A DNA stretch of 64,000 nt from Alphaproteobacteria bacterium (GTDB lineage Bacteria > Pseudomonadota > Alphaproteobacteria > Paracaedibacterales > VGCI01), in assembly GCA_016870095.1 (NCBI GenBank), contig VGCI01000007.1, positions 1 to 64,000 of the forward strand. Direction: 5' to 3'. The notes beneath the pieces are model-generated. The model had not been told where the DNA came from. It searched no databases and was given only the letters and a program-made list of their open reading frames with translations. Within the stretch, counting starts at the first letter, position 1. Each line of letters starts with the position of its first letter. Shown here in pieces: positions 1-64,000 of the stretch. The position numbers were made by a program, and so were the translations under genes.

Positions 1-106
1 GAAGGAATGTGAGTGGCGTTTTAACAACCCTGACCCGAAAGCTCAATTAAAACAGTTAAAACAATGGGTTCAAGAGTTCTTAAACTAGTTATCTAGGACA
101 GCCCCT
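1..106 (+). mobile_element. 3' end of an IS1595/IS1016-family insertion sequence (partial)
   Basis: Frame 2 reads an open tail from base 2 to a TAG stop at 86-88. It contains the block KECEWRFNN followed by a Gln/Lys-rich end (QLKQLKQWVQ). That block is the usual C-terminus of IS1016-like transposases of the IS1595 family. The stop is followed by GGACAGCCCCT (96-106), the reverse of a GGGGCTGTCC-type terminal inverted repeat, so the element probably ends near base 106. The rest of the element lies outside the window, so neither the other repeat nor a target duplication can be seen. Confidence 0.6.
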
Positions 107-231
107 AATTTTAAATTAGTTATTGATGGCAAAGGACAAAAAAAAGCTTATAAATTTTGATCAGTCACTTTTCTTTATATCGCAATTTATTTCATCCTCA
201 ATATCCACCATTGATATAAAGAGGCTCTGTA

Positions 232-957
232 TTAGAAATGATAAATTATACCGGCTTTTCCTGCATGTTCAGCAATACCAGTGTTAAAACTGCCATTTTC
301 GCGGTACATATGATTTGTAGGAAAACTTGCAGTTTTGGTAATCATCTTACTTTTAGCCATAAAAGAATAGGAGACTCGAAAACTCAGGTTATCAAAAGCA
401 GGGAGGGAAGTTTCCACCCCTATCTCTATTAAGGGGCGTAGGGATCGTTTTGACAAAGGAGCGGAGATTTTGTCTGCTTTTTCAAATAAGTTATGATGAA
501 AGTATATTGTTTTGATACCTATACCCCCATAAAGCATGGTTCGTGAACTACTAAAATATCCACAGCGGAATAGTAAGGTGGCCCCAACGCCTTTGCGACC
601 AGAAAGATAAATAAAACTTATATCCTCAGCGGCTTTTTTTATTCCGCTCTTTGTAAAATCAAATTTGCCTTCTAGACCAAAATATAATTTTTTCCTAAAA
701 ATTTGTCCCCACCCGAAAAAAAGTTCTGCGCAGGGTAATGTTTGTATAGTCGTTGAGTTAAAAGTGTCAGCATTTGCATTTCCAGGATTTTGCTCTGCAT
801 TGATGTAGGTATTTTGTTGGATATGGCCAAGGCTTGCGCCAATATAATAGCCGTCAAATTTTGCCTGCACGGGCGCCACGAAGCCCAGATTGGTACTCAA
901 TGCAAAAACGGCGATCTTTTTAATTATTTTAAAATCGTATACTTGAATAATTTCCAT
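232..957 (-). CDS. Outer-membrane beta-barrel protein, OmpA/Opa-like small porin fold
   Basis: This 241-residue protein has a hydrophobic signal segment at about 15-32 ending VQA, so Sec export with cleavage near residue 32 is likely. The mature part opens with FDGYYIGASLGH, the typical first strand of small eight-stranded outer-membrane barrels. It then alternates Gly/aromatic strands (FFGWGQ, YFGLEGKF, LLFRCGYF, MLYGGIGIK) and ends in a terminal Phe (IIYHF), as BAM substrates do. The ATG follows AAGGA at good spacing. It stands alone between an IS remnant and a long spacer. A second barrel protein of similar size lies at 43264. The exact function (adhesin, porin or structural) cannot be told. 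Confidence 0.75.
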   Translation of the reverse strand: MEIIQVYDFKIIKKIAVFALSTNLGFVAPVQAKFDGYYIGASLGHIQQNTYINAEQNPGNANADTFNSTTIQTLPCAELFFGWGQIFRKKLYFGLEGKFDFTKSGIKKAAEDISFIYLSGRKGVGATLLFRCGYFSSSRTMLYGGIGIKTIYFHHNLFEKADKISAPLSKRSLRPLIEIGVETSLPAFDNLSFRVSYSFMAKSKMITKTASFPTNHMYRENGSFNTGIAEHAGKAGIIYHF

Positions 958-1167
958 TTCATATCCTTGATTAAATAAATTTTCTAAAAGTCAATTTTAG
1001 TTAAATAAGAGCTAAGAAAAATTTTTGATAAAACCTTGAACACAAAAGACCGTTAATTCTATAGATTTATAAAATTAAAATGTCAATTTATTGAGATGCC
1101 CAAATTAACAAATGCCCATAATTTGACTTATTGACTTAGGAAAATAAAAATAAGAGGAGAATGATAA

Positions 1168-1257
1168 ATGTACGTTCAAGCAGAAAATTTTTGTTCTCCT
1201 GCTTTTTTCAAATATTTTGAAAGGTTCGGTGACTTCCTTAATTCTAAATTTTCTTAA
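1168..1257 (+). CDS. Possible 29-residue small ORF
   Basis: An ATG at 1168 sits eight bases after a GAGGAG Shine-Dalgarno-like sequence (1154-1159) and opens a 29-codon frame rich in Phe ending at TAA 1255-1257. The frame runs through the weak hairpin at 1179-1202, so it could be a leader peptide or pure chance. No family is recognised. Only the ribosome-binding site supports it. Confidence 0.18.
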   Translation: MYVQAENFCSPAFFKYFERFGDFLNSKFS

Positions 1258-1343
1258 AGAAAAGTGTTTGAGAAGAAAGGGGCAAACTTGAATATGACAG
1301 GGAGAAGGAGCTTATAGTTCTCAGTATTGATCGATTACCTAAC

Positions 1344-1371
1344 TTGGACTTTTAGAAGCCGTTGGTATAAT
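1344..1371 (+). promoter_or_regulatory. Probable sigma-70 promoter for accB-accC
   Basis: TTGGAC (1344-1349) and TATAAT (1366-1371) are separated by 16 bases. The -10 is a perfect consensus, and the site lies about 85 bases upstream of the accB start on the same strand. Confidence 0.6.
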
Positions 1372-1457
1372 GCCCAGTTAACGCAAAGGTTGCAGTATGA
1401 GTCACAAAACGGTATACCTAGGCCATAGAATGTTTTATTTAGAGGATTTTGGGGTAT

Positions 1458-1928
1458 ATGGCGACAAAGTTTAAGATTGATGGTGATGCAATTCGTCAAC
1501 TGGCAGAAATTCTTGTCGATACGAAATTAACTGAAATTGAATATGAAGATGAAGGGCGTCGCATTCGGGTTTCTCGAGGAGGGGGGATTCACTCATCAAC
1601 AGTTATGACTCAAGAGACTATTTCAGGGGATTCTGCGTTTGTTCCTTCACCACAAAATACAGCACCATCACATCCCTTAACGTTAAGCAGTCACCCTGGG
1701 ACGGTTAAATCGCCCATGGTAGGCACAGCTTACATGTGCTCTGAGCCGGGTGCCGCTCCGTTTGTAAAGGTTGGGGACGTTATTACAAGTGGTCAGACAC
1801 TAATGATAATTGAAGCAATGAAAGTTATGAACCCTATTAAAGCTCCTCAAGCCGGCAAAGTTACTCAAATTTTTGCCAAAGATGGAACGCCGGTTGAATT
1901 TGGCGAACCTCTAATGATTATTGAATAA
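1458..1928 (+). CDS. accB: Biotin carboxyl carrier protein of acetyl-CoA carboxylase
   Basis: The 156-residue protein carries biotin for acetyl-CoA carboxylase, the first step of fatty acid synthesis. The N-terminal helix region (about 1-45) precedes a Pro/Ser-rich linker and a C-terminal biotinyl domain (about 78-156). The hallmark EAMKVM places the biotinylated lysine near residue 122. The frame is open from a TTG at 1449, but the ATG at 1458 is preferred because AGAGGA (1441-1446) is only two bases from the TTG and eleven from the ATG. accC begins four bases after the stop, so the two genes form an operon. The accA and accD genes are not in this window. Confidence 0.93.
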   Translation: MATKFKIDGDAIRQLAEILVDTKLTEIEYEDEGRRIRVSRGGGIHSSTVMTQETISGDSAFVPSPQNTAPSHPLTLSSHPGTVKSPMVGTAYMCSEPGAAPFVKVGDVITSGQTLMIIEAMKVMNPIKAPQAGKVTQIFAKDGTPVEFGEPLMIIE

Positions 1929-1932
1929 GTTG

Positions 1933-3327
1933 ATGAAAATGTCGTCCCTTACTTCCATTCTAAAAGTTCCCTCATCAGCTGAGCCTAAGCTATTTGACAA
2001 AATATTGATTGCTAATCGAGGTGAAATCGCTCTTCGGATTCAACGGGCTTGTCGTGAAATGGGTATTAAGACTGTCGCTGTACATTCAACAGCGGATGCT
2101 ACATCTATGCACGTTCGTCTTGCTGATGAAAGTGTTTGTATCGGGCCCCCTTCCGGGCGCGATAGCTATTTAAAGATGTCCGCTATTATTAGTGCAGCAG
2201 ATATCACGGGCGCAACAGCTATTCATCCGGGCGTAGGGTTTTTATCTGAAAATGCTGCCTTTGCGGGTATGATTGAAGAACATGGTATGACCTTTATCGG
2301 GCCAACGCCCGAGCATATTACCCTGATGGGAGATAAGATTACGGCAAAGAAAACCATGATTGATCTTGGTATTCCGGTTGTTCCCGGATCTGATGGGGGC
2401 GTTGATACGGATGATCAGGCCATTGAGCTGGGTAATACCATCGGATATCCCCTACTTATTAAAGCTACAAGTGGGGGTGGTGGAAAAGGAATGAAAGTTG
2501 CCAATACGGCTGAAGAATTGCCTCAAGCCTTGCGCCTAGCCCGAGCTGAAGCGAAAGCAAATTTTGGCAATGATCAGGTTTATATGGAAAGATATTTGAA
2601 GCGTCCTCGCCATATCGAAGTTCAGATTTTGGCAGACGCATATGGCAATGTTGTGCATTTGGGTGAGCGGGATTGTTCAATCCAACGACGTCATCAAAAG
2701 ATTTGGGAAGAAGCGCCTTCGCCAGGCCTTTCCCCTGAAAAGAGAATAGAGCTTGGTCAAATTGTCACCAAGGCCATTAAAAAGATGGGATATCGAGGGG
2801 TTGGAACTTTAGAATTTCTTTATGAAGATGGGGAATTTTTCTTTATGGAAATGAATACCCGTTTGCAAGTCGAACATCCCATCACAGAAATGGTGACGGG
2901 TATTGATTTGGTCAAAGAGCAAATCAAAGTTGCGGCCGGTTTTCCCCTCACGTTGCGCCAAGAAGATATTAAGTTTACAGGACACGCGATTGAATGCCGT
3001 ATTAACGCAGAACATCATGAAACTTTCGTTCCGTCTCCGGGAGAAATTACAGGTTATCATGCGCCGGGAGGTTGGGGCGTGCGTGTGGATAGTCATCTCT
3101 ACCAGGGTTATCATGTTCCGCCTCATTATGACAGTTTGGTTGCAAAACTCATTGTATATGGGGATACACGCCAAGAATGTCTTAAGCGGGTAGAGCGAGC
3201 ATTACGAGAATATGTGATTGATGGTATTGAGACAATACTCCCTCTTCACCGAACTTTAGTTGACGACCCCGATATTCAACGGGGAGATTACGATATTCAT
3301 TGGCTTGAAAAGAAACTTAAGATGTGA
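1933..3327 (+). CDS. accC: Acetyl-CoA carboxylase biotin carboxylase subunit
   Basis: This enzyme carboxylates the biotin on AccB using ATP and bicarbonate. About 464 residues are encoded from the ATG at 1933. The family core starts near residue 23 with FDKILIANRGEIALRI. The ATP-grasp glycine loop SGGGGKGM, the EMNTRLQVEHP catalytic segment and the C-terminal biotin carboxylase domain follow in order. The first 20-odd residues extend beyond the usual E. coli start, and ATG 1939 is an alternative. There is no clear Shine-Dalgarno sequence, so translation is probably coupled to accB just upstream. Length without the extension matches the family norm of about 445. Confidence 0.95.
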   Translation: MKMSSLTSILKVPSSAEPKLFDKILIANRGEIALRIQRACREMGIKTVAVHSTADATSMHVRLADESVCIGPPSGRDSYLKMSAIISAADITGATAIHPGVGFLSENAAFAGMIEEHGMTFIGPTPEHITLMGDKITAKKTMIDLGIPVVPGSDGGVDTDDQAIELGNTIGYPLLIKATSGGGGKGMKVANTAEELPQALRLARAEAKANFGNDQVYMERYLKRPRHIEVQILADAYGNVVHLGERDCSIQRRHQKIWEEAPSPGLSPEKRIELGQIVTKAIKKMGYRGVGTLEFLYEDGEFFFMEMNTRLQVEHPITEMVTGIDLVKEQIKVAAGFPLTLRQEDIKFTGHAIECRINAEHHETFVPSPGEITGYHAPGGWGVRVDSHLYQGYHVPPHYDSLVAKLIVYGDTRQECLKRVERALREYVIDGIETILPLHRTLVDDPDIQRGDYDIHWLEKKLKM

Positions 3328-3407
3328 CGTCATCAAGGGTTATTTAATGGTCTTTTCAGGATTTTGTATATTTTCATTATGTTAAAATTGGATGAAAGAT
3401 TCGCATT

Positions 3408-3872
3408 ATGGTTTCTATTGATCAACTGCTCGCCTCTTTAAATATCTTTTTGCCAACCCCTCCTTTAGCTGTTGCGAATTATGTTCCTTATGTAATTGAA
3501 GGAAATAGAGTCATTATTTCTGGACAACTTCCTGTGAACGATGGCCAAGTTACCTTTAAGGGGAAAATTGGCCACGAAGTGTCTTTAGAAGAGGGACAGA
3601 TGGCTGCAAGACTTTGCGCCATTAATATTCTCACTCAATTGAAAGTGGCATGTGAGGGGGATTTGGGTCGGGTACAAAGATGTTTGCGACTCGGTGGGTT
3701 TGTAAATTGCATTCCTGACTTTGCCGACCATGCTAAGGTCATTAATGGGGCGTCAGATTTAATGGTTGAAGTTTTTGGTGAAAATGGTCGTCATGCGCGT
3801 GCAGCAATTGGGGTTAGCTCTTTGCCATTAGGCGCTGCTGTTGAAGTTGAGGCAACTTTTCTAATCAGTTGA
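3408..3872 (+). CDS. RidA/YjgF-family protein (154 residues)
   Basis: The sequence matches the longer RidA-like subfamily (YjgF/YER057c/UK114). Features are a central VIISGQLPV strand, LEEGQMAARLCAINIL, the GFVNC segment and a C-terminal GVSSLPLGAAVEVEA motif. Members hydrolyse reactive enamine/imine intermediates from PLP enzymes, though activity differs between subfamilies, so the substrate is not assigned. The gene lies 80 bases after accC on the same strand. Its last 12 bases overlap the end of the convergent photolyase gene. Confidence 0.85.
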   Translation: MVSIDQLLASLNIFLPTPPLAVANYVPYVIEGNRVIISGQLPVNDGQVTFKGKIGHEVSLEEGQMAARLCAINILTQLKVACEGDLGRVQRCLRLGGFVNCIPDFADHAKVINGASDLMVEVFGENGRHARAAIGVSSLPLGAAVEVEATFLIS

Positions 3873-5342
3873 TAAATAAGTTAAATTTTCAATTTTCATT
3901 TGCTGGTAGGCCCCAAGAGCTCTAGCGCGTGCTGCTGCATGATCCACGATAGGGTATGGATAAGTTTTGCCAATTTGAATCCCTGCTTTTTCAAGAATGG
4001 GCATCGGTGCTTGCCAAGGTTTATGGATGTATAAATTTGGGAGGGCTTTAAGTTCTGGCACCCAAAGACGAATGTAAGCACCTTCGGGATCAAATTTTTC
4101 AGCCTGCAAAGTTGGATTAAAAATACGAAAATAAGGTGCAGCATCTACACCGCAACCTGCTGCCCACTGCCAATTCATTGCATTGCTCGCAAGATCAGCA
4201 TCCACAAGTGTATCCCAAAACCATCGTTCACCATCTTGCCAGGGGATAAGGAGATGCTTGACTAAAAATGAGGCAACAATCATGCGAACACGATTATGCA
4301 TCCACCCCGTGTGCCATAATTCTCTCATGCCGGCATCAACGATAGGATAACCAGTCAGCCCTTTCTGCCAAGCTTTTAAACCCTCAGGGTCATAACGCCA
4401 GGGGAAAGCTTTAAATTGAGGGCGCAAAGGGTCATCACTCATGTGAGGGAAATGATACGCTAAGTAATAAGCAAATTCCCGCCAACCAATTTCTGCAAGA
4501 AATGTGTGACTATCTTGCGAGCTAGCTGGGTTTTGGACTTGCTGTGCTCGAATCACGTGCCATATTTGATTGGGACTTATTTCTCCCCAATGAAGGTGAG
4601 GTGATAGGCGAGAAGTTCGTTCATTTGCTGGGAAGTTGCGTTGAAGTTGGTATCCTACAAGATTTTCCTCGACAAAGGTGCTTAAACGTTCATGTGCTCC
4701 CCTTTCTCCTGGTGTCCAAAACTCTTCAAATCCTGCTGCCCAATTGGGCGCAACTGGTAATAAATCCCACGCTTCTAACTTATCTGAAGTCTCTTGTATA
4801 GTTGGGATGTATTGCGGGCTTGGATGGGGACGTTCAGGTCTTAAGATTTTTAGACAATGATTCCAATAGGAAGAAAATATTTGATAAGGTTTCCCAGATT
4901 GATTAAGCATAGTTACGGGATCTGAAAGTAGATTGCCTTTAGAAACTTGGCATATTATTCCGTAGGTTTGGAAAAATTCTTGAAGTACACTTTCATCAGG
5001 GTCAATTGATGTTCCATAACGCCGATTCATGAAAATTTGGGTGGCACCGACCTTTTGAATAAGCTCAAGAAGAATCGTTTTTGCATTTCCCCGCCGAAGA
5101 CATAAATTTGGCAGCTGCGATTGTAAAGTTAGTAAACTTTTATGTAACCACCATCGAGAGGCTCCCCCTAAAAGACGTTTTATGGTGTGATCCTGATCGT
5201 CAAAAATAAACAACGGGAGAATAGGTTGGCCCGTTTTCAAAGCAGCCTGTAAAGCAGGATTGTCTGATAATCTTAAATCCTTTCGAAACCATAGGATGAC
5301 AGGAGGCTGAGACGCGGAAGATTTGCTAATTGCCAGGGTCAT
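3861..5342 (-). CDS. phrB: Deoxyribodipyrimidine photolyase (cryptochrome/photolyase family)
   Basis: This 493-residue enzyme repairs UV cyclobutane pyrimidine dimers with light energy. The N-terminal antenna domain begins with VILWFRKDLRLSDNPAL. The C-terminal FAD domain shows TSRLSPHLHWGEISP, GYPIVDAGMRELWHTGWMHN and WQWAAGCGVDAAPYFRIFNP, the standard class I CPD photolyase signatures. The open frame extends upstream to 5399, but the ATG at 5342 is chosen because GGAG lies eight bases before it and residue 1 then falls just ahead of the domain. It is convergent with the RidA-like gene (12-base overlap). A light-dependent enzyme suggests at least occasional exposure to light. Confidence 0.93.
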   Translation of the reverse strand: MTLAISKSSASQPPVILWFRKDLRLSDNPALQAALKTGQPILPLFIFDDQDHTIKRLLGGASRWWLHKSLLTLQSQLPNLCLRRGNAKTILLELIQKVGATQIFMNRRYGTSIDPDESVLQEFFQTYGIICQVSKGNLLSDPVTMLNQSGKPYQIFSSYWNHCLKILRPERPHPSPQYIPTIQETSDKLEAWDLLPVAPNWAAGFEEFWTPGERGAHERLSTFVEENLVGYQLQRNFPANERTSRLSPHLHWGEISPNQIWHVIRAQQVQNPASSQDSHTFLAEIGWREFAYYLAYHFPHMSDDPLRPQFKAFPWRYDPEGLKAWQKGLTGYPIVDAGMRELWHTGWMHNRVRMIVASFLVKHLLIPWQDGERWFWDTLVDADLASNAMNWQWAAGCGVDAAPYFRIFNPTLQAEKFDPEGAYIRLWVPELKALPNLYIHKPWQAPMPILEKAGIQIGKTYPYPIVDHAAARARALGAYQQMKIENLTYLSTD

Positions 5343-5482
5343 ATAAATTTCTCCATTTGAAATAAATAACCTTAAATGAGATAGTTGTCGAGATGGCATA
5401 GATGCCTCTTTTTCACTTAAGCTTTTAAAGCCATTGGTGGTGCTAAAACAAACAAGAAGATACCTGACAGGATAAATTTTTC

Positions 5483-6100
5483 ATGACCGTACCTCTACCC
5501 ATTTTGTATACATTTCGTCGCTGCCCCTATGCAATGCGTGCTCGCTTGGCAATTTATACAGCTAAAATTTCCCATGAACATCGAGAGGTTGATTTAAAGA
5601 ATAAACCCCCTGAGATACTGGCGATTTCCCCTAAGGGTACGGTTCCTGTCCTGCAGTTGATGGATGAAAGAATTTTGGAACAAAGTCTAGATATTATGAA
5701 ATGGGCGTTAAAAAATCCTCTATTATCTGAACACGATATTCAATTGATTCATGAAAATGATACGGTGTTTGCTCAAGCTTTAAATCGTTACAAGTACCCT
5801 AACCGATATCCTGAAGAAGCCAGCACAAATCATCGGGAGCAGGGTGAGATTTTTTTGAAAAAGGTAGAAAACAGGCTCACTCCGTTTTTAACGGGAAGTA
5901 CGCTTACCTTAGTTGATATGGCCATTTTTCCTCTCATTCGCCAATTTATTTTAGTTGATAGGGCATGGTTTGAGAAGCAGTCTTACCCTCGATTAAAAGT
6001 ATGGTTAGATTGTTTTACAACAAGTACCTTATTTGAGGAAGTGATGCGGCCGTATTCCCCTTGGTCAGCAGGGGATAAACCTATTTTCATTTCTTTTTAA
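5483..6100 (+). CDS. Glutathione S-transferase family protein
   Basis: This 205-residue cytosolic protein has a thioredoxin-fold N-terminal domain beginning LPILYTFRRCPYAMRARLAI. The Cys-Pro-Tyr at the glutaredoxin-like active-site position is followed by the cis-Pro strand GTVPVLQL and by EQSLDIMKW in place of the usual glutathione-binding ES. A helical C-terminal domain runs from about residue 85, with TLVDMAIFPLIRQF resembling the conserved GST N-capping box region. It probably conjugates or reduces with glutathione. The substrate is unknown. AGGA precedes the ATG by about 11 bases. Confidence 0.8.
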   Translation: MTVPLPILYTFRRCPYAMRARLAIYTAKISHEHREVDLKNKPPEILAISPKGTVPVLQLMDERILEQSLDIMKWALKNPLLSEHDIQLIHENDTVFAQALNRYKYPNRYPEEASTNHREQGEIFLKKVENRLTPFLTGSTLTLVDMAIFPLIRQFILVDRAWFEKQSYPRLKVWLDCFTTSTLFEEVMRPYSPWSAGDKPIFISF

Positions 6101-6156
6101 TTTGTCTGATGCCTGCAAGAAGCATCTTTCAAACTTTGGGGATGAGAAGTCTATAC

Positions 6157-7812
6157 CTAACGACCAAAGGTAAAGGCATAGGCTTGCAAACCAGGCTCTA
6201 GGGCTTGAATTTCTAGCTGACCTTCTGCGAAAGAGGGTAAAGACACTAATTCGTATAGGGTATCTTTTGTAATTGTGACTTCATCATTTTTAACATCTGC
6301 ACCAGAATTTTTTCCGAGACCCTGACTATTCAAAGTGATTTTTGCCTTGAGAGGCTGACCAGTCTCGCTTCCAAGAACAAGAAAGACTTTTTTGGCATTG
6401 AAATGAAGTTTGAGTTTTGCCTGGGCTTCTTTACATACACTTCTTTGTTTTTCAACAATCCATTTTCCTTCTAAAGACCAGCTATTAAGAGTGATATCAC
6501 TAACATTTGGGTAATCAAAAGGTTGATCGGGAATGATGACGGAAGGGGAGGCAAATCTTTCGGCGCGTTCAGACCCTAAATAAGTTTCTGGAGTTATGGG
6601 ATCGGTACCAATTTCTTTGGCTTCTACCGGAGTTTCTCCTTTTGAGGTTAATCCTAATAGATAGCGGATGTTGGACTCGGTGACATCATAATTTCCTTCA
6701 CCAAAATGGGTATAAACTATTTTTCCTTCTCGGTCGATTAAGTAGTGGGCAGGCCAATAGCGATTTTTAAAATTAAGCCATGTTTTAAAGGCATTATCCA
6801 ACGCTACACTGTAGTGAATATTATGTTGTTTAACGGCATTTTGGACATTTTTCAAATCCATCTCGAAGGCAAATTCGGGGGTATGAATGCCAATAATAAC
6901 TAAGCCATTATTTCGATAGGTTTCATCCCATTTTATTAAATGAGGCAGCGTTCTCACACAATTTATACAAGAGTAGGTCCAAAAATCAATCAAAACGACT
7001 TTTCCTTTGAGGGAGTCTAAACTTAAAGGGGGGGAATTAATCCAATTTTGAATTCCAGCAATATTAGGAGCAGTATAGGGAGCCGGCAATCCATTTATTA
7101 ATCCCTCTGAGGGGGGATTAATATTTTCTTTTGGCGCTTCTGTCGGAGCAAAGGAAGCTCCTGCAGGCCAAGCAGAATAAACAACGCTTATTAAAATAAT
7201 AATTCCAAGCATTTTTCGAATAACGCCTGTATATGATTTCAGGGAAGAAACCTGTTTCATAATTCTTCTGCCCATTAAAATGAGAAACAACATAGGTAAA
7301 GATGCTCCGAGACTGAAAGATAGCAGGGTAAAGACAGTCTCAATGGTTGTTTGTTGCGTAACAGTTTGAACGATAACAGCTGCCATAATGGGACCAGCAC
7401 AAGGGATCCAAATACATCCAATACCCACACCTAAAAATAATCCTCCTAGAAATCCCGAGTTGATAGCTTGGGTTTGCGCCAATTTTTCACCTAAATTGGC
7501 AAAATGAGTGGTCCATTTTGTAAATTTCTCACTTAAGGAATCGGAAATAAGCACAAGACCAAAAAGAAAGAGGAGAACAAAGGAGATATATCGAATGACG
7601 TTCACATCAATGCCGAGAGCTGTAATTAACTGGCGGGATAGGAGTGTTAACGCTGAGAAAGAAATCACAAAGCCGACAATGATGCCGTAGGGCCGCCACC
7701 TTGCCCCTTCAATGCCGACAGATAAAACAATAGGTAAAATGGGAAGGATACAAGGAGAGAGAATGAGGCCCAAACCCTCTAAAAATGCAAGTCCATATGC
7801 GAAAAAATTCAT
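6157..7812 (-). CDS. dipZ: DipZ-type thiol-disulfide interchange protein: CcdA membrane domain + thioredoxin domain + C-terminal beta domain
   Basis: A 551-residue fusion. Residues 1-215 form a multi-pass CcdA/DsbD-like membrane unit with paired cysteines (LSPCILPILP near 20 and WIPCAGP near 138) that would carry electrons across the inner membrane. Residues about 245-390 are a TlpA/thioredoxin domain with active-site Cys-Ile-Asn-Cys (about 281-284, in DFWTYSCINCVRTLP). The final 150 residues, starting PETYLGSERAERF, match the carbohydrate-binding-like C-terminal domain of DipZ proteins. The likely role is delivering reductant to periplasmic thiols or to cytochrome c assembly. It is divergent from the bufferin operon across a 399-base spacer. 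No cytochrome c assembly genes are nearby. Confidence 0.87.
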   Translation of the reverse strand: MNFFAYGLAFLEGLGLILSPCILPILPIVLSVGIEGARWRPYGIIVGFVISFSALTLLSRQLITALGIDVNVIRYISFVLLFLFGLVLISDSLSEKFTKWTTHFANLGEKLAQTQAINSGFLGGLFLGVGIGCIWIPCAGPIMAAVIVQTVTQQTTIETVFTLLSFSLGASLPMLFLILMGRRIMKQVSSLKSYTGVIRKMLGIIILISVVYSAWPAGASFAPTEAPKENINPPSEGLINGLPAPYTAPNIAGIQNWINSPPLSLDSLKGKVVLIDFWTYSCINCVRTLPHLIKWDETYRNNGLVIIGIHTPEFAFEMDLKNVQNAVKQHNIHYSVALDNAFKTWLNFKNRYWPAHYLIDREGKIVYTHFGEGNYDVTESNIRYLLGLTSKGETPVEAKEIGTDPITPETYLGSERAERFASPSVIIPDQPFDYPNVSDITLNSWSLEGKWIVEKQRSVCKEAQAKLKLHFNAKKVFLVLGSETGQPLKAKITLNSQGLGKNSGADVKNDEVTITKDTLYELVSLPSFAEGQLEIQALEPGLQAYAFTFGR

Positions 7813-8211
7813 TTTGACCTCAATTCAGAACAAGAACTTAAACTCATTAATTTAATGCTATGTTTAAAATATTTATTAATCAAGGAACTTTAAAATACAT
7901 TAATAATTTTCTAATTAATCTTGCGAAGATTGTTAATAAGCTGTTTTTTAAAACTAAAATACATAATTACTTTAAATTGGAATTGACCGGTATGAATGCC
8001 CATTGGGAGAAAATACGTGTAAAGGAATGAAACACAAGCCCCTTAGTCTACGGGAGCTAAGTCTGTATTAAGCAATATAACATTTTGATATGACAGAAAA
8101 TTTTTTATCTTCATAATCTTTTTACCTCTTGTCTGTTATAAAAAATAATGTTGTCATAATACGTGTGACTACAGCAAAATTGGATTTATATTTTATTAAA
8201 GGGGAATTATC
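7813..8211. other. 399-base spacer between dipZ and the bufferin operon
   Basis: AT-rich sequence between divergent genes. I see no CDS with a credible ribosome-binding site. The only promoter-like element near the plus-strand operon is at 8165-8192, listed separately. No recognisable metal-regulator operator or CRISPR-like repeat was found. Confidence 0.4.
8165..8192 (+). promoter_or_regulatory. Candidate promoter of the bufferin operon
   Basis: GTGACT (8165-8170) and TATATT (8187-8192) are 16 bases apart, about 20 bases upstream of the first codon. The match is moderate. It is the best fit in the spacer but is unsupported by anything except position. Confidence 0.3.
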
Positions 8212-8502
8212 TTGAAAACTTCCTATATTTACTCTGCTCTAGTCACAGCAATTAGTATATCTGTGGCGAATGCCGAAAATGAGCCACCAAAAAACGACCA
8301 TGAAAGATGTTATGGAATCGCCAAAGCTGGTGAAAATGAATGTTGGGGAACAGACAGAAATGGTGAAAAACATGCCTGCTATTCGTGGTCTGTTGAAGAC
8401 AACGATCCTTACGCTTGGATTTTGGTACCCAAAGGGACATGTTTCGGAAGGAAGGGAACGCTAAAACCGCCACCTGTTCCGACAAAAAAGTCTCCCGTTT
8501 GA
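8212..8502 (+). CDS. bufA1: Bufferin-type RiPP precursor, DUF2282 family
   Basis: This 96-residue protein has a Sec signal peptide (hydrophobic 8-20, cleavage after VANA at 21), so the mature peptide is periplasmic or outside. The core contains four cysteines at 33, 44, 56 and 77 in the DUF2282 pattern: CYGIAKAGENEC, a third Cys at HAC, and WILVPKGTC. In characterised bufferins an MNIO enzyme converts core cysteines to copper-binding heterocycles. The end is Pro/Lys-rich. The start is TTG, chosen because AAAGGGG (8198-8204) lies seven bases upstream and no ATG is available. It is the first gene of a four-gene operon with DUF692, DUF2063 and DoxX proteins, which fixes the assignment. Confidence 0.85.
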   Translation: MKTSYIYSALVTAISISVANAENEPPKNDHERCYGIAKAGENECWGTDRNGEKHACYSWSVEDNDPYAWILVPKGTCFGRKGTLKPPPVPTKKSPV

Positions 8503-8545
8503 TATCGTTAAGACACGGATTATGAAAGAATAGGAATCATTATTT

Positions 8546-9424
8546 ATGAGTTTTACAGGCTTATCTCCACGTCAAGCGTCTGCAGGTGTTGGTTTGCGTA
8601 GGCCCCATTATACAGATTTCTTAAATGAAAAGCAGCCGATAGCTTGGTTAGAGGTTCATGCAGAAAATTTCTTGAACTTTGATACACCAGCTTTCAAAAT
8701 CCTGGAGCGATTGCGTCAGGATTATCCCGTCAGTTTCCATGCTGTTAATTTGTCTTTAGGATCAAGTGATGGCATTGATGAAGAACATGTGAAGCGTGTG
8801 AAAGCTCTTATCGAGCGTATCAATCCATTTTTTGTGTCAGACCATCTTTCGTGGGGGCGGATTGATGGATACTACCTCAATGATCTGTTGCCGATTCCTT
8901 ATACGCACGAGGCTTTAACTCTATTCGCCTCAAACCTTTCCCGCATACAGGATTTATTAGAGCGCCCTTTATTAATTGAGAATCCTTCTTCATACTTACA
9001 ATTTCAGGTGAGTGAAATGAGCGAAGCAGAATTTTTAGGAGCTTTGGTACATCGGGCTGGTGCGGGTGTTCTCTTAGATATCAATAACATTTATGTCTCT
9101 TGTTCTAATCACGGATGGGATGCTCAGCAATACTTAAAAGCCATTCCCGCCGGAAAAGTCAAAGAAATGCACCTCTCGGGCCATGTCCTGCAAGGCAAAC
9201 TTCGTATTGATGATCATGGGTCACAAGTTTGTCCCGAAGTTTGGGATTTATATCAAAAAGCCATAAATATCTTTGGTCCTGTCCCGACTCTCATCGAATG
9301 GGATAGCAATGTTCCGAGCTTGACTACATTGTTAGATGAAGCCTCAAAAGCACAAACGATTCTTGATTCTGTGCGCGTTCCTTCTAATACGACTCGAAAG
9401 GAACGCCATGTCCGGTTTGGGTAA
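8546..9424 (+). CDS. bufB: DUF692 multinuclear non-haem iron oxidase (MNIO) for bufferin maturation
   Basis: The 292-residue protein is a TIM-barrel DUF692 family member that oxidises cysteines of its RiPP precursor using a di- or tri-iron centre. Typical segments with candidate metal ligands are visible: GVGLRRPHY, WLEVHAENF, SFHAVNLSLG, FVSDHLSWG, LIENPSSYLQF, LLDINNIYVS, EMHLSGH and LIEWDSNVP. Length agrees with BufB proteins (about 275-290). AGGAATC precedes the ATG. It sits 43 bases after the precursor gene, and its last 17 bases overlap the start of bufC. The substrate is inferred from the adjacent DUF2282 gene. Confidence 0.93.
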   Translation: MSFTGLSPRQASAGVGLRRPHYTDFLNEKQPIAWLEVHAENFLNFDTPAFKILERLRQDYPVSFHAVNLSLGSSDGIDEEHVKRVKALIERINPFFVSDHLSWGRIDGYYLNDLLPIPYTHEALTLFASNLSRIQDLLERPLLIENPSSYLQFQVSEMSEAEFLGALVHRAGAGVLLDINNIYVSCSNHGWDAQQYLKAIPAGKVKEMHLSGHVLQGKLRIDDHGSQVCPEVWDLYQKAINIFGPVPTLIEWDSNVPSLTTLLDEASKAQTILDSVRVPSNTTRKERHVRFG

Positions 9425-10184
9425 AATACAACGGGATTTTCGAGAGTTTATTCTGGGTCATGGGTATGAAGATTTTATGCAGCATATAAAATCCACAGAT
9501 TTACCTAAGGAAGAGTCTCTGGATGTTTACCATCATAATATTTTTTCCGTTCATCATCGCAGCTTAGTTAATGATTACCCCTTAGTATTTTCAATTATAG
9601 ACGACACAACAGCGCGTCGTATGGTTCGCGCGTACGTTGAAGTCAGTTTACCATGTACAGGTTCCTTAGAAGACTGGGGAGGCGGATTCATATCTTTTAT
9701 CCAGCGATATGAATTGGCGTCGCAATGGCCCTACTTAACAGAAATGGCTCAATTTGAATGGGCTAAACATATCGCCTATTGCGCAAAAGAAAAACCATTG
9801 TTAAATCCTGAGGATATGAGAAAACTTGTGGATTCTAGCCAAAAAGAGATTAGTTTTCATTTCCAACCCTCTTGTCAGTTGATGGCTTTTCTTCATCCCT
9901 TAGAACAAATTATTCAGACTCACCAAAATGAACCCAAAAAGCCTTTATCCGATTTAAAGGGAACATCTTATGCCCTTATTTTAAAGCATCAGGGGCACAT
10001 TAATGTGTATTGGGTTTCTGCTTCTTTATTTGTTTTCATAAACCGCTTAAAAGAAGGTCAAGATATTGAAGTTGCCTTTGCTGCAGCCCAAGTTTTAGAA
10101 CCAGAATTTGATGCTCAAGAAGCATTCAGTTTTCTTTTACAACATCCCATTTTATGCCGAGAAGGAGACGAAACATGTGTTTGA
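9408..10184 (+). CDS. bufC: DUF2063 partner protein of the MNIO
   Basis: About 258 residues are encoded from the ATG at 9408, preceded by AAAGGAACGCC. The frame is open further back to 9336, but that would lie inside bufB. The N-terminal DUF2063 domain is recognisable from LGKIQRDFREFILG and VYHHNIFSVHHRSLVNDYPLVFSII, then WPYLTEMAQFEWAKHIAY. Members of this family act with DUF692 enzymes and are thought to present the precursor peptide to the oxidase. The gene overlaps bufB by 17 bases and bufD by 10 bases, so translation is probably coupled. Confidence 0.88.
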   Translation: MSGLGKIQRDFREFILGHGYEDFMQHIKSTDLPKEESLDVYHHNIFSVHHRSLVNDYPLVFSIIDDTTARRMVRAYVEVSLPCTGSLEDWGGGFISFIQRYELASQWPYLTEMAQFEWAKHIAYCAKEKPLLNPEDMRKLVDSSQKEISFHFQPSCQLMAFLHPLEQIIQTHQNEPKKPLSDLKGTSYALILKHQGHINVYWVSASLFVFINRLKEGQDIEVAFAAAQVLEPEFDAQEAFSFLLQHPILCREGDETCV

Positions 10185-10603
10185 CTAAAAAATTAACCCG
10201 TCTGTTTGAACGACTTGAGTATTATGGCTGGCCTGTCCTTTTGCTGGGCATTCGATTCTGGATGGCATTTACATTTGGCAGAACGGCAATCGTAAAAGTT
10301 AAACACCTAGACGCAACATTAAGTTTATTTCGATTTGAATATCATATTCCTTTTATATCTCCGGATATTGCAGCCTATCTGACAATGTTCTTTGAACTTG
10401 CTTGCCCGGCGTTATTAATTCTTGGCCTGATGACCCGACTGGCAACAATTCCGCTGCTTGTGATCGTCGGGGTTATACATTTCACATACATAACCCACCA
10501 CGATCATATGGATTGGATACTGATGTTGGGTGTCCTTCTATTAAAGGGTGCCGGTCCCCTCTCGCTTGATGCCTTGTGGTGTCGACGGTATGTCACAAGA
10601 TAA
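10175..10603 (+). CDS. bufD: DoxX-family membrane protein of the bufferin operon
   Basis: About 142 residues with four hydrophobic helices (around 22-38, 65-85, 90-105 and 115-130). A DoxX-like N-terminal segment (VLLLGIRFWMAFTFGRTAIVKV) and an acidic/His loop (YITHHDHMDW) are visible. DoxX proteins close many DUF692-DUF2063 operons; their role is unproven, with redox or export support suggested. The start at 10175 is preferred over the upstream in-frame ATG at 10154 because AGAAGGAG lies seven bases before it. The final 63 bases overlap the 3' end of the convergent hisC-like gene, an unusually long convergent overlap. Confidence 0.85.
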   Translation: MCLTKKLTRLFERLEYYGWPVLLLGIRFWMAFTFGRTAIVKVKHLDATLSLFRFEYHIPFISPDIAAYLTMFFELACPALLILGLMTRLATIPLLVIVGVIHFTYITHHDHMDWILMLGVLLLKGAGPLSLDALWCRRYVTR

Positions 10604-11665
10604 CGGCCCGTCTATAGCGCATTCATCTAGAGCCTGAAGAAGCGCTTGGTTATTATTCTTTGTAGAAACCGAAATGCGAATAGCACTGGGGATGGCCCAG
10701 CGGCAACTGGCAACATAAATGCCCCTGTTCAAAAGTCTTGCAAAAGTTTTATCAAAATCCTTTAAAATCACCATCACAAAATTGGACTGACTCGGATAGA
10801 CCTTACTAACGCAAGATAAACCTTTTAAGCTTTGAACAAGTTTATCCCGCTCTTGCTTTATGATCTCCCAAGATTGTTTAAGAGGAGTGGAATGAGTTAA
10901 ACCTTCGCGCACCGAATCTTGTGTGGGAATAGAAAAGCTGAAGGGAGCCTGAACATAGAGAAGGGTGTTGATAATGCGTTTGTCTGCCAAGATAATTCCA
11001 CAGCGTGCACCCGCCATACCCCACGCTTTGGACAGGGTTCTTAAGATGACAAGATTATCATATTTATGAAGCATCTTAGCTGCAGACTCCTGATCAGAAA
11101 ACTCAATGTAAGCTTCGTCAATGACCACAAGTCCATTAATGGTTTGGCATATGTTTTCAATTGTTTCGGTGCGGACTTGGGTACCCGTTGGATTGTTGGG
11201 ATTGCATAAAATAAAGATTTTTGGATCAATATTTTTAATGTTTTTAACAGAAATGTCTTCAAAATTGTCGCCTGTTAACGGAATTTTCTTAATAGGTAAA
11301 TCATATAAAGTTGCCCAATGTTCATAGGCAAAATAAGTGGGATCGGTTACACAAATTACGTCACTGGGGGGTTGCGCAAAACCTCTTAAGATTAAATCAA
11401 TGCCATCTGCTGAACCCACGGTAAAGAGAAGATTTTCGGGCGTTAAACTTTCATTCCCAATAAAATCCAAGTAAAGTTGCTTGAGTTCCAAGGGATCAAT
11501 CATTGGATAATTTGGCAAATATGGGGAAAGGGGATTGGTATTGTTTGACAGATCAATTTGAAAGGGAATTTGTGAAAAATGCTTTTTCAAAGGTCCTTGA
11601 AGACCCAATTTTTTTATACTATCGCGGGCTTGGGGGTGAATTGTTAACATTGGCTTCGCGGACAT
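10541..11665 (-). CDS. hisC: Histidinol-phosphate aminotransferase-like PLP enzyme
   Basis: This 374-residue fold-type I aminotransferase resembles HisC/CobD. It shows the substrate-loop start IDLSNNTNPLSPY, FTVGSADGIDLILRGF, CNPNNPTGTQV, VVIDEAYIEF and the PLP lysine in TLSKAWGMAGARCG (about residue 213), then an ISVST-like end near 340. The likely reaction is transamination of histidinol phosphate or an aromatic amino acid. No other his genes are nearby, so the specificity is uncertain; threonine-phosphate decarboxylase is a less likely alternative. AAAGGAAAAG precedes the ATG. The last 20 or so residues, encoded antisense to the end of bufD, are Gly/Pro-rich and go beyond the family core. 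Confidence 0.82.
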   Translation of the reverse strand: MSAKPMLTIHPQARDSIKKLGLQGPLKKHFSQIPFQIDLSNNTNPLSPYLPNYPMIDPLELKQLYLDFIGNESLTPENLLFTVGSADGIDLILRGFAQPPSDVICVTDPTYFAYEHWATLYDLPIKKIPLTGDNFEDISVKNIKNIDPKIFILCNPNNPTGTQVRTETIENICQTINGLVVIDEAYIEFSDQESAAKMLHKYDNLVILRTLSKAWGMAGARCGIILADKRIINTLLYVQAPFSFSIPTQDSVREGLTHSTPLKQSWEIIKQERDKLVQSLKGLSCVSKVYPSQSNFVMVILKDFDKTFARLLNRGIYVASCRWAIPSAIRISVSTKNNNQALLQALDECAIDGPLSCDIPSTPQGIKREGTGTL

Positions 11666-12004
11666 ATTCTTTTCCTTTCAATATTATTTTTTTGTGACGC
11701 ACTTGACGTATCAGGTCATAACATTACTTTTTGGTTCATCCAACTTTCAGATTCTTAAGTTTTAAATTCGCGATCGATGCAGCTTCGCAAATTTATGAAA
11801 GTTTTTCCATAAGTTTTTTACGTAATTTCCAATTTTTCAATATAATTGATTGCTTAGGCGCCTTTAAACATAAGATTTGTGACTTGTTTTGACGTTTCCC
11901 AGCTCACCATTCTTTGAAAATAAACTAAAAATAAATTATTCATATCTTACACTGTAAAAAGCATCGTTTTTTTAATATGTGATAATAGAAAGTCGTCGAG
12001 TTCT
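11666..12004. other. 339-base spacer between divergent hisC-like and thioesterase genes
   Basis: No reading frame with a credible start was found. A plus-strand promoter-like pair TTTACG (11817-11822) and TATAAT (11841-11846) with an 18-base gap could serve the thioesterase gene about 160 bases downstream. Nothing else stands out. Confidence 0.3.
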
Positions 12005-12394
12005 ATGGAAACATTTTTGCCACCGAATCGATTATTGTCAACGCGGGCTATTGCTATGCCATCAGACACAAATCCAAGTGGCGATATTTTTGGTGGTTGG
12101 CTCGTTGCTCAAATGGACTTAGCTGGTGGGAGTGTTGCTGCTGTTAGGGCAAGAGGACGCGTTGCAACAGTTGCTATTGATTCTCTCGTATTCCACGAAC
12201 CTGTTTTTGTGGGCGATGAAGTGAGTTGTTATGCAGAAGTCACGCGCATTGGTTTTTCATCCTTAACGCTTCGCATAGAGGCCTGGGTTCGTCGGGCGTT
12301 GCGAGACGAGGTTATAAAGGTTACTGAAGGAACCTTTACCTTTGTTGCTATAGACAATGATCATAAACCTCGGGAAGTCCCCAAAGATAAGTAA
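12005..12394 (+). CDS. Acyl-CoA thioesterase, YciA-like hotdog fold
   Basis: The 129-residue protein matches the YciA/BACH thioesterase family. It has the AMPSDTNPSGDIFGGWLVAQMD segment with the catalytic Asp-bearing helix (MDLAGG), then the VAIDSLVFHEPVFVGDEV strand and SLTLRIEAWVR. It hydrolyses acyl-CoA thioesters in the cytosol and helps recycle CoA. The ATG at 12005 directly follows GTCGAG-type sequence. No operon partners lie close; the next gene starts about 250 bases downstream. Confidence 0.88.
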   Translation: METFLPPNRLLSTRAIAMPSDTNPSGDIFGGWLVAQMDLAGGSVAAVRARGRVATVAIDSLVFHEPVFVGDEVSCYAEVTRIGFSSLTLRIEAWVRRALRDEVIKVTEGTFTFVAIDNDHKPREVPKDK

Positions 12395-12583
12395 TTCTTT
12401 CTCCTTTTACGCCTCCTTTTTTTACCGCCTAAGAAGCCGGCCTGAAAAGCCACCCCAGAAGCAATCCTTGTATTTTATTTAATGAATAATTAGGGCTGTG
12501 ATTTTTAGAGTGTGAATTGCCGCATCCTTACGCTCCTTGCAATGATGGGAAGGTGATTCCTTGTTTATCATTGCTTTCGCCCT

Positions 12584-12592
12584 TGCTATACT
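12584..12592 (+). promoter_or_regulatory. Extended -10 element ahead of tamA
   Basis: TGCTATACT (extended -10, with TATACT at 12587-12592) lies about 50 bases upstream of the chosen tamA start. The nearest -35-like sequence is TTGTTT at 12561-12566, with a 20-base spacer, which is longer than ideal. The extended -10 may compensate. Confidence 0.35.
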
Positions 12593-12642
12593 CAACTTTA
12601 TTGAAGCCACCATCCGTAAATGGAACGACGTATAGGAATTTG

Positions 12643-14583
12643 ATGTCATACTTGAAAAAAAGAAAAAAGTTAAAACTTCAAGCACGTCTCCATTCTGGCT
12701 CTTGGGTTCGTTATATGTTTTTTTGGGCTTCGTCTCCGGGTTTTTGGCTCTTGTTGTGTTTACCTTTGATGGGGGGGTGTTCTTGGTTTTTTGAAGAAGC
12801 CAATAAAGAGGTTGCAGAAGATATGAAGCTTGATCTTCCCCGCATCCCTTATACAACTAAGATTAATCTCAAAAGCGGGGAAGAATTTGTTAAGGAAGCT
12901 GATGACCACTTAAAAGCCGTCTCATTGTTAATAAAACTGGAAAAGCATCCCTCAACAAGTCTTCACGGTTTTCATCAACGCATTCGAAATGATATTGAAA
13001 GACTTAAGGAAGCTTTAGCTGAAAAAGGATATTTTGACGGTCAGGTAGATTTTGTAATTAACGACAAAGTTTCTCCTCTTGAGGTAACTTTGACGTATAC
13101 GCATGGTGAACGATATCGAATATCAAAGATTACGGTTCTTGCTACCGAAAACTCTCGAGAACCTTTGCCCATTTCTCAAAGTAAAGCCGCAAAATTTCAT
13201 CAACTAAACATTAATGATGAAGTGGACTTAAATCGTATTCAAGATGCCACTCTGCGGCTAGCTAAATATTTACGGGATCATGGATATCCATTTGTTGAAA
13301 TGGCAGAGCCGGAAGCCGAAATTGATCGAGAGGCCAAACGTTTGCATATTCTCTTCCGGGTGAATTCTGGTTGTCACAGTTTCTATGGAAAAACAAATAT
13401 TGAAGGATTAAAAAATCTTAATCCCCAATTTGTCCGAAATCGATTTGGTTGGAAAGAAGGCGGGTCTTCTGATGAACGTGAATTGGATAATACAAATCGA
13501 AAATTAATGGGAACAGGACTGTTTTCTGGAGTTGAAATTAAACCCGACGAAGCAGCAGGTGAGACTAAGGTGGTGCCTTTGAAAGTTCGGGTAACAGAAG
13601 GCCCGCCACGCACCATTGGAGCAGGTCTTAAATATGCGACAACGGAAGGTTTTGGTGGACAGGCTTTTTGGTCGCATCGTAATATTTTTGGTTCGGGTGA
13701 AAATCTTGGGACGATGCTTCGCATTTCTCCCAAATTTAGCAGAGCCAAGATTGATCTTGATATTCCTGATATTTTTGCGCCGGAGCAGCATTTGCGTAGT
13801 GAAATCAGTGGAACTCGTGAGAAAAATCGGGCCTATACGAGTCGCTCTTTAGATGTGGGTATGCGTCTGGAACATCCTTTTTCTGAAACGATAAAAGGAA
13901 TGGTCGGGATAACGGGAGAGGTTGGCAAATCAAAGCGCGCTAACGTTATCTTCTTGAATCGATGGGTAGGATTACCTCTTGAAGTGCAAATTGATGAATC
14001 AAATGATCTCATTGATCCTACAAAGGGAGGGCGCTTAAGCGTGGAAGTCACCCCTTATTTTGGCAAATCAGGATTAGATAAGAAAATTTTAATTTCCACG
14101 GCAAAAGGAAGTTATTACTTAAGACTCATGAAAGATAGTCGAGCTGTGATTGCGGGTTGGGCTCATGGGGGAACCATTGGGGTATCCTCAATCGACAATT
14201 TGGCACCCAACAAACGCTTTTATGCAGGGGGTGTTGGTTCTGTGCGTGGGTATGGATATAAACTTTTGGGCCCCCTTGATGGGAGTCGTATTCCTGTGGG
14301 AGGGCGATCCATTCTAGAATATGGCCTTGAAGGACGTTTTAAAGTGACTGATACAATTGGGTTCGTCGTATTTGCTGAGGCAGGTACTGTCTCTGGTCAA
14401 GCGACACCCGATCTTTCGAGTCAAGCACGCCTATGGGGAGTGGGTGCAGGAATTCGCTATTACACAGGTATTGGCCCCATTCGCTTTGATGTGGCAGTGC
14501 CCATGAAACGGCGTCGGGACGGATCACCCAAACCAATAGATTCTGCCTATCAATTTTACATAAGCATAGGGCAGGCATTTTAA
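12643..14583 (+). CDS. tamA: TamA-like Omp85 outer-membrane assembly factor
   Basis: About 646 residues from the ATG at 12643 (AGGA five bases upstream). The frame is open back to 12517, but that part shows no family similarity. A hydrophobic export segment (about 32-46, LLLCLPLMGGC) is followed by POTRA-like repeats (about 80-330) and a 16-strand Omp85 barrel with the loop-6 signature SVRGYGYK. The barrel ends VAVPMKRRR...IGQAF with terminal Phe. TamA inserts outer-membrane proteins and works with the inner-membrane-anchored TamB, encoded immediately downstream with no gap. A Cys follows the export segment, but the lipobox is not canonical. Confidence 0.9.
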   Translation: MSYLKKRKKLKLQARLHSGSWVRYMFFWASSPGFWLLLCLPLMGGCSWFFEEANKEVAEDMKLDLPRIPYTTKINLKSGEEFVKEADDHLKAVSLLIKLEKHPSTSLHGFHQRIRNDIERLKEALAEKGYFDGQVDFVINDKVSPLEVTLTYTHGERYRISKITVLATENSREPLPISQSKAAKFHQLNINDEVDLNRIQDATLRLAKYLRDHGYPFVEMAEPEAEIDREAKRLHILFRVNSGCHSFYGKTNIEGLKNLNPQFVRNRFGWKEGGSSDERELDNTNRKLMGTGLFSGVEIKPDEAAGETKVVPLKVRVTEGPPRTIGAGLKYATTEGFGGQAFWSHRNIFGSGENLGTMLRISPKFSRAKIDLDIPDIFAPEQHLRSEISGTREKNRAYTSRSLDVGMRLEHPFSETIKGMVGITGEVGKSKRANVIFLNRWVGLPLEVQIDESNDLIDPTKGGRLSVEVTPYFGKSGLDKKILISTAKGSYYLRLMKDSRAVIAGWAHGGTIGVSSIDNLAPNKRFYAGGVGSVRGYGYKLLGPLDGSRIPVGGRSILEYGLEGRFKVTDTIGFVVFAEAGTVSGQATPDLSSQARLWGVGAGIRYYTGIGPIRFDVAVPMKRRRDGSPKPIDSAYQFYISIGQAF

Positions 14584-17427
14584 ATGAAATTATGGAGATG
14601 GATTATCAGAATTGTACTTGTGACATTAGGCATTTGCTTATTTGTGTTGCAATCACAGCACGCTAAAAAAACGCTTCTGGAATTCATTGTGAATCAACCA
14701 TTTAAAAACTCATCCTTCAAACTTGAAGTGGAAGGAGTTCGAGGTCTTTTTCCTTTTCAATTTGAGGTGACGACACTTGAATTGAAAAATAAGGAAGAGC
14801 ATGTGGCTTCATTGTCAAATATCTCGGCAGTTTGGTCTGTGCCTGATTTGTTAAGTCAGAAAATAAAAGTGAACCTCGTCGTGGCTCATAAATTGGTAGG
14901 TGATATAGTTTATAAAATTGATAAGCATGCTTTTTTTGCGAGCCTTCAGGGAGAAGGATTGCCTCTTTGGCATAAGAGTCTTTTAACATCTGTTATTGTC
15001 GATCTTCCAGAGTTAAAACTGATAAAAGGAAATGCGAGCGCAGTTCTTGAAGATGGGCAAGATTCTTTGTCTTTAACCATGAAAATTGAAGAACCAGATT
15101 TGGATAGTCTTAAATTTAAAGATATTACTTTGACAGGAAAAGAAATTGCGGGCCACGGAGAAAGTATTATTTATCCTAAAGAAGATAAATGGGAAGGAAC
15201 AGGCATTATTTCCGTTGCCAATCTCAGGGCTTATGATCATTGGGTTGAAATGGGATTGCAGGGTTCTGCCCATTTAACTTTTAAGAAAAGTTTTCAAGGT
15301 CAAGGAAATGTGGAGGCACTTCTCGCGCAATTTCATTATGGGGACTTTGAGTCAAAATCCTTGGAATTTAAGGCCCATTTTGATGAGAAAGATCGATGGA
15401 AATTAACTCTTCAGGGTCGTGAACTTTTATTGAACAATATTCCGTTTTCAAATTTATTGGCGCGGGGATCTTTAGAACAGGGACAAGGGGATTTTGATGT
15501 CGTCGCCAAGGGCCCCCAAAATATTTCTTTTCACACTCAAGGGGTTATTGATCTTTCAACCGATGAAGTTTCTCAAACGGAAATTACACTAAAACGGGCC
15601 GAATTAACGCATCCCTTACATCAATTTTTCTTAAAACAACCCACAACAATTATATGGGGTGAAAATGACATTCGCACCCCCAAAGTCTCGATATCAACAG
15701 GCAGTGGAACCCTTGTGATTGATGACTTAACTATTAATGAGGAGACTCTATCTGGAAATATGCGTATTGATCGACTCCCTTTGACAATTCTGCGTGTTAT
15801 TAACCCAGATTGGATTGCTACCGGATCCTTAACAGGTATGGGAATTTTAAAGGGCACTCTTGAAAAGCCTGATGCTGAACTTATCTTGGAAGGGAAATCT
15901 TTGGAATGGGGGGAGCCTTTACAAGTGCTGAAGGGGGAGAAAAATCAGTTGGGGAGAATCGATGTCTCCACTGCTTTTAAGCTTTCTCAAGGATTTTTAT
16001 CCTGGAATGTTAAATTGGGGAAAGGGAGTGCGTTTGCCCTCGTTTCTGAAGGAAAACTTTCTGTCGACCAATGGTATCCAACAGCGACAAGTTCATTTGA
16101 AGGGCTTCTTAAGGGGCAAGCGGACATGCGAATTCTTTCCTTGTTTATGGGGAACGGAGACTTAATTCAAGGACGCGCCTCATTAGATTTAATAGCCAGA
16201 GGCACTGTGGAAAAACCTGCGATAGATGGACGTATATCTGTAGTTAATGGTCTCTATGAAAATGCCAGTTTTGGAACTTTGATTCGGAACATTAGTATAG
16301 AAGGTAAAGCTACGCGAGATGTGATTACGATATCAAGTATAAGAGGTCAAGATAATGCAGTAGGAAATGTGAGCGGTCGATGTACAATAAAATTGACGTC
16401 CATTCTGAATCCAGAAATTGATCTGCACTTGAAGTTGGCAAAGCTCATTATCCTTCAAAATGATGAGCTCTCAGGCAAGGCCAGTGGGGATTTAAAAATT
16501 CAAGGTTTCTTGTCAACACCAGAATTTTCAAATCTGAAGATTACCGGGGATATAATCATTCAGCCTTTAGAGATACGTCTTGAAGATTACTCTGAAAAAA
16601 TCATGACAATAAAGTTATTAGAGAAAAGAAAAAATGGAACCTATCAAGCGGCTCGAGATAGTCACCACCAAACGCAGCATCATCATAATTCTTCTTTCCT
16701 ACCCTTAAATATTAACCTGACATCTCCAGGAGAAATTTTCGTGCGGGGTTATGGGCTGGATTCTCAATGGAAAGGTAAAATGCGAGTAGTGGGTAGCATA
16801 AAGGATCCTTATATCGTGGGTGAAATTAATCTTGTGCGGGGACGGTTTGATTTGTTGGGTAAACCTCTGAAGTTAGAAGAAGGAAAAATTATTTATTCCC
16901 ACGATCCCAAAAATGATCCGTTATTATCTGTGGTGGGAACTAGAGAGGTCAATGAAATAACAGCAAAAATGCGCGTCGAGGGACAGGCCTCAAATCCAAA
17001 GATTACCTTTTCTTCGACGCCGGCGTTATCTCAAGAGGAAGTACTTGCAAGGTTGTTATTTGGTGGTGGTCTTGACAGTATATCTGGAACTCAAGGGTTG
17101 CTTTTGGCCAATGCACTCAGTTCATTTAAAGGGAAAAATAATTTGAATTTTACCAATAAAATTCGTTCGGCATTTGGCCTGGATGTTCTAGAATTTAAGG
17201 AAAGAAAACCCATTGAGGGGGAAGATTTTAAATCCGCTAGCCAGTTGGTGAGTGTAGGCAAACAACTCTCTGATAAAGTGTATTTGTCTTTAGATCAATC
17301 GGTAAGCGGAGATGGGGAAACAACTGCAACCGTTCAATTTGATGTAACGCCTACTTTTAAAATTGAAGCTGATGTGGGGGGAAACAAAAATACAGGTGTT
17401 GGATTTGCTTGGGTGAAAAAGTACTAA
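14584..17427 (+). CDS. tamB: TamB translocation and assembly module subunit
   Basis: The 947-residue protein has a single N-terminal membrane anchor (about 5-22, WIIRIVLVTLGICLFVL). A long beta-rich repeat region characteristic of bridge-like AsmA/TamB proteins follows. The C-terminal DUF490 domain contains VVGSIKDPYIVGEINLVRG, a FDLLGKPLKLEEGKI block and the end TFKIEADVGGNKNTGVGF. TamB spans the periplasm, supports TamA, and in other bacteria helps move phospholipids to the outer membrane. The start codon follows the tamA stop directly, so the two are co-translated. A His-rich patch (about 694-703) interrupts the DUF490 region and may be a surface loop. Confidence 0.92.
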   Translation: MKLWRWIIRIVLVTLGICLFVLQSQHAKKTLLEFIVNQPFKNSSFKLEVEGVRGLFPFQFEVTTLELKNKEEHVASLSNISAVWSVPDLLSQKIKVNLVVAHKLVGDIVYKIDKHAFFASLQGEGLPLWHKSLLTSVIVDLPELKLIKGNASAVLEDGQDSLSLTMKIEEPDLDSLKFKDITLTGKEIAGHGESIIYPKEDKWEGTGIISVANLRAYDHWVEMGLQGSAHLTFKKSFQGQGNVEALLAQFHYGDFESKSLEFKAHFDEKDRWKLTLQGRELLLNNIPFSNLLARGSLEQGQGDFDVVAKGPQNISFHTQGVIDLSTDEVSQTEITLKRAELTHPLHQFFLKQPTTIIWGENDIRTPKVSISTGSGTLVIDDLTINEETLSGNMRIDRLPLTILRVINPDWIATGSLTGMGILKGTLEKPDAELILEGKSLEWGEPLQVLKGEKNQLGRIDVSTAFKLSQGFLSWNVKLGKGSAFALVSEGKLSVDQWYPTATSSFEGLLKGQADMRILSLFMGNGDLIQGRASLDLIARGTVEKPAIDGRISVVNGLYENASFGTLIRNISIEGKATRDVITISSIRGQDNAVGNVSGRCTIKLTSILNPEIDLHLKLAKLIILQNDELSGKASGDLKIQGFLSTPEFSNLKITGDIIIQPLEIRLEDYSEKIMTIKLLEKRKNGTYQAARDSHHQTQHHHNSSFLPLNINLTSPGEIFVRGYGLDSQWKGKMRVVGSIKDPYIVGEINLVRGRFDLLGKPLKLEEGKIIYSHDPKNDPLLSVVGTREVNEITAKMRVEGQASNPKITFSSTPALSQEEVLARLLFGGGLDSISGTQGLLLANALSSFKGKNNLNFTNKIRSAFGLDVLEFKERKPIEGEDFKSASQLVSVGKQLSDKVYLSLDQSVSGDGETTATVQFDVTPTFKIEADVGGNKNTGVGFAWVKKY

Positions 17428-17469
17428 TCTCTTTTGGGTTTTTGATTTAATAATCCTGTAAGTATATGC

Positions 17470-18447
17470 TCAACTCTCTATGCGCGTGTGCATTTTCTTT
17501 AACTCAGTTTCAAGTGATGAGGCGGGTTCAAACGCTAAATCCATGGGAAGGATAAGAATATTATTGCGACAGTTATGAGGAATGCGCATTGCATCTTTTT
17601 CTGTTGTGATGAGAAAAACTTTTTCCACGCGGGCTCTCATCCGTAATTTTCGTAAATCGTCTTCAGTGTAGGGATAATGATCAGGAAAGGATTTAAAAAT
17701 TTTCACTTCATACCCAGCTTGTTCGAGAGTTTGGCGAAATTTTTCTGGATATCCAATGCCAGCAAACCCCATCACAGCACATGGTTTTGGGGAAATGGGA
17801 ATGATTCTGGCTTGAATGACTGGACAGGAAATTGAGCGTAACGCGGGGGGCACTGGGTCATTATCTTGGGAGATAAAAACAATTGTGGTGGCTTCTTTTA
17901 ACCCGGATTGAATGGATTGTCGTAAAGGCCCTGCTGGAAAAACTCGTCCATTTCCAAATCCGTTTGAGCCGTTAACAACAACAAAGCATAAATCTTTTTT
18001 TAGAGTGTAATTTTGATGCGCATCGTCCAAAAGCAAGACATCGGCGCCAGATTTTATGGCTAACTTGACAGCGGCTTTACGATTCTTAGAAATCCACGTT
18101 GGAGCATATTTTGCTAAAAGGAGTGGCTCATCCCCCACTTGAGAGTATTGATGCTCAAGATTGACTTGTAAGGGCCCTTTCAGGACTCCTCCATACCCAC
18201 GGCTAATGATGTGGGGTGTGTATCCCATACTTATCAAAGTTTTTGCAATTGCAATTGTTACAGGGGTTTTACCTGCACCACCAAGAATAATATTTCCAAT
18301 AGAAATTACAGGAACAGATGCTTGATAGGGCTTTGAGATTCGATTATGAATAACCGTGCCAATACGATAGAACCAACTGAAAGGTTCAAGAATATAGGAC
18401 AGGACACTGCCAGGTTTATTCCAAAATTTCGGGGGTGATAGAAACAT
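17470..18447 (-). CDS. lpxK: Tetraacyldisaccharide 4'-kinase (lipid A synthesis)
   Basis: This enzyme phosphorylates the lipid A disaccharide at the 4' position at the inner membrane. The 325-residue protein shows the N-terminal FWNKPGSVLSYILEPFSW segment and the P-loop IGNIILGGAGKTPVTIAIA. It then has HIISRGYGG, VGDEPLLLA, LLLDDAHQN (Walker-B-like) and a C-terminal FPDHYPYTEDDL block. A TTG at 18462 also opens the frame, but ATG 18447 has GGGAAAG six bases upstream. It confirms that the cell makes lipid A. It is convergent with tamB and divergent from trkH. Confidence 0.93.
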   Translation of the reverse strand: MFLSPPKFWNKPGSVLSYILEPFSWFYRIGTVIHNRISKPYQASVPVISIGNIILGGAGKTPVTIAIAKTLISMGYTPHIISRGYGGVLKGPLQVNLEHQYSQVGDEPLLLAKYAPTWISKNRKAAVKLAIKSGADVLLLDDAHQNYTLKKDLCFVVVNGSNGFGNGRVFPAGPLRQSIQSGLKEATTIVFISQDNDPVPPALRSISCPVIQARIIPISPKPCAVMGFAGIGYPEKFRQTLEQAGYEVKIFKSFPDHYPYTEDDLRKLRMRARVEKVFLITTEKDAMRIPHNCRNNILILPMDLAFEPASSLETELKKMHTRIES

Positions 18448-18590
18448 AAGAATCTTTCCCAAGGGTATATGATGATGAAAGGTATAAGAGCATGAGCAGA
18501 GTTGTCAATGGATTGTCAACACGCCTCATTTGAGAGTATGCTCGAGGGGATTAGAAAAAAAATTTTTGAAACGAAGAGGCAAAGAAAGCT

Positions 18591-20045
18591 GTGATCGCAT
18601 TTCGGGCGGTTTTTTACCTAATCGGCATATTACTTAGTATTAGCTCTGTTGCGATGCTAATTCCCTTAAGCGTGGAATTGTTGATTTACCACACAAGTGG
18701 ATGGAGAGGATTTGCAATTTCTTCTTTCCTAACAGGGCTAGTGGGCACTTTGTTGGTATTATCTAATCGGTCCGAAGGTAAAACCGAACTTCGGGTAAGA
18801 GAAGCATTTTTGTTAACCACGGTTAGTTGGATTGCCACGTCTTTATTTGCGGGGCTGCCTTTCTTTTGGTCCTCTTTGTCGATTAATTTTTTGGATAGTT
18901 GGTTTGAATCTGTTTCGGCGCTGACAACAACTGGATCCACAGTTTTGGCCCATTTGAATAAAGTTCCCAGAGGTATATTGTTGTGGCGTGCTCTTTTGCA
19001 GTGGCTTGGGGGGACGGGTATTATCGTCATGGCCATGACCATTTTACCAATCTTGCGCATTGGGGGAATGCAGTTATTTCGTAACGAATTTTCGGATCGT
19101 TCTGAAAAGATTTTACCTCGACTTTCTCAAATTGCCTCTGCCATTTTATCCATTTATTTTGTATTTACCTTTACATGCGCTATTTTTCTTCATTTGGCAG
19201 GCATGGAATGGTTTGATGCGATTTGTCATGCTATGTGTACGGTATCTACGGGCGGACTCAGCACCCAAGATCTTTCCATAGGTGCCTATCGTAGCCTATC
19301 TATTGAGCTCATTTTGATGGCATTCATGATTATGGGAGGAATGACGTTTATTCTGTTTGTCAAATTATGGCATCGCAACTTTAAAGCGGTTTGGAAAGAT
19401 AGCCAATTACGGGTGTATTTAAGTATCATTGGAATTGGATCTCTTTTGGGAGCGTTGTGGCTTAATCTTCATCAGGAGATCAATTTTTGGAGGAGTCTTC
19501 GCTATTCTGCATTTGCGGTTATTTCAGTCATCACCTCCACAGGATACGCAACAGAAGACTACACGTTGTGGGGATCTTTTCCACTTGTCTTGTTTTTTCT
19601 ATTAAGTTTGGTCGGGGGATGTACAGGTTCCACCTCTGGAGGAATTAAGATCTTTCGATTTCAAGTTTTAATTGCCGTCGCTTTGAGCCATATGCGACAA
19701 TTGCGGCGTCCCCATGGGATATATGTTCCTTTATACCAGTCTCAAAAAATTTCTGAAAATATTGCGATGTCTGTGTTTACGTTTATAACACTGTATGCTT
19801 TTTGCTTAATTCTTCTTACCGGCGGATTATCAATTTGCGGACTGGATTTTGTGACCAGTTTAACGGGCGCTGCAGCTGCACTGGGCAACTTAGGGCCAGG
19901 GTTGACGCCGATGATTGCACCCTTAGCCTCTTTTGCTGATTTAGATATTGGATCTAAATGCATCTTAATGTTTGGAATGATTTTAGGCCGCCTTGAGTTA
20001 TTAGCGATTTTAATTCTTTTCATGCCATCATTTTGGAAAGATTAA
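18591..20045 (+). CDS. trkH: TrkH/KtrB-family potassium uptake channel
   Basis: A 484-residue integral membrane protein with about ten hydrophobic segments. The four selectivity-filter-like loops are visible: ALTTTGSTVL, MCTVSTGGLST, VITSTGYATED and AAALGNLGPGLTP. Each carries the Thr-Gly/Leu-Gly core of TrkH-type K+ channels. It imports potassium with a TrkA-type RCK subunit, which is not in this window. The start is GTG (TGATCGCATTTCGG context) with GAGG upstream. No closer ATG exists at the N-terminal helix. Confidence 0.92.
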   Translation: MIAFRAVFYLIGILLSISSVAMLIPLSVELLIYHTSGWRGFAISSFLTGLVGTLLVLSNRSEGKTELRVREAFLLTTVSWIATSLFAGLPFFWSSLSINFLDSWFESVSALTTTGSTVLAHLNKVPRGILLWRALLQWLGGTGIIVMAMTILPILRIGGMQLFRNEFSDRSEKILPRLSQIASAILSIYFVFTFTCAIFLHLAGMEWFDAICHAMCTVSTGGLSTQDLSIGAYRSLSIELILMAFMIMGGMTFILFVKLWHRNFKAVWKDSQLRVYLSIIGIGSLLGALWLNLHQEINFWRSLRYSAFAVISVITSTGYATEDYTLWGSFPLVLFFLLSLVGGCTGSTSGGIKIFRFQVLIAVALSHMRQLRRPHGIYVPLYQSQKISENIAMSVFTFITLYAFCLILLTGGLSICGLDFVTSLTGAAAALGNLGPGLTPMIAPLASFADLDIGSKCILMFGMILGRLELLAILILFMPSFWKD

Positions 20046-20062
20046 GAGAACCTGTAAGTTTC

Positions 20063-22030
20063 TTAATCTTTTGCGAGTTCTGGATGATTGATATATTGAT
20101 CAAAAGCTTCAGGGTTGGCGAGGGCCTCCTGATTTTTAATCGGTTCTGCATGAATTAAATCGCGAACCGCACGTTCAGCAATTTTGCCATTTTTTGTGCG
20201 CGGTATATCCGTAACAGCAATGATTTTGGAGGGTACATGACGCGGCGTAGTGTTTTGTCGAATCTGAGTTTTGATTTTTTGAATAAGGGTCTCTGTCAGC
20301 GTTAGGCCCTCATTCAGCTGAACGAATAAGATGATGCGTTCATCATTTTGCCAAGATTGTCCCACAGCAACACAGCCATGAATTTCAGGTATTTGGTCGA
20401 CCTGACGATAGATTTCTGCTGTACCTATTCTCACTCCTCCAGGGTTTAAGACGGTATCCGAACGGCCATAAATGATCATGCCTCCTTGAGGAGTTAATTC
20501 CACAAAATCTCCGTGGTGCCAGACATTGGGAAAACGATCAAAATAAGCGGTATGGTATTTATGTCTTAAAGAATCATTCCAAAATCCTAAAGGTTGAGAG
20601 GGAAAAGGTTTCGTGCAGACGAGTTCTCCTTTTTTACTGATCTGCGATTGGCCTTCTTCATTGTAGACTTCTACGCTCAAGCCCAGTCCGCGTGTTTGAG
20701 CTTCCCCACGCCAAACATCACCGATAGGATTTCCTAAAACAAAGCAAGAAATGATGTCTGTGCCGCCTGAAATCGAAGCTAAACATACATCTTTTTTTAT
20801 GGAATCATAAACGTAATCATAGTTGGCGGGCGATAAGGGTGATCCTGTTGAGGTGATCATGCGTAAAAGAGGAAGAGGGTGGGTTTTGATTAAATTAACG
20901 CCCAGCTTACTTAAAGAATCAATATACTTTGCAGATGTACCAAATAAAGTAATCCCCTCTTTTTCTGCAATATCGAATAAGACCGTAGGTTGGGGATAAA
21001 GGGGGGAACCGTCATACAAGACGAGACTTGCGCCGCTTCCTAATGCCGAAACAAGCCAATTCCACATCATCCACCCGCAGGTCGTATAGTAAAAAACCTG
21101 GTCATTGGGTTTTATATCGCAGTGGAGTTGATGCTCTTTTAGGTGCTGCAGCAAGGTGCCCCCTGCACTGTGAACGATGCATTTCGGGATTCCTGTTGTG
21201 CCTGAGGAAAAAAGAATTACAAGAGGATGAGCAAAGGGTAAAGGTATAAAGTCAAGAGTTGAGACTTTTGTGCTTGTGAGGAGCTCATCCCAAAGGTCAA
21301 AGGGGCTATCGATATCCTGGGCTCTGATAGCTTCGGACGTGGATATATAGGGGATTATAATGACTTTTTCTAAAGAGGGAATGTGGCTGCGAATGGTGGG
21401 TAGCCTGTCAAGGTAGGCAAAAGTTTTTCCGCCATAGAAATAACCATCGGCGATCAGCAGAACTTTGGGCGTTATTTGCGAAAGGCGATCGATAGCACCT
21501 TGTGTGCCAAAATCAGGTGAACAAGAGGACCAGATAGCGCCTAAACTGGCCGCAGCAAGCATTGCAATAATGGTTTGCGGTAAATTGGGTAAGTATCCGG
21601 CAATACGATCTCCCGGTTGAATGCCCCACTGTTTAAATATATTAGCAATCTTTGCTGTTTGCTGATAAATTTCTTGAAAGGTAAGTTTTTGAACAATTTT
21701 GTCTTCCCCGTAAAACGTAATGCCGATACTTTGATCTCTTCGTCTCAATAGATTCTCAGCAAAATTAAGATGAGCGTCGGGGAAAAATTTTGCATTTTCA
21801 ATGTCGTGATTGTTTTCAAGAACGCGTTCACCTTGATCCTTTGCAATGACGCCACAAAAGGACCAAACCGCCCGCCAAAAGGAGTCTGGATGTTGCACGG
21901 AAAACGTGTAAAGGGAAGGAAAATCCGTCACAGTCGAATTGTAACTTGTGTGAACTGTCGCAATAAAACGAGTGAGATTGGCTTGTTCAATGGCCTCTGG
22001 AGAGGGGCGCCAGAGAATATCGGAAGTCAT
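20063..22030 (-). CDS. Acetoacetate--CoA ligase
   Basis: The 655-residue protein activates acetoacetate to acetoacetyl-CoA with ATP. It has the acetoacetyl-CoA synthetase N-terminal region (MTSDILWRPSPE, FWRAVWSF). Adenylate-forming motifs include LFSSGTTGIPKCIVHSAGG, GGTDII, YGRSDTVLNPGGVRIG, and TKNGKIAE near the end with the catalytic lysine. Length matches the family (about 650). It links ketone-body or polyhydroxybutyrate breakdown to central metabolism; no phb genes are in the window. It starts at an ATG 12 bases from the parB end with GGGAG upstream, so it may be read from the parAB promoter. Confidence 0.92.
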   Translation of the reverse strand: MTSDILWRPSPEAIEQANLTRFIATVHTSYNSTVTDFPSLYTFSVQHPDSFWRAVWSFCGVIAKDQGERVLENNHDIENAKFFPDAHLNFAENLLRRRDQSIGITFYGEDKIVQKLTFQEIYQQTAKIANIFKQWGIQPGDRIAGYLPNLPQTIIAMLAAASLGAIWSSCSPDFGTQGAIDRLSQITPKVLLIADGYFYGGKTFAYLDRLPTIRSHIPSLEKVIIIPYISTSEAIRAQDIDSPFDLWDELLTSTKVSTLDFIPLPFAHPLVILFSSGTTGIPKCIVHSAGGTLLQHLKEHQLHCDIKPNDQVFYYTTCGWMMWNWLVSALGSGASLVLYDGSPLYPQPTVLFDIAEKEGITLFGTSAKYIDSLSKLGVNLIKTHPLPLLRMITSTGSPLSPANYDYVYDSIKKDVCLASISGGTDIISCFVLGNPIGDVWRGEAQTRGLGLSVEVYNEEGQSQISKKGELVCTKPFPSQPLGFWNDSLRHKYHTAYFDRFPNVWHHGDFVELTPQGGMIIYGRSDTVLNPGGVRIGTAEIYRQVDQIPEIHGCVAVGQSWQNDERIILFVQLNEGLTLTETLIQKIKTQIRQNTTPRHVPSKIIAVTDIPRTKNGKIAERAVRDLIHAEPIKNQEALANPEAFDQYINHPELAKD

Positions 22031-22042
22031 GAAAAAACTCCC

Positions 22043-22930
22043 TTAAATTTCGATGGCCCTCAATCTATCCATAAATTCATCAATCTCTTCATAACTATTG
22101 AATTGTACAGTTAAGGTTGCTCCTGTTTGCTTCACTTTTAAGGAAACATTTAAGCGCAAAAGATTTGCAATCTCATTTTCAATAATCTTGGTTTGTTGAA
22201 TAAATTCAGAATCAGGAATCTCAAGATTTGGTTTTGTGGAGTTTCTTTTCTTGAGTTGCTCGGCTTGGCGAACATTGAGATTATTGTCGATAATATTTTG
22301 AGCCAACTCTTCCATATTTTCTGAATTAACAAGAGTTCGGGCGTGACCAGCTGTGATCTTACCTTCTTGAATCATGTCTTTAATGTGGCTTGGAAGTTGG
22401 TTGAGGCGAAGCATATTCGCCACATGGCTGCGGCTTTTTCCGATTGAACGGGCCAATTCTTCTTGAGTATAATTAAATTCTTCCAGAAGACGGTGGTACC
22501 CTTCGGCCTCCTCAATAGGAGTCAGGTCATCGCGCTGAATGTTCTCTACGAGGGCGACCTCAAGAGCTTCACGATCGCTATACTCGCGCACGACAACAGG
22601 AACAGTCTCTAAGTTGAGTGTCCGCGCAGCGCGCCAGCGACGCTCACCGGCAATAATTTCATATGTGTTACTCTCAAGAACGCCGTCCGCTTTTTGCAAA
22701 GTGCGGACCACGAGCGGTTGAATAATGCCCTTTTCACGGATGGAATCAACTAACGTTGTTAGTTTCTCATCGTCAAAACAGTAGCGAGGCTGAAATTTTC
22801 CTGGCTTTATAGCAAGGGTAGGAAGGGAAAATATGGTGCCAGGTGTTTCGCTTTCTAATATAGCAGATTCGCCAAGAAGGGCTGAAAGCCCACGACCTAA
22901 GGGATTTTTTTTGGCTTCTGTTTCCATCAT
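22043..22930 (-). CDS. parB: Chromosome partitioning protein ParB (CTPase, parS-binding)
   Basis: The 295-residue protein begins with the typical KKNPLGRGLSALLGE. It has the CTP-binding GERRWRAAR motif, ENIQRDDLTPIEEA, and the HTH ELARSIGKSRSHVANMLRL, followed by a C-terminal dimerisation domain. ParB loads on parS sites and organises the origin region. The start is ATG at 22930, which overlaps the parA stop (ATGA). No site matching the usual parS palindrome (TGTTTCACGTGAAACA) was seen in the window. A PopZ-like protein that may tether ParB is encoded at 55309. Confidence 0.95.
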   Translation of the reverse strand: MMETEAKKNPLGRGLSALLGESAILESETPGTIFSLPTLAIKPGKFQPRYCFDDEKLTTLVDSIREKGIIQPLVVRTLQKADGVLESNTYEIIAGERRWRAARTLNLETVPVVVREYSDREALEVALVENIQRDDLTPIEEAEGYHRLLEEFNYTQEELARSIGKSRSHVANMLRLNQLPSHIKDMIQEGKITAGHARTLVNSENMEELAQNIIDNNLNVRQAEQLKKRNSTKPNLEIPDSEFIQQTKIIENEIANLLRLNVSLKVKQTGATLTVQFNSYEEIDEFMDRLRAIEI

Positions 22931-23718
22931 GCGACTTTTACCTCCTGAATAAGCTGAGCGTCTCGAATTAAAACTTCTCGGGCCAAGGACATGTAGGCCT
23001 GAGATCCTGTACACTTGAAGTCATAAATCATTGCGGGTTTACCATGGCTTGGAGCCTCTGATACCTTTGTATTCCGCGGGATAACGGTTTCAAATACTTT
23101 ATCTTTTAGGTAGGAGCGCACATCTTTCGCGACCATGTCGCATAGGGAGCTGCGCCGGTCAAACATGGTGAGTACAATTCCAAAAAGAGATAGTCCCGGA
23201 TTCAAAGTTTTTTTGATTTTTTGAATAGATCCGAGTAAATAACTCAAACCTTCTAGAGCGTAGTATTCGCACTGTAAGGGGATAATTACATCCGTGGCAG
23301 CAACCATGGCATTTAAAGTGAGAAGGCCCATAGAAGGCGGGCAATCAATCAAAATATAGTCAAACATATGGATGTAGGGGGCAATAATGTCTTTCAAGAT
23401 ATATTCCCGACGCTCCATGCCCACCAGTTCAATTTCTGCGCCCAACAAATCAATGGCAGAAGGGATGATACATAGCCCGGGTATAGCTGTCTTTACGATA
23501 ACTTGACTCATGGTGTAGTCACCAAGTAGGAGGCCATATGAATTGAGAAGGCGTCGTTGTTTGCTTAAGCCCAGACCCGTAGATGCATTGGCTTGGGGGT
23601 CAAAGTCGATGATCAAAACACGTTTGTCGACGGCAGCTAGCCCTGTTGCAAGGTTAACAGTCGTTGTTGTTTTCCCCACACCGCCTTTTTGATTTGATAC
23701 GGTAAAAATTCGACTCAT
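22927..23718 (-). CDS. parA: Chromosome partitioning ATPase ParA
   Basis: The 263-residue protein is a Walker-type ATPase with the deviant P-loop KGGVGKTTTTVNLA at residues 10-23. It also shows VLIIDFDPQANASTG, YILIDCPPSMGLLTLNAM and PLQCEYYALEGL. It binds DNA non-specifically and drives segregation of ParB-parS complexes. It is the first gene of the parA-parB unit, with a four-base overlap. The often-adjacent rsmG-mnmG genes are not present here. Confidence 0.96.
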   Translation of the reverse strand: MSRIFTVSNQKGGVGKTTTTVNLATGLAAVDKRVLIIDFDPQANASTGLGLSKQRRLLNSYGLLLGDYTMSQVIVKTAIPGLCIIPSAIDLLGAEIELVGMERREYILKDIIAPYIHMFDYILIDCPPSMGLLTLNAMVAATDVIIPLQCEYYALEGLSYLLGSIQKIKKTLNPGLSLFGIVLTMFDRRSSLCDMVAKDVRSYLKDKVFETVIPRNTKVSEAPSHGKPAMIYDFKCTGSQAYMSLAREVLIRDAQLIQEVKVA

Positions 23719-24076
23719 TGTCTTGCCAAAGCTCCATTTATCGTCTGTTAAAGATGTATTTTCATGATCTCATAATCATATTTATACCTGATTCTTTGTA
23801 AACTCTCTAGTAGATCGATTCATTTACTTTTGAGCATCTTTAAGATTCAAGATAATATTATCACTCTCAGGGGATTGAATTCTGTCATTGTAGCTGAATA
23901 ACATAATTTACTGGCCGAAAAAAAGTCTTTAATAAATCAACAATAGCACTTTTAAAAGAACATTTTTCAGTAAAGAGCATTTTTACAATACAACTTCTCA
24001 GAATCTAACGATTTTTGATTTATAATTCAACTTTTATTATGGGAAGGATAGGCCATCCCTCCCATAATTCTTATTT
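23719..24076. other. 358-base spacer upstream of parA
   Basis: AT-rich sequence between the parA start and the end of the next minus-strand gene. It contains a strong dyad at 24037-24067 (listed separately). No parS site, tRNA or credible ORF was seen. Confidence 0.4.
24037..24067 (-). terminator. Stem-loop after the exported coiled-coil gene
   Basis: TTATGGGA (24037-24044) pairs with TCCCATAA (24060-24067), extended by GGAT/ATCC inside with one mismatch and a five-base loop. It lies ten bases past the stop of the minus-strand gene at 24077. The following minus-strand bases are not a clean T tract, while the plus-strand side is T-rich, so termination in either direction is possible. Confidence 0.45.
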
Positions 24077-25024
24077 TTAGTGATTGAGTTCTAAAAGTTC
24101 GCGATTAATCATTTCTAATTGATATAAGGCAGCAGCGTAGTTTTGTTGAGCCTGTTTGAGAAGATCTTTCAGTGTGTTATATGTTTGTTGAGAAGGTCCT
24201 GTAAAGTTAATTCTCTTGGCATTAAGCTCTATTCCGAGATTGACTACAAAGTCTTCAGGTGTTTGATCTTCTTGTGTTTTTGCCCAAGCAACCTCATGGT
24301 TGTTAAATCGTTCTGCCAGGTTCGGGGAGTTGTTTTCAATAATGTCTGAGCGCATTCCCATTACGGCAATCGTTAAATTGTCATAGGTTTCTTTTGCTTT
24401 TTTTTCCAATTGTTGGGCGTCACGTTCTCTTGCTTTTAGCGAACTAAGTTTCTCTGCTTTCTTGGGATCGATAGTTTTTTCTAATAGAATTATATTTGCT
24501 TGAACGGCTTCTTGGGCTGCCAGAACTTGTTGTTCAGCGGCTTGCATATTTTGACCTTCTTTCTTTTGGGCAATCACTGGACGTAAGACGATTCTTTTAT
24601 GTTCAGGAGATTTTGGAACTGCAGAAGATACTGGACGCTCTCCAGCAGGCTTCAACTTTGGCAAGGCTGGTTGAGCATCTGCTTTTTTTTCTCCTTGCTT
24701 ACCACCGGTCTTCTCTTTTTCGGGGGCATATCCGTTACACCAGGCAAGAACGGTAGCTGCCTTAGCGCCGATGAGACCTTCTTTTAAAGCTGCATTCAGG
24801 AACCCTTTATGAGTAATGTCGGCGCATAATACACTTTTATCAGCTACGCGAGTACTTAGAATTTGACTGACAGACTGAATATTTTTAGCGCTTTTACATT
24901 GATTAACGAGTTCCAACACAGGGGGTGAAAGTATAAGGTTTGATTCAATTATTGGCTCTGATGCGTAAGAAACAGGAGCTAAAAACGTGCTGGCAAAAAT
25001 AAGACCGTAAGAAAAGTGGCGCAT
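24077..25024 (-). CDS. Exported protein of unknown function with a C-terminal coiled coil
   Basis: I do not recognise this 315-residue protein. A Sec signal peptide ends at VSYAS (about residue 21). Residues 22-100 form a compact region with four cysteines (QCKSAKN, VLCADI, LAWCNGY) and a Leu-rich helix pattern. Residues 105-150 are Lys/Pro-rich and low in complexity. Residues 160-215 (AAEQQVLAAQEAVQANI... KKAEKLSSLKARERDAQQLEKKAKE) and 285-315 look like coiled coil. GGGAGA lies ahead of the ATG. It stands alone between parA and recJ and shares its general style (signal peptide plus coiled coil) with the protein at 44206. Confidence 0.75.
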   Translation of the reverse strand: MRHFSYGLIFASTFLAPVSYASEPIIESNLILSPPVLELVNQCKSAKNIQSVSQILSTRVADKSVLCADITHKGFLNAALKEGLIGAKAATVLAWCNGYAPEKEKTGGKQGEKKADAQPALPKLKPAGERPVSSAVPKSPEHKRIVLRPVIAQKKEGQNMQAAEQQVLAAQEAVQANIILLEKTIDPKKAEKLSSLKARERDAQQLEKKAKETYDNLTIAVMGMRSDIIENNSPNLAERFNNHEVAWAKTQEDQTPEDFVVNLGIELNAKRINFTGPSQQTYNTLKDLLKQAQQNYAAALYQLEMINRELLELNH

Positions 25025-25203
25025 ATAAATTCTCCCTAATGGTTATAAACCTATAGAATAATTATCTATAAATATTATGAATAAAGCGTTAATTCTTCCT
25101 AAAAACTTATTTATTTTTAACTTCAAAATTTGAAGTGTGCATTGCGGACACTGCCTTCAATGTGGTACTGAAGATAACCATCTAAGTCGTAGGGATAGAT
25201 AAT

Positions 25204-27012
25204 ATGAATGCCCTTAATTCCGTCACACAGAAGTCGCATGACATCCCGTCTGGTTTTGAGTCGTTATTTAATTCAAAATACTCTGTTTCGGGGAAAATTT
25301 GGCAATTTCGCCCGTGTGATGATCGTCAAGCTCTCGTCATTACCCAACGGCATGGCCTTTCGGCAACAGTGGGGCAGTTGCTTTCAAGCCGAGGGATCTT
25401 CTTAGAAAACGTAGAGTCTTTTTTGGAGCCGACATTACGTAATCTTATGCCAAACCCATCTCACCTAAAAGATATGGATTGTGCCATAGATAGAGTAATT
25501 CAAGCCCTAAAAAATAATGAAAAAATTGCTGTTTTTGGGGATTATGATGTGGATGGAGGAACATCTTGTGCCTTGCTTCACCGTTATTTTTCCCTATTGG
25601 GTCAGTCAATACGTATTTATATTCCCGATCGAATTGATGAGGGTTATGGGCCAAATAATGAGGCTATGCATACGTTAAAGAATGAAGGATATCCTGTTGT
25701 TCTCATGGTTGATTGTGGAACAACAGCTTTCGAGCCGTTAGCTTACGCGAAAACTTTGGGTCTTGACGTCATTGTGATTGATCATCACTCAGCACAACCC
25801 GCTCTTCCAGAAGCTTATGCGCTTATTAACCCCAATCGTTTAGATCAAGAATCTCCTTTGAAGCATCTTTGTGCTGCTGGTTTGTCATTTATCTTTCTTG
25901 TGGCTTTACAAAGGGCTTTACGGGAACAAAATTGGTTTGAAGGCAAAACTGAGCCAGACTTAATGCAACTGCTTGATCTGGTAGCCTTGGGTACGGTTTG
26001 TGACGTCATGCCCTTGACAGGTCTAAATCGAGCCTTTGTTTCTCAAGGATTAAAAGTTGCCAAATGGCGTCAAAATATAGGATTAACAGCATTAGCAGAC
26101 GTGGCTGGATTAAAGGAAGCTCCAACAGCCTATCATTTAGGATTTCTTCTTGGTCCCCGCGTGAATGCGGGCGGACGAGTTGGCCAGGCAACACTAGGGG
26201 CGCACTTGTTGTCTACACACGATGAGGCACAAGCCCGCACTATGGCCCAACGTTTGGATATGTTGAACCGGGAACGACAACAAATTGAAGCCACTGTCCT
26301 AGAGGAGGCGATCAATTTGGTCGAGTCCACCGATCTTCTCAGCAAACCGATTCTCTTGGTCAAAGGTGAGGGGTGGCATCCCGGTGTAATTGGTATCGTT
26401 GCAAGTCGTTTAAAGGAACGATACGCTCGCCCTTCTTGCGTCATTAGTTTTACCGATGATATGGGTAAGGGTTCGGGACGGTCAGTATCAGGAATTGATC
26501 TTGGTACAGCTATGCATGCGGCGACACATTGCGGCCTTTTGGTGCATGGAGGCGGTCACGCGATGGCTGCGGGTTTTACAGTTACTCGTGCTCTTTATAA
26601 TGAATTTTATGCATTTTTGCTTCAACGTCTCAGTGCGGATATGAAGAATATTTTGCCAACTCTTGAGATTGATGTTTCCATTACTTTAAAGGGGATAACA
26701 ACGGATTTGCTGCAAAGTTTAAGTTGTTTAGAGCCCTTTGGGGCGGGGAATCCAACGCCAAAGTTTATGATACATAATGTGCGCATTGCCTATGCAGAAA
26801 TTTTTGGCAATGACCACGTGCGCTGTACGCTTTTAAGTGAAGATGGTGCCCGTCAAAAGGCGATTGCTTTTCGCGTTGCTCAACAACCCTTGGGCAAAGC
26901 ACTGTTGACAGCGAAAAATCAGCTGAAGCATATTGTGGGAACGTTGCGTCTAGACACGTGGGGGGGCAGAAATGAGACTGTCGTCTATATCGATGACCTT
27001 ATGGAAATGTGA
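25204..27012 (+). CDS. recJ: Single-stranded-DNA-specific 5'-3' exonuclease RecJ
   Basis: The 602-residue DHH phosphoesterase has the manganese-binding motifs FGDYDVDGGTSC, LMVDCGTTA, VIDHHSAQPALP and LDLVALGTVCDVMPL. A DHHA1 domain follows (LVHGGGHAMAAGFT), then the OB-like C-terminal part (LEPFGAGNPTPKFM). RecJ resects 5' strands in RecF-pathway recombination, mismatch and base-excision repair. AGGGA sits upstream of the ATG. A PAP2-like gene starts one base inside its stop codon, so the two form a transcriptional unit. Confidence 0.95.
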   Translation: MNALNSVTQKSHDIPSGFESLFNSKYSVSGKIWQFRPCDDRQALVITQRHGLSATVGQLLSSRGIFLENVESFLEPTLRNLMPNPSHLKDMDCAIDRVIQALKNNEKIAVFGDYDVDGGTSCALLHRYFSLLGQSIRIYIPDRIDEGYGPNNEAMHTLKNEGYPVVLMVDCGTTAFEPLAYAKTLGLDVIVIDHHSAQPALPEAYALINPNRLDQESPLKHLCAAGLSFIFLVALQRALREQNWFEGKTEPDLMQLLDLVALGTVCDVMPLTGLNRAFVSQGLKVAKWRQNIGLTALADVAGLKEAPTAYHLGFLLGPRVNAGGRVGQATLGAHLLSTHDEAQARTMAQRLDMLNRERQQIEATVLEEAINLVESTDLLSKPILLVKGEGWHPGVIGIVASRLKERYARPSCVISFTDDMGKGSGRSVSGIDLGTAMHAATHCGLLVHGGGHAMAAGFTVTRALYNEFYAFLLQRLSADMKNILPTLEIDVSITLKGITTDLLQSLSCLEPFGAGNPTPKFMIHNVRIAYAEIFGNDHVRCTLLSEDGARQKAIAFRVAQQPLGKALLTAKNQLKHIVGTLRLDTWGGRNETVVYIDDLMEM

Positions 27013-27683
27013 TGGAAACATCTTTATCCCTTCTGGCCAAAGGTTTTTTGCTTTTTAGTCATGGTGTCGTCCTTGTTCCCCTTCTTCTAATGGGATTTTT
27101 CACTAAGGGGAATTTTTTACTCAATTTCCCTTTCAAAAGAGGGTCTGTTGATTGGGGAAATGTTATTGTTTTGGTTCTTTTTACGATGATTTTTAATGGG
27201 TTTTTAAAATCTATTTTTCTTGTGCCGCTTAACCCGGCCCTTGGCATACAAGGATATGCATTTCCCAGTGGCCATATGCAAGTTACAACAGTTTGTTATG
27301 GACTTTTATTACAGATGTATTCTCACACCTATTTGCGTATCATTCTTCCGCTTATTATTGGCGGAGTTGGTTTCGGACTGATTCACGAGGGCTACCACAA
27401 TTTTACAGATGTAGGATGTGCGCTTCTCTTTGGTGTGGCGAGCCTTTTCGCGTTTGCTAAAGTATCATCTCTTTCCGCAATTCGTCATGCTCCTCATCAA
27501 ATAGGCTTTATCCTCATTCCCATAACTGGGTTTATGATTTTAGGTGTCATTCTGCGAACAGGAATATTTGCACACGTGGGAAAAGTTTGGCTTGGACTTA
27601 TTAGCTTTTCTTTTTTTTGGCAACTATTCCCTAGGATTGTTAAAAATAAAAAAAACCAAGATTCTCCTGAAAAAATTCCCTAA
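27012..27683 (+). CDS. PAP2-like membrane phosphatase family protein
   Basis: About 223 residues with five to six hydrophobic helices. The middle PAP2 signature is clear (FPSGHMQVTT). The third motif can be read as HEGYHNFTDVGCALLFG, with the His and Asp of the phosphatase catalytic set. The first motif (Lys...ArgPro) is not intact: the equivalent stretch reads KSIFLVPLNPAL, without the Arg. It may be a degenerate lipid phosphatase or a membrane protein of changed activity. The start is ATG at 27012, overlapping the recJ stop by one base (TGATG). The C-terminus is basic. Confidence 0.65.
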   Translation: METSLSLLAKGFLLFSHGVVLVPLLLMGFFTKGNFLLNFPFKRGSVDWGNVIVLVLFTMIFNGFLKSIFLVPLNPALGIQGYAFPSGHMQVTTVCYGLLLQMYSHTYLRIILPLIIGGVGFGLIHEGYHNFTDVGCALLFGVASLFAFAKVSSLSAIRHAPHQIGFILIPITGFMILGVILRTGIFAHVGKVWLGLISFSFFWQLFPRIVKNKKNQDSPEKIP

Positions 27684-27763
27684 TTTTAGAAAAAATTAAT
27701 TCCTTTACCTTTATAAAAAAAATTAAACCTTAATCCTATCACAGCAATGGTTAAGAGTGTTGC

Positions 27764-28894
27764 ATGACTCGTTTAGATAATTATATTAATAAAATTGCTC
27801 TAAATAATAAGTTGCAAGCCAATATTTTTGTTGCCAAGGGTTCAGAAGTTCTATTGGAAAGAAGTTTTGGCTATGGAAATATTGAGCTCAAGAAGCCCCT
27901 TACCCCTTCCACAATATTTAAAATAGGTTCCGTGACAAAGCAGATGACAGCTGCACTGATTCTCAAACTTGTTGAGGAAAATGTGTTGGATCTGTTTACA
28001 CCCATTTCTACTTATCTCGACTCTTCTTATGAGGGATGGAAAAATAATAAACCCTCTTGGGCGAATGAAATTAATAGTCATCAGTTGTTAGCACATTGTG
28101 CAGGCATTCCTGATTATATGACCTTATCCCACTTTGTCGATTTATCAAAAAGCGCCCATACCAAAAGAGATATTATTGACATTATCGCAAAACAAGACCT
28201 GTTGTTTGAGCCCGGAACACTCTATGAATATTCGAATTCGGGATATATTCTCTTGGGAGAAATTATGGAACAGGCGACAGGTCAATCTTATGATGATTTG
28301 ATGGATGCTCTAATTTTAGAACCGCTCGGTTTAAAAAATACCATGAGTATTCGTCTTCATCATAAAGCGAATTCATCCGGTTTTATCTCGAGTCATCAGG
28401 ATTTTGCTTATGGATATTTAATATCTCCTAAAATGCCAGATGAGTTATCAGTTATTGGGAATGCTTTTCCCTTTAGTTCATTTCCTTGTCAGACATTGCC
28501 GGATGGGTCATTAATTTCAACGGCCCGGGATTTGCATCTTTGGAATCTTTCTTTATACAAGGGCAAAGTTATAGGTCAAGAGGGACTTCAGAAGATGTTG
28601 ACCCCCCATGTGCGTATAATTCATCCCCCATCGATGGCGAAAGTTACTAAAAAATTAGATCTTTGGTATGGCTATGGAATTGCTTGCGCTTATAATCCAA
28701 TTCTTAAGACAATCTTTTATCGGCATGGGGGTATTGGGAGTGGTTTTCGCACAGAATTGCTTTATCTGCCTGCAAAAGAAGTGACTGTTGCTTATCTTTC
28801 GAATGTGACTTGGTCGGATCAGAGGGTAGATCCTTTGCGTGAAATTCGTCGTCATGTTCAAATTTTGTCTGAGCTTGCTGTTGCAGAGTCATAA
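27764..28894 (+). CDS. Class C beta-lactamase-like serine hydrolase
   Basis: The 376-residue protein belongs to the penicillin-binding / esterase superfamily. The nucleophile motif Ser-x-x-Lys is seen in GSVTKQMTA (about 56-64), the Tyr-x-Asn motif in YEYSNSGY (about 157-164) and a His-x-Gly motif in YRHGGIGSGF. No signal peptide is evident, so it is probably cytosolic or exported by another route. Such proteins act as esterases, D-amino-acid peptidases or lactamases; the sequence does not decide. It stands alone, ending convergently against the ABC exporter gene. Confidence 0.85.
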   Translation: MTRLDNYINKIALNNKLQANIFVAKGSEVLLERSFGYGNIELKKPLTPSTIFKIGSVTKQMTAALILKLVEENVLDLFTPISTYLDSSYEGWKNNKPSWANEINSHQLLAHCAGIPDYMTLSHFVDLSKSAHTKRDIIDIIAKQDLLFEPGTLYEYSNSGYILLGEIMEQATGQSYDDLMDALILEPLGLKNTMSIRLHHKANSSGFISSHQDFAYGYLISPKMPDELSVIGNAFPFSSFPCQTLPDGSLISTARDLHLWNLSLYKGKVIGQEGLQKMLTPHVRIIHPPSMAKVTKKLDLWYGYGIACAYNPILKTIFYRHGGIGSGFRTELLYLPAKEVTVAYLSNVTWSDQRVDPLREIRRHVQILSELAVAES

Positions 28895-28916
28895 TCAAAA
28901 AAGGGTCTGAAAAGCC

Positions 28917-30719
28917 TCATCCCATAGAGCGTATGTTGGTGGTTTCAGAATATTGCATTCGAGCGAGCCGGCGATAAAGACCATCTTCACACATGAGCTC
29001 CGCATGGGTTCCCACAGCATCTATATTGCCACGATCCATTACGATAATCCGATCAGCTTTTAATACGGTTGCTAACCGATGAGCAATTACAATTGTAGTC
29101 CGTGTCGTCATGAGATGATTAAGACCCTTTTGAACTAAGATCTCACTTTGAGAATCGAGAGCGCTGGTGGCTTCATCCAGAAGGAGAATGGAGGGATTGC
29201 GCAAAATTGCCCGAGCTATGGCGACACGTTGCCGTTGTCCCCCTGACAAGCGAACTCCTTTCGTTCCCAGGAGCGTATGTATCCCTTGGGGCAAATCTTC
29301 AATGACATCAAGCAAATAGGCTAATTCTGCTGCTTTCCAGACTTCGGTCTCACTCGCATTTGGTCGACCATAAAGAATGTTTTGATAAAGGGATTGGGAG
29401 AAAATCATAGGATCTTGAGGAACCAATCCCATGCGGGCGCGGACCTCTTGAACGTCGACGTCGCGGACATCAATCCCGTCCAAATATAGGGAGCCGGATT
29501 GAGGGGAATAAAAGCGTAAGAGAAGGGATAGAAGAGTACTTTTTCCAGCACCTGAAGGACCAACAATGGCGATTTTTTCTCCCGGTGCTGCTGATAAAGT
29601 TATATTATTTAAAATGGGTTTCTCTGGGTTGTTGGGGTAGGAGAAGCAGATATTGTGTAGAGCCACAACGCCGCTAGACGGAATAGGTAATTTGCGATGT
29701 GTTACAAAGGATGTTGTCTTCAATGTTGGACTTGTTGCAAGCAGTTCACGCAAGCGATCAAGGGCTCCCATGGCGCGCTGAAGATCGGCAAAGATTTCTG
29801 AAAATGACCCTGCAGAAGAGGCAACGACAATGGCATAAAAAATAAATGCGGATAGGTGACCTGCCTCGAGGTTACCGGCAATGACATCCCTTCCTCCATT
29901 CCAGAGAACAAGACTGACGCCACCAAAAACTAAAGTCATGACTAGGCAAGCTAGGAGGGAACGCAAATGAATGCGCTTTATAGAAACTTGGAATGCGCGA
30001 TCAGCCTGGTCTTTGAATTCGGCCTTATCATGGTCCTCGTGTTGAAAAGCTTGGGTGGTCCGAATTCCACTCATTGTTTCTTCTAAGAATCCAGAAACGT
30101 CGGCAATGCGATCTTGCGTTTTTTTGGAAAGTTGCCGAACTTGCTTACCGTATATGAGTATGGGAATAAGCACAAAAGGAACAATGATGAGTGTGAGAAG
30201 GGTGAGTTTTAGAGAAGTGGCAAGCATCATAATGAGCCCCCCCATCAATAGTAAGAAGTTCCGTAATGCAGCGGCGGCAGATCCTCCAAGAACTACTTGA
30301 ATTAGCGTTGTATCGGCTGTAATGCGAGATACCAATTCTCCTGGGCGAATCAACTCAAAAAAACCAATATCTAAAGATAGTAAATGATTAAAGACGCGTA
30401 TGCGTAAGTCTGTCATGACACGTTCCCCAACCCAACCAATATAATAACTTCTCCCAAAGCTTGCGATGGATAAAAGAAGGACCGCGAGGCCCATCATCAG
30501 AAGTGTATAATCCAGGGCGTTTGCATCTCCTTGGCTGAAACCATAATCAATTAAGTTTCTCAACCCCCAACCCAAACTTAAAACCATCACAGCGGCTAAT
30601 GTTAAGGAGAGGATCGCTAGGATGATGGGAGCACGGTAAGGTTTCGTAAAGGCAAGAATATCCTTTAGTTTTTGTAGGTTTTTCTCAGATACAGTATCTG
30701 GGGAGGTGAGTTGGGTCAT
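28917..30719 (-). CDS. ABC exporter half-transporter, permease fused to ATPase (MsbA-related, ABCB type)
   Basis: A 600-residue fusion. The membrane domain (about 30-320) has six helices including IILAILSLTLAAVMVLSLGWGLRNLI. The ATPase domain contains Walker A GPSGAGKST, the Q-loop MGLVPQDPM, signature LSGGQRQR, Walker B ILLLDEATSALD and the H-loop VIAHR. The alphaproteobacterial MsbA-related (ABCB-BAC) group is the best fit. The substrate may be lipid, peptide or a thiol compound. ATG 30719 overlaps the frataxin gene stop by four bases (ATGA), so the open frame further upstream is not used and the two genes are co-translated. Confidence 0.9.
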   Translation of the reverse strand: MTQLTSPDTVSEKNLQKLKDILAFTKPYRAPIILAILSLTLAAVMVLSLGWGLRNLIDYGFSQGDANALDYTLLMMGLAVLLLSIASFGRSYYIGWVGERVMTDLRIRVFNHLLSLDIGFFELIRPGELVSRITADTTLIQVVLGGSAAAALRNFLLLMGGLIMMLATSLKLTLLTLIIVPFVLIPILIYGKQVRQLSKKTQDRIADVSGFLEETMSGIRTTQAFQHEDHDKAEFKDQADRAFQVSIKRIHLRSLLACLVMTLVFGGVSLVLWNGGRDVIAGNLEAGHLSAFIFYAIVVASSAGSFSEIFADLQRAMGALDRLRELLATSPTLKTTSFVTHRKLPIPSSGVVALHNICFSYPNNPEKPILNNITLSAAPGEKIAIVGPSGAGKSTLLSLLLRFYSPQSGSLYLDGIDVRDVDVQEVRARMGLVPQDPMIFSQSLYQNILYGRPNASETEVWKAAELAYLLDVIEDLPQGIHTLLGTKGVRLSGGQRQRVAIARAILRNPSILLLDEATSALDSQSEILVQKGLNHLMTTRTTIVIAHRLATVLKADRIIVMDRGNIDAVGTHAELMCEDGLYRRLARMQYSETTNIRSMG

Positions 30720-31003
30720 GAAAGAGTAACGGCCAATTCCGTTTCGAGTAAAGAGATGAGATTTTCCGTCCCTCGTGTGGAAATCCATAGTCCGTTTTGC
30801 AGCCGAAAGTGATGCGCCCCAGAAACAGGAGATGCTAACCAAATTTCTTGGGCAACGCCATGGTAGTTAAGGAGGTAAGGGCGCCCATCGGGCAAATCGA
30901 AAGCCAGGGAGTGTCCATCGCAATCTCCTTCAAATCCAGCTTTTTCAAGCTGTTCAAACAGACTGTTCAGAGTTTTGTAGGCTTCTACTACAAGAGGAGA
31001 CAA
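30716..31003 (-). CDS. cyaY: Frataxin-like iron-binding protein CyaY
   Basis: This 95-residue protein matches bacterial frataxin. An acidic N-terminal helix (LNSLFEQLEKAGFEGDCD) precedes the beta sheet (AQEIWLASPVSGAHHF) and the NGLWIST...LISLLETEL end. Frataxin binds iron and regulates Fe-S cluster assembly on IscU/IscS. The start is TTG at 31003, with AAAGGAT about nine bases upstream and no in-frame ATG near. It overlaps the ABC exporter gene by four bases. The iron-sulfur genes themselves are not in the window. Confidence 0.87.
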   Translation of the reverse strand: MSPLVVEAYKTLNSLFEQLEKAGFEGDCDGHSLAFDLPDGRPYLLNYHGVAQEIWLASPVSGAHHFRLQNGLWISTRGTENLISLLETELAVTLS

Positions 31004-31065
31004 AAATAATTTATCCTTTGGTGTTGTATATGTGGTTACACAAATAATCGATAAATTTTCAAATT

Positions 31066-31141
31066 TGGTGGAGCCAAGGAGGATCGAACTCCTGACCTCT
31101 ACAATGCCATCGTAGCGCTCTCCCAGCTGAGCTATGGCCCC
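31066..31141 (-). tRNA. tRNA-Ala (anticodon GGC)
   Basis: On the minus strand the acceptor GGGGCCA pairs with TGGCTCC, with one G-T pair. The D-stem GCTC/GAGC, the anticodon arm CTACG-ATGGCAT-TGTAG with GGC in the loop, and a T-arm with GTTCGATCC in its loop follow. The 3' CCA is encoded (31066-31068). Length is 76 bases. It lies just upstream of cyaY on the same strand. Confidence 0.95.
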
Positions 31142-31206
31142 ACTTCATCATCAGACCTATCAATAGCTCCCTTTCTAATATTTTTCAAGCGGAGATCGCA
31201 TTTTTT

Positions 31207-32334
31207 CTAATAAATTTGTTCTAAAACATCAAGGTAGGATTTAAATAGATAGGTTCGATTCCGCTTTTGGTCGGATCCAGGTATGAGGATGCGCAGTTCA
31301 CCAAATTTATCCATCAGTGCGCCGACACTATTATAGCTTTTTCCTAAATGTTGAGATGCTTCTGTGATGCTGATGACCGGATATTGAAACAGCAATGAAA
31401 GCATATGGAGTGCATCTTCGCGGGTTTTAACAAATAAAGAACTATCTACAATTTTCTTTGTTAAATTCTTTTCTAAGAGTTCGATATCCTTCGCTCGTGC
31501 CCAAGCATCTTCCGCACTTTCAATAAGGGATTGAAGGTAAAAGCGAATCCAACCCTCAAAATCACCCTTAGATCTGACATTATCAAGGGCTACGTAATAT
31601 TCCAGTTGATGTTTTTTAAATGCGTAAGAGGGGTAGATAATTGCCTCACTTAGCAATCCTTCTTTTAGAAGCATTAACACAATGAGAAGTCGTCCAATAC
31701 GGCCGTTGCCATCGAGAAAAGGGTGAATGGTTTCAAATTGGACATGAGCAAAACCGGCTTTTAGGAGGGGAAGAGTTGTTGTATCTGCATTGATATAGGT
31801 TTCCAGATCTTTCATTAGAGCGGGAATATGCGGTGCTGTGGGGGGCACATGGTCGCCTACGCGAACACTTTGTAGGCGATAAGACCCGGGTGCCGCTCTA
31901 TCCCCGTCACCGCCTTCCATTAATGTTTGATGAGCAGCGAGTATGACACGCGATACAAGAGGCATATCTTGGTTTTGAATGAGATCAAGGGCAACTTCTA
32001 GAGACTTTGTATAATTTAGAACAAGTTGAGCTTCTTTATTAGGGCGCACCTCAGAGGATTGTTCAGAAAAAACATCTATGAGGGTAGTTTGAATGCCCTC
32101 AATTTCCGAAGATAAAAGTGCTTCTTTTGTAATATATGCTTTAATAAACCGTTGAATATTAGGGATTCGTCGTGTCATTTCATTTAAATGCCCGAGTTGA
32201 TGCATGGCTTTGCCATAGAGTTCAATCAGGTTGTGGTCCATTTGAAAGGAAGGGTTGTTAGGTGGTAAGGGAAAGGGAATAAAATGATTTAAATTTCCTA
32301 AACTTTCATATTTCCCTGAAATTCGCTCTTGCAT
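31207..32334 (-). CDS. fic: Fic-domain protein with N-terminal inhibitory motif and C-terminal winged helix
   Basis: The 375-residue protein likely transfers AMP (or another nucleotide part) to hydroxyl groups on target proteins. The catalytic loop is HPFLDGNGRIGR near residue 203. An autoinhibitory helix, LLSSEIEGIQTT (about residues 72-83), fits the S/T-x-x-x-E-G motif of class II Fic proteins. The last 80 residues (ISITEASQHLGKSYNSVGALMDKF) look like a winged helix-turn-helix. AAGGAAAG is three bases from the ATG and lies inside a palindrome. Three related palindromes cover its promoter, so autoregulation is likely. No antitoxin partner is seen. Confidence 0.92.
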   Translation of the reverse strand: MQERISGKYESLGNLNHFIPFPLPPNNPSFQMDHNLIELYGKAMHQLGHLNEMTRRIPNIQRFIKAYITKEALLSSEIEGIQTTLIDVFSEQSSEVRPNKEAQLVLNYTKSLEVALDLIQNQDMPLVSRVILAAHQTLMEGGDGDRAAPGSYRLQSVRVGDHVPPTAPHIPALMKDLETYINADTTTLPLLKAGFAHVQFETIHPFLDGNGRIGRLLIVLMLLKEGLLSEAIIYPSYAFKKHQLEYYVALDNVRSKGDFEGWIRFYLQSLIESAEDAWARAKDIELLEKNLTKKIVDSSLFVKTREDALHMLSLLFQYPVISITEASQHLGKSYNSVGALMDKFGELRILIPGSDQKRNRTYLFKSYLDVLEQIY

Positions 32335-32340
32335 GTTCTT

Positions 32341-32378
32341 TCCTTATTTCAACTTGGAGCCTTAAGCTGAAATAAGGA
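32341..32378. promoter_or_regulatory. Palindromic operator 1 of fic, overlapping its -10 and ribosome-binding site
   Basis: TCCTTATTTCA (32341-32351) is the perfect inverted complement of TGAAATAAGGA (32368-32378), with CTT/AAG pairing further in. It starts seven bases upstream of the fic ATG and covers the Shine-Dalgarno AAGGAA on the minus strand. Confidence 0.7.
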
Positions 32379-32403
32379 TACCAAATCCCGCGTCTTATTT
32401 CAA
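32375..32403 (-). promoter_or_regulatory. fic promoter
   Basis: On the minus strand TTGAAA (32403-32398) and TATCCT (32380-32375) are separated by exactly 17 bases. The -35 lies inside operator 2 and the -10 overlaps the edge of operator 1. Confidence 0.6.
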
Positions 32404-32428
32404 CTTAGAAGGATAACTTGAAATAAGA
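32393..32428. promoter_or_regulatory. Palindromic operator 2 of fic, overlapping its -35
   Basis: TCTTATTTCAA (32393-32403) pairs perfectly with TTGAAATAAGA (32418-32428). The half-site CTTATTTCAACTT is the same as in operator 1, and the two centres are 51 bases apart, close to five helical turns. Confidence 0.7.
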
Positions 32429-32440
32429 ATGTCGATTTTG

Positions 32441-32483
32441 AATCCATATTTCGAGTTAAAATCTCGAATTGAAATAATGGATT
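32441..32483. promoter_or_regulatory. Imperfect third palindrome upstream of fic
   Basis: AATCCAT (32441-32447) pairs with ATGGATT (32477-32483), and inside it ATTTC/GAAAT and CGAG/CTCG repeat the half-site theme with a one-base shift. It lies on the far side of operator 2. The rest of the spacer up to 32691 holds nothing else I can support. Confidence 0.4.
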
Positions 32484-32691
32484 TTGATGTATTCAGATGA
32501 AAAATTGTGTTCATTTTTAAAAATATTGTCATGAATTTTATGAAAAAATACATCCTTAAAGTTATTAAATGTTCTAGGAAAAAAGAGAATATAAGAGTCA
32601 AGCGGAAAGATTGTGAGGGGAAGGTATCAGTTAAAAAAATCGAATTGCTCTTTTTCTCAAAATAGGAATTGAGGGGGAGCAATAGTTTGCA

Positions 32692-33027
32692 TTAGCAGAT
32701 TGCTTCGATTTTTGCGGCTAAAATAAAGTCGCTTTCTGAGAGTCCTTGAATTTTGTGGGTCCAGACTTCCACGGTACATAAGCCCCATGAAATGGTGAGA
32801 TCAGGATGGTGGCCTTCTTTTTCGGCCAAATCAGCGATTTTCTGGGCAAAATCCATGGTCCCCACAAAATTTTTAAATTTAAATGGCTTGTAAAGGTGCC
32901 CTCGAGAATTAAATTGCCAATCTGCCCCCAGTTCACTGAGATATTTTTGGGTCAATTCCGCAGCCATAGGAGGGAAGTTAGCCTGACAAGGAATGCAAGT
33001 TTTATGAGCGAGGGGAGTCGAGTCCAT
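32692..33027 (-). CDS. phhB: Pterin-4a-carbinolamine dehydratase
   Basis: The 111-residue protein dehydrates 4a-hydroxytetrahydrobiopterin. It carries the family motif [12 protein letters not shown] with the two active-site His residues, the [23 protein letters not shown] helix and the end [23 protein letters not shown] lies about ten bases before the ATG. The usual partner, phenylalanine hydroxylase, is not in the window, so its substrate source is open; these proteins also persist in genomes without the hydroxylase. It is followed by an unrelated spacer and preceded, 31 bases away, by a small exported protein. Confidence 0.92.
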
Positions 33028-33058
33028 AGGGGGTATTTCCTTGTTGACTTAAAATCTA

Positions 33059-33586
33059 TTAATAAGAGTCGTTACCATGGGTTTCATCCTTAGTCGCTTC
33101 CGTTACACATAATTCGCAAGCTTCATATTGATCAATAGTATCTACAAGAGAAGAATTCGCCCGTCGAAAGAGCTCACGATGAAGAAACATAAGTTGGTAG
33201 ATGGCTTTCTTTTGTAAATCAATGACGTCTTCAGCTTGGGTGTGGGTATTTGCTGCCATTAATTTCCCCCATAAACACCGCCATGATCCTGTAACAGTTT
33301 TGGGGGGATGATGGGGTAGAGAGTCTTTGTGGGGGGGGAACAGAACTTCAAAACACTCATCAAAAATTTTTAATACGGTTGTTTGTTCTAATATGGGATG
33401 AAAAATGGGGATCATCTCAGAGAGGGTATAATGAGCGGGTTTGTCGGGAATCACTATTTTGGCTTGGATTGCAAAGTCAGATGGGGATTTTTCTTCCTGG
33501 ACTTGTTCGTTTGCGAAAGCCGGCAAAGAAATGAAAAATAAAACAGCGATGCAACTGTTGATGATAGATAGAATTGTCATCTTCAT
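33059..33586 (-). CDS. Small exported protein of unknown function
   Basis: This 175-residue protein has a clear Sec signal peptide (hydrophobic 5-23, cleavage after AFAN). The mature part is mixed helical with four cysteines, including an EACELCVTE pair near the C-terminus and IFDECFEVLF and WRCLW in the middle. No family is recognised. GGAGAAAT precedes the ATG closely. It is 31 bases upstream of phhB on the same strand but has no obvious functional link. Confidence 0.65.
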   Translation of the reverse strand: MKMTILSIINSCIAVLFFISLPAFANEQVQEEKSPSDFAIQAKIVIPDKPAHYTLSEMIPIFHPILEQTTVLKIFDECFEVLFPPHKDSLPHHPPKTVTGSWRCLWGKLMAANTHTQAEDVIDLQKKAIYQLMFLHRELFRRANSSLVDTIDQYEACELCVTEATKDETHGNDSY

Positions 33587-33759
33587 ATTTCTCCGAAAGG
33601 TCTTTTAAATGATTGTTCTCATATTGTCTCATCATCTTTGCTTCTGTCTAGAGGATCTTTTGATCCCTAATTTTCAATTGTTTTTGAAGCATAGATCTTG
33701 GATAGTAGATCCAATAAGGTATCGTATTTAAAGCATAAGAATCTTCGAACGTGGCCAAA

Positions 33760-34482
33760 ATGTTGACAAGAATTCATTATCCGTCTCCGAATTTTGAATC
33801 TCGCCCTGCAGGGGCTTTGGTAGATATGATTATTCTTCACTATACAGATATGACATCAGCACAAAGTGCTCTCGATCGGTTGTGTGACCCGGAAGCAAAG
33901 GTAAGTTCACATTTTCTGATTAGCAAGGAGGGAACTCTCTACCAGCTTGTGGATCCTGTCTACCGGGCATGGCATGCAGGGGAAAGTTCTTGGCAAGGGC
34001 GTCAAGATATTAATAGCTACTCTCTAGGCATTGAACTTGATAATCTTGGCCATACATTTGGGCCGGAACCCTTTCCCGAAGCTCAGATAATAACCCTATT
34101 AGAATTATTAACAGAATTGACAACGGAGTATGGGATATCCCCGAAAAGTATCTTGGGACATTCTGATATTGCTCCTTTGAGAAAAAGGGATCCAGGGGCT
34201 ATGTTTCCATGGGCTCTTCTCGGGAAAAGGGGATTTGGGCAGGTTCCTTTACCAACTGCAACAGAGGAACAATTCCCACAGATGACAATAAGCGAAGTTC
34301 AGGGAGCCTTGCTTAAAATTGGTTATTTTTGCCCTCAAACCGGGGAATGGGATGAGGATTCTCAAAAAGTTTGTCGGGCCTTTCAGCAACATTTCACACC
34401 CTATGAAGTAACAGGGCATCCCACGAACTTAATGTTACAGGTTATAAAAGGGCTGGTTCCCCATGATATTATGACTCGGTAA
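33760..34482 (+). CDS. amiD: N-acetylmuramoyl-L-alanine amidase (AmiD type)
   Basis: About 240 residues that cut the bond between N-acetylmuramic acid and L-Ala in peptidoglycan. The amidase_2 domain shows SPNFESRPAG, MIILHYTDM with the first zinc His, AWHAGESSW, NSYSLGIEL and GHSDIAPLRKRDPG with the second His and Asp. A C-terminal peptidoglycan-binding-like domain (about 170-240, EVQGALLKIGY) follows. There is no signal peptide, so it may act on recycled muropeptides in the cytosol. The start is ATG 33760; GTG 33751 is possible. Neither has a clear ribosome-binding site. Confidence 0.9.
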   Translation: MLTRIHYPSPNFESRPAGALVDMIILHYTDMTSAQSALDRLCDPEAKVSSHFLISKEGTLYQLVDPVYRAWHAGESSWQGRQDINSYSLGIELDNLGHTFGPEPFPEAQIITLLELLTELTTEYGISPKSILGHSDIAPLRKRDPGAMFPWALLGKRGFGQVPLPTATEEQFPQMTISEVQGALLKIGYFCPQTGEWDEDSQKVCRAFQQHFTPYEVTGHPTNLMLQVIKGLVPHDIMTR

Positions 34483-34774
34483 GGTTTTCGCCAAAACCAT
34501 TTTCGATTAAATTTATAACCGCACTTAAGGCAGCATTCGCTTCAGGCCCCGTTGCTTTAATGGTTACAACATCCCCCTTACTTGCTGTGAGCAAGAGCAA
34601 TTCCATTACGGAATCCCCGCAGGCAACTTGAGTGTCCTTTTCTACGGTAATGGCGGCCTTAAATTGCATTGCCGTATTCATCAATTTACCTGCAGCCCGC
34701 GCATGAAGGCCAAGTTGATTGATAATCTTAACGGATTGAGAAGAAACACTCATGATTGATCTTAAATTATCCAT
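34469..34774 (-). CDS. ptsH: Phosphocarrier protein HPr
   Basis: The protein carries the phosphorylatable His in NQLGLHARAAGKL and a regulatory Ser-type site (CGDSVMELLLL). Length from ATG 34774 is 101; the internal ATG at 34753 gives 94 residues and a more standard N-terminus (MSVSSQSVKII). The upstream start overlaps the EIIA stop by eight bases, and the SD AAGGAA is very close, so the choice is uncertain. It forms an operon rapZ-EIIA-HPr. In alphaproteobacteria this set usually serves regulation rather than sugar uptake. Its 3' end overlaps the convergent amiD by 14 bases. Confidence 0.9.
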   Translation of the reverse strand: MDNLRSIMSVSSQSVKIINQLGLHARAAGKLMNTAMQFKAAITVEKDTQVACGDSVMELLLLTASKGDVVTIKATGPEANAALSAVINLIENGFGENLTES

Positions 34775-35213
34775 TTCCTTGCATAATTTGGTCGGCCGTT
34801 ACGGGGGCCATTACGTTGCCTTCAAGTAAAGTTGAAGCTGCATGAATATATTTACGACCGGCTTCTAATCCTTCAGCGACAGCGTCTTTTAAAGATGTTT
34901 CCTCAGGAAGTCGTGCTAGACGAACAAGCATGGGTAAGTTTATTCCCGCAATCACATCAATGGACTTCAACCCGAGGGCTGAAATCGCTAAATTGGACGG
35001 GGTTCCCCCAAAAAGATCTGTGAGCAATATGACACCCTTACCCCTATCAACTTCTTCAACGGCCTTTAAAATATTTTCTCGATATTTATCCGTGTTTTCA
35101 GTGGGATAAATGCAAATTGCTCGAATATTTTCCCTGGGTCCCACAACATGCTCAATGGCTTCTGCAAATGATTTTGCAAGCTGACCGTGGGTGACAATCA
35201 CTAGACCAATCAT
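34767..35213 (-). CDS. PTS EIIA component, mannose family
   Basis: The 148-residue protein has the mannose-type EIIA fold. It starts IGLVIVTHGQLAKSFAEAIEHVVG, with the phosphorylatable His in VTHGQL, and contains GKGVILLTDLFGGTPSNLA and VIAGINLPMLVRL. No EIIB, EIIC or EIID genes follow, so it probably acts as a phosphoryl-sensing regulator. Start 35213 is chosen over 35249 because AAGGAC lies eight bases before it. It sits between rapZ and ptsH, which is the standard alphaproteobacterial order. Confidence 0.92.
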   Translation of the reverse strand: MIGLVIVTHGQLAKSFAEAIEHVVGPRENIRAICIYPTENTDKYRENILKAVEEVDRGKGVILLTDLFGGTPSNLAISALGLKSIDVIAGINLPMLVRLARLPEETSLKDAVAEGLEAGRKYIHAASTLLEGNVMAPVTADQIMQGNG

Positions 35214-35245
35214 CTTTTCTGTCCTTTCATTTTTATACAACCCTT

Positions 35246-36127
35246 TCAAATATGGCTGGGTAAGTCCCGATGTTCAATAATAACTCTTTCACCTGCATTG
35301 TGAAGCCATTTTGATATTTGTTCTGCTAAAAAAACAGATCGATGCTGCCCGCCTGTACAGCCACAGGCAATTGTGAGATAACTGCGCCCTGTTAAACGAA
35401 ATCCTTTTAAAGAATGCAGAATAATGGCTTGCAAGGCTTCATATACGGATTGCCAATTTGCGTCTTGGGTCAAAAATTTACCCACTTCTACATCCTTTCC
35501 TGTTAAGGCCCGAATGGGTTTTTCATAATAAGGATTAGACAAAAAACGGGCATCAAATACCATATCAGCTTCTCGGGGGAGTCCCCGTCGATAAGAAAAA
35601 GAAATCATACGGATTAAGAGCTTAAGGGGCTCTTCCAAACTGAAGTGTTGGCGCAGCATTTGACCAAAAGTGGGCATAGAGAGTTGTGAGGTATCAATGA
35701 CCAAATCTGCCAAAGATTTTAGCGGGTCAATTAGTTGCCGTTCTTGGGTGATTGCATCGGGGAGAGAAAACTCTCCTATAGGATGACGTCGCCGTGTTTC
35801 TGTAAAACGGCGCAGCAGAACATCATCATCGCAATCAAGGTACAAAAGGCGGAATGTAACATTGGCGGTGGCGGAGAGAGATTGGAATAAATCCTGAAAA
35901 GGTGTTAAATCAAAACCATAGGATCGGGTATCAATGCCGATGGCTAAGGGATTTTGCCAAGTCCATGAGATCATTTGATCGCATAACTGAGGCAGTAAAT
36001 TTAAAGGAAGATTATCAATAGCTTTATATCCTAAATCTTCCAACACTTTAAGGGCGGTTGAACGCCCAGCTCCCGACATACCTGTTACAAGGATTATTGT
36101 TTGTGGGGTGGATGATTTTATTGACAT
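35246..36127 (-). CDS. rapZ: RNase adapter / P-loop nucleotide-binding protein RapZ
   Basis: The 293-residue protein has Walker A VTGMSGAGRSTALKVLEDLGY, AIDNLPLNLLP and a Walker-B-like GIDTRSYGF. The C-terminal domain contains the highly conserved TIACGCTGGQHRSV with its His-Arg-Ser. In E. coli RapZ binds GlmZ RNA and controls amino-sugar synthesis; in alphaproteobacteria the target is not established. The hprK kinase gene, often just upstream, is not here: the next gene on the upstream side is the divergent CofE-like gene. It has an ATG start. Confidence 0.93.
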   Translation of the reverse strand: MSIKSSTPQTIILVTGMSGAGRSTALKVLEDLGYKAIDNLPLNLLPQLCDQMISWTWQNPLAIGIDTRSYGFDLTPFQDLFQSLSATANVTFRLLYLDCDDDVLLRRFTETRRRHPIGEFSLPDAITQERQLIDPLKSLADLVIDTSQLSMPTFGQMLRQHFSLEEPLKLLIRMISFSYRRGLPREADMVFDARFLSNPYYEKPIRALTGKDVEVGKFLTQDANWQSVYEALQAIILHSLKGFRLTGRSYLTIACGCTGGQHRSVFLAEQISKWLHNAGERVIIEHRDLPSHI

Positions 36128-36355
36128 TGGTCTATGCCTTTAAAGATCTTGCGAACACATTATACGGACATGGACTATGTAGATTCTACGTAAGTATACC
36201 CAATTATAAGAGTTGGTGCACGTAAATTTTCGAGAAGGTTCCCCTTCACAGATAGGCAATAATCAACCCAATCTATTGACTTCCTCAGCCTCATATGTGA
36301 GATTGCCTGACCATATGCAGAATAAATTCGACGGCATTAAGTAACAAAAAAACCA

Positions 36356-37096
36356 ATGAAAATTAATACGATAAAAACACATGCAATTGAATTCGGCGAG
36401 TCGCTTATTGCAATTTTGGATCAGTATATGCCCTCTCTTAACTCAAAAAACATTGTTGCCATAACCTCAAAAATTGTCAGCCTAAGTCAGGGACGAGTTG
36501 TACCAAAAAATTCTGTACAAAGCAAATATACACTTATTGCACGCGAAGCGGATGCTTACCTAAAAGAAAATCAAAGTTTATATAATGCTCATCTCACCAT
36601 CAAAAATAATATATTGATTCCTTCTGCGGGTATTGATGAATCGAATGGAGATGGTATGTATATACTCTACCCTCATAATTGCCAAGAAACTGCAAGACTA
36701 ATATGGGAGCATTTGCGCGAGAAACATGATGTTACTCATTTGGGTGTTATTATTACAGACAGTCACACAACACCCCTTCGTAAAGGGGTTACAGGTATTG
36801 CATTAGGGTGGTGTGGCTTTGAGCCATTATATAGCTATATTGGCAAGCCAGATATTTTTAATGTGCCTCTTCAAGTAACTCAAATCAATATTTTGGATGC
36901 CTTGGCTACGGCAGCAGTTTTTATGATGGGAGAAGGAGCAGAGCAAACACCGATAGCTTTGATTAAAGATGTACCGAAAGTCCAGTTTTTAGACCGCCCT
37001 CCCTTTGAGCAAGAGGAGAAAATGATTCAAATTTCTCTTGAGGAGGATATTTATGCTCCCCTGTTAAAAAGTGTGGAATGGATTCGAAAATTATAA
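36356..37096 (+). CDS. CofE-like F420-0:gamma-glutamyl ligase homologue
   Basis: The 246-residue protein resembles CofE, the enzyme that adds glutamate to coenzyme F420-0. It has IVAITSKIVSLSQGRVVP, an IPSAGIDESNGDGMYILYP metal/nucleotide segment, LGVIITDSHTTPLRKGVTGIALG and a LATAAVFMMGEGAEQTPIAL end. These are family landmarks. No F420 genes are nearby and F420 is not expected in such bacteria, so it may ligate glutamate onto a different acceptor. The start lacks a Shine-Dalgarno sequence, and its AT-rich codon use looks higher than that of neighbours. It is divergent from rapZ and convergent with mlaD. Confidence 0.78.
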   Translation: MKINTIKTHAIEFGESLIAILDQYMPSLNSKNIVAITSKIVSLSQGRVVPKNSVQSKYTLIAREADAYLKENQSLYNAHLTIKNNILIPSAGIDESNGDGMYILYPHNCQETARLIWEHLREKHDVTHLGVIITDSHTTPLRKGVTGIALGWCGFEPLYSYIGKPDIFNVPLQVTQINILDALATAAVFMMGEGAEQTPIALIKDVPKVQFLDRPPFEQEEKMIQISLEEDIYAPLLKSVEWIRKL

Positions 37097-37104
37097 GGAT
37101 TGAA

Positions 37105-37138
37105 AAGGATGGGTCAGCACAAAGCTTTCCTCATCCTT
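37105..37138. terminator. Bidirectional terminator between the CofE-like gene and mlaD
   Basis: AAGGATG (37105-37111) pairs with CATCCTT (37132-37138), with a GG/CC pair further in. It is followed by short T-rich sequence on both strands and overlaps the last two bases of the mlaD stop codon. Confidence 0.5.
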
Positions 37139-37625
37139 ATTTCTTCGTTGAATTTTCAGGAGAGGAAGGACCAGGAGATTTATTATCTTTACTAGAAAAT
37201 AAGTACTTTCCTAAAAGCGATTCCAAACTTACAGAGGACTGGGTATAGGTTATTCTTTCATTAGGTTTTAAGGTCTTATTCGACCCACCAGGGACGAGGG
37301 CAATATACTTTCCCCCCATCATACTTTCACTCATTATTTCTGCAGCCGAATCGGTTGGGAGAGCTAAGCCATTTTGAACAGTCATCACTACCCTTGCTAA
37401 GAATGTTTTGGGATCGATGGTGACACTGGTTATACTCCCCACTTTTACACCGCTGATACGAACATCATTTCCGACGGCTAGGCCATCAATACGATCAAAT
37501 TTTGCAATCAGCGGGTAACCTGTATAAACGCCCCCCTTGCTCGATGTGTAGGCAAAAACTAAAAAAAATGTGGCAATGATTAAAACAATAGCTCCCATGA
37601 CGGCTTCAATCATATTTGCTTTCAT
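37137..37625 (-). CDS. mlaD: MlaD-like MCE-domain lipid-transport protein
   Basis: A 162-residue protein with one N-terminal membrane anchor (about 6-26, EAVMGAIVLIIATFFLVFAY). It has a single MCE domain with YPLIAKFDRIDGLAVGNDVRISGVKVGSI and MMGGKYIALVPGG, and a Ser/Pro/Lys-rich tail. MlaD hexamers couple the MlaFE ABC transporter to phospholipid transport across the periplasm. The mlaE, mlaF and mlaC genes are absent here, so the unit is split in this genome. AAGGAC lies seven bases before the ATG. It follows dps by 26 bases on the same strand. Confidence 0.92.
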   Translation of the reverse strand: MKANMIEAVMGAIVLIIATFFLVFAYTSSKGGVYTGYPLIAKFDRIDGLAVGNDVRISGVKVGSITSVTIDPKTFLARVVMTVQNGLALPTDSAAEIMSESMMGGKYIALVPGGSNKTLKPNERITYTQSSVSLESLLGKYLFSSKDNKSPGPSSPENSTKK

Positions 37626-37651
37626 TAGTTATGTCCTTACTTTGTTATAGA

Positions 37652-38122
37652 TTATTCTAAGTGACTTCGTAGCATCCACGCTGCTTTTGAATGGATGTCC
37701 ATTCTCATGGTTATCATGTCAGCGGTGACGCTATCATTGTTAGTTTCAGCAATATCAAATACTTCTTTTAAGCGACGTACCATCAGCTCATTATCTAGCG
37801 CCAACTGTCGCAACATATCTGCAGCATCATAAATATGATGTGTTTCCTCTTTTACTGCAGAAAGACCTGAAAATTCAGAAAAGGAACTGGGTGCCCAGTA
37901 GCCTAATATCCGAATCCGTTCTGCAAGGGTGTCGCCCCCTTCAATCAGGTCTTCATACAACTCTTTAAAAAAATTATGAAGAGTGTAAAAGTTAGGACCT
38001 GTTACATTCCAATGAAAACTATGGGTTTTTGCATAAAGAATGAAGGTATCTGCAAGAACACGCCTTAATGCTTCTGTGATAACTTTTCTATCTTTCTTTT
38101 GCAACCCTATATCCATGATCAT
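37652..38122 (-). CDS. dps: Dps-family ferritin-like protein
   Basis: The 156-residue protein oxidises and stores iron, using peroxide, and protects DNA. Ferroxidase residues sit in AKTHSFHWNVTGPNFYTLH and LYEDLIEGGDTLAERI, followed by LGYWAPSS and a four-helix bundle. Length and motif order match Dps/MrgA. GGAG lies eight bases before the ATG. No OxyR or Fur box was recognised upstream. Confidence 0.93.
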   Translation of the reverse strand: MIMDIGLQKKDRKVITEALRRVLADTFILYAKTHSFHWNVTGPNFYTLHNFFKELYEDLIEGGDTLAERIRILGYWAPSSFSEFSGLSAVKEETHHIYDAADMLRQLALDNELMVRRLKEVFDIAETNNDSVTADMITMRMDIHSKAAWMLRSHLE

Positions 38123-38339
38123 TTGACTATCTCCAGGCCAAAAGGCGCAAGTTAGCTGTTTTACTTAGCATACAAAATGAGGAATTAACAAGGGGTTAAA
38201 GAAAGAATTATCTATTATTTTCATTAAATTGTGAAAACAGATTTCATAATCTGGGGCTTCCCTATTTTTTTGTGTGGCATGTTGGAAAAACCTTAGCGTA
38301 TATTCTAGCATAATTTGAAAATTGTTCGGGAGAGTGCAT

Positions 38340-39158
38340 ATGGTTGACAAAGAAGTCAGATTTGGATTTGGAAAAAATTGGTCTTCATACTTAACTTTAT
38401 TGGACGAAAATAGAATTCAGGAAGCCGAAAATTCATTAAAAAAAGCTATGAATCGTACTGATCTTGCCGGATTGCGATTTTTGGATGTTGGATCTGGTAG
38501 CGGGTTGTTTAGCCTGGCGGCAAGGCGCTTAGGAGCCTACGTTCATTCTTTTGATTATGATTTGCAATCTGTGGCTTGTACTCAGTCTTTAAAAGATAAA
38601 TTCTATCCTAAAGATGTCAATTGGATTGTAGAGCAAGGATCCGTTTTGGATAAGAGTTATTTAGAATTATTAGGCCAGTTTGATATTTTGTATTCTTGGG
38701 GAGTATTGCATCATACAGGTAACATGATGCAAGCCTTTGAAAATGTAACGTCAATGGTTAAGCCAGATGGATATCTCTTTATTTCAATTTATAATGATCA
38801 AGGAGGTGGGAGTCGTCGGTGGACATGGATTAAAAAAACCTATAACGAATCTGGAATTGTGGTTCGATTTCTGCTAACGATTTATACACTTTTCCGACAA
38901 TGGACATGCACATTTGCAAAGGACTTCTTGAAGTCAGGAAATCCCTTCAAAACATGGCTTAGTTACGCTCAAAATAGGCGGGGAATGTCTGCTTACTATG
39001 ATTTAATAGATTGGGTTGGTGGTTACCCCTTTGAAGTGGCAAAGCCTGAAGAGGTTTTCGAGTTTTTTAAGGGGAAAAAATTCTCACTTCTTTTCTTGAA
39101 GACATGTGCAGGGGGAATTGGTTGCAATGAATATATTTTTCAACAAAAGTTAGATTAG
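38340..39158 (+). CDS. Class I SAM-dependent methyltransferase
   Basis: The 272-residue protein has the SAM-binding motif FLDVGSGSGLFSLAARRLGA, the acidic residue in HSFDYDLQS and the later motif ILYSWGVLHHTGNM, typical of UbiG-like methyltransferases. The C-terminal third (WIKKTYNESGIVVRFLLTIY onwards) is aromatic and may bind a lipid-like or quinone-like substrate. ATG 38340 is chosen over TTG 38322 because GGGAGAG lies five bases before it. The acceptor is unknown. It faces nrdJ convergently. Confidence 0.85.
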   Translation: MVDKEVRFGFGKNWSSYLTLLDENRIQEAENSLKKAMNRTDLAGLRFLDVGSGSGLFSLAARRLGAYVHSFDYDLQSVACTQSLKDKFYPKDVNWIVEQGSVLDKSYLELLGQFDILYSWGVLHHTGNMMQAFENVTSMVKPDGYLFISIYNDQGGGSRRWTWIKKTYNESGIVVRFLLTIYTLFRQWTCTFAKDFLKSGNPFKTWLSYAQNRRGMSAYYDLIDWVGGYPFEVAKPEEVFEFFKGKKFSLLFLKTCAGGIGCNEYIFQQKLD

Positions 39159-39205
39159 CGTTTTTCTATATTCTCCTTATTTTAAAGGAATATATTACTA
39201 TTTTC

Positions 39206-39237
39206 ATTTCCTCTTTCCCTAATGGAAAAGAGGAAAT
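39206..39237. terminator. Stem-loop between the methyltransferase and nrdJ
   Basis: ATTTCCTCTTT (39206-39216) pairs with AAAGAGGAAAT (39227-39237), with CC/GG inside and one unpaired A. It lies between two convergent genes. No long T tract follows on either strand, so it may protect mRNA ends rather than terminate. Confidence 0.4.
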
Positions 39238-39253
39238 AACACCCATTCAACCT

Positions 39254-42200
39254 CTAAGAACACCCACTGGTTGCCCCGCAGGTATTGCACTTGAGGCATG
39301 TTCCATTCCGTACCATGGTAAAATTGCCGCAGTCGCCACAAGCATCTCCTTCATAGCCTTGCAAACGAGCTCGCCGCGCACTATCGATGGATGTGGTTTT
39401 GCGATTTCCCACAGCAAAACCGTCTGTTCCTGTTGCGGCTAAGGTTGTTGCTTCCTCATTTCGAAGGGGGAGCACATAAAGATTGTTGGGTCGGTTGTCG
39501 GCAATTTCTTGACCCCGTTCCATAACCGTATCTTGAGAGGCTGCAACAGAGGTTTCTTCAGCCAAGGCTACAGGATAACTTGTTGTTTCGCCAATTGTGT
39601 CAGGGCGCAAATCCATGTCGCCGATTTGAACATGGGCTAAGTCATGTCGTCCAAGGTATGTAATGGCAAGTTCTCGGAAAATGTAGTCTAAAATAGAAGT
39701 TGCCATTTTAATGGTCTGGTTGCCTTCAACCATGCCGGACGGATCAAAGCGTGTAAATGTAAAGGCTTCGACATACTCTTCCAAAGGCACGCCATATTGC
39801 AAGCCAATGGAAATGGCCATGGCAAAGTTATGCATCAAAGATCGGAAGGAAGCGCCTTCTTTATGCATATCAATGAAAATTTCTCCAATAGATCCGTCTT
39901 CATAGTCGCCCGTTCTCAAATAAATCTTGTGGCCCCCAACGGAAGCTTTTTGAGTATACCCTTTACGACGGTTTGGCAATTTGGTGCGTTGAGAAGCCTG
40001 ATTGGCTTTCTCAATAATACGTTCCACGATGCGTTCGGCAACGACTTGAGCTTTTTCGGAGTTGGGCATTGAGGCTAGGTCTTCTAGATTCTCATCTTCA
40101 AACAACAGGGTGTTGAGAGGCTGAGAAAGCTTTGAACCATCCCGATAAAGAGCATTAGCTTTCAGACACAGTTTCCAGGAAGTTAAATAGGCTTTCTTAC
40201 AGTCCTCAATGGATGCTGAGTTAGGCATATTAATGGTTTTTGAAATGGCACCAGAGATAAACGGTTGCACGGCAGCCATCATGTGAATATGACTATCAAT
40301 GGACAAGAAACGCTTTCCTAACTTTCCACACGGGTTTGCGCAATCAAAAACGGGAAGATGCTCGCTCTTCAAATGAGGGGCGCCTTCAACAGTCATTGTT
40401 CCACAGCAAAAGTTATTGGCTTCATCAATTTGTTCTTTTGTGAAACCAAGAGCTGTGAGCATATCAAAGTTAAAATCATTCAATTGTTCATCTGTGAACC
40501 CCAAAGTGGTTTTGCAAAAATCTTCTCCCAGAGCATATTTATTAAAAGCAAATTTAATGTCAAAAGCACTGGTTAATCCATCAGTTAATTTAGTCAAAAT
40601 TTCATTCGTAAATCCTTTGGCTTTAAGAATTTCAAAGTTGATGCCGGGGGCATTTTCAAGCGTTCCATGACCGATTGCGTAACGGATGATGTCATCCATT
40701 TGTGCGGGTGTATATCCCAAAACGGTCAAGGCTCTTACAACCATTTGGTTGATGATTTTAAAATAGCCACCGCCGGCCAATTTTTTAAATTTGACAATAG
40801 CAAAGTCAGGCTCAACGCCGGTCGTATCACAATCCATAACAAGGCCAATGGTTCCTGTGGGGGCAATCACTGTTGTTTGCGCATTGCGATAGCCATATTT
40901 TTCTCCCAGCTTAACGGCTTCATCCCATGCTTTTTTGGCAGAATCTGCGAGGCCAGCTAAGGTACAATCTTTCGATTTTAAAGGAACAGGTAGAATGGAG
41001 AGACCTTCATATCCCCCTTCTTCTCCATAGGCTGCGAGACGATGATTGCGCATGACGCGAAGCATGGCAGATCGATTAGGCGCGTATCCAGGGAAGCTTC
41101 CCAATTCTTTAGCCATTTTAGCAGAAGTGGCATAGGAAATACCGGTAAGAGAGGCCGCCAAAGCCCCTGCAATAGCCCGTCCTTCTTTGCTGTCATAAGG
41201 GATACCCAGAGCCATCAAGAGGCCCCCTAAGTTGGCATAGCCAAGGCCGAGGGTGCGGAATTCATATGACCGCAGAGCAATTTCTCGTGACGGAAATTGA
41301 GCCATCATGACAGAGATTTCAAGCGCCATAGTCCATAATGTGGTGGCGTGCTCGTACGCTTCAATATTGAAGGTTTTGTCTTTGCAAAATGTAACTAAGT
41401 TGAGAGACGCTAAGTTGCAGGCTGTGTCATCAAGGAACATATATTCCGAGCAAGGATTTGACCCATTAATTCGACCGCTTGCTGGGCAGGTATGCCATTC
41501 ATTAACGACCGTGTCGAATTGCACACCGGGGTCAGCAGATGCCCACGCGGCAAAAGCAATCTTATCCCAAAGATCTTGAGCACGCACCGTTTTGTGGGTG
41601 GAGCCATCCGTCCGGCGTTTAAGGTTCCATTCTTTGTCTTTAAGAACGGCATCTAAGAATTCGTTGGTGACGCGTACTGTATTGTTTGAATTTTGACCAG
41701 AAACAGTCAAATAGGCTTCTGAATCCCAATCCTTATCAAAAACGGGAAAATTAACTTTTGTATGGCCTTGACTGGCAAGTTGTAACACACGTTGTACGTA
41801 GTTTTCGGGGATCATTGCTTTACGCGCTGCGCGAATGGCTTCTTTTAAAGCTGCATTTTTCTTGGGATCTAATCGATCTTCCTTGGCAATCTCAGGGCTT
41901 TGACAAGCGGCCATGACAGCGTCAGCATGAAGTTTATTGAGTTTAGATCCGGTAACGAGAGCGGCAACTTTTTGTTCTTCTTGAACTTTCCAATCAACAA
42001 ACTCTTCCACGTCGGGGTGGTCAATGTCCACGATGACCATTTTTGCTGCGCGTCTTGTTGTCCCACCTGATTTTATGGCGCCGGCTGCACGATCTCCAAT
42101 GCGCAAGAAACTCATTAAACCTGAAGACTTCCCACCGCCAGAAAGAGGCTCTCCCTTGCCCCGGAGATTGGAAAAATTGGAACCAGTACCCGATCCATAC

Positions 42201-42853
42201 TTAAATAATCGAGCTTCCCGCACCCATATATCCATGATACCGCCTTCATTGACGAGATCGTCGCGAATGCTTTGAATAAAACAGGCATGGGGCTGGGGGT
42301 GTTCATAAGCTGTTTGGGATGTAACTAATTTTCCTGTTTTATAGTCCACATAGAAATGTCCTTGAGCCGGACCATCAATACCATAGGCCCAATGGAGGCC
42401 TGTATTAAACCATTGAGGAGAATTGGGAGCGGCCATTTGCGCGCAGAGCATGTAACGCATTTCATCAAAGAAAGCCAATGCATCTTCTTCTGCGTCAAAA
42501 TACCCACCTTTCCAACCCCAATAAGTCCAGGTTCCGGCAAGGCGATCAAAAACTTGACGGGCGGATGCTTCGCTGCCAAAGGTCGTCCCTTCTTTTGGGG
42601 CATGACGCCATAACCAACTGGGAACCGTGTTCTCCTCTACAGGCACTGTTTCTTGGGGGATGCCGGCTTTGCGAAAGTATTTTTGCGCCAGAACATCTGA
42701 GGCAACTTGCGACCAAGACTCAGGGACTTCAATGTTTTCTTGGCGAAAAACAATGGAGCCATCGGGGTTGCGAATTTCACTACTGGTTTGGCGAAAAGCA
42801 ATCGATGCGTAAGGTGATTGGCCTGCCGTTGTGAAAAGACGCTGAATTTTCAT
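39254..42853 (-). CDS. nrdJ: Vitamin B12-dependent (class II) ribonucleotide reductase
   Basis: The 1199-residue protein makes deoxyribonucleotides using adenosylcobalamin. Recognisable parts are the N-terminal [10 protein letters not shown] and WLWRHAP region, [15 protein letters not shown] and [15 protein letters not shown]. The active-site region [25 protein letters not shown] follows. The C-terminus has paired cysteines, CGDCGNF...CLKCNTCG, used for re-reduction. The size agrees with alphaproteobacterial NrdJ. It needs no oxygen and no iron radical cofactor, but does require B12, so uptake from host or neighbours is expected. A promoter lies at 42878-42905 and AAAGGGGAAA precedes the ATG. 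Confidence 0.95.
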
Positions 42854-43263
42854 GAAATTTTCCCCTTTGTGCTACTAAATATAGTTTAATTTTGCGATAT
42901 GACAACAATATCTTGTGTTAAAGAAACATATTGACTCTGTAAAAAACAGTCTTGTTTTTTATTTTGAATCATGCATCAACGGTCAACCCTGGAAACTTTT
43001 TTTTAGGGGCAGAAAAGTGAGGTTTTCTGCCGAATTATATTAACTATTTCCCTGAACGACTGATTATTATAGGAAATTTTTTAAAGACAATTAAGTACAT
43101 CAAAAAATAGGGAGCAACTTAAAATTAGATACCATTCTATCGTTAGAATTAAATCTCATTAATCTTAAAAATTATCGTTAAAGTAGCCCATCTCTTTTGA
43201 GAAACTGTATTCCCAAAAATATTTGGTGTTAAAAGTTCATTTTTCAATGAAGAAATAAATCTC
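42854..43263. other. 410-base spacer upstream of nrdJ
   Basis: It holds the nrdJ promoter and a perfect hairpin at 43008-43031 (GGCAGAAAA with TTTTCTGCC, six-base loop). On the plus strand a run of eight T precedes the hairpin. No cobalamin-riboswitch core was recognised, and I see no ORF. Confidence 0.45.
42878..42905 (-). promoter_or_regulatory. nrdJ promoter
   Basis: Minus-strand TTGTCA (42905-42900) and TATATT (42883-42878) are separated by 16 bases. The -10 is about 25 bases from the ATG. Confidence 0.6.
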
Positions 43264-44064
43264 TTATAGTGAGAAAAACGTCGTTAAGCGAACCGCAAGT
43301 GCTGAATAGGAAAGATCAATCTTTTTATTAACACTACCGGCAAAGTTCCCAGGAATAAGTCCTCCAGGACCAACACCGACGGGTACGGAATAAGAAATAT
43401 ACTGATTCTTTGAAGCGGGTCGATGAATGTGGTGAACAAAATCAATACTTAATGCATAATTCTTCTTGAAAAGATATTCCATACCGAAACCGAGACCAAC
43501 ACCAATATCATTTTTATTAAGAAGAAATTTATTAACAGTACTATTGCCAGAAATTTGGCGAGACTGGTGGGACCATTTTGTTATGGTGGGTCCTAGAAGG
43601 CCATAGACCAAAGTACGGGGGGTAAATTGATAACCCACCTTTAATAAGACATCCGTGTAATGCCGTAAAGTTAGTTCATGTTCAAAGAAAAAAATCTCCC
43701 GAATGGGGGAGCGTGAGCGACTTTTGGCTCCTGAATGCCGCCAACTTAATAGCAGGCCGACGTAATAATCTTTTGAAAATGTTTTTCCAATTTCGATACT
43801 GGGGGCAACTTGAAAATGCTTTACCGTTTGGGATTGATCACTATCAAAACTATTCAAAGTACCCGTTCCTGCAAGGGGGCGAATTTTGACTTTTGCATCA
43901 GCATTTAAATACTCGGCAGCAAGTCCAAATCCTAACCGCCATTGACTAAAAAGAGAAAACGGTGTGGCTTCAGCAGATTTTTGTGAGGAATGTGCTAGAG
44001 TGGGTGTACTATAAACTGCCCACGGAATGAGAAGGAAAGAAATCGGGTATATAATTTTTTTCAT
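43264..44064 (-). CDS. Outer-membrane beta-barrel protein (Opa/OmpW-like)
   Basis: This 266-residue protein has a signal peptide ending near TLAHS (about residue 25). Beta strands typical of outer-membrane barrels follow (WRLGFGLAAEYL, KDYYVGLLLSWRH, TDVLLKVGYQFT, LVYGLLGPTIT, VGLGFGMEYLF, YALSIDFVHHIHR). The end FFSL is not the classical terminal Phe. A GTG at 44073 also opens the frame, but ATG 44064 with AGAAG upstream is preferred. It resembles the barrel at 232 in size and style, though overall identity is not obvious. Function is unknown. Confidence 0.75.
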   Translation of the reverse strand: MKKIIYPISFLLIPWAVYSTPTLAHSSQKSAEATPFSLFSQWRLGFGLAAEYLNADAKVKIRPLAGTGTLNSFDSDQSQTVKHFQVAPSIEIGKTFSKDYYVGLLLSWRHSGAKSRSRSPIREIFFFEHELTLRHYTDVLLKVGYQFTPRTLVYGLLGPTITKWSHQSRQISGNSTVNKFLLNKNDIGVGLGFGMEYLFKKNYALSIDFVHHIHRPASKNQYISYSVPVGVGPGGLIPGNFAGSVNKKIDLSYSALAVRLTTFFSL

Positions 44065-44104
44065 TTCGGGCACTTCTTACATATTTTTCTTTGGGTCAAT
44101 ATAG

Positions 44105-44147
44105 GGCCCCAGAAATTAAAATGTCAATTCACTCAATTTCTGGGGCC
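44105..44147 (-). terminator. Strong stem-loop after the exported coiled-coil protein gene
   Basis: GGCCCCAGAAATT (44105-44117) pairs perfectly over 13 bases with AATTTCTGGGGCC (44135-44147), with a 17-base loop. It starts about 60 bases after the stop of the minus-strand gene at 44206. No T tract follows, so termination would be atypical. It may also act as an mRNA stabiliser. Confidence 0.5.
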
Positions 44148-44205
44148 TCGATTACTTATTAAGGAACTTAAGAGTAAAAAGCTTTAAATTCCTTCACTAT
44201 TTATA

Positions 44206-45219
44206 CTATTTCTTATCCCCACCGGAAGCGAAATTCGCTTTGGGCAGTTGTTTCTTTGGTGCTACAGCATCAGCTGGTTTGGACTCAGTAGAACTGGCAG
44301 AAGCTATGGGAGCGCTTACAGTCGCAGTTGCAACCACTGAAGCCACTGGTTTTGTTTCAACTGAAGCTGGAGCTGCAGGTTCCACAGAAACGGTGGAAGT
44401 TGGAACGTCAGTTTTCGCTTCATTGAGCTTACGAATTCCTTCCGCAAGAGCTTCTTTTGCCTTTCTCTCTTGGTCACGCTCATGTTGTGCGACTTCTAAA
44501 GCTTCCCTTGCGGCGCGCTCTTTTTGCTCTACAATAATTAACTGTTGTTTTTTATCGGCAAGAGCATTCAAGAGGCTTTGCATAGCATCTTTAGACATTG
44601 TATTAACTTGTTGTGCTTGTGCAACTTGTTGCTCAAGAGCTACTCTTTCAGCAAGGATTGTTTCTTTACTTTTTGATGCAGCTGCTAATTGTTGTGATAA
44701 TTCTTCTATTTTCTTTCCATTATCAAATATTATAGCCTCATAATTTGATATTTCCATTTTCACTTTTGCTTCTAAAGCTGCGAGTTCTTGTTGATGTTTT
44801 TGATGTTCAAGTTCATAGGTTCTATCGTTGGCTTCGTTTGCTCTTTCTACTCTTTTTTTAGAGGCAGTTTCTTTGATTGATTTTAATGCCGCCTCTAAAT
44901 CTTTCTCTCTTTGTGCTTTTCTAATTTCTACAGCTGCTTGAAGGAATATTTGCTTGCTGCCATCATCTAAGGGAGTCTGATCTAATTTAACTTTTTCTTG
45001 CTGTACGATAGTTGGTGTATCGGGTCCCTGAGCTCTGAGATGCTTTAACTGGCTGGTTTCTTCATTGCTAATAGGAGTTCCAGGTTGGCTTTGTTCCTGT
45101 CGAAGTTGGCTAAGAGGGCCTTTTGAAGGGGTAGTGAATTCAGCGTGCTGTGATGCACAAGAGATTGTGGGAAGCATAATTGTTGTGCAAAGTAAGGTGT
45201 AAATTGTTGTTTTGTTCAT
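44206..45219 (-). CDS. Exported coiled-coil protein of unknown function
   Basis: The 337-residue protein has a signal peptide (about 1-21, ISCAS; a Cys is present but no clean lipobox). A Pro/Gln-rich segment follows (25-75). A long coiled coil (about 95-270) is rich in Ala, Glu, Lys and Gln (QREKDLEAALKSIKETASKK, HQKHQQELAALEAKVKME, ERAAREALEVAQHERDQE). The tail is Ala/Val/Thr/Pro-rich (about 275-325) and looks disordered. No family is recognised. It follows the gene at 45286 by 66 bases on the same strand and is probably its operon partner. Confidence 0.75.
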   Translation of the reverse strand: MNKTTIYTLLCTTIMLPTISCASQHAEFTTPSKGPLSQLRQEQSQPGTPISNEETSQLKHLRAQGPDTPTIVQQEKVKLDQTPLDDGSKQIFLQAAVEIRKAQREKDLEAALKSIKETASKKRVERANEANDRTYELEHQKHQQELAALEAKVKMEISNYEAIIFDNGKKIEELSQQLAAASKSKETILAERVALEQQVAQAQQVNTMSKDAMQSLLNALADKKQQLIIVEQKERAAREALEVAQHERDQERKAKEALAEGIRKLNEAKTDVPTSTVSVEPAAPASVETKPVASVVATATVSAPIASASSTESKPADAVAPKKQLPKANFASGGDKK

Positions 45220-45285
45220 GTTTTTTTTCCTTATTTATTAATGTGTTATTGTTAATTTTTTGACGATTATGTAATATTTTTTCGA

Positions 45286-46047
45286 CTACCTCCCCCAATA
45301 ATGAAGAAAGAGATATAATGCTCCCGCACCCGTAGCTAGCGCAAGTGGTATTGATATTCCTAGAGCTATTTTAAATTTTGTATTAAGACTACGCAGGGAT
45401 GCTTCACGCTCATGAGCTTTGCTTAACACGGGAAGTGTTTCTTGTAAAATTTTCTCACGAGCAAGTTTTTGAGTTTGGTACAACTGAATTTGTCGCATAA
45501 GGGCTGCTTTTTGCTTTATTAACTCTGCATTTTGCCCGACAAGTCCTCCAAGAACTTGAGATAAAGGGCCCTCTGTCGCTTGAGTAACCGCTTGTTGTGA
45601 AAGAAATGCTTGATTTAATTCAGGTGTGGCTTGCAGTTTTCCTGCTTCTTGCAGTTGTTCATTAATATCGCCTTGGTAATCAGGATCTGAATAAAAAAGA
45701 GCCTGGATAACAGTGTTCATTCCATCTTCTGCGGGTTTTGCATCAATCGGCACCACGCGGGAAAGTCCAAGGTCGTCTTGGATTGAAACATCTGCTAGCG
45801 TTGCATTGATTTCCCTTTGCAATGTTGCAATTGATTTTACCCGTGGCTTACCTTCTTCCATCTCGCGTGTGCTCAGCAAAGGTTGACGTTCATCTTCTGA
45901 GGTATTAATGAGCCGTTCACGCTCTACAGCGCAAGTAGAGGAACAATAAAGACCAATTAATAACAAACACAGGGATACTGCGGTAAAGAGTTTAGAGAAT
46001 GAGGAAATACGTGAATTAAATTTCTTAGTTGTTTTGGTTGATAACAT
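45286..46047 (-). CDS. Exported protein of unknown function with C-terminal membrane anchor
   Basis: I do not recognise this 253-residue protein. A signal-like segment (about 20-40, LFTAVSLCLLLIGLYCSSTCA) precedes an acidic stretch containing SEDERQPLLS. A helical middle part follows (LQREINATLADVSI; ELIKQKAALMRQIQLYQTQK). One membrane segment (about 229-249, ALGISIPLALATGAGALYLFLHY) sits at the extreme C-terminus. This is a tail-anchored layout after signal cleavage. The gene sits ahead of the coiled-coil protein at 44206 and has its own promoter flanked by two palindromes. Confidence 0.72.
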   Translation of the reverse strand: MLSTKTTKKFNSRISSFSKLFTAVSLCLLLIGLYCSSTCAVERERLINTSEDERQPLLSTREMEEGKPRVKSIATLQREINATLADVSIQDDLGLSRVVPIDAKPAEDGMNTVIQALFYSDPDYQGDINEQLQEAGKLQATPELNQAFLSQQAVTQATEGPLSQVLGGLVGQNAELIKQKAALMRQIQLYQTQKLAREKILQETLPVLSKAHEREASLRSLNTKFKIALGISIPLALATGAGALYLFLHYWGR

Positions 46048-46105
46048 AATCTTTCCTCATATCTTTTCTATTTTTAATTATTAATTTTTTTATTAGAGGA
46101 CCTGT

Positions 46106-46120
46106 AGTGAGTAACTCACT
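46106..46120. promoter_or_regulatory. Perfect palindrome in the leader of the exported-protein operon
   Basis: AGTGAGT (46106-46112), one centre base and ACTCACT (46114-46120) form a perfect dyad, placed just downstream of the predicted transcription start on the minus strand. It could be an operator or a leader hairpin. Confidence 0.45.
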
Positions 46121-46139
46121 TTATCTTAGGTTGTGGCTA

Positions 46140-46168
46140 GAATTACGGTAATAAATTTATTATGTCAA
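46140..46168 (-). promoter_or_regulatory. Promoter of the exported-protein operon
   Basis: Minus-strand TTGACA (46168-46163, perfect consensus) and TAATTC (46145-46140) are 17 bases apart. A dyad with AAGAGG/CCTCTT arms around TTTAAA (46167-46186) abuts the -35 on its upstream side. Confidence 0.55.
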
Positions 46169-46201
46169 GAGGGTTTAAATCCTCTTATTCAAATTCTTCA
46201 T

Positions 46202-46248
46202 AAAAAAATTGCTTAATATTTAAAGAAAATTTATTGAATAAGCAATTT
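46202..46248 (-). terminator. Rho-independent terminator after the PCu(A)C chaperone gene
   Basis: On the minus strand AAATTGCTTA pairs with TAAGCAATTT (arms 46239-46248 and 46206-46215) and is followed directly by a run of seven T. It lies 22 bases past the stop of the copper chaperone gene and would end the argS-to-PCu(A)C run. Confidence 0.65.
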
Positions 46249-46270
46249 GTACAGTCTCTCAACCTTGATT

Positions 46271-46723
46271 TTAAGGTTTTGCAGGCTCTTTTACGGAGAA
46301 GTTGACAGTAACACGTCCTGCTTTATCAAAAACGAGGGTCATGGGTATCTTTTCTTTACCTTGGAAAGACTCTTTTAAGCCCATAAGCATAATATGGAGA
46401 CCCCCGGGTTTGAGTTCAACTGAGTCTTTACCAATATCAATGGCAGGCACGGGGCGCATTTTTATAATGCCGCCTTCTTCAATATTATTATGCAACTCGA
46501 CAGTCTCTGCATAATCACACTCAACTTTAATGAGTTTGTCAGGTACACCCCCTTGGTTTGTCATGGTAAGATAAGCCGCTGTGTTGGGTCCTTTAGAGGG
46601 GCGAATCCAGCGATGTCCCGTAAGGGTTACATCCCCAATGGAAATGGGGGGGCAAGCTAAGGCCACGGCGGTGAAAAATCCGGCTAAGCAAAAACTGATC
46701 CCTAATATTTTCTTTAAGAGCAT
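46271..46723 (-). CDS. Periplasmic copper chaperone PCu(A)C
   Basis: This 150-residue exported protein has a signal peptide (about 1-22, ending ALA) and the PCu(A)C domain. The copper site is visible as HNNIEEGGIIKM (His, ten residues, Met), then about twenty residues and LHIMLMGL. PCu(A)C delivers Cu(I), classically to the CuA site of cytochrome oxidase. The start is ATG 46723 with GGGA eight bases upstream; the earlier ATG at 46762 has no ribosome-binding site. It is the last gene of the minus-strand group, 45 bases after the M50 protease. Confidence 0.9.
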   Translation of the reverse strand: MLLKKILGISFCLAGFFTAVALACPPISIGDVTLTGHRWIRPSKGPNTAAYLTMTNQGGVPDKLIKVECDYAETVELHNNIEEGGIIKMRPVPAIDIGKDSVELKPGGLHIMLMGLKESFQGKEKIPMTLVFDKAGRVTVNFSVKEPAKP

Positions 46724-46768
46724 TTTTATAATCCCGTTTGTTAAGTGTTGGTTGATCCTCATATTAAT

Positions 46769-47443
46769 CTAACCGTGGCCCCCTAAGAATAAAACTGTAC
46801 GAGTCAGGTGCATGATGGCAGGTGTTAGGATGTCTCGTAGGGGATCTTGTTGTATGCCCCAGTAGGGTTTCAGAACCATGCTGGGAAGAATAATAAGTCC
46901 CAGTAAAATGAGAAAACCATAAGGCTCTAGTTTTGCCAAAGCTCGTCCCAATGGTTTTGGCAAAATGCCTATAAGAACGCGTCCACCGTCTAGAGGGGGT
47001 AAGGGTAACATGTTAAATATAGCAAGTACAATGTTGAAACGAATGGAGTTTCTTAAAATTTCATTGCCTAAAGTAGCTTCAATATAATTGACGTGAAGGA
47101 GCAAGGCAGAAATCCAAGCCAAGATTAAGTTCATCCCCGGACCTGCAGCCGCTACAAGAATTGTACCCAGCCGTTTTGGGTTCAGATAATCAAAATTTAC
47201 GGGCACGGGTTTGGCGTACCCAAACAAAAATGGCGCGCCGGCTATCAACATGAAGCCCGGTAAAACGATGGTGCCAAAGGGATCAATATGTTTGAAAGGA
47301 TTTAAAGTGACCCTTCCCAGTCTTGTGGCAGTATAATCGCCAAATAATCGTGCAACAAAACCATGGGCGGCTTCGTGACACGTAATAGCGATGATTAATG
47401 CTACGAGAAAGGCGATTGTTTCTAAACCTGCTTGGGATGCCAT
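46769..47443 (-). CDS. Site-2-protease-family (M50) membrane metalloprotease
   Basis: A 224-residue polytopic protein with the zinc motif ITCHEAAHGFVARLFGD (HExxH near residue 23) and the second metal segment MLPLPPLDGGRVLIG (about residue 140). Around five membrane segments are present. It belongs to the minimal site-2 protease group, without a PDZ domain, like many paralogues of unknown substrate. It starts immediately after the nagZ stop, so the two are translated together. Confidence 0.9.
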   Translation of the reverse strand: MASQAGLETIAFLVALIIAITCHEAAHGFVARLFGDYTATRLGRVTLNPFKHIDPFGTIVLPGFMLIAGAPFLFGYAKPVPVNFDYLNPKRLGTILVAAAGPGMNLILAWISALLLHVNYIEATLGNEILRNSIRFNIVLAIFNMLPLPPLDGGRVLIGILPKPLGRALAKLEPYGFLILLGLIILPSMVLKPYWGIQQDPLRDILTPAIMHLTRTVLFLGGHG

Positions 47444-48517
47444 TTACGTCTGTTTCCTTTCTAATAAAGGTTGTAATCCTTCTAAGTTTAAATTTTGCTC
47501 GAGTTTGTATAATACTTCTGCTTCAGATTCAAAGGAATTTTGCGGCATGTTTAAAAAGCTTCGATTGAGGCGATTTTGGGATTCCGCTTTCAAGGGAGAT
47601 GTTTGAGCGGCGACTTCAATCATTTCTTCAAGGATGCCACTGCAATGCAACACAGCATCACACCCAGCGTCTAGGGAGTTGCGGGCTCTTTTCCCAAGGT
47701 TGCCCTCGAGGGCTTTCATAGTTATACAATCGCTGATTAAAAAGCCAGAGAAACCAATATGTCCTCGAATAACACTCTCAATAACAAGGGAAGATTGTGT
47801 TGCAGGGACGGCAGAGTCAATTTCGCTATAAACAACGTGAGCTGTCATGGCCCACGGAAGAGTGTCTGACTGCCTTTTGAAGTGTTGGCAAACTTGACGA
47901 AAGGCTTCAAAGTCCGTAGCGGCAAGATGGTCCAAAGATGCTGAGACAACGGGTAATTTATCGTGACTGTCCACGGTGGCATGGCCGTGCCCCGGAATAT
48001 GCTTAATAACCGGAATGACTCCTGATTCTTGGAAACCCCGAATGGATTGAAGGGCTAATGTTGCGACAATATCAGGGTGATGACTAAAAGACCGATTTCC
48101 AATAATAGGGTGGGTCATTTCCTGAAGGACATCAACCACAGGAGCGCAGTTAACATTGATTCCCAAACGGGCAAGTTCAAGCCCTATAAGCCACGCGTTT
48201 GCCTTGGTGCACCAACTTGCCTTTTCCGGATCTTCCTCAGCCATAATGCCAAATGTTCCCGCAGGGGGGGCTGCCCTCCAGTTGGGAGGTGTCAATCGGG
48301 CTACCCGGCCCCCTTCTTGATCAATAAGAATAGGGGCATCGGGTCGGTTGATGGATTGGCGTAAATGATAAACAAGTTCTTGTATTTGTTCTACGGACTC
48401 ACAATTACGGGCAAAAAGAATGAAACCTAACGGATTTGTCCTTTGGAAAAAAGCTTTTTCCTCAGGGAGAAGGCGGGTTGTTTGACAACCAAAAATTACA
48501 GCCTTTGGGTTAGACAT
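47444..48517 (-). CDS. nagZ: Beta-N-acetylhexosaminidase NagZ
   Basis: The 357-residue family 3 glycosidase removes GlcNAc from recycled muropeptides in the cytosol. It shows GFILFARNCES, ILIDQEGGRVARL, the catalytic KHIPGHGHATVDSHDKLP loop (with the His-Asp pair) and SGFLISDCITMKAL with the nucleophile Asp. It sits between a SPOR-domain protein and an M50 protease. In many alphaproteobacteria scpA-scpB follow nagZ; they do not here. Confidence 0.93.
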   Translation of the reverse strand: MSNPKAVIFGCQTTRLLPEEKAFFQRTNPLGFILFARNCESVEQIQELVYHLRQSINRPDAPILIDQEGGRVARLTPPNWRAAPPAGTFGIMAEEDPEKASWCTKANAWLIGLELARLGINVNCAPVVDVLQEMTHPIIGNRSFSHHPDIVATLALQSIRGFQESGVIPVIKHIPGHGHATVDSHDKLPVVSASLDHLAATDFEAFRQVCQHFKRQSDTLPWAMTAHVVYSEIDSAVPATQSSLVIESVIRGHIGFSGFLISDCITMKALEGNLGKRARNSLDAGCDAVLHCSGILEEMIEVAAQTSPLKAESQNRLNRSFLNMPQNSFESEAEVLYKLEQNLNLEGLQPLLERKQT

Positions 48518-48575
48518 TTATCTCTTCTTTCCTCACATCTTTAGACAAAGTGTATCTCCAATGGCAGATTATTCA

Positions 48576-49955
48576 CTACTCATTTGCAGGACTCATAACC
48601 CGACATCCAATTTTTTCTGCCCGTAATTTTTTACAAAATTTCGCAGCAGCATCCTGAGTGGGAAAAGATCCAACAAGCAAGCGATGTGTTGAACCTTTGT
48701 CGGCACCTAAGTTCAGTCTTTGTACTTTCCAGGGTTTGTTTTGAAATAGAGATGCGTGTGTTTTACGCAAGCGCTTCATTTCTTGTTCCGCCATAGTGCG
48801 AGAGGGGAGAGATGCAATTTGAACTTTGTGCTTTTGCGAACCCATCGGAACGGATTTAGCGTTTTTTTCGTCTCGCTTTTGCGCATCACGCTTTTCTGAA
48901 GCGCCAACATTTTTAGCAATGAGCTGGTCCAGCTCATTGCGCTCGTCCTGCGCGATGCTTACTTCACTCTCTTTTTCCGTATCTTGAGTCGGTTTGATTT
49001 CCTCCGCAGGTTTAATTTCCTCAACCGTTGTAAGACGTTGGGGGACGAGAGGATTCGAGGTGTCTTTCAACGGAATTTTGGGTGGAGTATCCCCAGGCGC
49101 AGTGGGCGCAGTAGGTCCATAAGGGGACGGAGGTATAGTGGCCGTTGGATAAGGTGTTTGTCCCGGCAAGGGTTGAGGTTGAGGATAGAGCGCTTGTGGG
49201 GGTACGGTGTAATGTTGAGGTTGCCCTTGTTGCTGCATTCCGGGGTTTGTTGTGGGATGGGCAGGTTGGTCTTGTGGTTGGGGCGCATACCCTTGTTGAG
49301 GAGGGGTATAGCCAGGTTGTTGAGGTGGATAGGCTTGGTGTTGGGGATAGGGGTGTTGCTGGGGCGCATTCATAGGCGGAGCTGCCATCAGAGGTGCCGG
49401 CATAGAAGGGGGATTCTGCTGAGGGGCATTCATAAGAGGTCCTACTGGAGTGGGCGCTGCCATAGGGGGTGGGGCTGCCATAGGCTGTTCCGGTGGAGGC
49501 AACAACCGTTCAATCGGTTGAGGTGCGTCTTGACTCAAGCGACCATAAATTAACTTATCTTGATGGGGAATCATCATTCCGCCGGGATTTTCTGGACGTA
49601 CTTTAAAGGGGGCTGTATCTGCAGGAATAATTGGGGGAGTATTTGAATTTTCGCCGGCAGCCCATTGAAAAAGAAACCAGAGGAGAGTACTGGCAACAAC
49701 CAAAATGACGATGGCTAGAATAAAAGGAGCGGGAGATTGGCGCTCTGTCCATTCATCTTCTCCCTTGCTTTCTGAGTCTAAATTGCCCCAAAAAGACAGT
49801 TTTTTGATGTTTTGTGTGTCTGCTTGTCGACGATGATAAGGTGATTCCCTATTTTCATGGGCATAAGAATCGGACGACATTCTCAATTTTACATCATCCT
49901 CTCTTATTGAAGATGCTGGGGATTGAGAGGAAAATCTGGCTTTGAACTGGGACAT
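48576..49955 (-). CDS. SPOR-domain cell-division/envelope protein
   Basis: The 459-residue protein has a charged cytosolic N-terminus (1-75) and one membrane helix (about 77-97, PFILAIVILVVASTLLWFLF). A long Pro/Gln/Ala-rich periplasmic linker (about 125-300, many QQ, PQ and AAPP repeats) leads to a C-terminal SPOR domain (about 380-456). SPOR shows HKVQIASLPSRTMAEQEM and LLVGSFPTQDAAAKFCKKL. SPOR domains bind denuded glycan at the septum. It begins directly after the argS stop. The order argS-SPOR-nagZ is conserved in alphaproteobacteria. Confidence 0.9.
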   Translation of the reverse strand: MSQFKARFSSQSPASSIREDDVKLRMSSDSYAHENRESPYHRRQADTQNIKKLSFWGNLDSESKGEDEWTERQSPAPFILAIVILVVASTLLWFLFQWAAGENSNTPPIIPADTAPFKVRPENPGGMMIPHQDKLIYGRLSQDAPQPIERLLPPPEQPMAAPPPMAAPTPVGPLMNAPQQNPPSMPAPLMAAPPMNAPQQHPYPQHQAYPPQQPGYTPPQQGYAPQPQDQPAHPTTNPGMQQQGQPQHYTVPPQALYPQPQPLPGQTPYPTATIPPSPYGPTAPTAPGDTPPKIPLKDTSNPLVPQRLTTVEEIKPAEEIKPTQDTEKESEVSIAQDERNELDQLIAKNVGASEKRDAQKRDEKNAKSVPMGSQKHKVQIASLPSRTMAEQEMKRLRKTHASLFQNKPWKVQRLNLGADKGSTHRLLVGSFPTQDAAAKFCKKLRAEKIGCRVMSPANE

Positions 49956-51707
49956 TTAACGCATCTCCTCAAGGGGGGTAATGCCAAATAACTCTAGACC
50001 TGACGCAATAACAATAGCGGCTCCTTTTACCAGGGCTAATCTTGCAGCTGTTATTGCAGGATTCTCGGGGTCGATGAAACGCAAATGAGTTTGATCCTTA
50101 CCTTTGTTCCACAATGCATGAAAGGCTGACGCCACATCATGTAAAAAATAGGCAATTCGGTGAGGTTCCCGAACCATTGCAGCAACTTCAACTTGTTTTG
50201 GCCAATTCGCTAATAGCTTCATCATCTCTAACTCTGACGCATCGGTCAAGAGAGAGACGTTTATTTTTGATAAATCTTTAAAGGTGGCGGGAAAAAGGCT
50301 TAATCCATGCCGGAGTACGGAATATACACGGGCATGGGCATATTGAACATAAAACACTGGGTTGTCTCGGGTTTGCTCGACAACTTTTGCAAAGTCAAAA
50401 TCAATTGCCATATCGTGGCGACGGGTGAGCATGATGAACCGAGTTACATCTTTTCCAACTCGATCGATGACATCTTTGACTTTAATAAAAGTCCCAGCTC
50501 GCTTTGACATTTTAAGGGGGACGCCATTTTCTAAGAAATTGACCATTTGGCAACTTTTCACTTCCACGTAACCTTGTCCAGCTGTAACAGCTGTCGTTGC
50601 GGCTTGTATGCGTTTTAAATAGCCACCATGATCGGCACCAAGCACATCAATCATCTGATTATAACCGCGACGAAATTTATCCATATGATAACCAATGTCG
50701 CTGGCAAAATAAGTCCAAGTTCCGTCAGATTTCTTTAAAGGCCGGTCCACGTCATCCCCATAGGCTGTTGCGCGAAACAAGGTTTGGGGGCGGGGCTCCC
50801 AATCTTCGACATTATGACCTTTGGGAGCCTCTAAAACACCAACATAGAGATCACCTTTATCTTCGAGAACTTGTAAGGCTTCTTCAACGCGACCCCCTTC
50901 AACAAGTTTTTTTTCTGAGGTGAATACATCCATATAGACACCTAAATCTTCTAAGTCCTTGCGAATGAGGTTCATCATCGCTTCTACAGTGTACTGACGA
51001 ATTTTCTCAATCCATACGGATTCAGGTTGATTAATCCATTGGTCACCTTTTTCCGTTGCCAGAGATTTCGCTACGGGAACCAAATAATCAGCTGCGTACA
51101 TTCCCTCCTTAAAATCTCCGTCTTCAATGGGATGACCCAAGGCTTCTCGATAGCGGATATATACAGAGCGAGCAAGAGCATCAATTTGCCCTCCTGCATC
51201 ATTAATGTAATATTCACGACAGACATCATATCCTACTTTTGCAAGAAGGGCCGCAATAGCATCTCCCAGAATAGCATTTCGTCCATGACCTGTGTGCAAG
51301 GGGCCTGTGGGGTTGGCGGAGACATACTCAACATTTATTTTTTGGTTGGCACCCAACGTGCTACTCCCATAGGCAGGGCCAAGCTTCAAAATATCCAGAA
51401 GTTGACGTTGCCAAAATTCGGGCGTTAATGTCATGTTGATGAACCCGGGGCCGGCAATCTCTACCTGCATGACATCTGGTAATAAACGGAAAGATTTTGC
51501 CAGGATATCAGCAAGCTCTCTCGGGTTTTTGCCGGCAGGTTTTGCCAAAATCATAGCCGCATTTATCGCCATATCCCCGTGGGTAATATCTTTAGGAGAA
51601 TCAACGGTAATGCGCGATAAGTCCATGCCATCGGGCAAAATTCCCTCATGAATGAGGTTTTGAATAACTGTTAAAACAGCTTCTTTAAAAAAATGAAAAA
51701 CATTCAT
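49956..51707 (-). CDS. argS: Arginyl-tRNA synthetase
   Basis: The 583-residue class I synthetase attaches Arg to tRNA-Arg. It has ANPTGPLHTGHGRNAILGD (the HIGH motif as HTGH), DVLGADHGGYLKRI, LKMSKRAGTFIKVKDVID (KMSK region) and the C-terminal all-helical anticodon-binding domain with YVQYAHARVYSVLR. The frame is open to 51758, but ATG 51707 gives the normal N-terminus MNVFHFFKEAV. A TATAAT on the minus strand at 51779-51774 may be its -10. It heads the run argS-SPOR-nagZ-M50-PCu(A)C. Confidence 0.95.
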   Translation of the reverse strand: MNVFHFFKEAVLTVIQNLIHEGILPDGMDLSRITVDSPKDITHGDMAINAAMILAKPAGKNPRELADILAKSFRLLPDVMQVEIAGPGFINMTLTPEFWQRQLLDILKLGPAYGSSTLGANQKINVEYVSANPTGPLHTGHGRNAILGDAIAALLAKVGYDVCREYYINDAGGQIDALARSVYIRYREALGHPIEDGDFKEGMYAADYLVPVAKSLATEKGDQWINQPESVWIEKIRQYTVEAMMNLIRKDLEDLGVYMDVFTSEKKLVEGGRVEEALQVLEDKGDLYVGVLEAPKGHNVEDWEPRPQTLFRATAYGDDVDRPLKKSDGTWTYFASDIGYHMDKFRRGYNQMIDVLGADHGGYLKRIQAATTAVTAGQGYVEVKSCQMVNFLENGVPLKMSKRAGTFIKVKDVIDRVGKDVTRFIMLTRRHDMAIDFDFAKVVEQTRDNPVFYVQYAHARVYSVLRHGLSLFPATFKDLSKINVSLLTDASELEMMKLLANWPKQVEVAAMVREPHRIAYFLHDVASAFHALWNKGKDQTHLRFIDPENPAITAARLALVKGAAIVIASGLELFGITPLEEMR

Positions 51708-51867
51708 TGTGATTGTTGCGCTCTCGATTGTTCTACCCATTTCAATATCACGAAACATCTCAATTGACCAGAAATTATACGGAATGAATTTCAGGTGAAT
51801 TTTTTAGGAGTAGGGGCTGAATGCTGATGAGAATATTTAAGAAAGGTATCAAATTTAATATTAAGCT

Positions 51868-51941
51868 TGGAGGCCGGGACCGGAATCGAACCGACGTACA
51901 AGGATTTGCAATCCTCTGCATGACCACTCTGCCACCCGGCC
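51868..51941 (-). tRNA. tRNA-Cys (anticodon GCA)
   Basis: On the minus strand the acceptor GGCCGGG pairs with CCCGGCC. The anticodon arm GAGGA-TTGCAAA-TCCTT carries GCA, and the T loop GTTCGATTC is standard. The 3' CCA is encoded (51868-51870). Length is 74 bases. The 5' leader and 3' trailer are complementary (ATTAAGCT/AGCTTAAT), which would lengthen the stem in the precursor. Confidence 0.95.
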
Positions 51942-52050
51942 AAGCTTAATGTTAAGCGTGAACAATCGTTTATTAACTCAATCAACGCTAGTTCATGAAG
52001 CCTTTTTCTCGTATAGTACTCTTATAACCCTTTCGTCAAGAAGAGATGAT

Positions 52051-52758
52051 ATGCCGCCATCAGAAAGATTATTAAAAGATAGGGCTCACCCTCGGTTGAA
52101 TATGATTAATTGTCAATTACGTCCCAATGGGGTGGGTGAGTCGCGTTTGATCCAAGCTTTTGAGACTGTTCCTCGTGAAGCTTTTGTGCCGCCAGTGATT
52201 CAGTCAATCGTTTATGCAGATGCTGACTTACCATTAATGCCAGATTCACCGACGAAGAGATGGCTTATTGCGCCCCAAACACTCGGAAAATTGTTACAGC
52301 TTGCTAAAATATTGCCCACAGATAAAGTCTTAATTATTGGGTGTGGAACGGGTTATAGTGTTGCCTTGGTGGCTCAGCTAGCTGCGCATGTCATTGGCGT
52401 TGAGTGCGATGAGGGTTTAGCCTATGTGGCTCGCGCTTATGCAGCAGAGCAAGAAATTTTTAATACGCAAGTTGTTTCAGGGACATTAAGTGTAGGTTAT
52501 GCAAAGGGGGCCCCCTATGATGTTATTATTATTGAGGGTGCAGTTGATGAAATCCCCATGGTTTTAATAAATCAATTATCCTCTCATCAGGGGCGTCTTG
52601 TTGCCGTGGTTAAAGGCCAAACGGAGAGAGGACAGCTTGCATTTGGTCAGGGTATTTTGATCACACGTAAAGAAGATCAGTTAGAGCGCGTCGCAGAATT
52701 TGATGCGAGTTGTCCTTTGTTGCCTGAGTTTGATCATAAGGAAACATTTAAATTATGA
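52051..52758 (+). CDS. pcm: Protein-L-isoaspartate O-methyltransferase-like protein
   Basis: About 235 residues of the PCMT fold. It has NMINCQLRPNGV, VPREAFVPP, the SAM site VLIIGCGTGYSVALVAQLA, VIGVECDE and a GRLVAVV segment near the end. Alphaproteobacterial members often lack the full isoaspartyl activity, and the usual downstream partner in many of them is tolC, as here. ATG 52051 is chosen (AGAAGAG upstream) over an open frame reaching 51949, inside the tRNA flank. It overlaps the rhodanese gene by four bases (ATGA). Confidence 0.88.
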   Translation: MPPSERLLKDRAHPRLNMINCQLRPNGVGESRLIQAFETVPREAFVPPVIQSIVYADADLPLMPDSPTKRWLIAPQTLGKLLQLAKILPTDKVLIIGCGTGYSVALVAQLAAHVIGVECDEGLAYVARAYAAEQEIFNTQVVSGTLSVGYAKGAPYDVIIIEGAVDEIPMVLINQLSSHQGRLVAVVKGQTERGQLAFGQGILITRKEDQLERVAEFDASCPLLPEFDHKETFKL

Positions 52759-53093
52759 TGACAAATGATTTCTCCGTTGAAACGGTAACAGTCCTTCAAC
52801 TTAGAGATCTCCTATTATCGGTGAATCCCCCTATTGTTCTCGATGTTCGTGAAAAGCATGAGGTTGCCGTGTGTGCTTTACCAACTTTTGTTCATATTCC
52901 TTTGGGAGATCTTGTTCGAGAGTGGCATCAACTTCCTAAGGGGGCGACTATTGTAACTTTATGTCATCATGGATACCGTAGCTTAAAAGCTGCACTTTTT
53001 TTGAAAAGTTTAGGTTTTGAGTGTGTCGCCAACATTCAAGGGGGTATTCAGGCATGGGCAGAACAAATTGATCTCGATATGCCACAATACTAA
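52755..53093 (+). CDS. Rhodanese-like domain protein
   Basis: A 112-residue single rhodanese domain with IVLDVREKHEVAV, HIPLGDLVREWHQLPKG, the active-site Cys loop TLCHHGYRSLKAA and NIQGGIQAWAE. It may carry sulfur as a persulfide. The pcm, rhodanese and tolC order recurs in alphaproteobacteria, but no shared function has been shown. The start overlaps the pcm stop by four bases. Confidence 0.9.
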   Translation: MMTNDFSVETVTVLQLRDLLLSVNPPIVLDVREKHEVAVCALPTFVHIPLGDLVREWHQLPKGATIVTLCHHGYRSLKAALFLKSLGFECVANIQGGIQAWAEQIDLDMPQY

Positions 53094-53398
53094 TTTAGTG
53101 TGTTTTTCTTGCAACATAAGAAGGGAATCGTTTGAATATTCTTAAGGCATAACTTGTGTCAAACGTAATATTTCTCTATGAAATTAGGGCAAAAATAAAT
53201 TAAGAATATTCATGTAAAATTTTTTTAATTTTTTGGGAACTCTTAACCATCTGTTAACAATATTCATTCGAAACTTTTAATATAAACGGGGAAAAAGTTC
53301 CAAGGTTGGAGCGCCCAAATCAAGAAAGTTTGGAGGTTTTGATGTTGTTGAGTATGGGTCAGAAAAAGTGCAATGCAACGAAGAAGAGGATTGAAACA

Positions 53399-54961
53399 AT
53401 GAAAAGTCAACATTCCAAGGCACTCTGGAGTTTAAGATTGGGAATTTTGGGATTAGCCCTATCTGCTTCACCATTATTAATAGATGTAAGTTTGGCTGGT
53501 GAGACTGCAAATGCAAAAACACCAGCTTCAAATAAGAACCAGAATAATATTTCTGCCGTTAAAAAGGATGACGAAAATCCTTATAAAGTTGATAAAATTG
53601 CCGCGGCTCGCAAGCCTGAGGGAAGAGTTACAGTACACAACGTTGAATCTGCCTTAGAAGCAGCGTATCGAAACAATACTGAGCTTAAAGAACTCCAAGC
53701 TCAAGTTCGCTCAAAAGATGAAGGTGTTCCTCAAGCTTTAGCTGGATGGCGTCCGACAGTCTATGCAAATGCAAGTATCGGTAAGGAAAAGGATATTTAC
53801 TCTGGCAGTAAAAAAGAGACGGGAGATAATGGGAATACCCTTACGCGAAGTGGCGACACTTATTCAACAGCAGAAGCGGACATAACTTTGCAACAGAACT
53901 TATTCAATGGTGGTCAAACCGTTGCGAAGACTTGTCAGGCTGAAAATTTGGTTCAAGCCGCTCGATCTCAATTAGCTGATAAAGAACGAGAAATTTTATT
54001 TGCTTCTGTACAGGCTTATTTTGCGGTTATCGCAAGAACAGCCGAATTAGAATACAGGCGCAGTAACGAGAAATCCTTAAAAGCAACTCTTGATGCCACT
54101 AGAGCTAAGTATGATGTTGGTGAAGAGACCCGGACAAGTATCGCCCAAGCTGAAGCAAGTTTAGCACAAGGAACGGCCGAACGTGAAGCCTCAGAGGCGA
54201 CTTTGTTGTCAGCTGAGGCAACATTTGAGAGAGTAACGGGAGCTCGTCCTGGCAAGCTTACTAAGCCAGCTGAGCCTGCAATTCTTCCCCAGGGATTGAA
54301 AGAAGCTATAGAGATTGCGAAGAAAAATAACCCAGCAATTTTAGCAGCTATCTATCAAGAAAAAGCTGATCGAAGTGCAATCAAAGTTAGCGATGCTGAT
54401 TTATTACCGAAAATAGATCTTAATGGATCTATCGGTCGCTCGACCACAATTGATCGATACAATTTTCAATCTGTACCGACACAAACGCACGATTTTCAAA
54501 CGACCGAAAAAGTCTCTGTTAACTTGAGAGTTCCCCTTTATGAAGGTGGTGCTTTTAGAGGAAGAACCCGCGAACTTCGCGAAGTTGCGGAACAGTCGCG
54601 AATTAAAATTGAAACAAAACGTCGAGAAATCATTCAGGATCTCGTGACAGCTTGGGAAACCTATTTGGCAGCGAAAGCGAACGTTAAGAGCTATAAAACG
54701 CAAGTTCAGTCAGACCAAGTCAGTCTTGAGGGGACACGTCAAGAAATGTTGGTAGGTTCAAAAATTCTTTTGGATGTATTGAATGCTCAACGAGAATTGG
54801 TGTCAGCTCAATTAAGACTTGTTCAAGCTGAACAAAGCTATCATGAGAATGCTTATAAAGTACTAGCTATCATGGGACGTTTAACAGCTATGGATATGAA
54901 GCTAAAAGTAAAACGCTATGACCCGCAAGTGCACTATCAGGATGTGCGCAACAGCTGGTAA
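53399..54961 (+). CDS. tolC: TolC-family outer-membrane efflux/secretion channel
   Basis: About 520 residues. A Sec signal peptide is evident (about 10-30, LRLGILGLALSASPLLIDVSLA) when ATG 53399 is used, with GAGGA eight bases upstream. An earlier ATG at 53342 with a strong GGAGG would add 19 residues and is possible. Two TolC repeats follow, with alternating long helices: AEADITLQQNLFNGG, ARAKYDVGEETRTSIAQAEA, SLRVPLYEGGAFRG-like and VGSKILLDVLNAQRELVSAQ. It forms the exit duct of type I secretion or RND efflux. Its inner-membrane partners are not in the window. A strong terminator follows. Confidence 0.93.
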   Translation: MKSQHSKALWSLRLGILGLALSASPLLIDVSLAGETANAKTPASNKNQNNISAVKKDDENPYKVDKIAAARKPEGRVTVHNVESALEAAYRNNTELKELQAQVRSKDEGVPQALAGWRPTVYANASIGKEKDIYSGSKKETGDNGNTLTRSGDTYSTAEADITLQQNLFNGGQTVAKTCQAENLVQAARSQLADKEREILFASVQAYFAVIARTAELEYRRSNEKSLKATLDATRAKYDVGEETRTSIAQAEASLAQGTAEREASEATLLSAEATFERVTGARPGKLTKPAEPAILPQGLKEAIEIAKKNNPAILAAIYQEKADRSAIKVSDADLLPKIDLNGSIGRSTTIDRYNFQSVPTQTHDFQTTEKVSVNLRVPLYEGGAFRGRTRELREVAEQSRIKIETKRREIIQDLVTAWETYLAAKANVKSYKTQVQSDQVSLEGTRQEMLVGSKILLDVLNAQRELVSAQLRLVQAEQSYHENAYKVLAIMGRLTAMDMKLKVKRYDPQVHYQDVRNSW

Positions 54962-55017
54962 GATAAGAAAATTTTCCTCGGGAAATTTCTTTTCTCGTAA
55001 GCTATCATTTATCAATG

Positions 55018-55057
55018 AACCTACCTTACAATTTGTATTTGTGAGGTAGGTTTTTTT
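55018..55057 (+). terminator. Rho-independent terminator of tolC
   Basis: A 14-base-pair stem (55018-55031 with 55039-55052, one G-T pair, core AACCTACC/GGTAGGTT) with a seven-base loop is followed by a run of five T. It lies 57 bases past the tolC stop. Confidence 0.9.
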
Positions 55058-55279
55058 CTTGTATAAATATTCAAAAAATAGTTTGTACCTCTTAGTAGAG
55101 GTGTTATGTCTTCACTTATCTAAGTCCCTGCAGAAATGCCAATGGGATGGGCAACTGAAAAGAGAACATTTATTATGGGCTTTTTTCTTGTAAATACGGT
55201 TCTTATTTATTAAAAAGACATGCGACTAAAATCTAGTTCTGGAATATTCTGTATCGTTCGGTGTAGACTATTTTTATAT

Positions 55280-55285
55280 TATAAT
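55280..55285 (+). promoter_or_regulatory. Probable -10 element of the popZ-like gene
   Basis: A perfect TATAAT lies 23 bases upstream of the ATG. The matching -35 position (TTCGGT at 55257) is weak. AGAGGAAAG at 55296-55304 gives a good ribosome-binding site. Confidence 0.45.
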
Positions 55286-55308
55286 GATTTTTACCAGAGG
55301 AAAGAGTA

Positions 55309-56100
55309 ATGACGCCGAAGCGCGACCATGAAGATGAGATGTCGATGGAGGAAATCCTAGCCTCAATCCGTAAATTTGTTACGGATAATCCTCCTGAAGA
55401 TTCTAACAAACAAAAATGTTATAAGAGAGATTTGTCACAGTCTGTTGTCCCTCCGGCTACAGACCTTCCTCATTCTCATAATACATCAGCGATTCAAGCC
55501 GAGAGAGAAGTTCGTCCGCAGGTTGCGACCGTGACAAAAGACAGTTTTACGCCTCCTATCTTTGATCTTCAAAATGAGACGCGTTCTCATGCGTCTCAAG
55601 TCAATCACCAACATCAGGGAGCGGTGCCTCTCTATGATCATGATATTTTGGAATTGAAAAGTCCCCTATCATCTGGACATTCCCCCCAGCAGACCTCGCA
55701 ACATCAGAGTGCATGGACGCCTCCTTCTCGAACACAATTGGGTAAGAAAGTTCTTGAAGAGTCTATTATGACTTTGACCAACCCTATTGACACTAAAAAG
55801 GCGGAAAAATCTCTGCGTTCTCCCTTAAAGGGATCTTATTCTATAGAAGGTGAAGAAACATTGGGATCTACGCAAGTGATGGCAGCTTCAGCAAGCTCTT
55901 TAATGCGTTTGGCCCAAGCTTCAAAGTCTATTCCCAAGAAATCACCTAGTTTAGCAGATCAGCGGAATGTGACGCTTGATCAGTTGATTCAAGATTTAAT
56001 TCGGCCAATGATTAAGCAATGGATTGATACCCATCTTCCTTCACTTGTTGAAGAGATGGTGGCAAAAGAAATCAAGCGAATTACAAAACACCTGGGATAA
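55309..56100 (+). CDS. PopZ-like polar organizing protein (DUF2497)
   Basis: The 263-residue protein has the short PopZ N-terminal helix (MSMEEILASIRKFV, about 11-24). A long low-complexity Pro/Ser/His/Gln linker (about 30-210) follows, then the C-terminal DUF2497 helices (about 222-263: NVTLDQLIQDLIRPMIKQWI, LPSLVEEMVAKEI). PopZ forms a polar matrix that anchors ParB-parS and recruits cell-cycle proteins. The linker is His/Gln-rich rather than the acidic Pro/Glu-rich spacer of Caulobacter. The valS gene that often follows is absent. It is 32 kb from parAB in this window. Confidence 0.8.
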   Translation: MTPKRDHEDEMSMEEILASIRKFVTDNPPEDSNKQKCYKRDLSQSVVPPATDLPHSHNTSAIQAEREVRPQVATVTKDSFTPPIFDLQNETRSHASQVNHQHQGAVPLYDHDILELKSPLSSGHSPQQTSQHQSAWTPPSRTQLGKKVLEESIMTLTNPIDTKKAEKSLRSPLKGSYSIEGEETLGSTQVMAASASSLMRLAQASKSIPKKSPSLADQRNVTLDQLIQDLIRPMIKQWIDTHLPSLVEEMVAKEIKRITKHLG

Positions 56101-56266
56101 ACCTATCCCTTTCAAAAATCGACTTTCCTCAAAAACCTTACGGTTTATCTATTGAGGCACGCTTCTTTCAAGATTATTGTAGTTTTCATTACTGTCCTAT
56201 TCGTTACTTGTAATAAGTGAGAAAAATTACGTATGAGAGTGTGAAGAAGTTTTAAAAAATATCTTT
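56101..56266. other. Spacer after the popZ-like gene
   Basis: AT-rich sequence with only short dyads and no clear T-tract terminator. I see no gene here. It separates the plus-strand popZ-like gene from the minus-strand 32-codon ORF. Confidence 0.35.
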
Positions 56267-56365
56267 TTATGGTTCGAGCTTTGCAGACGGTATATTACTA
56301 GGGAGGTCTGTGGGATTTATTGTTACACAGAGTAGCCCTAATAATAGGATGAGGATAGGATACAT
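56267..56365 (-). CDS. Putative 32-residue hydrophobic peptide
   Basis: A short minus-strand frame, ATG 56365 to TAA 56267, encodes 32 residues with a hydrophobic stretch YPILILLLGLLCVTI (2-16) and a polar end ending KLEP. It is preceded by a strong Shine-Dalgarno AAGGAG (56379-56374) at eight bases. It lies 50 bases downstream of the 75-residue secreted protein gene on the same strand, suggesting a two-gene transcript. No family is recognised. A chance ORF is possible, but the ribosome-binding site and the membrane-like sequence support it. Confidence 0.45.
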   Translation of the reverse strand: MYPILILLLGLLCVTINPTDLPSNIPSAKLEP

Positions 56366-56415
56366 TATTGTTTCTCCTTAGAATTTATATTATTTTTCTT
56401 CATTTCAACTATAGG

Positions 56416-56643
56416 TTATGCGTCATTTAGTCCCATCTTCGCTACAATTTGTCGGTTAGGTATTTGTTCTATAGGCTCTTCAGAATCAAATTCGGGTGTC
56501 ATAATACCTGTTTTATTCTTTCGATAAAGGGATGACACATATCGCATGTTTATAAGATTATCTTCTCCGTAAGCATACTGGAGGGTAAGAATGAGTACTA
56601 CGAAAACCACTTCTAGACAGGCTCTTTTGCGAGTGGGTATCAT
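56416..56643 (-). CDS. Small exported protein of unknown function (75 residues)
   Basis: The frame starts with a basic N-terminus (MIPTRKRACL) and a hydrophobic segment (EVVFVVLILTLQYAYG, about 11-26) that reads as a signal peptide. A polar mature part of about 48 residues rich in acidic residues (EFDSEEPIEQIP) follows. A near-perfect Shine-Dalgarno AAGGAGGG (56656-56649) sits six bases before the ATG, which marks a real gene. No homologue is recognised. It is divergent from the NB-ARC/TPR gene across a 353-base region with palindromes, and leads into a 32-codon ORF. Confidence 0.6.
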   Translation of the reverse strand: MIPTRKRACLEVVFVVLILTLQYAYGEDNLINMRYVSSLYRKNKTGIMTPEFDSEEPIEQIPNRQIVAKMGLNDA

Positions 56644-56996
56644 GGATCCCTCCTTTACAATTCTTAATATTTTTCCTATATTTCCACTCTAGATTAAAAT
56701 AAGGAGAGTGTTTTATCCGGAAAATCAGCGTAAGTATCTTACCTACGTACAGTTTACGTATAGTGTTTTGGTCTCTACACGGGGATGTTAGATCGTATGT
56801 TTCGTAAACATTACGTGATCAGCTTTAAAAAGCTGATAGCAAATAAAAATAAGTCTTACCCGCGCCATTGGGCGACATTGACGATGATATAGAACCCGAC
56901 TACTACTATTATTGGATAGGTAGTGAATAAGACTTGGTAAGGATTAAAAGAAGAAAGAAATTTCGGGACTTTTAAAATGAGCTAATAGGAAAAACA
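56644..56996. promoter_or_regulatory. Shared upstream region with two palindromes, between small-peptide genes and the NB-ARC/TPR gene
   Basis: Two dyads lie side by side. The first is ATGTTT-CGT-AAACAT (56797-56811), with further partly paired flanks. The second is a perfect 20-base palindrome with arms ATCAGCTTT/AAAGCTGAT (56818-56837). A possible plus-strand promoter is TTGACG (56878-56883) with TACTAC at 56901 or TACTAT at 56904. The downstream protein has a LuxR-type DNA-binding domain, so either dyad could be its own site. Nothing else is seen in this spacer. Confidence 0.4.
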
Positions 56997-59900
56997 ATGG
57001 AAACCAACAATATTTTAATTCCTCCTTACGACGATCGTTTGCTCACGATAAATGGGATTAAATTTACCCATCGAGAAATAGATGTCATTACCTTCATTTT
57101 TCATACAAGAGGTTCAAGCAAAATTGCCTCCCTCTTATCAATTTCAACACGAACTGTTGAGACGCATACAGCAAATGTCATGCGGAAAATGGATACGAAT
57201 TCGCGGGAAGGTATCATTGACTTTCTCGAGAAGCACAACCATATTAATCTCATTAAAAAGCATTATAGAATTCTTCTTCTGCAATTTAATTTTTACCGCG
57301 TTTTGAGAGAAGTTAATCTCTTAATCAAAGACAAGGGCATACATTGTTATCTTGTATGTGATTCCCAACAACATTCTCAAAGTCTCTTTATCAAAAGTCT
57401 TAAAACGCATCTTAACTTATGTGGAATTAATGTCAGTTTAATAGAACAAGGGGACGTACATCATCAAAATTCTTTCCTAAATTTAGGGAATTCATCTTCT
57501 AATGATCGTCTCATTTATGTTTTTTCTCCAGGATTTGTTACAAGCTTACCAAAGGAAGATGACGAGCAAATCTGTGCGGTTAATAAAATGCTCCCTTCCC
57601 ATTTTGTAAACTCAGGAAATGTTACGTATGTATTTTATAATGCGAACGTACCTTCTACGTTTAGCCCTAGCCTGAAAACAAAATCAATATTCTTTGAGTC
57701 CCGAAATACGTACTACTTGTACTTTTTCAATTTACTTAAAAAACTTATTTCCCAAGTTGATCTCTCCCTCATTGTTTCAAAGTTTGACTGTAGGCAGGAA
57801 TTACACTCAGAAATTGCTGAAAAAGAGACGATAATCAAAGATAACTCTTTCAAAAGTCAGCGTTCCTTTCTTTCAATCGCAAAAAAAGAAATTACAAAGT
57901 TAATATCAATCTCGACAATAGTGCTGGTCTCTTTGGGCGTGGGATTATATGTCACCAACTACGACATAGGGATTGGGCTGGCAAAAGCAGAAAGCAAAAT
58001 CAACCGCTCCATTCGTTCAGATCTGATAGTGCCTTCAGAAAATACATATTTGGCTCGCCCGCAAATCATGAAAAAAATTGAAGAAGGTCTTAAAGGTAAT
58101 GATGGCATACAAGTTGTTGCTATTGTGGGCATTGGTGGTGCTGGTAAGTCAACAATTGCTCGACGGTTTGCGCTTCAGCAAAAAAATAAAGTTGTTTGGG
58201 AAATTAGCGCATCTACCAGAGAAAGCTTAATGGCGTCTTTTGAGAGTCTTGCTTATACTTTATGTACATCAGAGCAAGAACGTAAGGTACTCCAAGCCCT
58301 ACAGAATATAAAAAATAACGTTGAGAAGGATGAAAAAATCATCTCCTTTGTTAAAGAGAAATTGAAGGCATCTTCAAATTGGTTTCTCATTTATGATAAT
58401 GTAGAAAGATTTACCGATATTCAAAAATTTTTCCCGTATGATAGCAATGTTTGGGGCAATGGAAAAATTATTGTTACCACCAGTAATGGCAATACAAAAA
58501 ACAATAATTTAATCAATAACTTCATCTATATTGGCGAGTTATCCCCCAAAGAAAAACTTAACTTATTTATTAAGATTATGTGTACGGAAAAAAACCAAAA
58601 ATTTACCCCCGCTCAAGAGGAAGAAGCTAACAAGTTTTTAAATGAAATTCCTCCCTTTCCTTTGGATGTCTCCATTGCAGGATACTACTTAAAATCGACA
58701 AACATTTCTTATGAAAAGTATTTGAAAAGATTGAACGAAGATAATAAGGATTTTCAAAATATTCAAGCGGATGTGGTTAAAGAAGCGAGTGGCTATACCA
58801 AAACACGCAATAATATAATTACATTGTCTGCCATCCAACTTATAGATACTCATAAGGATTTTCGAGATCTTTTGGTATATAGTAGTTTGCTTGATTATAG
58901 GAACATTCCTAATGCCCTGCTTTCAACGTTGAAAGGTGATACAGTCGTTGACAACTTTATTTACAATCTAAAAAAATACTCTTTGATTACAACTGAATCT
59001 TTTGATAATTCCCATTCAACCTTTTCCTTACACAAAAATGCGCAAGAAATAATTTTAGCGTACCTATCAAAATCACTAGAATTAACACCGCAAAGTTCTC
59101 TCATACAGACCATAAGTAATAATTTGGAAACCTATATGGTCAAAGCAATTGATAAAGAAGACTTTTCCAGAATGAAGCTTCTTGTGCCGCATTGTGAGGC
59201 TTTTTTGAATCGGGACGATTTGCTAAATCCGGAGACTAAAAGTTCAATTGGAGGTGCTTTAGGATGCATATACTATTATTTACGGCACAACGTCAAAGCC
59301 AAAAAGCTGTTGGAAAGAAACCTTGAAAATCTCACTCAGATTTATGGTGAGAATCATGAAAAAAAGGCTCTTCTTTTAATTTATTTAGGAAATTTCTATC
59401 GTTCAGTGGGTGACTATAGTAAAGCCAAAGCTTTGCTAACACAAAGTCTTGATATTTATTCTAAACATCCTAATTATCTTCGCAGTGCACGCGTTTTAGG
59501 ATATTTAGGCTCAGTTTATCGCGATTTGGGGGATTATAAAGTTTCGAAGGATCTCTTGGAACAGAGTTTAAATATTTATAAAAAGCATGCTCCTGAAGAA
59601 ATTGGGCATGCTTGGATTCTTGCTAAGCTGGGAAGTGTTTATACTATTCTTGGCGATTATGAAAAAGCAAAGGTATTATTGGAAGATAGCTTGAATATTT
59701 ACAAAATACAGTCGGATGACTACGTCGGGGTTTCTTGGGTTTTGGGTTATTTAGGAAATTTGTATGTGTTGCTGGGAGATTATGAAAAAGCTGAAAGTCT
59801 TTTAAAACAAAGTCAATTAATTTATCGAAAATATTTTGCTGAGGATCATGTCTTTGTAGGGGCGGATTTAGCTTCCTTGGGGAAAGTTTACATTCAAACA

Positions 59901-60308
59901 GGCGATTACCAAAAAGCCAAAAAGCTCTTGAAAAAAAGTCTAGCCATTTTCGAAATGAATTTTGGTAAAAAGCATGTAGATACGGCTCACGTTATGCGCC
60001 TTTTAGGAGAGGCCTACTGTTTGGAAGGGGATATGGATGTTGCTGAAGATTGGCTAAACAAAGCGTTACTCATATACCAGCAAAGAGACTATCCCGAAGG
60101 ATACATATGTTTGGAAAATTTAGCTGATCTTTATTTGAAAAAAGCAAACCAAGCCAACAGTGAGTCTGATCATAAACAAGAACAAATTTTTAAAAATCAG
60201 AGCGTCGAGTATTTAAATCAAGCCTTGAGAATTGTCAAAAATTCTTTTCAGGAAAATTCACCTCACATACAACGTATCAATACGAAATTGAAAACGTTGA
60301 CCACTTAG
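56997..60308 (+). CDS. STAND-type NTPase: LuxR HTH + TIR-like region + membrane segment + NB-ARC + TPR repeats
   Basis: A 1103-residue protein. Residues about 20-83 form a LuxR-type HTH (FTHREIDVITFI, ISTRTVETHTANVMRKMD). Residues about 112-250 have a TIR/SEFIR-like pattern (IHCYLVCDSQQHSQSLFIKSL, RLIYVFSPGFVTS, VTYVFYNANVP); this is weaker. A hydrophobic segment lies at about 301-322. The NB-ARC domain has Walker A GIGGAGKST (about 378-386), Walker B NWFLIYDNV (about 460-468) and KIIVTTSN. Residues about 750-1090 are repeated TPRs with GDY-KAK-LL-SL-IY units. AGGA precedes the ATG. It may sense a ligand through the TPRs and act as regulator or immune-type effector. Confidence 0.85.
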   Translation: METNNILIPPYDDRLLTINGIKFTHREIDVITFIFHTRGSSKIASLLSISTRTVETHTANVMRKMDTNSREGIIDFLEKHNHINLIKKHYRILLLQFNFYRVLREVNLLIKDKGIHCYLVCDSQQHSQSLFIKSLKTHLNLCGINVSLIEQGDVHHQNSFLNLGNSSSNDRLIYVFSPGFVTSLPKEDDEQICAVNKMLPSHFVNSGNVTYVFYNANVPSTFSPSLKTKSIFFESRNTYYLYFFNLLKKLISQVDLSLIVSKFDCRQELHSEIAEKETIIKDNSFKSQRSFLSIAKKEITKLISISTIVLVSLGVGLYVTNYDIGIGLAKAESKINRSIRSDLIVPSENTYLARPQIMKKIEEGLKGNDGIQVVAIVGIGGAGKSTIARRFALQQKNKVVWEISASTRESLMASFESLAYTLCTSEQERKVLQALQNIKNNVEKDEKIISFVKEKLKASSNWFLIYDNVERFTDIQKFFPYDSNVWGNGKIIVTTSNGNTKNNNLINNFIYIGELSPKEKLNLFIKIMCTEKNQKFTPAQEEEANKFLNEIPPFPLDVSIAGYYLKSTNISYEKYLKRLNEDNKDFQNIQADVVKEASGYTKTRNNIITLSAIQLIDTHKDFRDLLVYSSLLDYRNIPNALLSTLKGDTVVDNFIYNLKKYSLITTESFDNSHSTFSLHKNAQEIILAYLSKSLELTPQSSLIQTISNNLETYMVKAIDKEDFSRMKLLVPHCEAFLNRDDLLNPETKSSIGGALGCIYYYLRHNVKAKKLLERNLENLTQIYGENHEKKALLLIYLGNFYRSVGDYSKAKALLTQSLDIYSKHPNYLRSARVLGYLGSVYRDLGDYKVSKDLLEQSLNIYKKHAPEEIGHAWILAKLGSVYTILGDYEKAKVLLEDSLNIYKIQSDDYVGVSWVLGYLGNLYVLLGDYEKAESLLKQSQLIYRKYFAEDHVFVGADLASLGKVYIQTGDYQKAKKLLKKSLAIFEMNFGKKHVDTAHVMRLLGEAYCLEGDMDVAEDWLNKALLIYQQRDYPEGYICLENLADLYLKKANQANSESDHKQEQIFKNQSVEYLNQALRIVKNSFQENSPHIQRINTKLKTLTT

Positions 60309-60322
60309 TTAAACTTTTCCGG

Positions 60323-61306
60323 TCATAATTTTCGCGAATATAAAAAGGATCGAGATTTCATAAAAAGAACCGGGCGACCACCAGAATTGAAATAATCACC
60401 AGAAAGCGCCTTTTTTTGTGTGCAAAACTTTCCCATAATTTTTGGGTAGTAAAGTAATCTTAGGGTGAAATTTCCCATATTTTCCCATAGTTTGAATTTG
60501 TGGGTTGTGTACCAATTCCTACAGTAATTCAGGACAGAATCGTGTTTGTTGTGGCTTTCACACGTTAAAATCATTTCGAGAATGTAAAACGGCGTTAAAG
60601 CAATGTAATCTGCCCAAACAGTCAAGGCCCCCCAAAATAAGCATCGCAAAATCGATAAGTTTGTATCTCGCTGCAAGAGAGTGATTGGCAATCCAAAAGA
60701 TATTAAGGGGCGGCGATAGGGATACAAAAAATATATAAAGAAAAAAATACTTGCTCCTGAGGCTACATAATGGCTCCAAAATGGTGATATAATACCTAAT
60801 GCTAATATACTGCCGACGTCCGTTACAAGGCATATTGTCGCAATTGTTTTCAGATAAGCGGGTGTGCTGAATCCAAATATATGAAGAATTCCATAGAACA
60901 TGAAAATGGAAATTGTTGAAAAACTGAGGCTGAAGAGCCAGCTTACAGAATATTCAAGGTCTAGACATAAGTGGGCAACGATTGCGAGCTCAGCAAAATA
61001 CACGGCATAGCAAACAATGGTAAAGAGGTTAGTATTGATCCACAATTTTGAAGACGTATTTGGTTTGGGAATCATGCTCACAATTGTGCTGAAGTATAAT
61101 AATCCTGTGAAAGAGAACAGCTGATCGCATAAGTCATTGATGTCTAGGAATAAGCACCCGAGCCAGGTGCCCAACAGGGGGAAAACAAACCACCCACTGA
61201 CTGTTTCAAGATGGGGAAACAACGGCACTAACCACCGAAAACTTAGGCATATACCCGGCGTTTTCATGGGATCTTGCGCTAAAACTTGTAAAAGAATTTG
61301 GTTCAT
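60323..61306 (-). CDS. Multi-pass membrane protein of unknown function
   Basis: This 327-residue protein has about seven to eight hydrophobic segments (around 35-52, 65-85, 92-112, 120-145, 150-175, 178-195, 220-245). They are rich in Phe, Tyr, Ile and Leu, and the C-terminal tail of about 60 residues is basic. No transporter or enzyme motif is recognised. The sequence looks lineage-specific. It converges on the NB-ARC/TPR gene, with stop codons 14 bases apart, and ends 176 bases before secF. The start is ATG 61306 with weak ribosome-binding support. Confidence 0.6.
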   Translation of the reverse strand: MNQILLQVLAQDPMKTPGICLSFRWLVPLFPHLETVSGWFVFPLLGTWLGCLFLDINDLCDQLFSFTGLLYFSTIVSMIPKPNTSSKLWINTNLFTIVCYAVYFAELAIVAHLCLDLEYSVSWLFSLSFSTISIFMFYGILHIFGFSTPAYLKTIATICLVTDVGSILALGIISPFWSHYVASGASIFFFIYFLYPYRRPLISFGLPITLLQRDTNLSILRCLFWGALTVWADYIALTPFYILEMILTCESHNKHDSVLNYCRNWYTTHKFKLWENMGNFTLRLLYYPKIMGKFCTQKKALSGDYFNSGGRPVLFMKSRSFLYSRKL

Positions 61307-61482
61307 TAGCCAACTCTTTTGCGTTGCAACTCACCCTCATTCTATTACATATTAAATTCTGTTTGTATACATAAATATGTGGCTGAAAAAAAAGGAATAT
61401 TTTGGGTTACTTCCTTCCCACTATTATTGCCTTTCTTTTCTTTTGGTATCGCTTTAAAACAATCAATTGAACGGTCAAAAGT

Positions 61483-62424
61483 TTAATTTGCGCGGACAAT
61501 AGAGTCTTGTAAAGAAACGTCTTCCCCTCGCTTTAAGTGTAGATAAAGAAGAAGAGGCGCTGCTAAGCAAATAGAAGAGAATGATCCAATGATAATTCCG
61601 ATAATGATGGGTAGGGTAAAAGTTGAAATGACCTTGCCGCCCCAAAAATATAGGGCTAAAAGGGCAAGCAGTGTGGTGGAAGCTGTCAGAAGGGTACGAG
61701 TAAGAGTCTCGTTAAGACTTTTATTGACGAGTTCTCCCAAATTCATCTTTTTGTATTTACGGATATTTTCTCTAATACGATCAAAAATGACGATGGTATC
61801 ATTGATTGAGTAGCCGGCCGTAATCAATATGGCGATAACAGCATTCTCATTAAATTCTAAAGGAAAGACTGAGAAAAGGCCTAAAATAGCGATACAGTCG
61901 TGCATTAATGCCATGATTGCACAAGCTGCAAATTGCCATTCAAACCGCACAGCAATATAAAGGAGCATAGCAAGGAGAGCAAAACCAATGGCATATAAAG
62001 CATTTCGGATGAGTTCACCTCCAACTTTGGGACCAATGGTTTCTACACGTCGATAATCAACCCCCGCACCCAGTACACTTTTTATTTTTCCTAAGGTTTC
62101 TGCTTGAACAGTAGAATCTTCCTTGCCCTTTTCATCATGCCTTTCTAAACGAATGAGTAAGGTATTATCTTTCCCAAAGTCTTGCAAGGAAACTTCGCCC
62201 AATCCCAGTTTCTCAATTTTTGTTCGTAGCTCAGGAACATTTGGTTTTTCAGGCAGACGGACTTCAAGAATATACCCACCGCGAAAATCGATGCCATAAT
62301 TGAGTCCCTTAAAACCAAAGCTTAAGACGGATATGATAATAACGGCCAAAGAGAGTGTGAAGGTAACGTAACGAAATCCAACAAAGTCTATCTTTGTATT
62401 ATATGGTATGAGACGAATTGACAT
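61483..62424 (-). CDS. secF: Protein translocase subunit SecF
   Basis: A 313-residue inner-membrane protein that, with SecD, uses proton flow to pull proteins out of the Sec channel. Motifs include FVGFRYVTFTLSL, GLNYGIDFRGGYILEV, FEWQFAACAIMALMHDCIAILG and ITAGYSINDTIVIFDRIREN. About six membrane helices are present. It follows secD by 15 bases. Confidence 0.96.
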   Translation of the reverse strand: MSIRLIPYNTKIDFVGFRYVTFTLSLAVIIISVLSFGFKGLNYGIDFRGGYILEVRLPEKPNVPELRTKIEKLGLGEVSLQDFGKDNTLLIRLERHDEKGKEDSTVQAETLGKIKSVLGAGVDYRRVETIGPKVGGELIRNALYAIGFALLAMLLYIAVRFEWQFAACAIMALMHDCIAILGLFSVFPLEFNENAVIAILITAGYSINDTIVIFDRIRENIRKYKKMNLGELVNKSLNETLTRTLLTASTTLLALLALYFWGGKVISTFTLPIIIGIIIGSFSSICLAAPLLLYLHLKRGEDVSLQDSIVRAN

Positions 62425-62439
62425 AGTAGTAAGGCCTCT

Positions 62440-64000
62440 TTAAATGGGCAGTGAAGTGACAGTTCCGCGTCGACGCAGCCAAGTCACGATAATAAGACGA
62501 GTAAGGGACAGAGACGTGAAAAGCGAGATCACGATTCCCAAAGCCAAAGTCACGGCAAATCCACGGATAGGTCCTGTTCCAAATTCAAATAGAACAGCCG
62601 CCCCAATAAGTGTGGTGAGATTTGAGTCTACAATGGTTGTTATCGCGCGTGTATATCCAGCTTCAACGGCGGCAACAGGACGCAACCCATTGCGTAGCTC
62701 TTCTTTAATACGTTCATAAATGAGTACGTTTGCATCAACTGCCATACCAATGGTGAGGGCGATACCTGCAATTCCTGGCAGAGTTAATGTCGCTTGTAAT
62801 AAGGACAGTGCTGCAAACAAGAAGATTAAGTTAAACCCTAAGGCAATATCAGCGTACAAACCAAATAGGGAGTAATTGGCAATCATAAAGATCGCAACAA
62901 AAATGAAGGCTAATACTGTTGCCAATTGACCGTCTCGAATCGAGTCTGCTCCCATACTTGGACCAACGGTACGCTCCTCAATAACATTTAAGGGGGCAGG
63001 CAGAGCGCCTGCTCTTAAAAGTAGAGACAGTTCGTGAGTTTCTTGTGTGGTAAAGTTTCCGCTGATAATGCCTTCGCCATTGGGAATCAGGCTACGGAAC
63101 ACGGGAGCACTAATGACCTTGTCATCCAGTACTATAGCGAACCGTCTGCCGATATTGTTGCCTGATAGGTCTGCAAATTTTCGGGCTCCTATCGCATTAA
63201 ATTTTAAACTAACAGCAGGCGTTCCCCCATCACGTTCAAAAGTAGCTTGAGCATCGATTAAATTATCTCCACTGATACCGACTTGCTTTTTTATCACGAT
63301 GAAACTTGCTCTCGCCGACTTATCTTCTAGTTTTAATATTTCTGATCCTGGGGACACATTGGCTCTCGGTTGGCCGCTGGGTGATATATCTATAGGACCA
63401 GCTTCCTCATCAACCATGCGGAATGTCATCTTGGCTGTACGCCCAATCAAACGCTTTACTTCAGCAGGATCTTCAACGCCGGGAAGTTGAACTATGATGC
63501 GGTCATTTCCCTGGCGTTGTAGCAAGGGTTCTTTCGTGCCGGTTTCGTCTATGCGTCGGCGGACAACTTCAATCGATTGTTCTACAACAGCTTTGTTGCG
63601 CTGTTGAATTGATTCTGGAGAGAGTGTGAGAGATCCTTGCCCATCGGGCGTAATAACAATAGTGGCTTGGGGATCAAGTTTTTTAAGAAGTTTAAGGACC
63701 TTATCTTGTTGAGTAGGGTCGCCTTTTACATCTCGTAACGAGAATACAACACTCGATTGTGGCAAATTTATGGCAAGCCCCGCATAGCCTATTTTCTCTT
63801 TTCGCAAAGTGGCCCGAACTTCGTCAAGGGTATTAAGCAGTTGCTCTTTCAAAACAGATTTAAGGTCAACTTCTAATTGAAGATGCGAACCGCCTCGCAA
63901 CTCTAATCCAAGGTTGATAGTTTTTTGGAAAACTTCGGGAAGTTTTTGAAAAAGAGTTGGCGGTAATATATTTGGGAGAGCAAACAAAAACCCTACCAAA
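62440..64000 (-). CDS. secD: Protein translocase subunit SecD (5' end outside the window)
   Basis: 519 residues are visible, and the frame runs off the window edge. The missing N-terminus is probably only 15-20 residues, since the visible part starts inside the first membrane helix (GFLFALPNILP). Landmarks are INLGLELRGGSHLQLEV, the P1 domain, FNAIGARKFADLSGNNIGRR and ALPAPLNVIEERTVGPSMGADSI. TIGMAVDANVLIYERIKEEL is in the membrane part. It forms the secD-secF operon. An upstream yajC would lie outside. Confidence 0.95.
   Translation of the reverse strand, partial: LVGFLFALPNILPPTLFQKLPEVFQKTINLGLELRGGSHLQLEVDLKSVLKEQLLNTLDEVRATLRKEKIGYAGLAINLPQSSVVFSLRDVKGDPTQQDKVLKLLKKLDPQATIVITPDGQGSLTLSPESIQQRNKAVVEQSIEVVRRRIDETGTKEPLLQRQGNDRIIVQLPGVEDPAEVKRLIGRTAKMTFRMVDEEAGPIDISPSGQPRANVSPGSEILKLEDKSARASFIVIKKQVGISGDNLIDAQATFERDGGTPAVSLKFNAIGARKFADLSGNNIGRRFAIVLDDKVISAPVFRSLIPNGEGIISGNFTTQETHELSLLLRAGALPAPLNVIEERTVGPSMGADSIRDGQLATVLAFIFVAIFMIANYSLFGLYADIALGFNLIFLFAALSLLQATLTLPGIAGIALTIGMAVDANVLIYERIKEELRNGLRPVAAVEAGYTRAITTIVDSNLTTLIGAAVLFEFGTGPIRGFAVTLALGIVISLFTSLSLTRLIIVTWLRRRGTVTSLPI

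Follow-up and report, generated by a model that had tools for sequence, protein, structure and literature searches.

Positions 8212-10603 of the window (the whole 64,000-nucleotide stretch of alphaproteobacterial DNA that was analysed) carry genes for a precursor, an MNIO enzyme, a DUF2063 protein and a DoxX protein on the same strand and in bufferin-1 operon order, and these very probably form a functional bufferin-1 biosynthesis operon that works by the published mechanism, with chemistry, copper binding and location that would be those of the family. Bufferins are a recently recognised route for coping with copper and have been studied mainly in bacteria with further copper defences. The operon is ordinary in kind and its genomic setting is unusual; a genome that uses copper and has no efflux gene above cut-offs lends itself to the question of whether sequestration can replace efflux.

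Identification of the operon

The core of bufferin clusters consists of a precursor, an MNIO, a DUF2063 protein and DoxX (PMC12452194). A sequence-only reading of the window had placed these four genes where Table 1 gives them, and Pfam profile searches confirm all four families, with E-values of 1.3e-14 for DUF2282, 6e-103 for MbnB_TglH_ChrH (DUF692), 1.6e-13 for DUF2063 and 1e-11 for DoxX, each match scoring above its curated cut-off. The bufferin-1 (BufA1-type) identity proposed in that reading also passes the sequence tests, both in gene order and in BufB, which exceeds the cut-off of the NCBIfam equivalog MNIO_BufB, with the HvfB (242.6 bits against a cut-off of 360) and MbnB models behind it. 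BufC and DoxX match the NCBIfam equivalogs HvfC and HvfX well under the cut-offs, which counts against the reading but would be expected if those models cover the other branch.

Table 1. The bufferin operon and its upstream block, in window coordinates
Feature	Position	Strand	Supporting evidence
bufA, DUF2282 precursor, 96 aa	8212..8502	+	PF10048 54.4 bits vs cut-off 22.4; conserved TTG start
bufB, MNIO (DUF692) maturase, 292 aa	8546..9424	+	PF05114 E 6e-103; NF050167 359.5 bits vs 310
bufC, DUF2063 partner, 258 aa	9408..10184	+	PF09836 51.2 bits vs 27.2; orthologue-supported start
doxX, DoxX-family membrane protein, 142 aa	10175..10603	+	PF07681 45.7 bits vs 23.6; AGGAGA before start
promoter-proximal block CTTGTCTGNTATAAAAANTAATGNTGTCATAATAC(NNN)TGAC, candidate	8119..8169	+	upstream of bufA; genus-conserved in four-genome alignment

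The start of bufC at 9408, which gives a 17-nt overlap with bufB, was taken from orthologues rather than from the mechanical call at 9336, and for doxX the start that follows AGGAGA is more likely than the upstream ATG at 10154. The TTG start of bufA, already read as such from the sequence, is preceded by AAAGGGG and is kept in each of the four genus members. A 26-base core of the upstream block is likewise exact, at its specified positions, at the bufA loci of all four, and at no other examined locus. A sigma-70 scan upstream of the operon returned nothing better than shuffled sequence, and no terminator above chance was found 3' of doxX. The region upstream of bufA is shared with a divergent gene (6157-7812, minus strand) that encodes a fusion of a DsbD-like membrane domain, a TlpA-like thioredoxin and a Thioredoxin_10 domain; this gene was rejected as a member of the system, being missing between the GST gene and bufA in a relative from the same genus (G002), and thus is no conserved partner.

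Residues of the BufB enzyme

Across 113 BufB homologues, twelve residues never vary (E36, E40, H65, H100, E145, N146, E160, N180, N181, N188, H209 and H224), and a further four (D178, D222, E251 and D253) are the same in 112, the exception being another relative, G003. The BufB of the window retains every one of them; loss of the DUF692 metal-binding set had been named beforehand as an observation that would count against the identification, and the set is intact. D222 and H224 align through 3BWW with a D-x-H motif and are, by motif rather than by structure, the apparent equivalents of HvfB D242 and H244, the replacement of which abolishes activity (PMC13419390). By the same kind of comparison D253 is the apparent counterpart of FonB D249, which is the proposed catalytic base and whose alanine variant leaves the peptide unmodified (PMC13097082).

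Proposed mechanism and related systems

BufA would be synthesised with a Sec signal peptide that doubles as the recognition leader, and BufB together with BufC would use an iron cluster and O2 in the cytoplasm to convert Cys44 and Cys56 to 5-thiooxazoles. After export the outer Cys33 and Cys77 would form a disulfide, and the modified peptide would chelate Cu(I) in the periplasm, with DoxX as a putative accessory protein of the inner membrane. Such buffering may stand in for copper efflux, a role in this organism that is our own inference.

The closest known systems are the Buf1 (DUF2282) operons, founded on Caulobacter vibrioides (PMC12452194), with which the window locus has in common the four cysteines, an apparent signal peptide, the MNIO, the DUF2063 partner and DoxX. 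It differs from them in having neither a sigma-factor nor an NrsF gene, in a precursor with a central loop of 11 residues (6-8 there) and NEC instead of NDC at the second cysteine, and in its TTG start and intracellular-type genome. The GIG operons of Legionella pneumophila and Cupriavidus metallidurans comprise the same four families; that of Legionella, which also lives inside protozoa, responds to gold and copper (PMC5413113). Legionella has several GIG copies, one of them on a mobile element, whereas the genome of the window has one operon and one orphan precursor. The captophorins/oxazolins, made by FonABC and HvfABC (PMC13097082, PMC13419390), depend on the same enzyme superfamily with the catalytic Asp conserved, and 5-thiooxazole chemistry is probably common to these enzymes and BufB. 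Their precursors, however, carry EGKCG repeats, which are absent from BufA, so that the HvfB/captophorin type is not matched, and BufB lies under the HvfB equivalog cut-off as noted above.

Copper genes and lifestyle

The genome of the window (99.1% complete, 1.80 Mb) encodes COX1, a heme-copper oxidase, and so uses copper; no 16S rRNA gene turned up in the assembly. Searches for Cu-ATPases, CusA/CzcA-type pumps, multicopper oxidases and HMA domains found no Cu-ATPase above cut-off, the best matches being a 695-aa frame that is KdpB-like and lacks a CPC/CPH motif and an 866-aa frame. Nor was a CusA/CzcA-type heavy-metal RND found above cut-off in this genome, where three RND pumps score below it, or a multicopper oxidase, or any HMA domain, the last by a search that was positive in 13 of 14 controls. 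Copper ATPases above cut-off occur in only 3 of 42 genomes of the order; their lack is therefore usual there, and it is the gain or retention of the bufferin, not the missing efflux, that is unusual.

The same genome encodes an ATP/ADP translocase (E 6e-177), a protein characteristic of bacteria that inhabit eukaryotic cells. Judged by its gene content the bacterium looks intracellular, and the host association that the sequence-only reading had raised as possible gains support; its description of the DNA as low in GC stands only in part, the window at 41% being moderately low.

Copper buffering, as proposed at the outset, would follow from family membership (PMC12452194, PMC13097082) and fits the missing efflux genes, while the suggestion that it protects against copper poisoning inside phagocytic hosts is speculation. 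A thiooxazole peptide might also be made chiefly for another soft metal (gold, silver or mercury), or for oxidative or sulfur stress. No copper gene adjoins the operon, the comparable Legionella operon is responsive to gold besides copper (PMC5413113), and MerC fusions and DoxX hint at wider roles (PMC12452194); yet the characterised thiooxazole peptides are copper binders (PMC13097082), and this copper-using genome yielded no copper-efflux gene, so we regard a main job other than copper as unlikely.

The precursor, its central loop and an orphan paralogue

The N-terminus of BufA shows by eye a lysine, a hydrophobic stretch and an ANA|E site, an apparent Sec signal peptide of about residues 1-21. 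Its cysteines, Cys33, Cys44, Cys56 and Cys77, are invariant in 49 aligned precursors; the pattern used to select this set already demands them. The predicted structure has a mean pLDDT of 80.6, with the confident part spanning roughly residues 30 to 90; a PDB fold search with it gave no match at E < 1, and a sequence search was also empty.

The segment between the central cysteines is 11 residues long. The comparison covers 97 distinct DUF2282 cores, obtained as pattern matches in the examined loci (one further row, with a loop of 9, is a chance match); those loci had been selected for their resemblance to the window's BufB or BufA, so the sample is not random. Of these cores, 92 have a loop of 6-8 residues, the three from this genus have 11, and two paralogues have 12. 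With 3-5 residues more in this loop than almost every relative has, the precursor may not be modified at both sites, and it offers a probe of how far the maturase tolerates changes in spacing. What sets this precursor apart is the loop and not the Trp after the second cysteine, which had been part of the divergence noted from the sequence: that Trp is not genus-conserved, being Ala in both relatives. The 12-residue loops belong to tandem DUF2282 precursors in two MAGs (L037:4293-4565 and L057:308-580), where one precursor of each pair has the long loop and its partner a normal one of 6; they are an independent lengthening.

A second DUF2282 gene lies elsewhere in the genome of the window (L093:1420-1659; G000:C11:4548-4787). 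It encodes 79 aa from an ATG start, scores 69.9 bits, has the canonical 6-residue loop and has no MNIO gene alongside. Precursors distant from MNIO genes are already known in the bufferin family (PMC12452194). Since the BufB of the window is the only MNIO of the genome, it is the only candidate maturase for this orphan and may modify it too.

These features could be read to mean that the orphan is the real substrate of BufBC and the operon precursor a drifting, poorly modified copy. The orphan's loop is canonical and its DUF2282 score the higher one (69.9 against 54.4 bits), the long loop is unique to the genus in the sample apart from the two 12-residue paralogues, and decay has occurred within the genus, in G003. 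Set against this, the long loop keeps its G-T and G-E-K residues in three species of the genus, no orphan was found in the relatives, and the upstream block and TTG start are conserved. Conservation of the loop, GEK, upstream block and start indicates selection rather than drift, and we think this account improbable, somewhat more so than the one that assigns the peptide a main job other than copper.

Distribution and decay in the genus

Of the 42 genomes of the order that were searched, the four from this genus carry bufB and the other 38 do not. The locus is syntenic with that of G002, with the GST gene upstream and thioesterase and TamA-like genes beyond, in support of vertical descent among the genus members. 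A tree built from 113 BufB sequences recovers the genus as one clade, with a support of 100 and a long stem; this clade has no clear sister, and horizontal transfer from a named donor was accordingly rejected. The nonsynonymous distance of bufB from the window to G001 and G002 is 0.16-0.17 although synonymous sites are saturated, which points to strong purifying selection; the same saturation ruled out dS-based tests for relaxed selection. In G001 the DoxX gene (L140:6011-6379) is shortened in frame, with about 20 residues fewer than other copies.

The copy in G003 has decayed. Its bufB frame (L012:1432-2580; G003:C4) is open, but carries D178N, D222S, E251K and D253K, replacements that include the counterpart of the catalytic base, and its terminal branch in the BufB tree, 0.34 against 0.10-0.12 in the relatives, is about three times as long. 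At the bufA position lies a frame that begins with TTG, resembles a signal peptide at its start and has no cysteine core, a TetR-like gene takes the place of doxX, and DUF2282 was not found in the genome, which is 78% complete. From its sequence the bufferin system of G003 is dead and the copy is a natural negative control. Loss of function in this one of four genus genomes and an internal deletion in the DoxX of G001 mean that these two members, at least, can do without the system. That the window operon is itself a non-functional remnant, as the decay in G003 and the shortened DoxX of G001 might suggest, is nevertheless highly improbable, because its four frames are open, the invariant BufB residues are intact and bufB is under strong purifying selection.

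G003 also holds the sole above-cut-off copper ATPase of the genus, a P1B ATPase of CPH type that reaches 586.8 bits against the copper model. The heavy-metal ATPase of G002 (321.8 bits, TPC motif) stays under the threshold, and none was found in G001, which is 84% complete. An either/or relation between bufferin and copper ATPase is suggested by a single case only, that of G003. In a tentative proposal, possible rather than probable, an intracellular alphaproteobacterium without dedicated efflux would depend for its whole copper defence on two thiooxazole peptides, the operon-borne one with its lengthened loop and the orphan, with one BufBC maturing both, and an ATPase-bearing relative would have let the system die. 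If true, sequestration and efflux would be interchangeable strategies.

A genome from a different family of the order, without a BufB match anywhere, encodes a DUF2282 protein whose start resembles that of a lipoprotein (L096:1318-1740; G004:C8); it may be a relative that goes unmodified or is put to another use.
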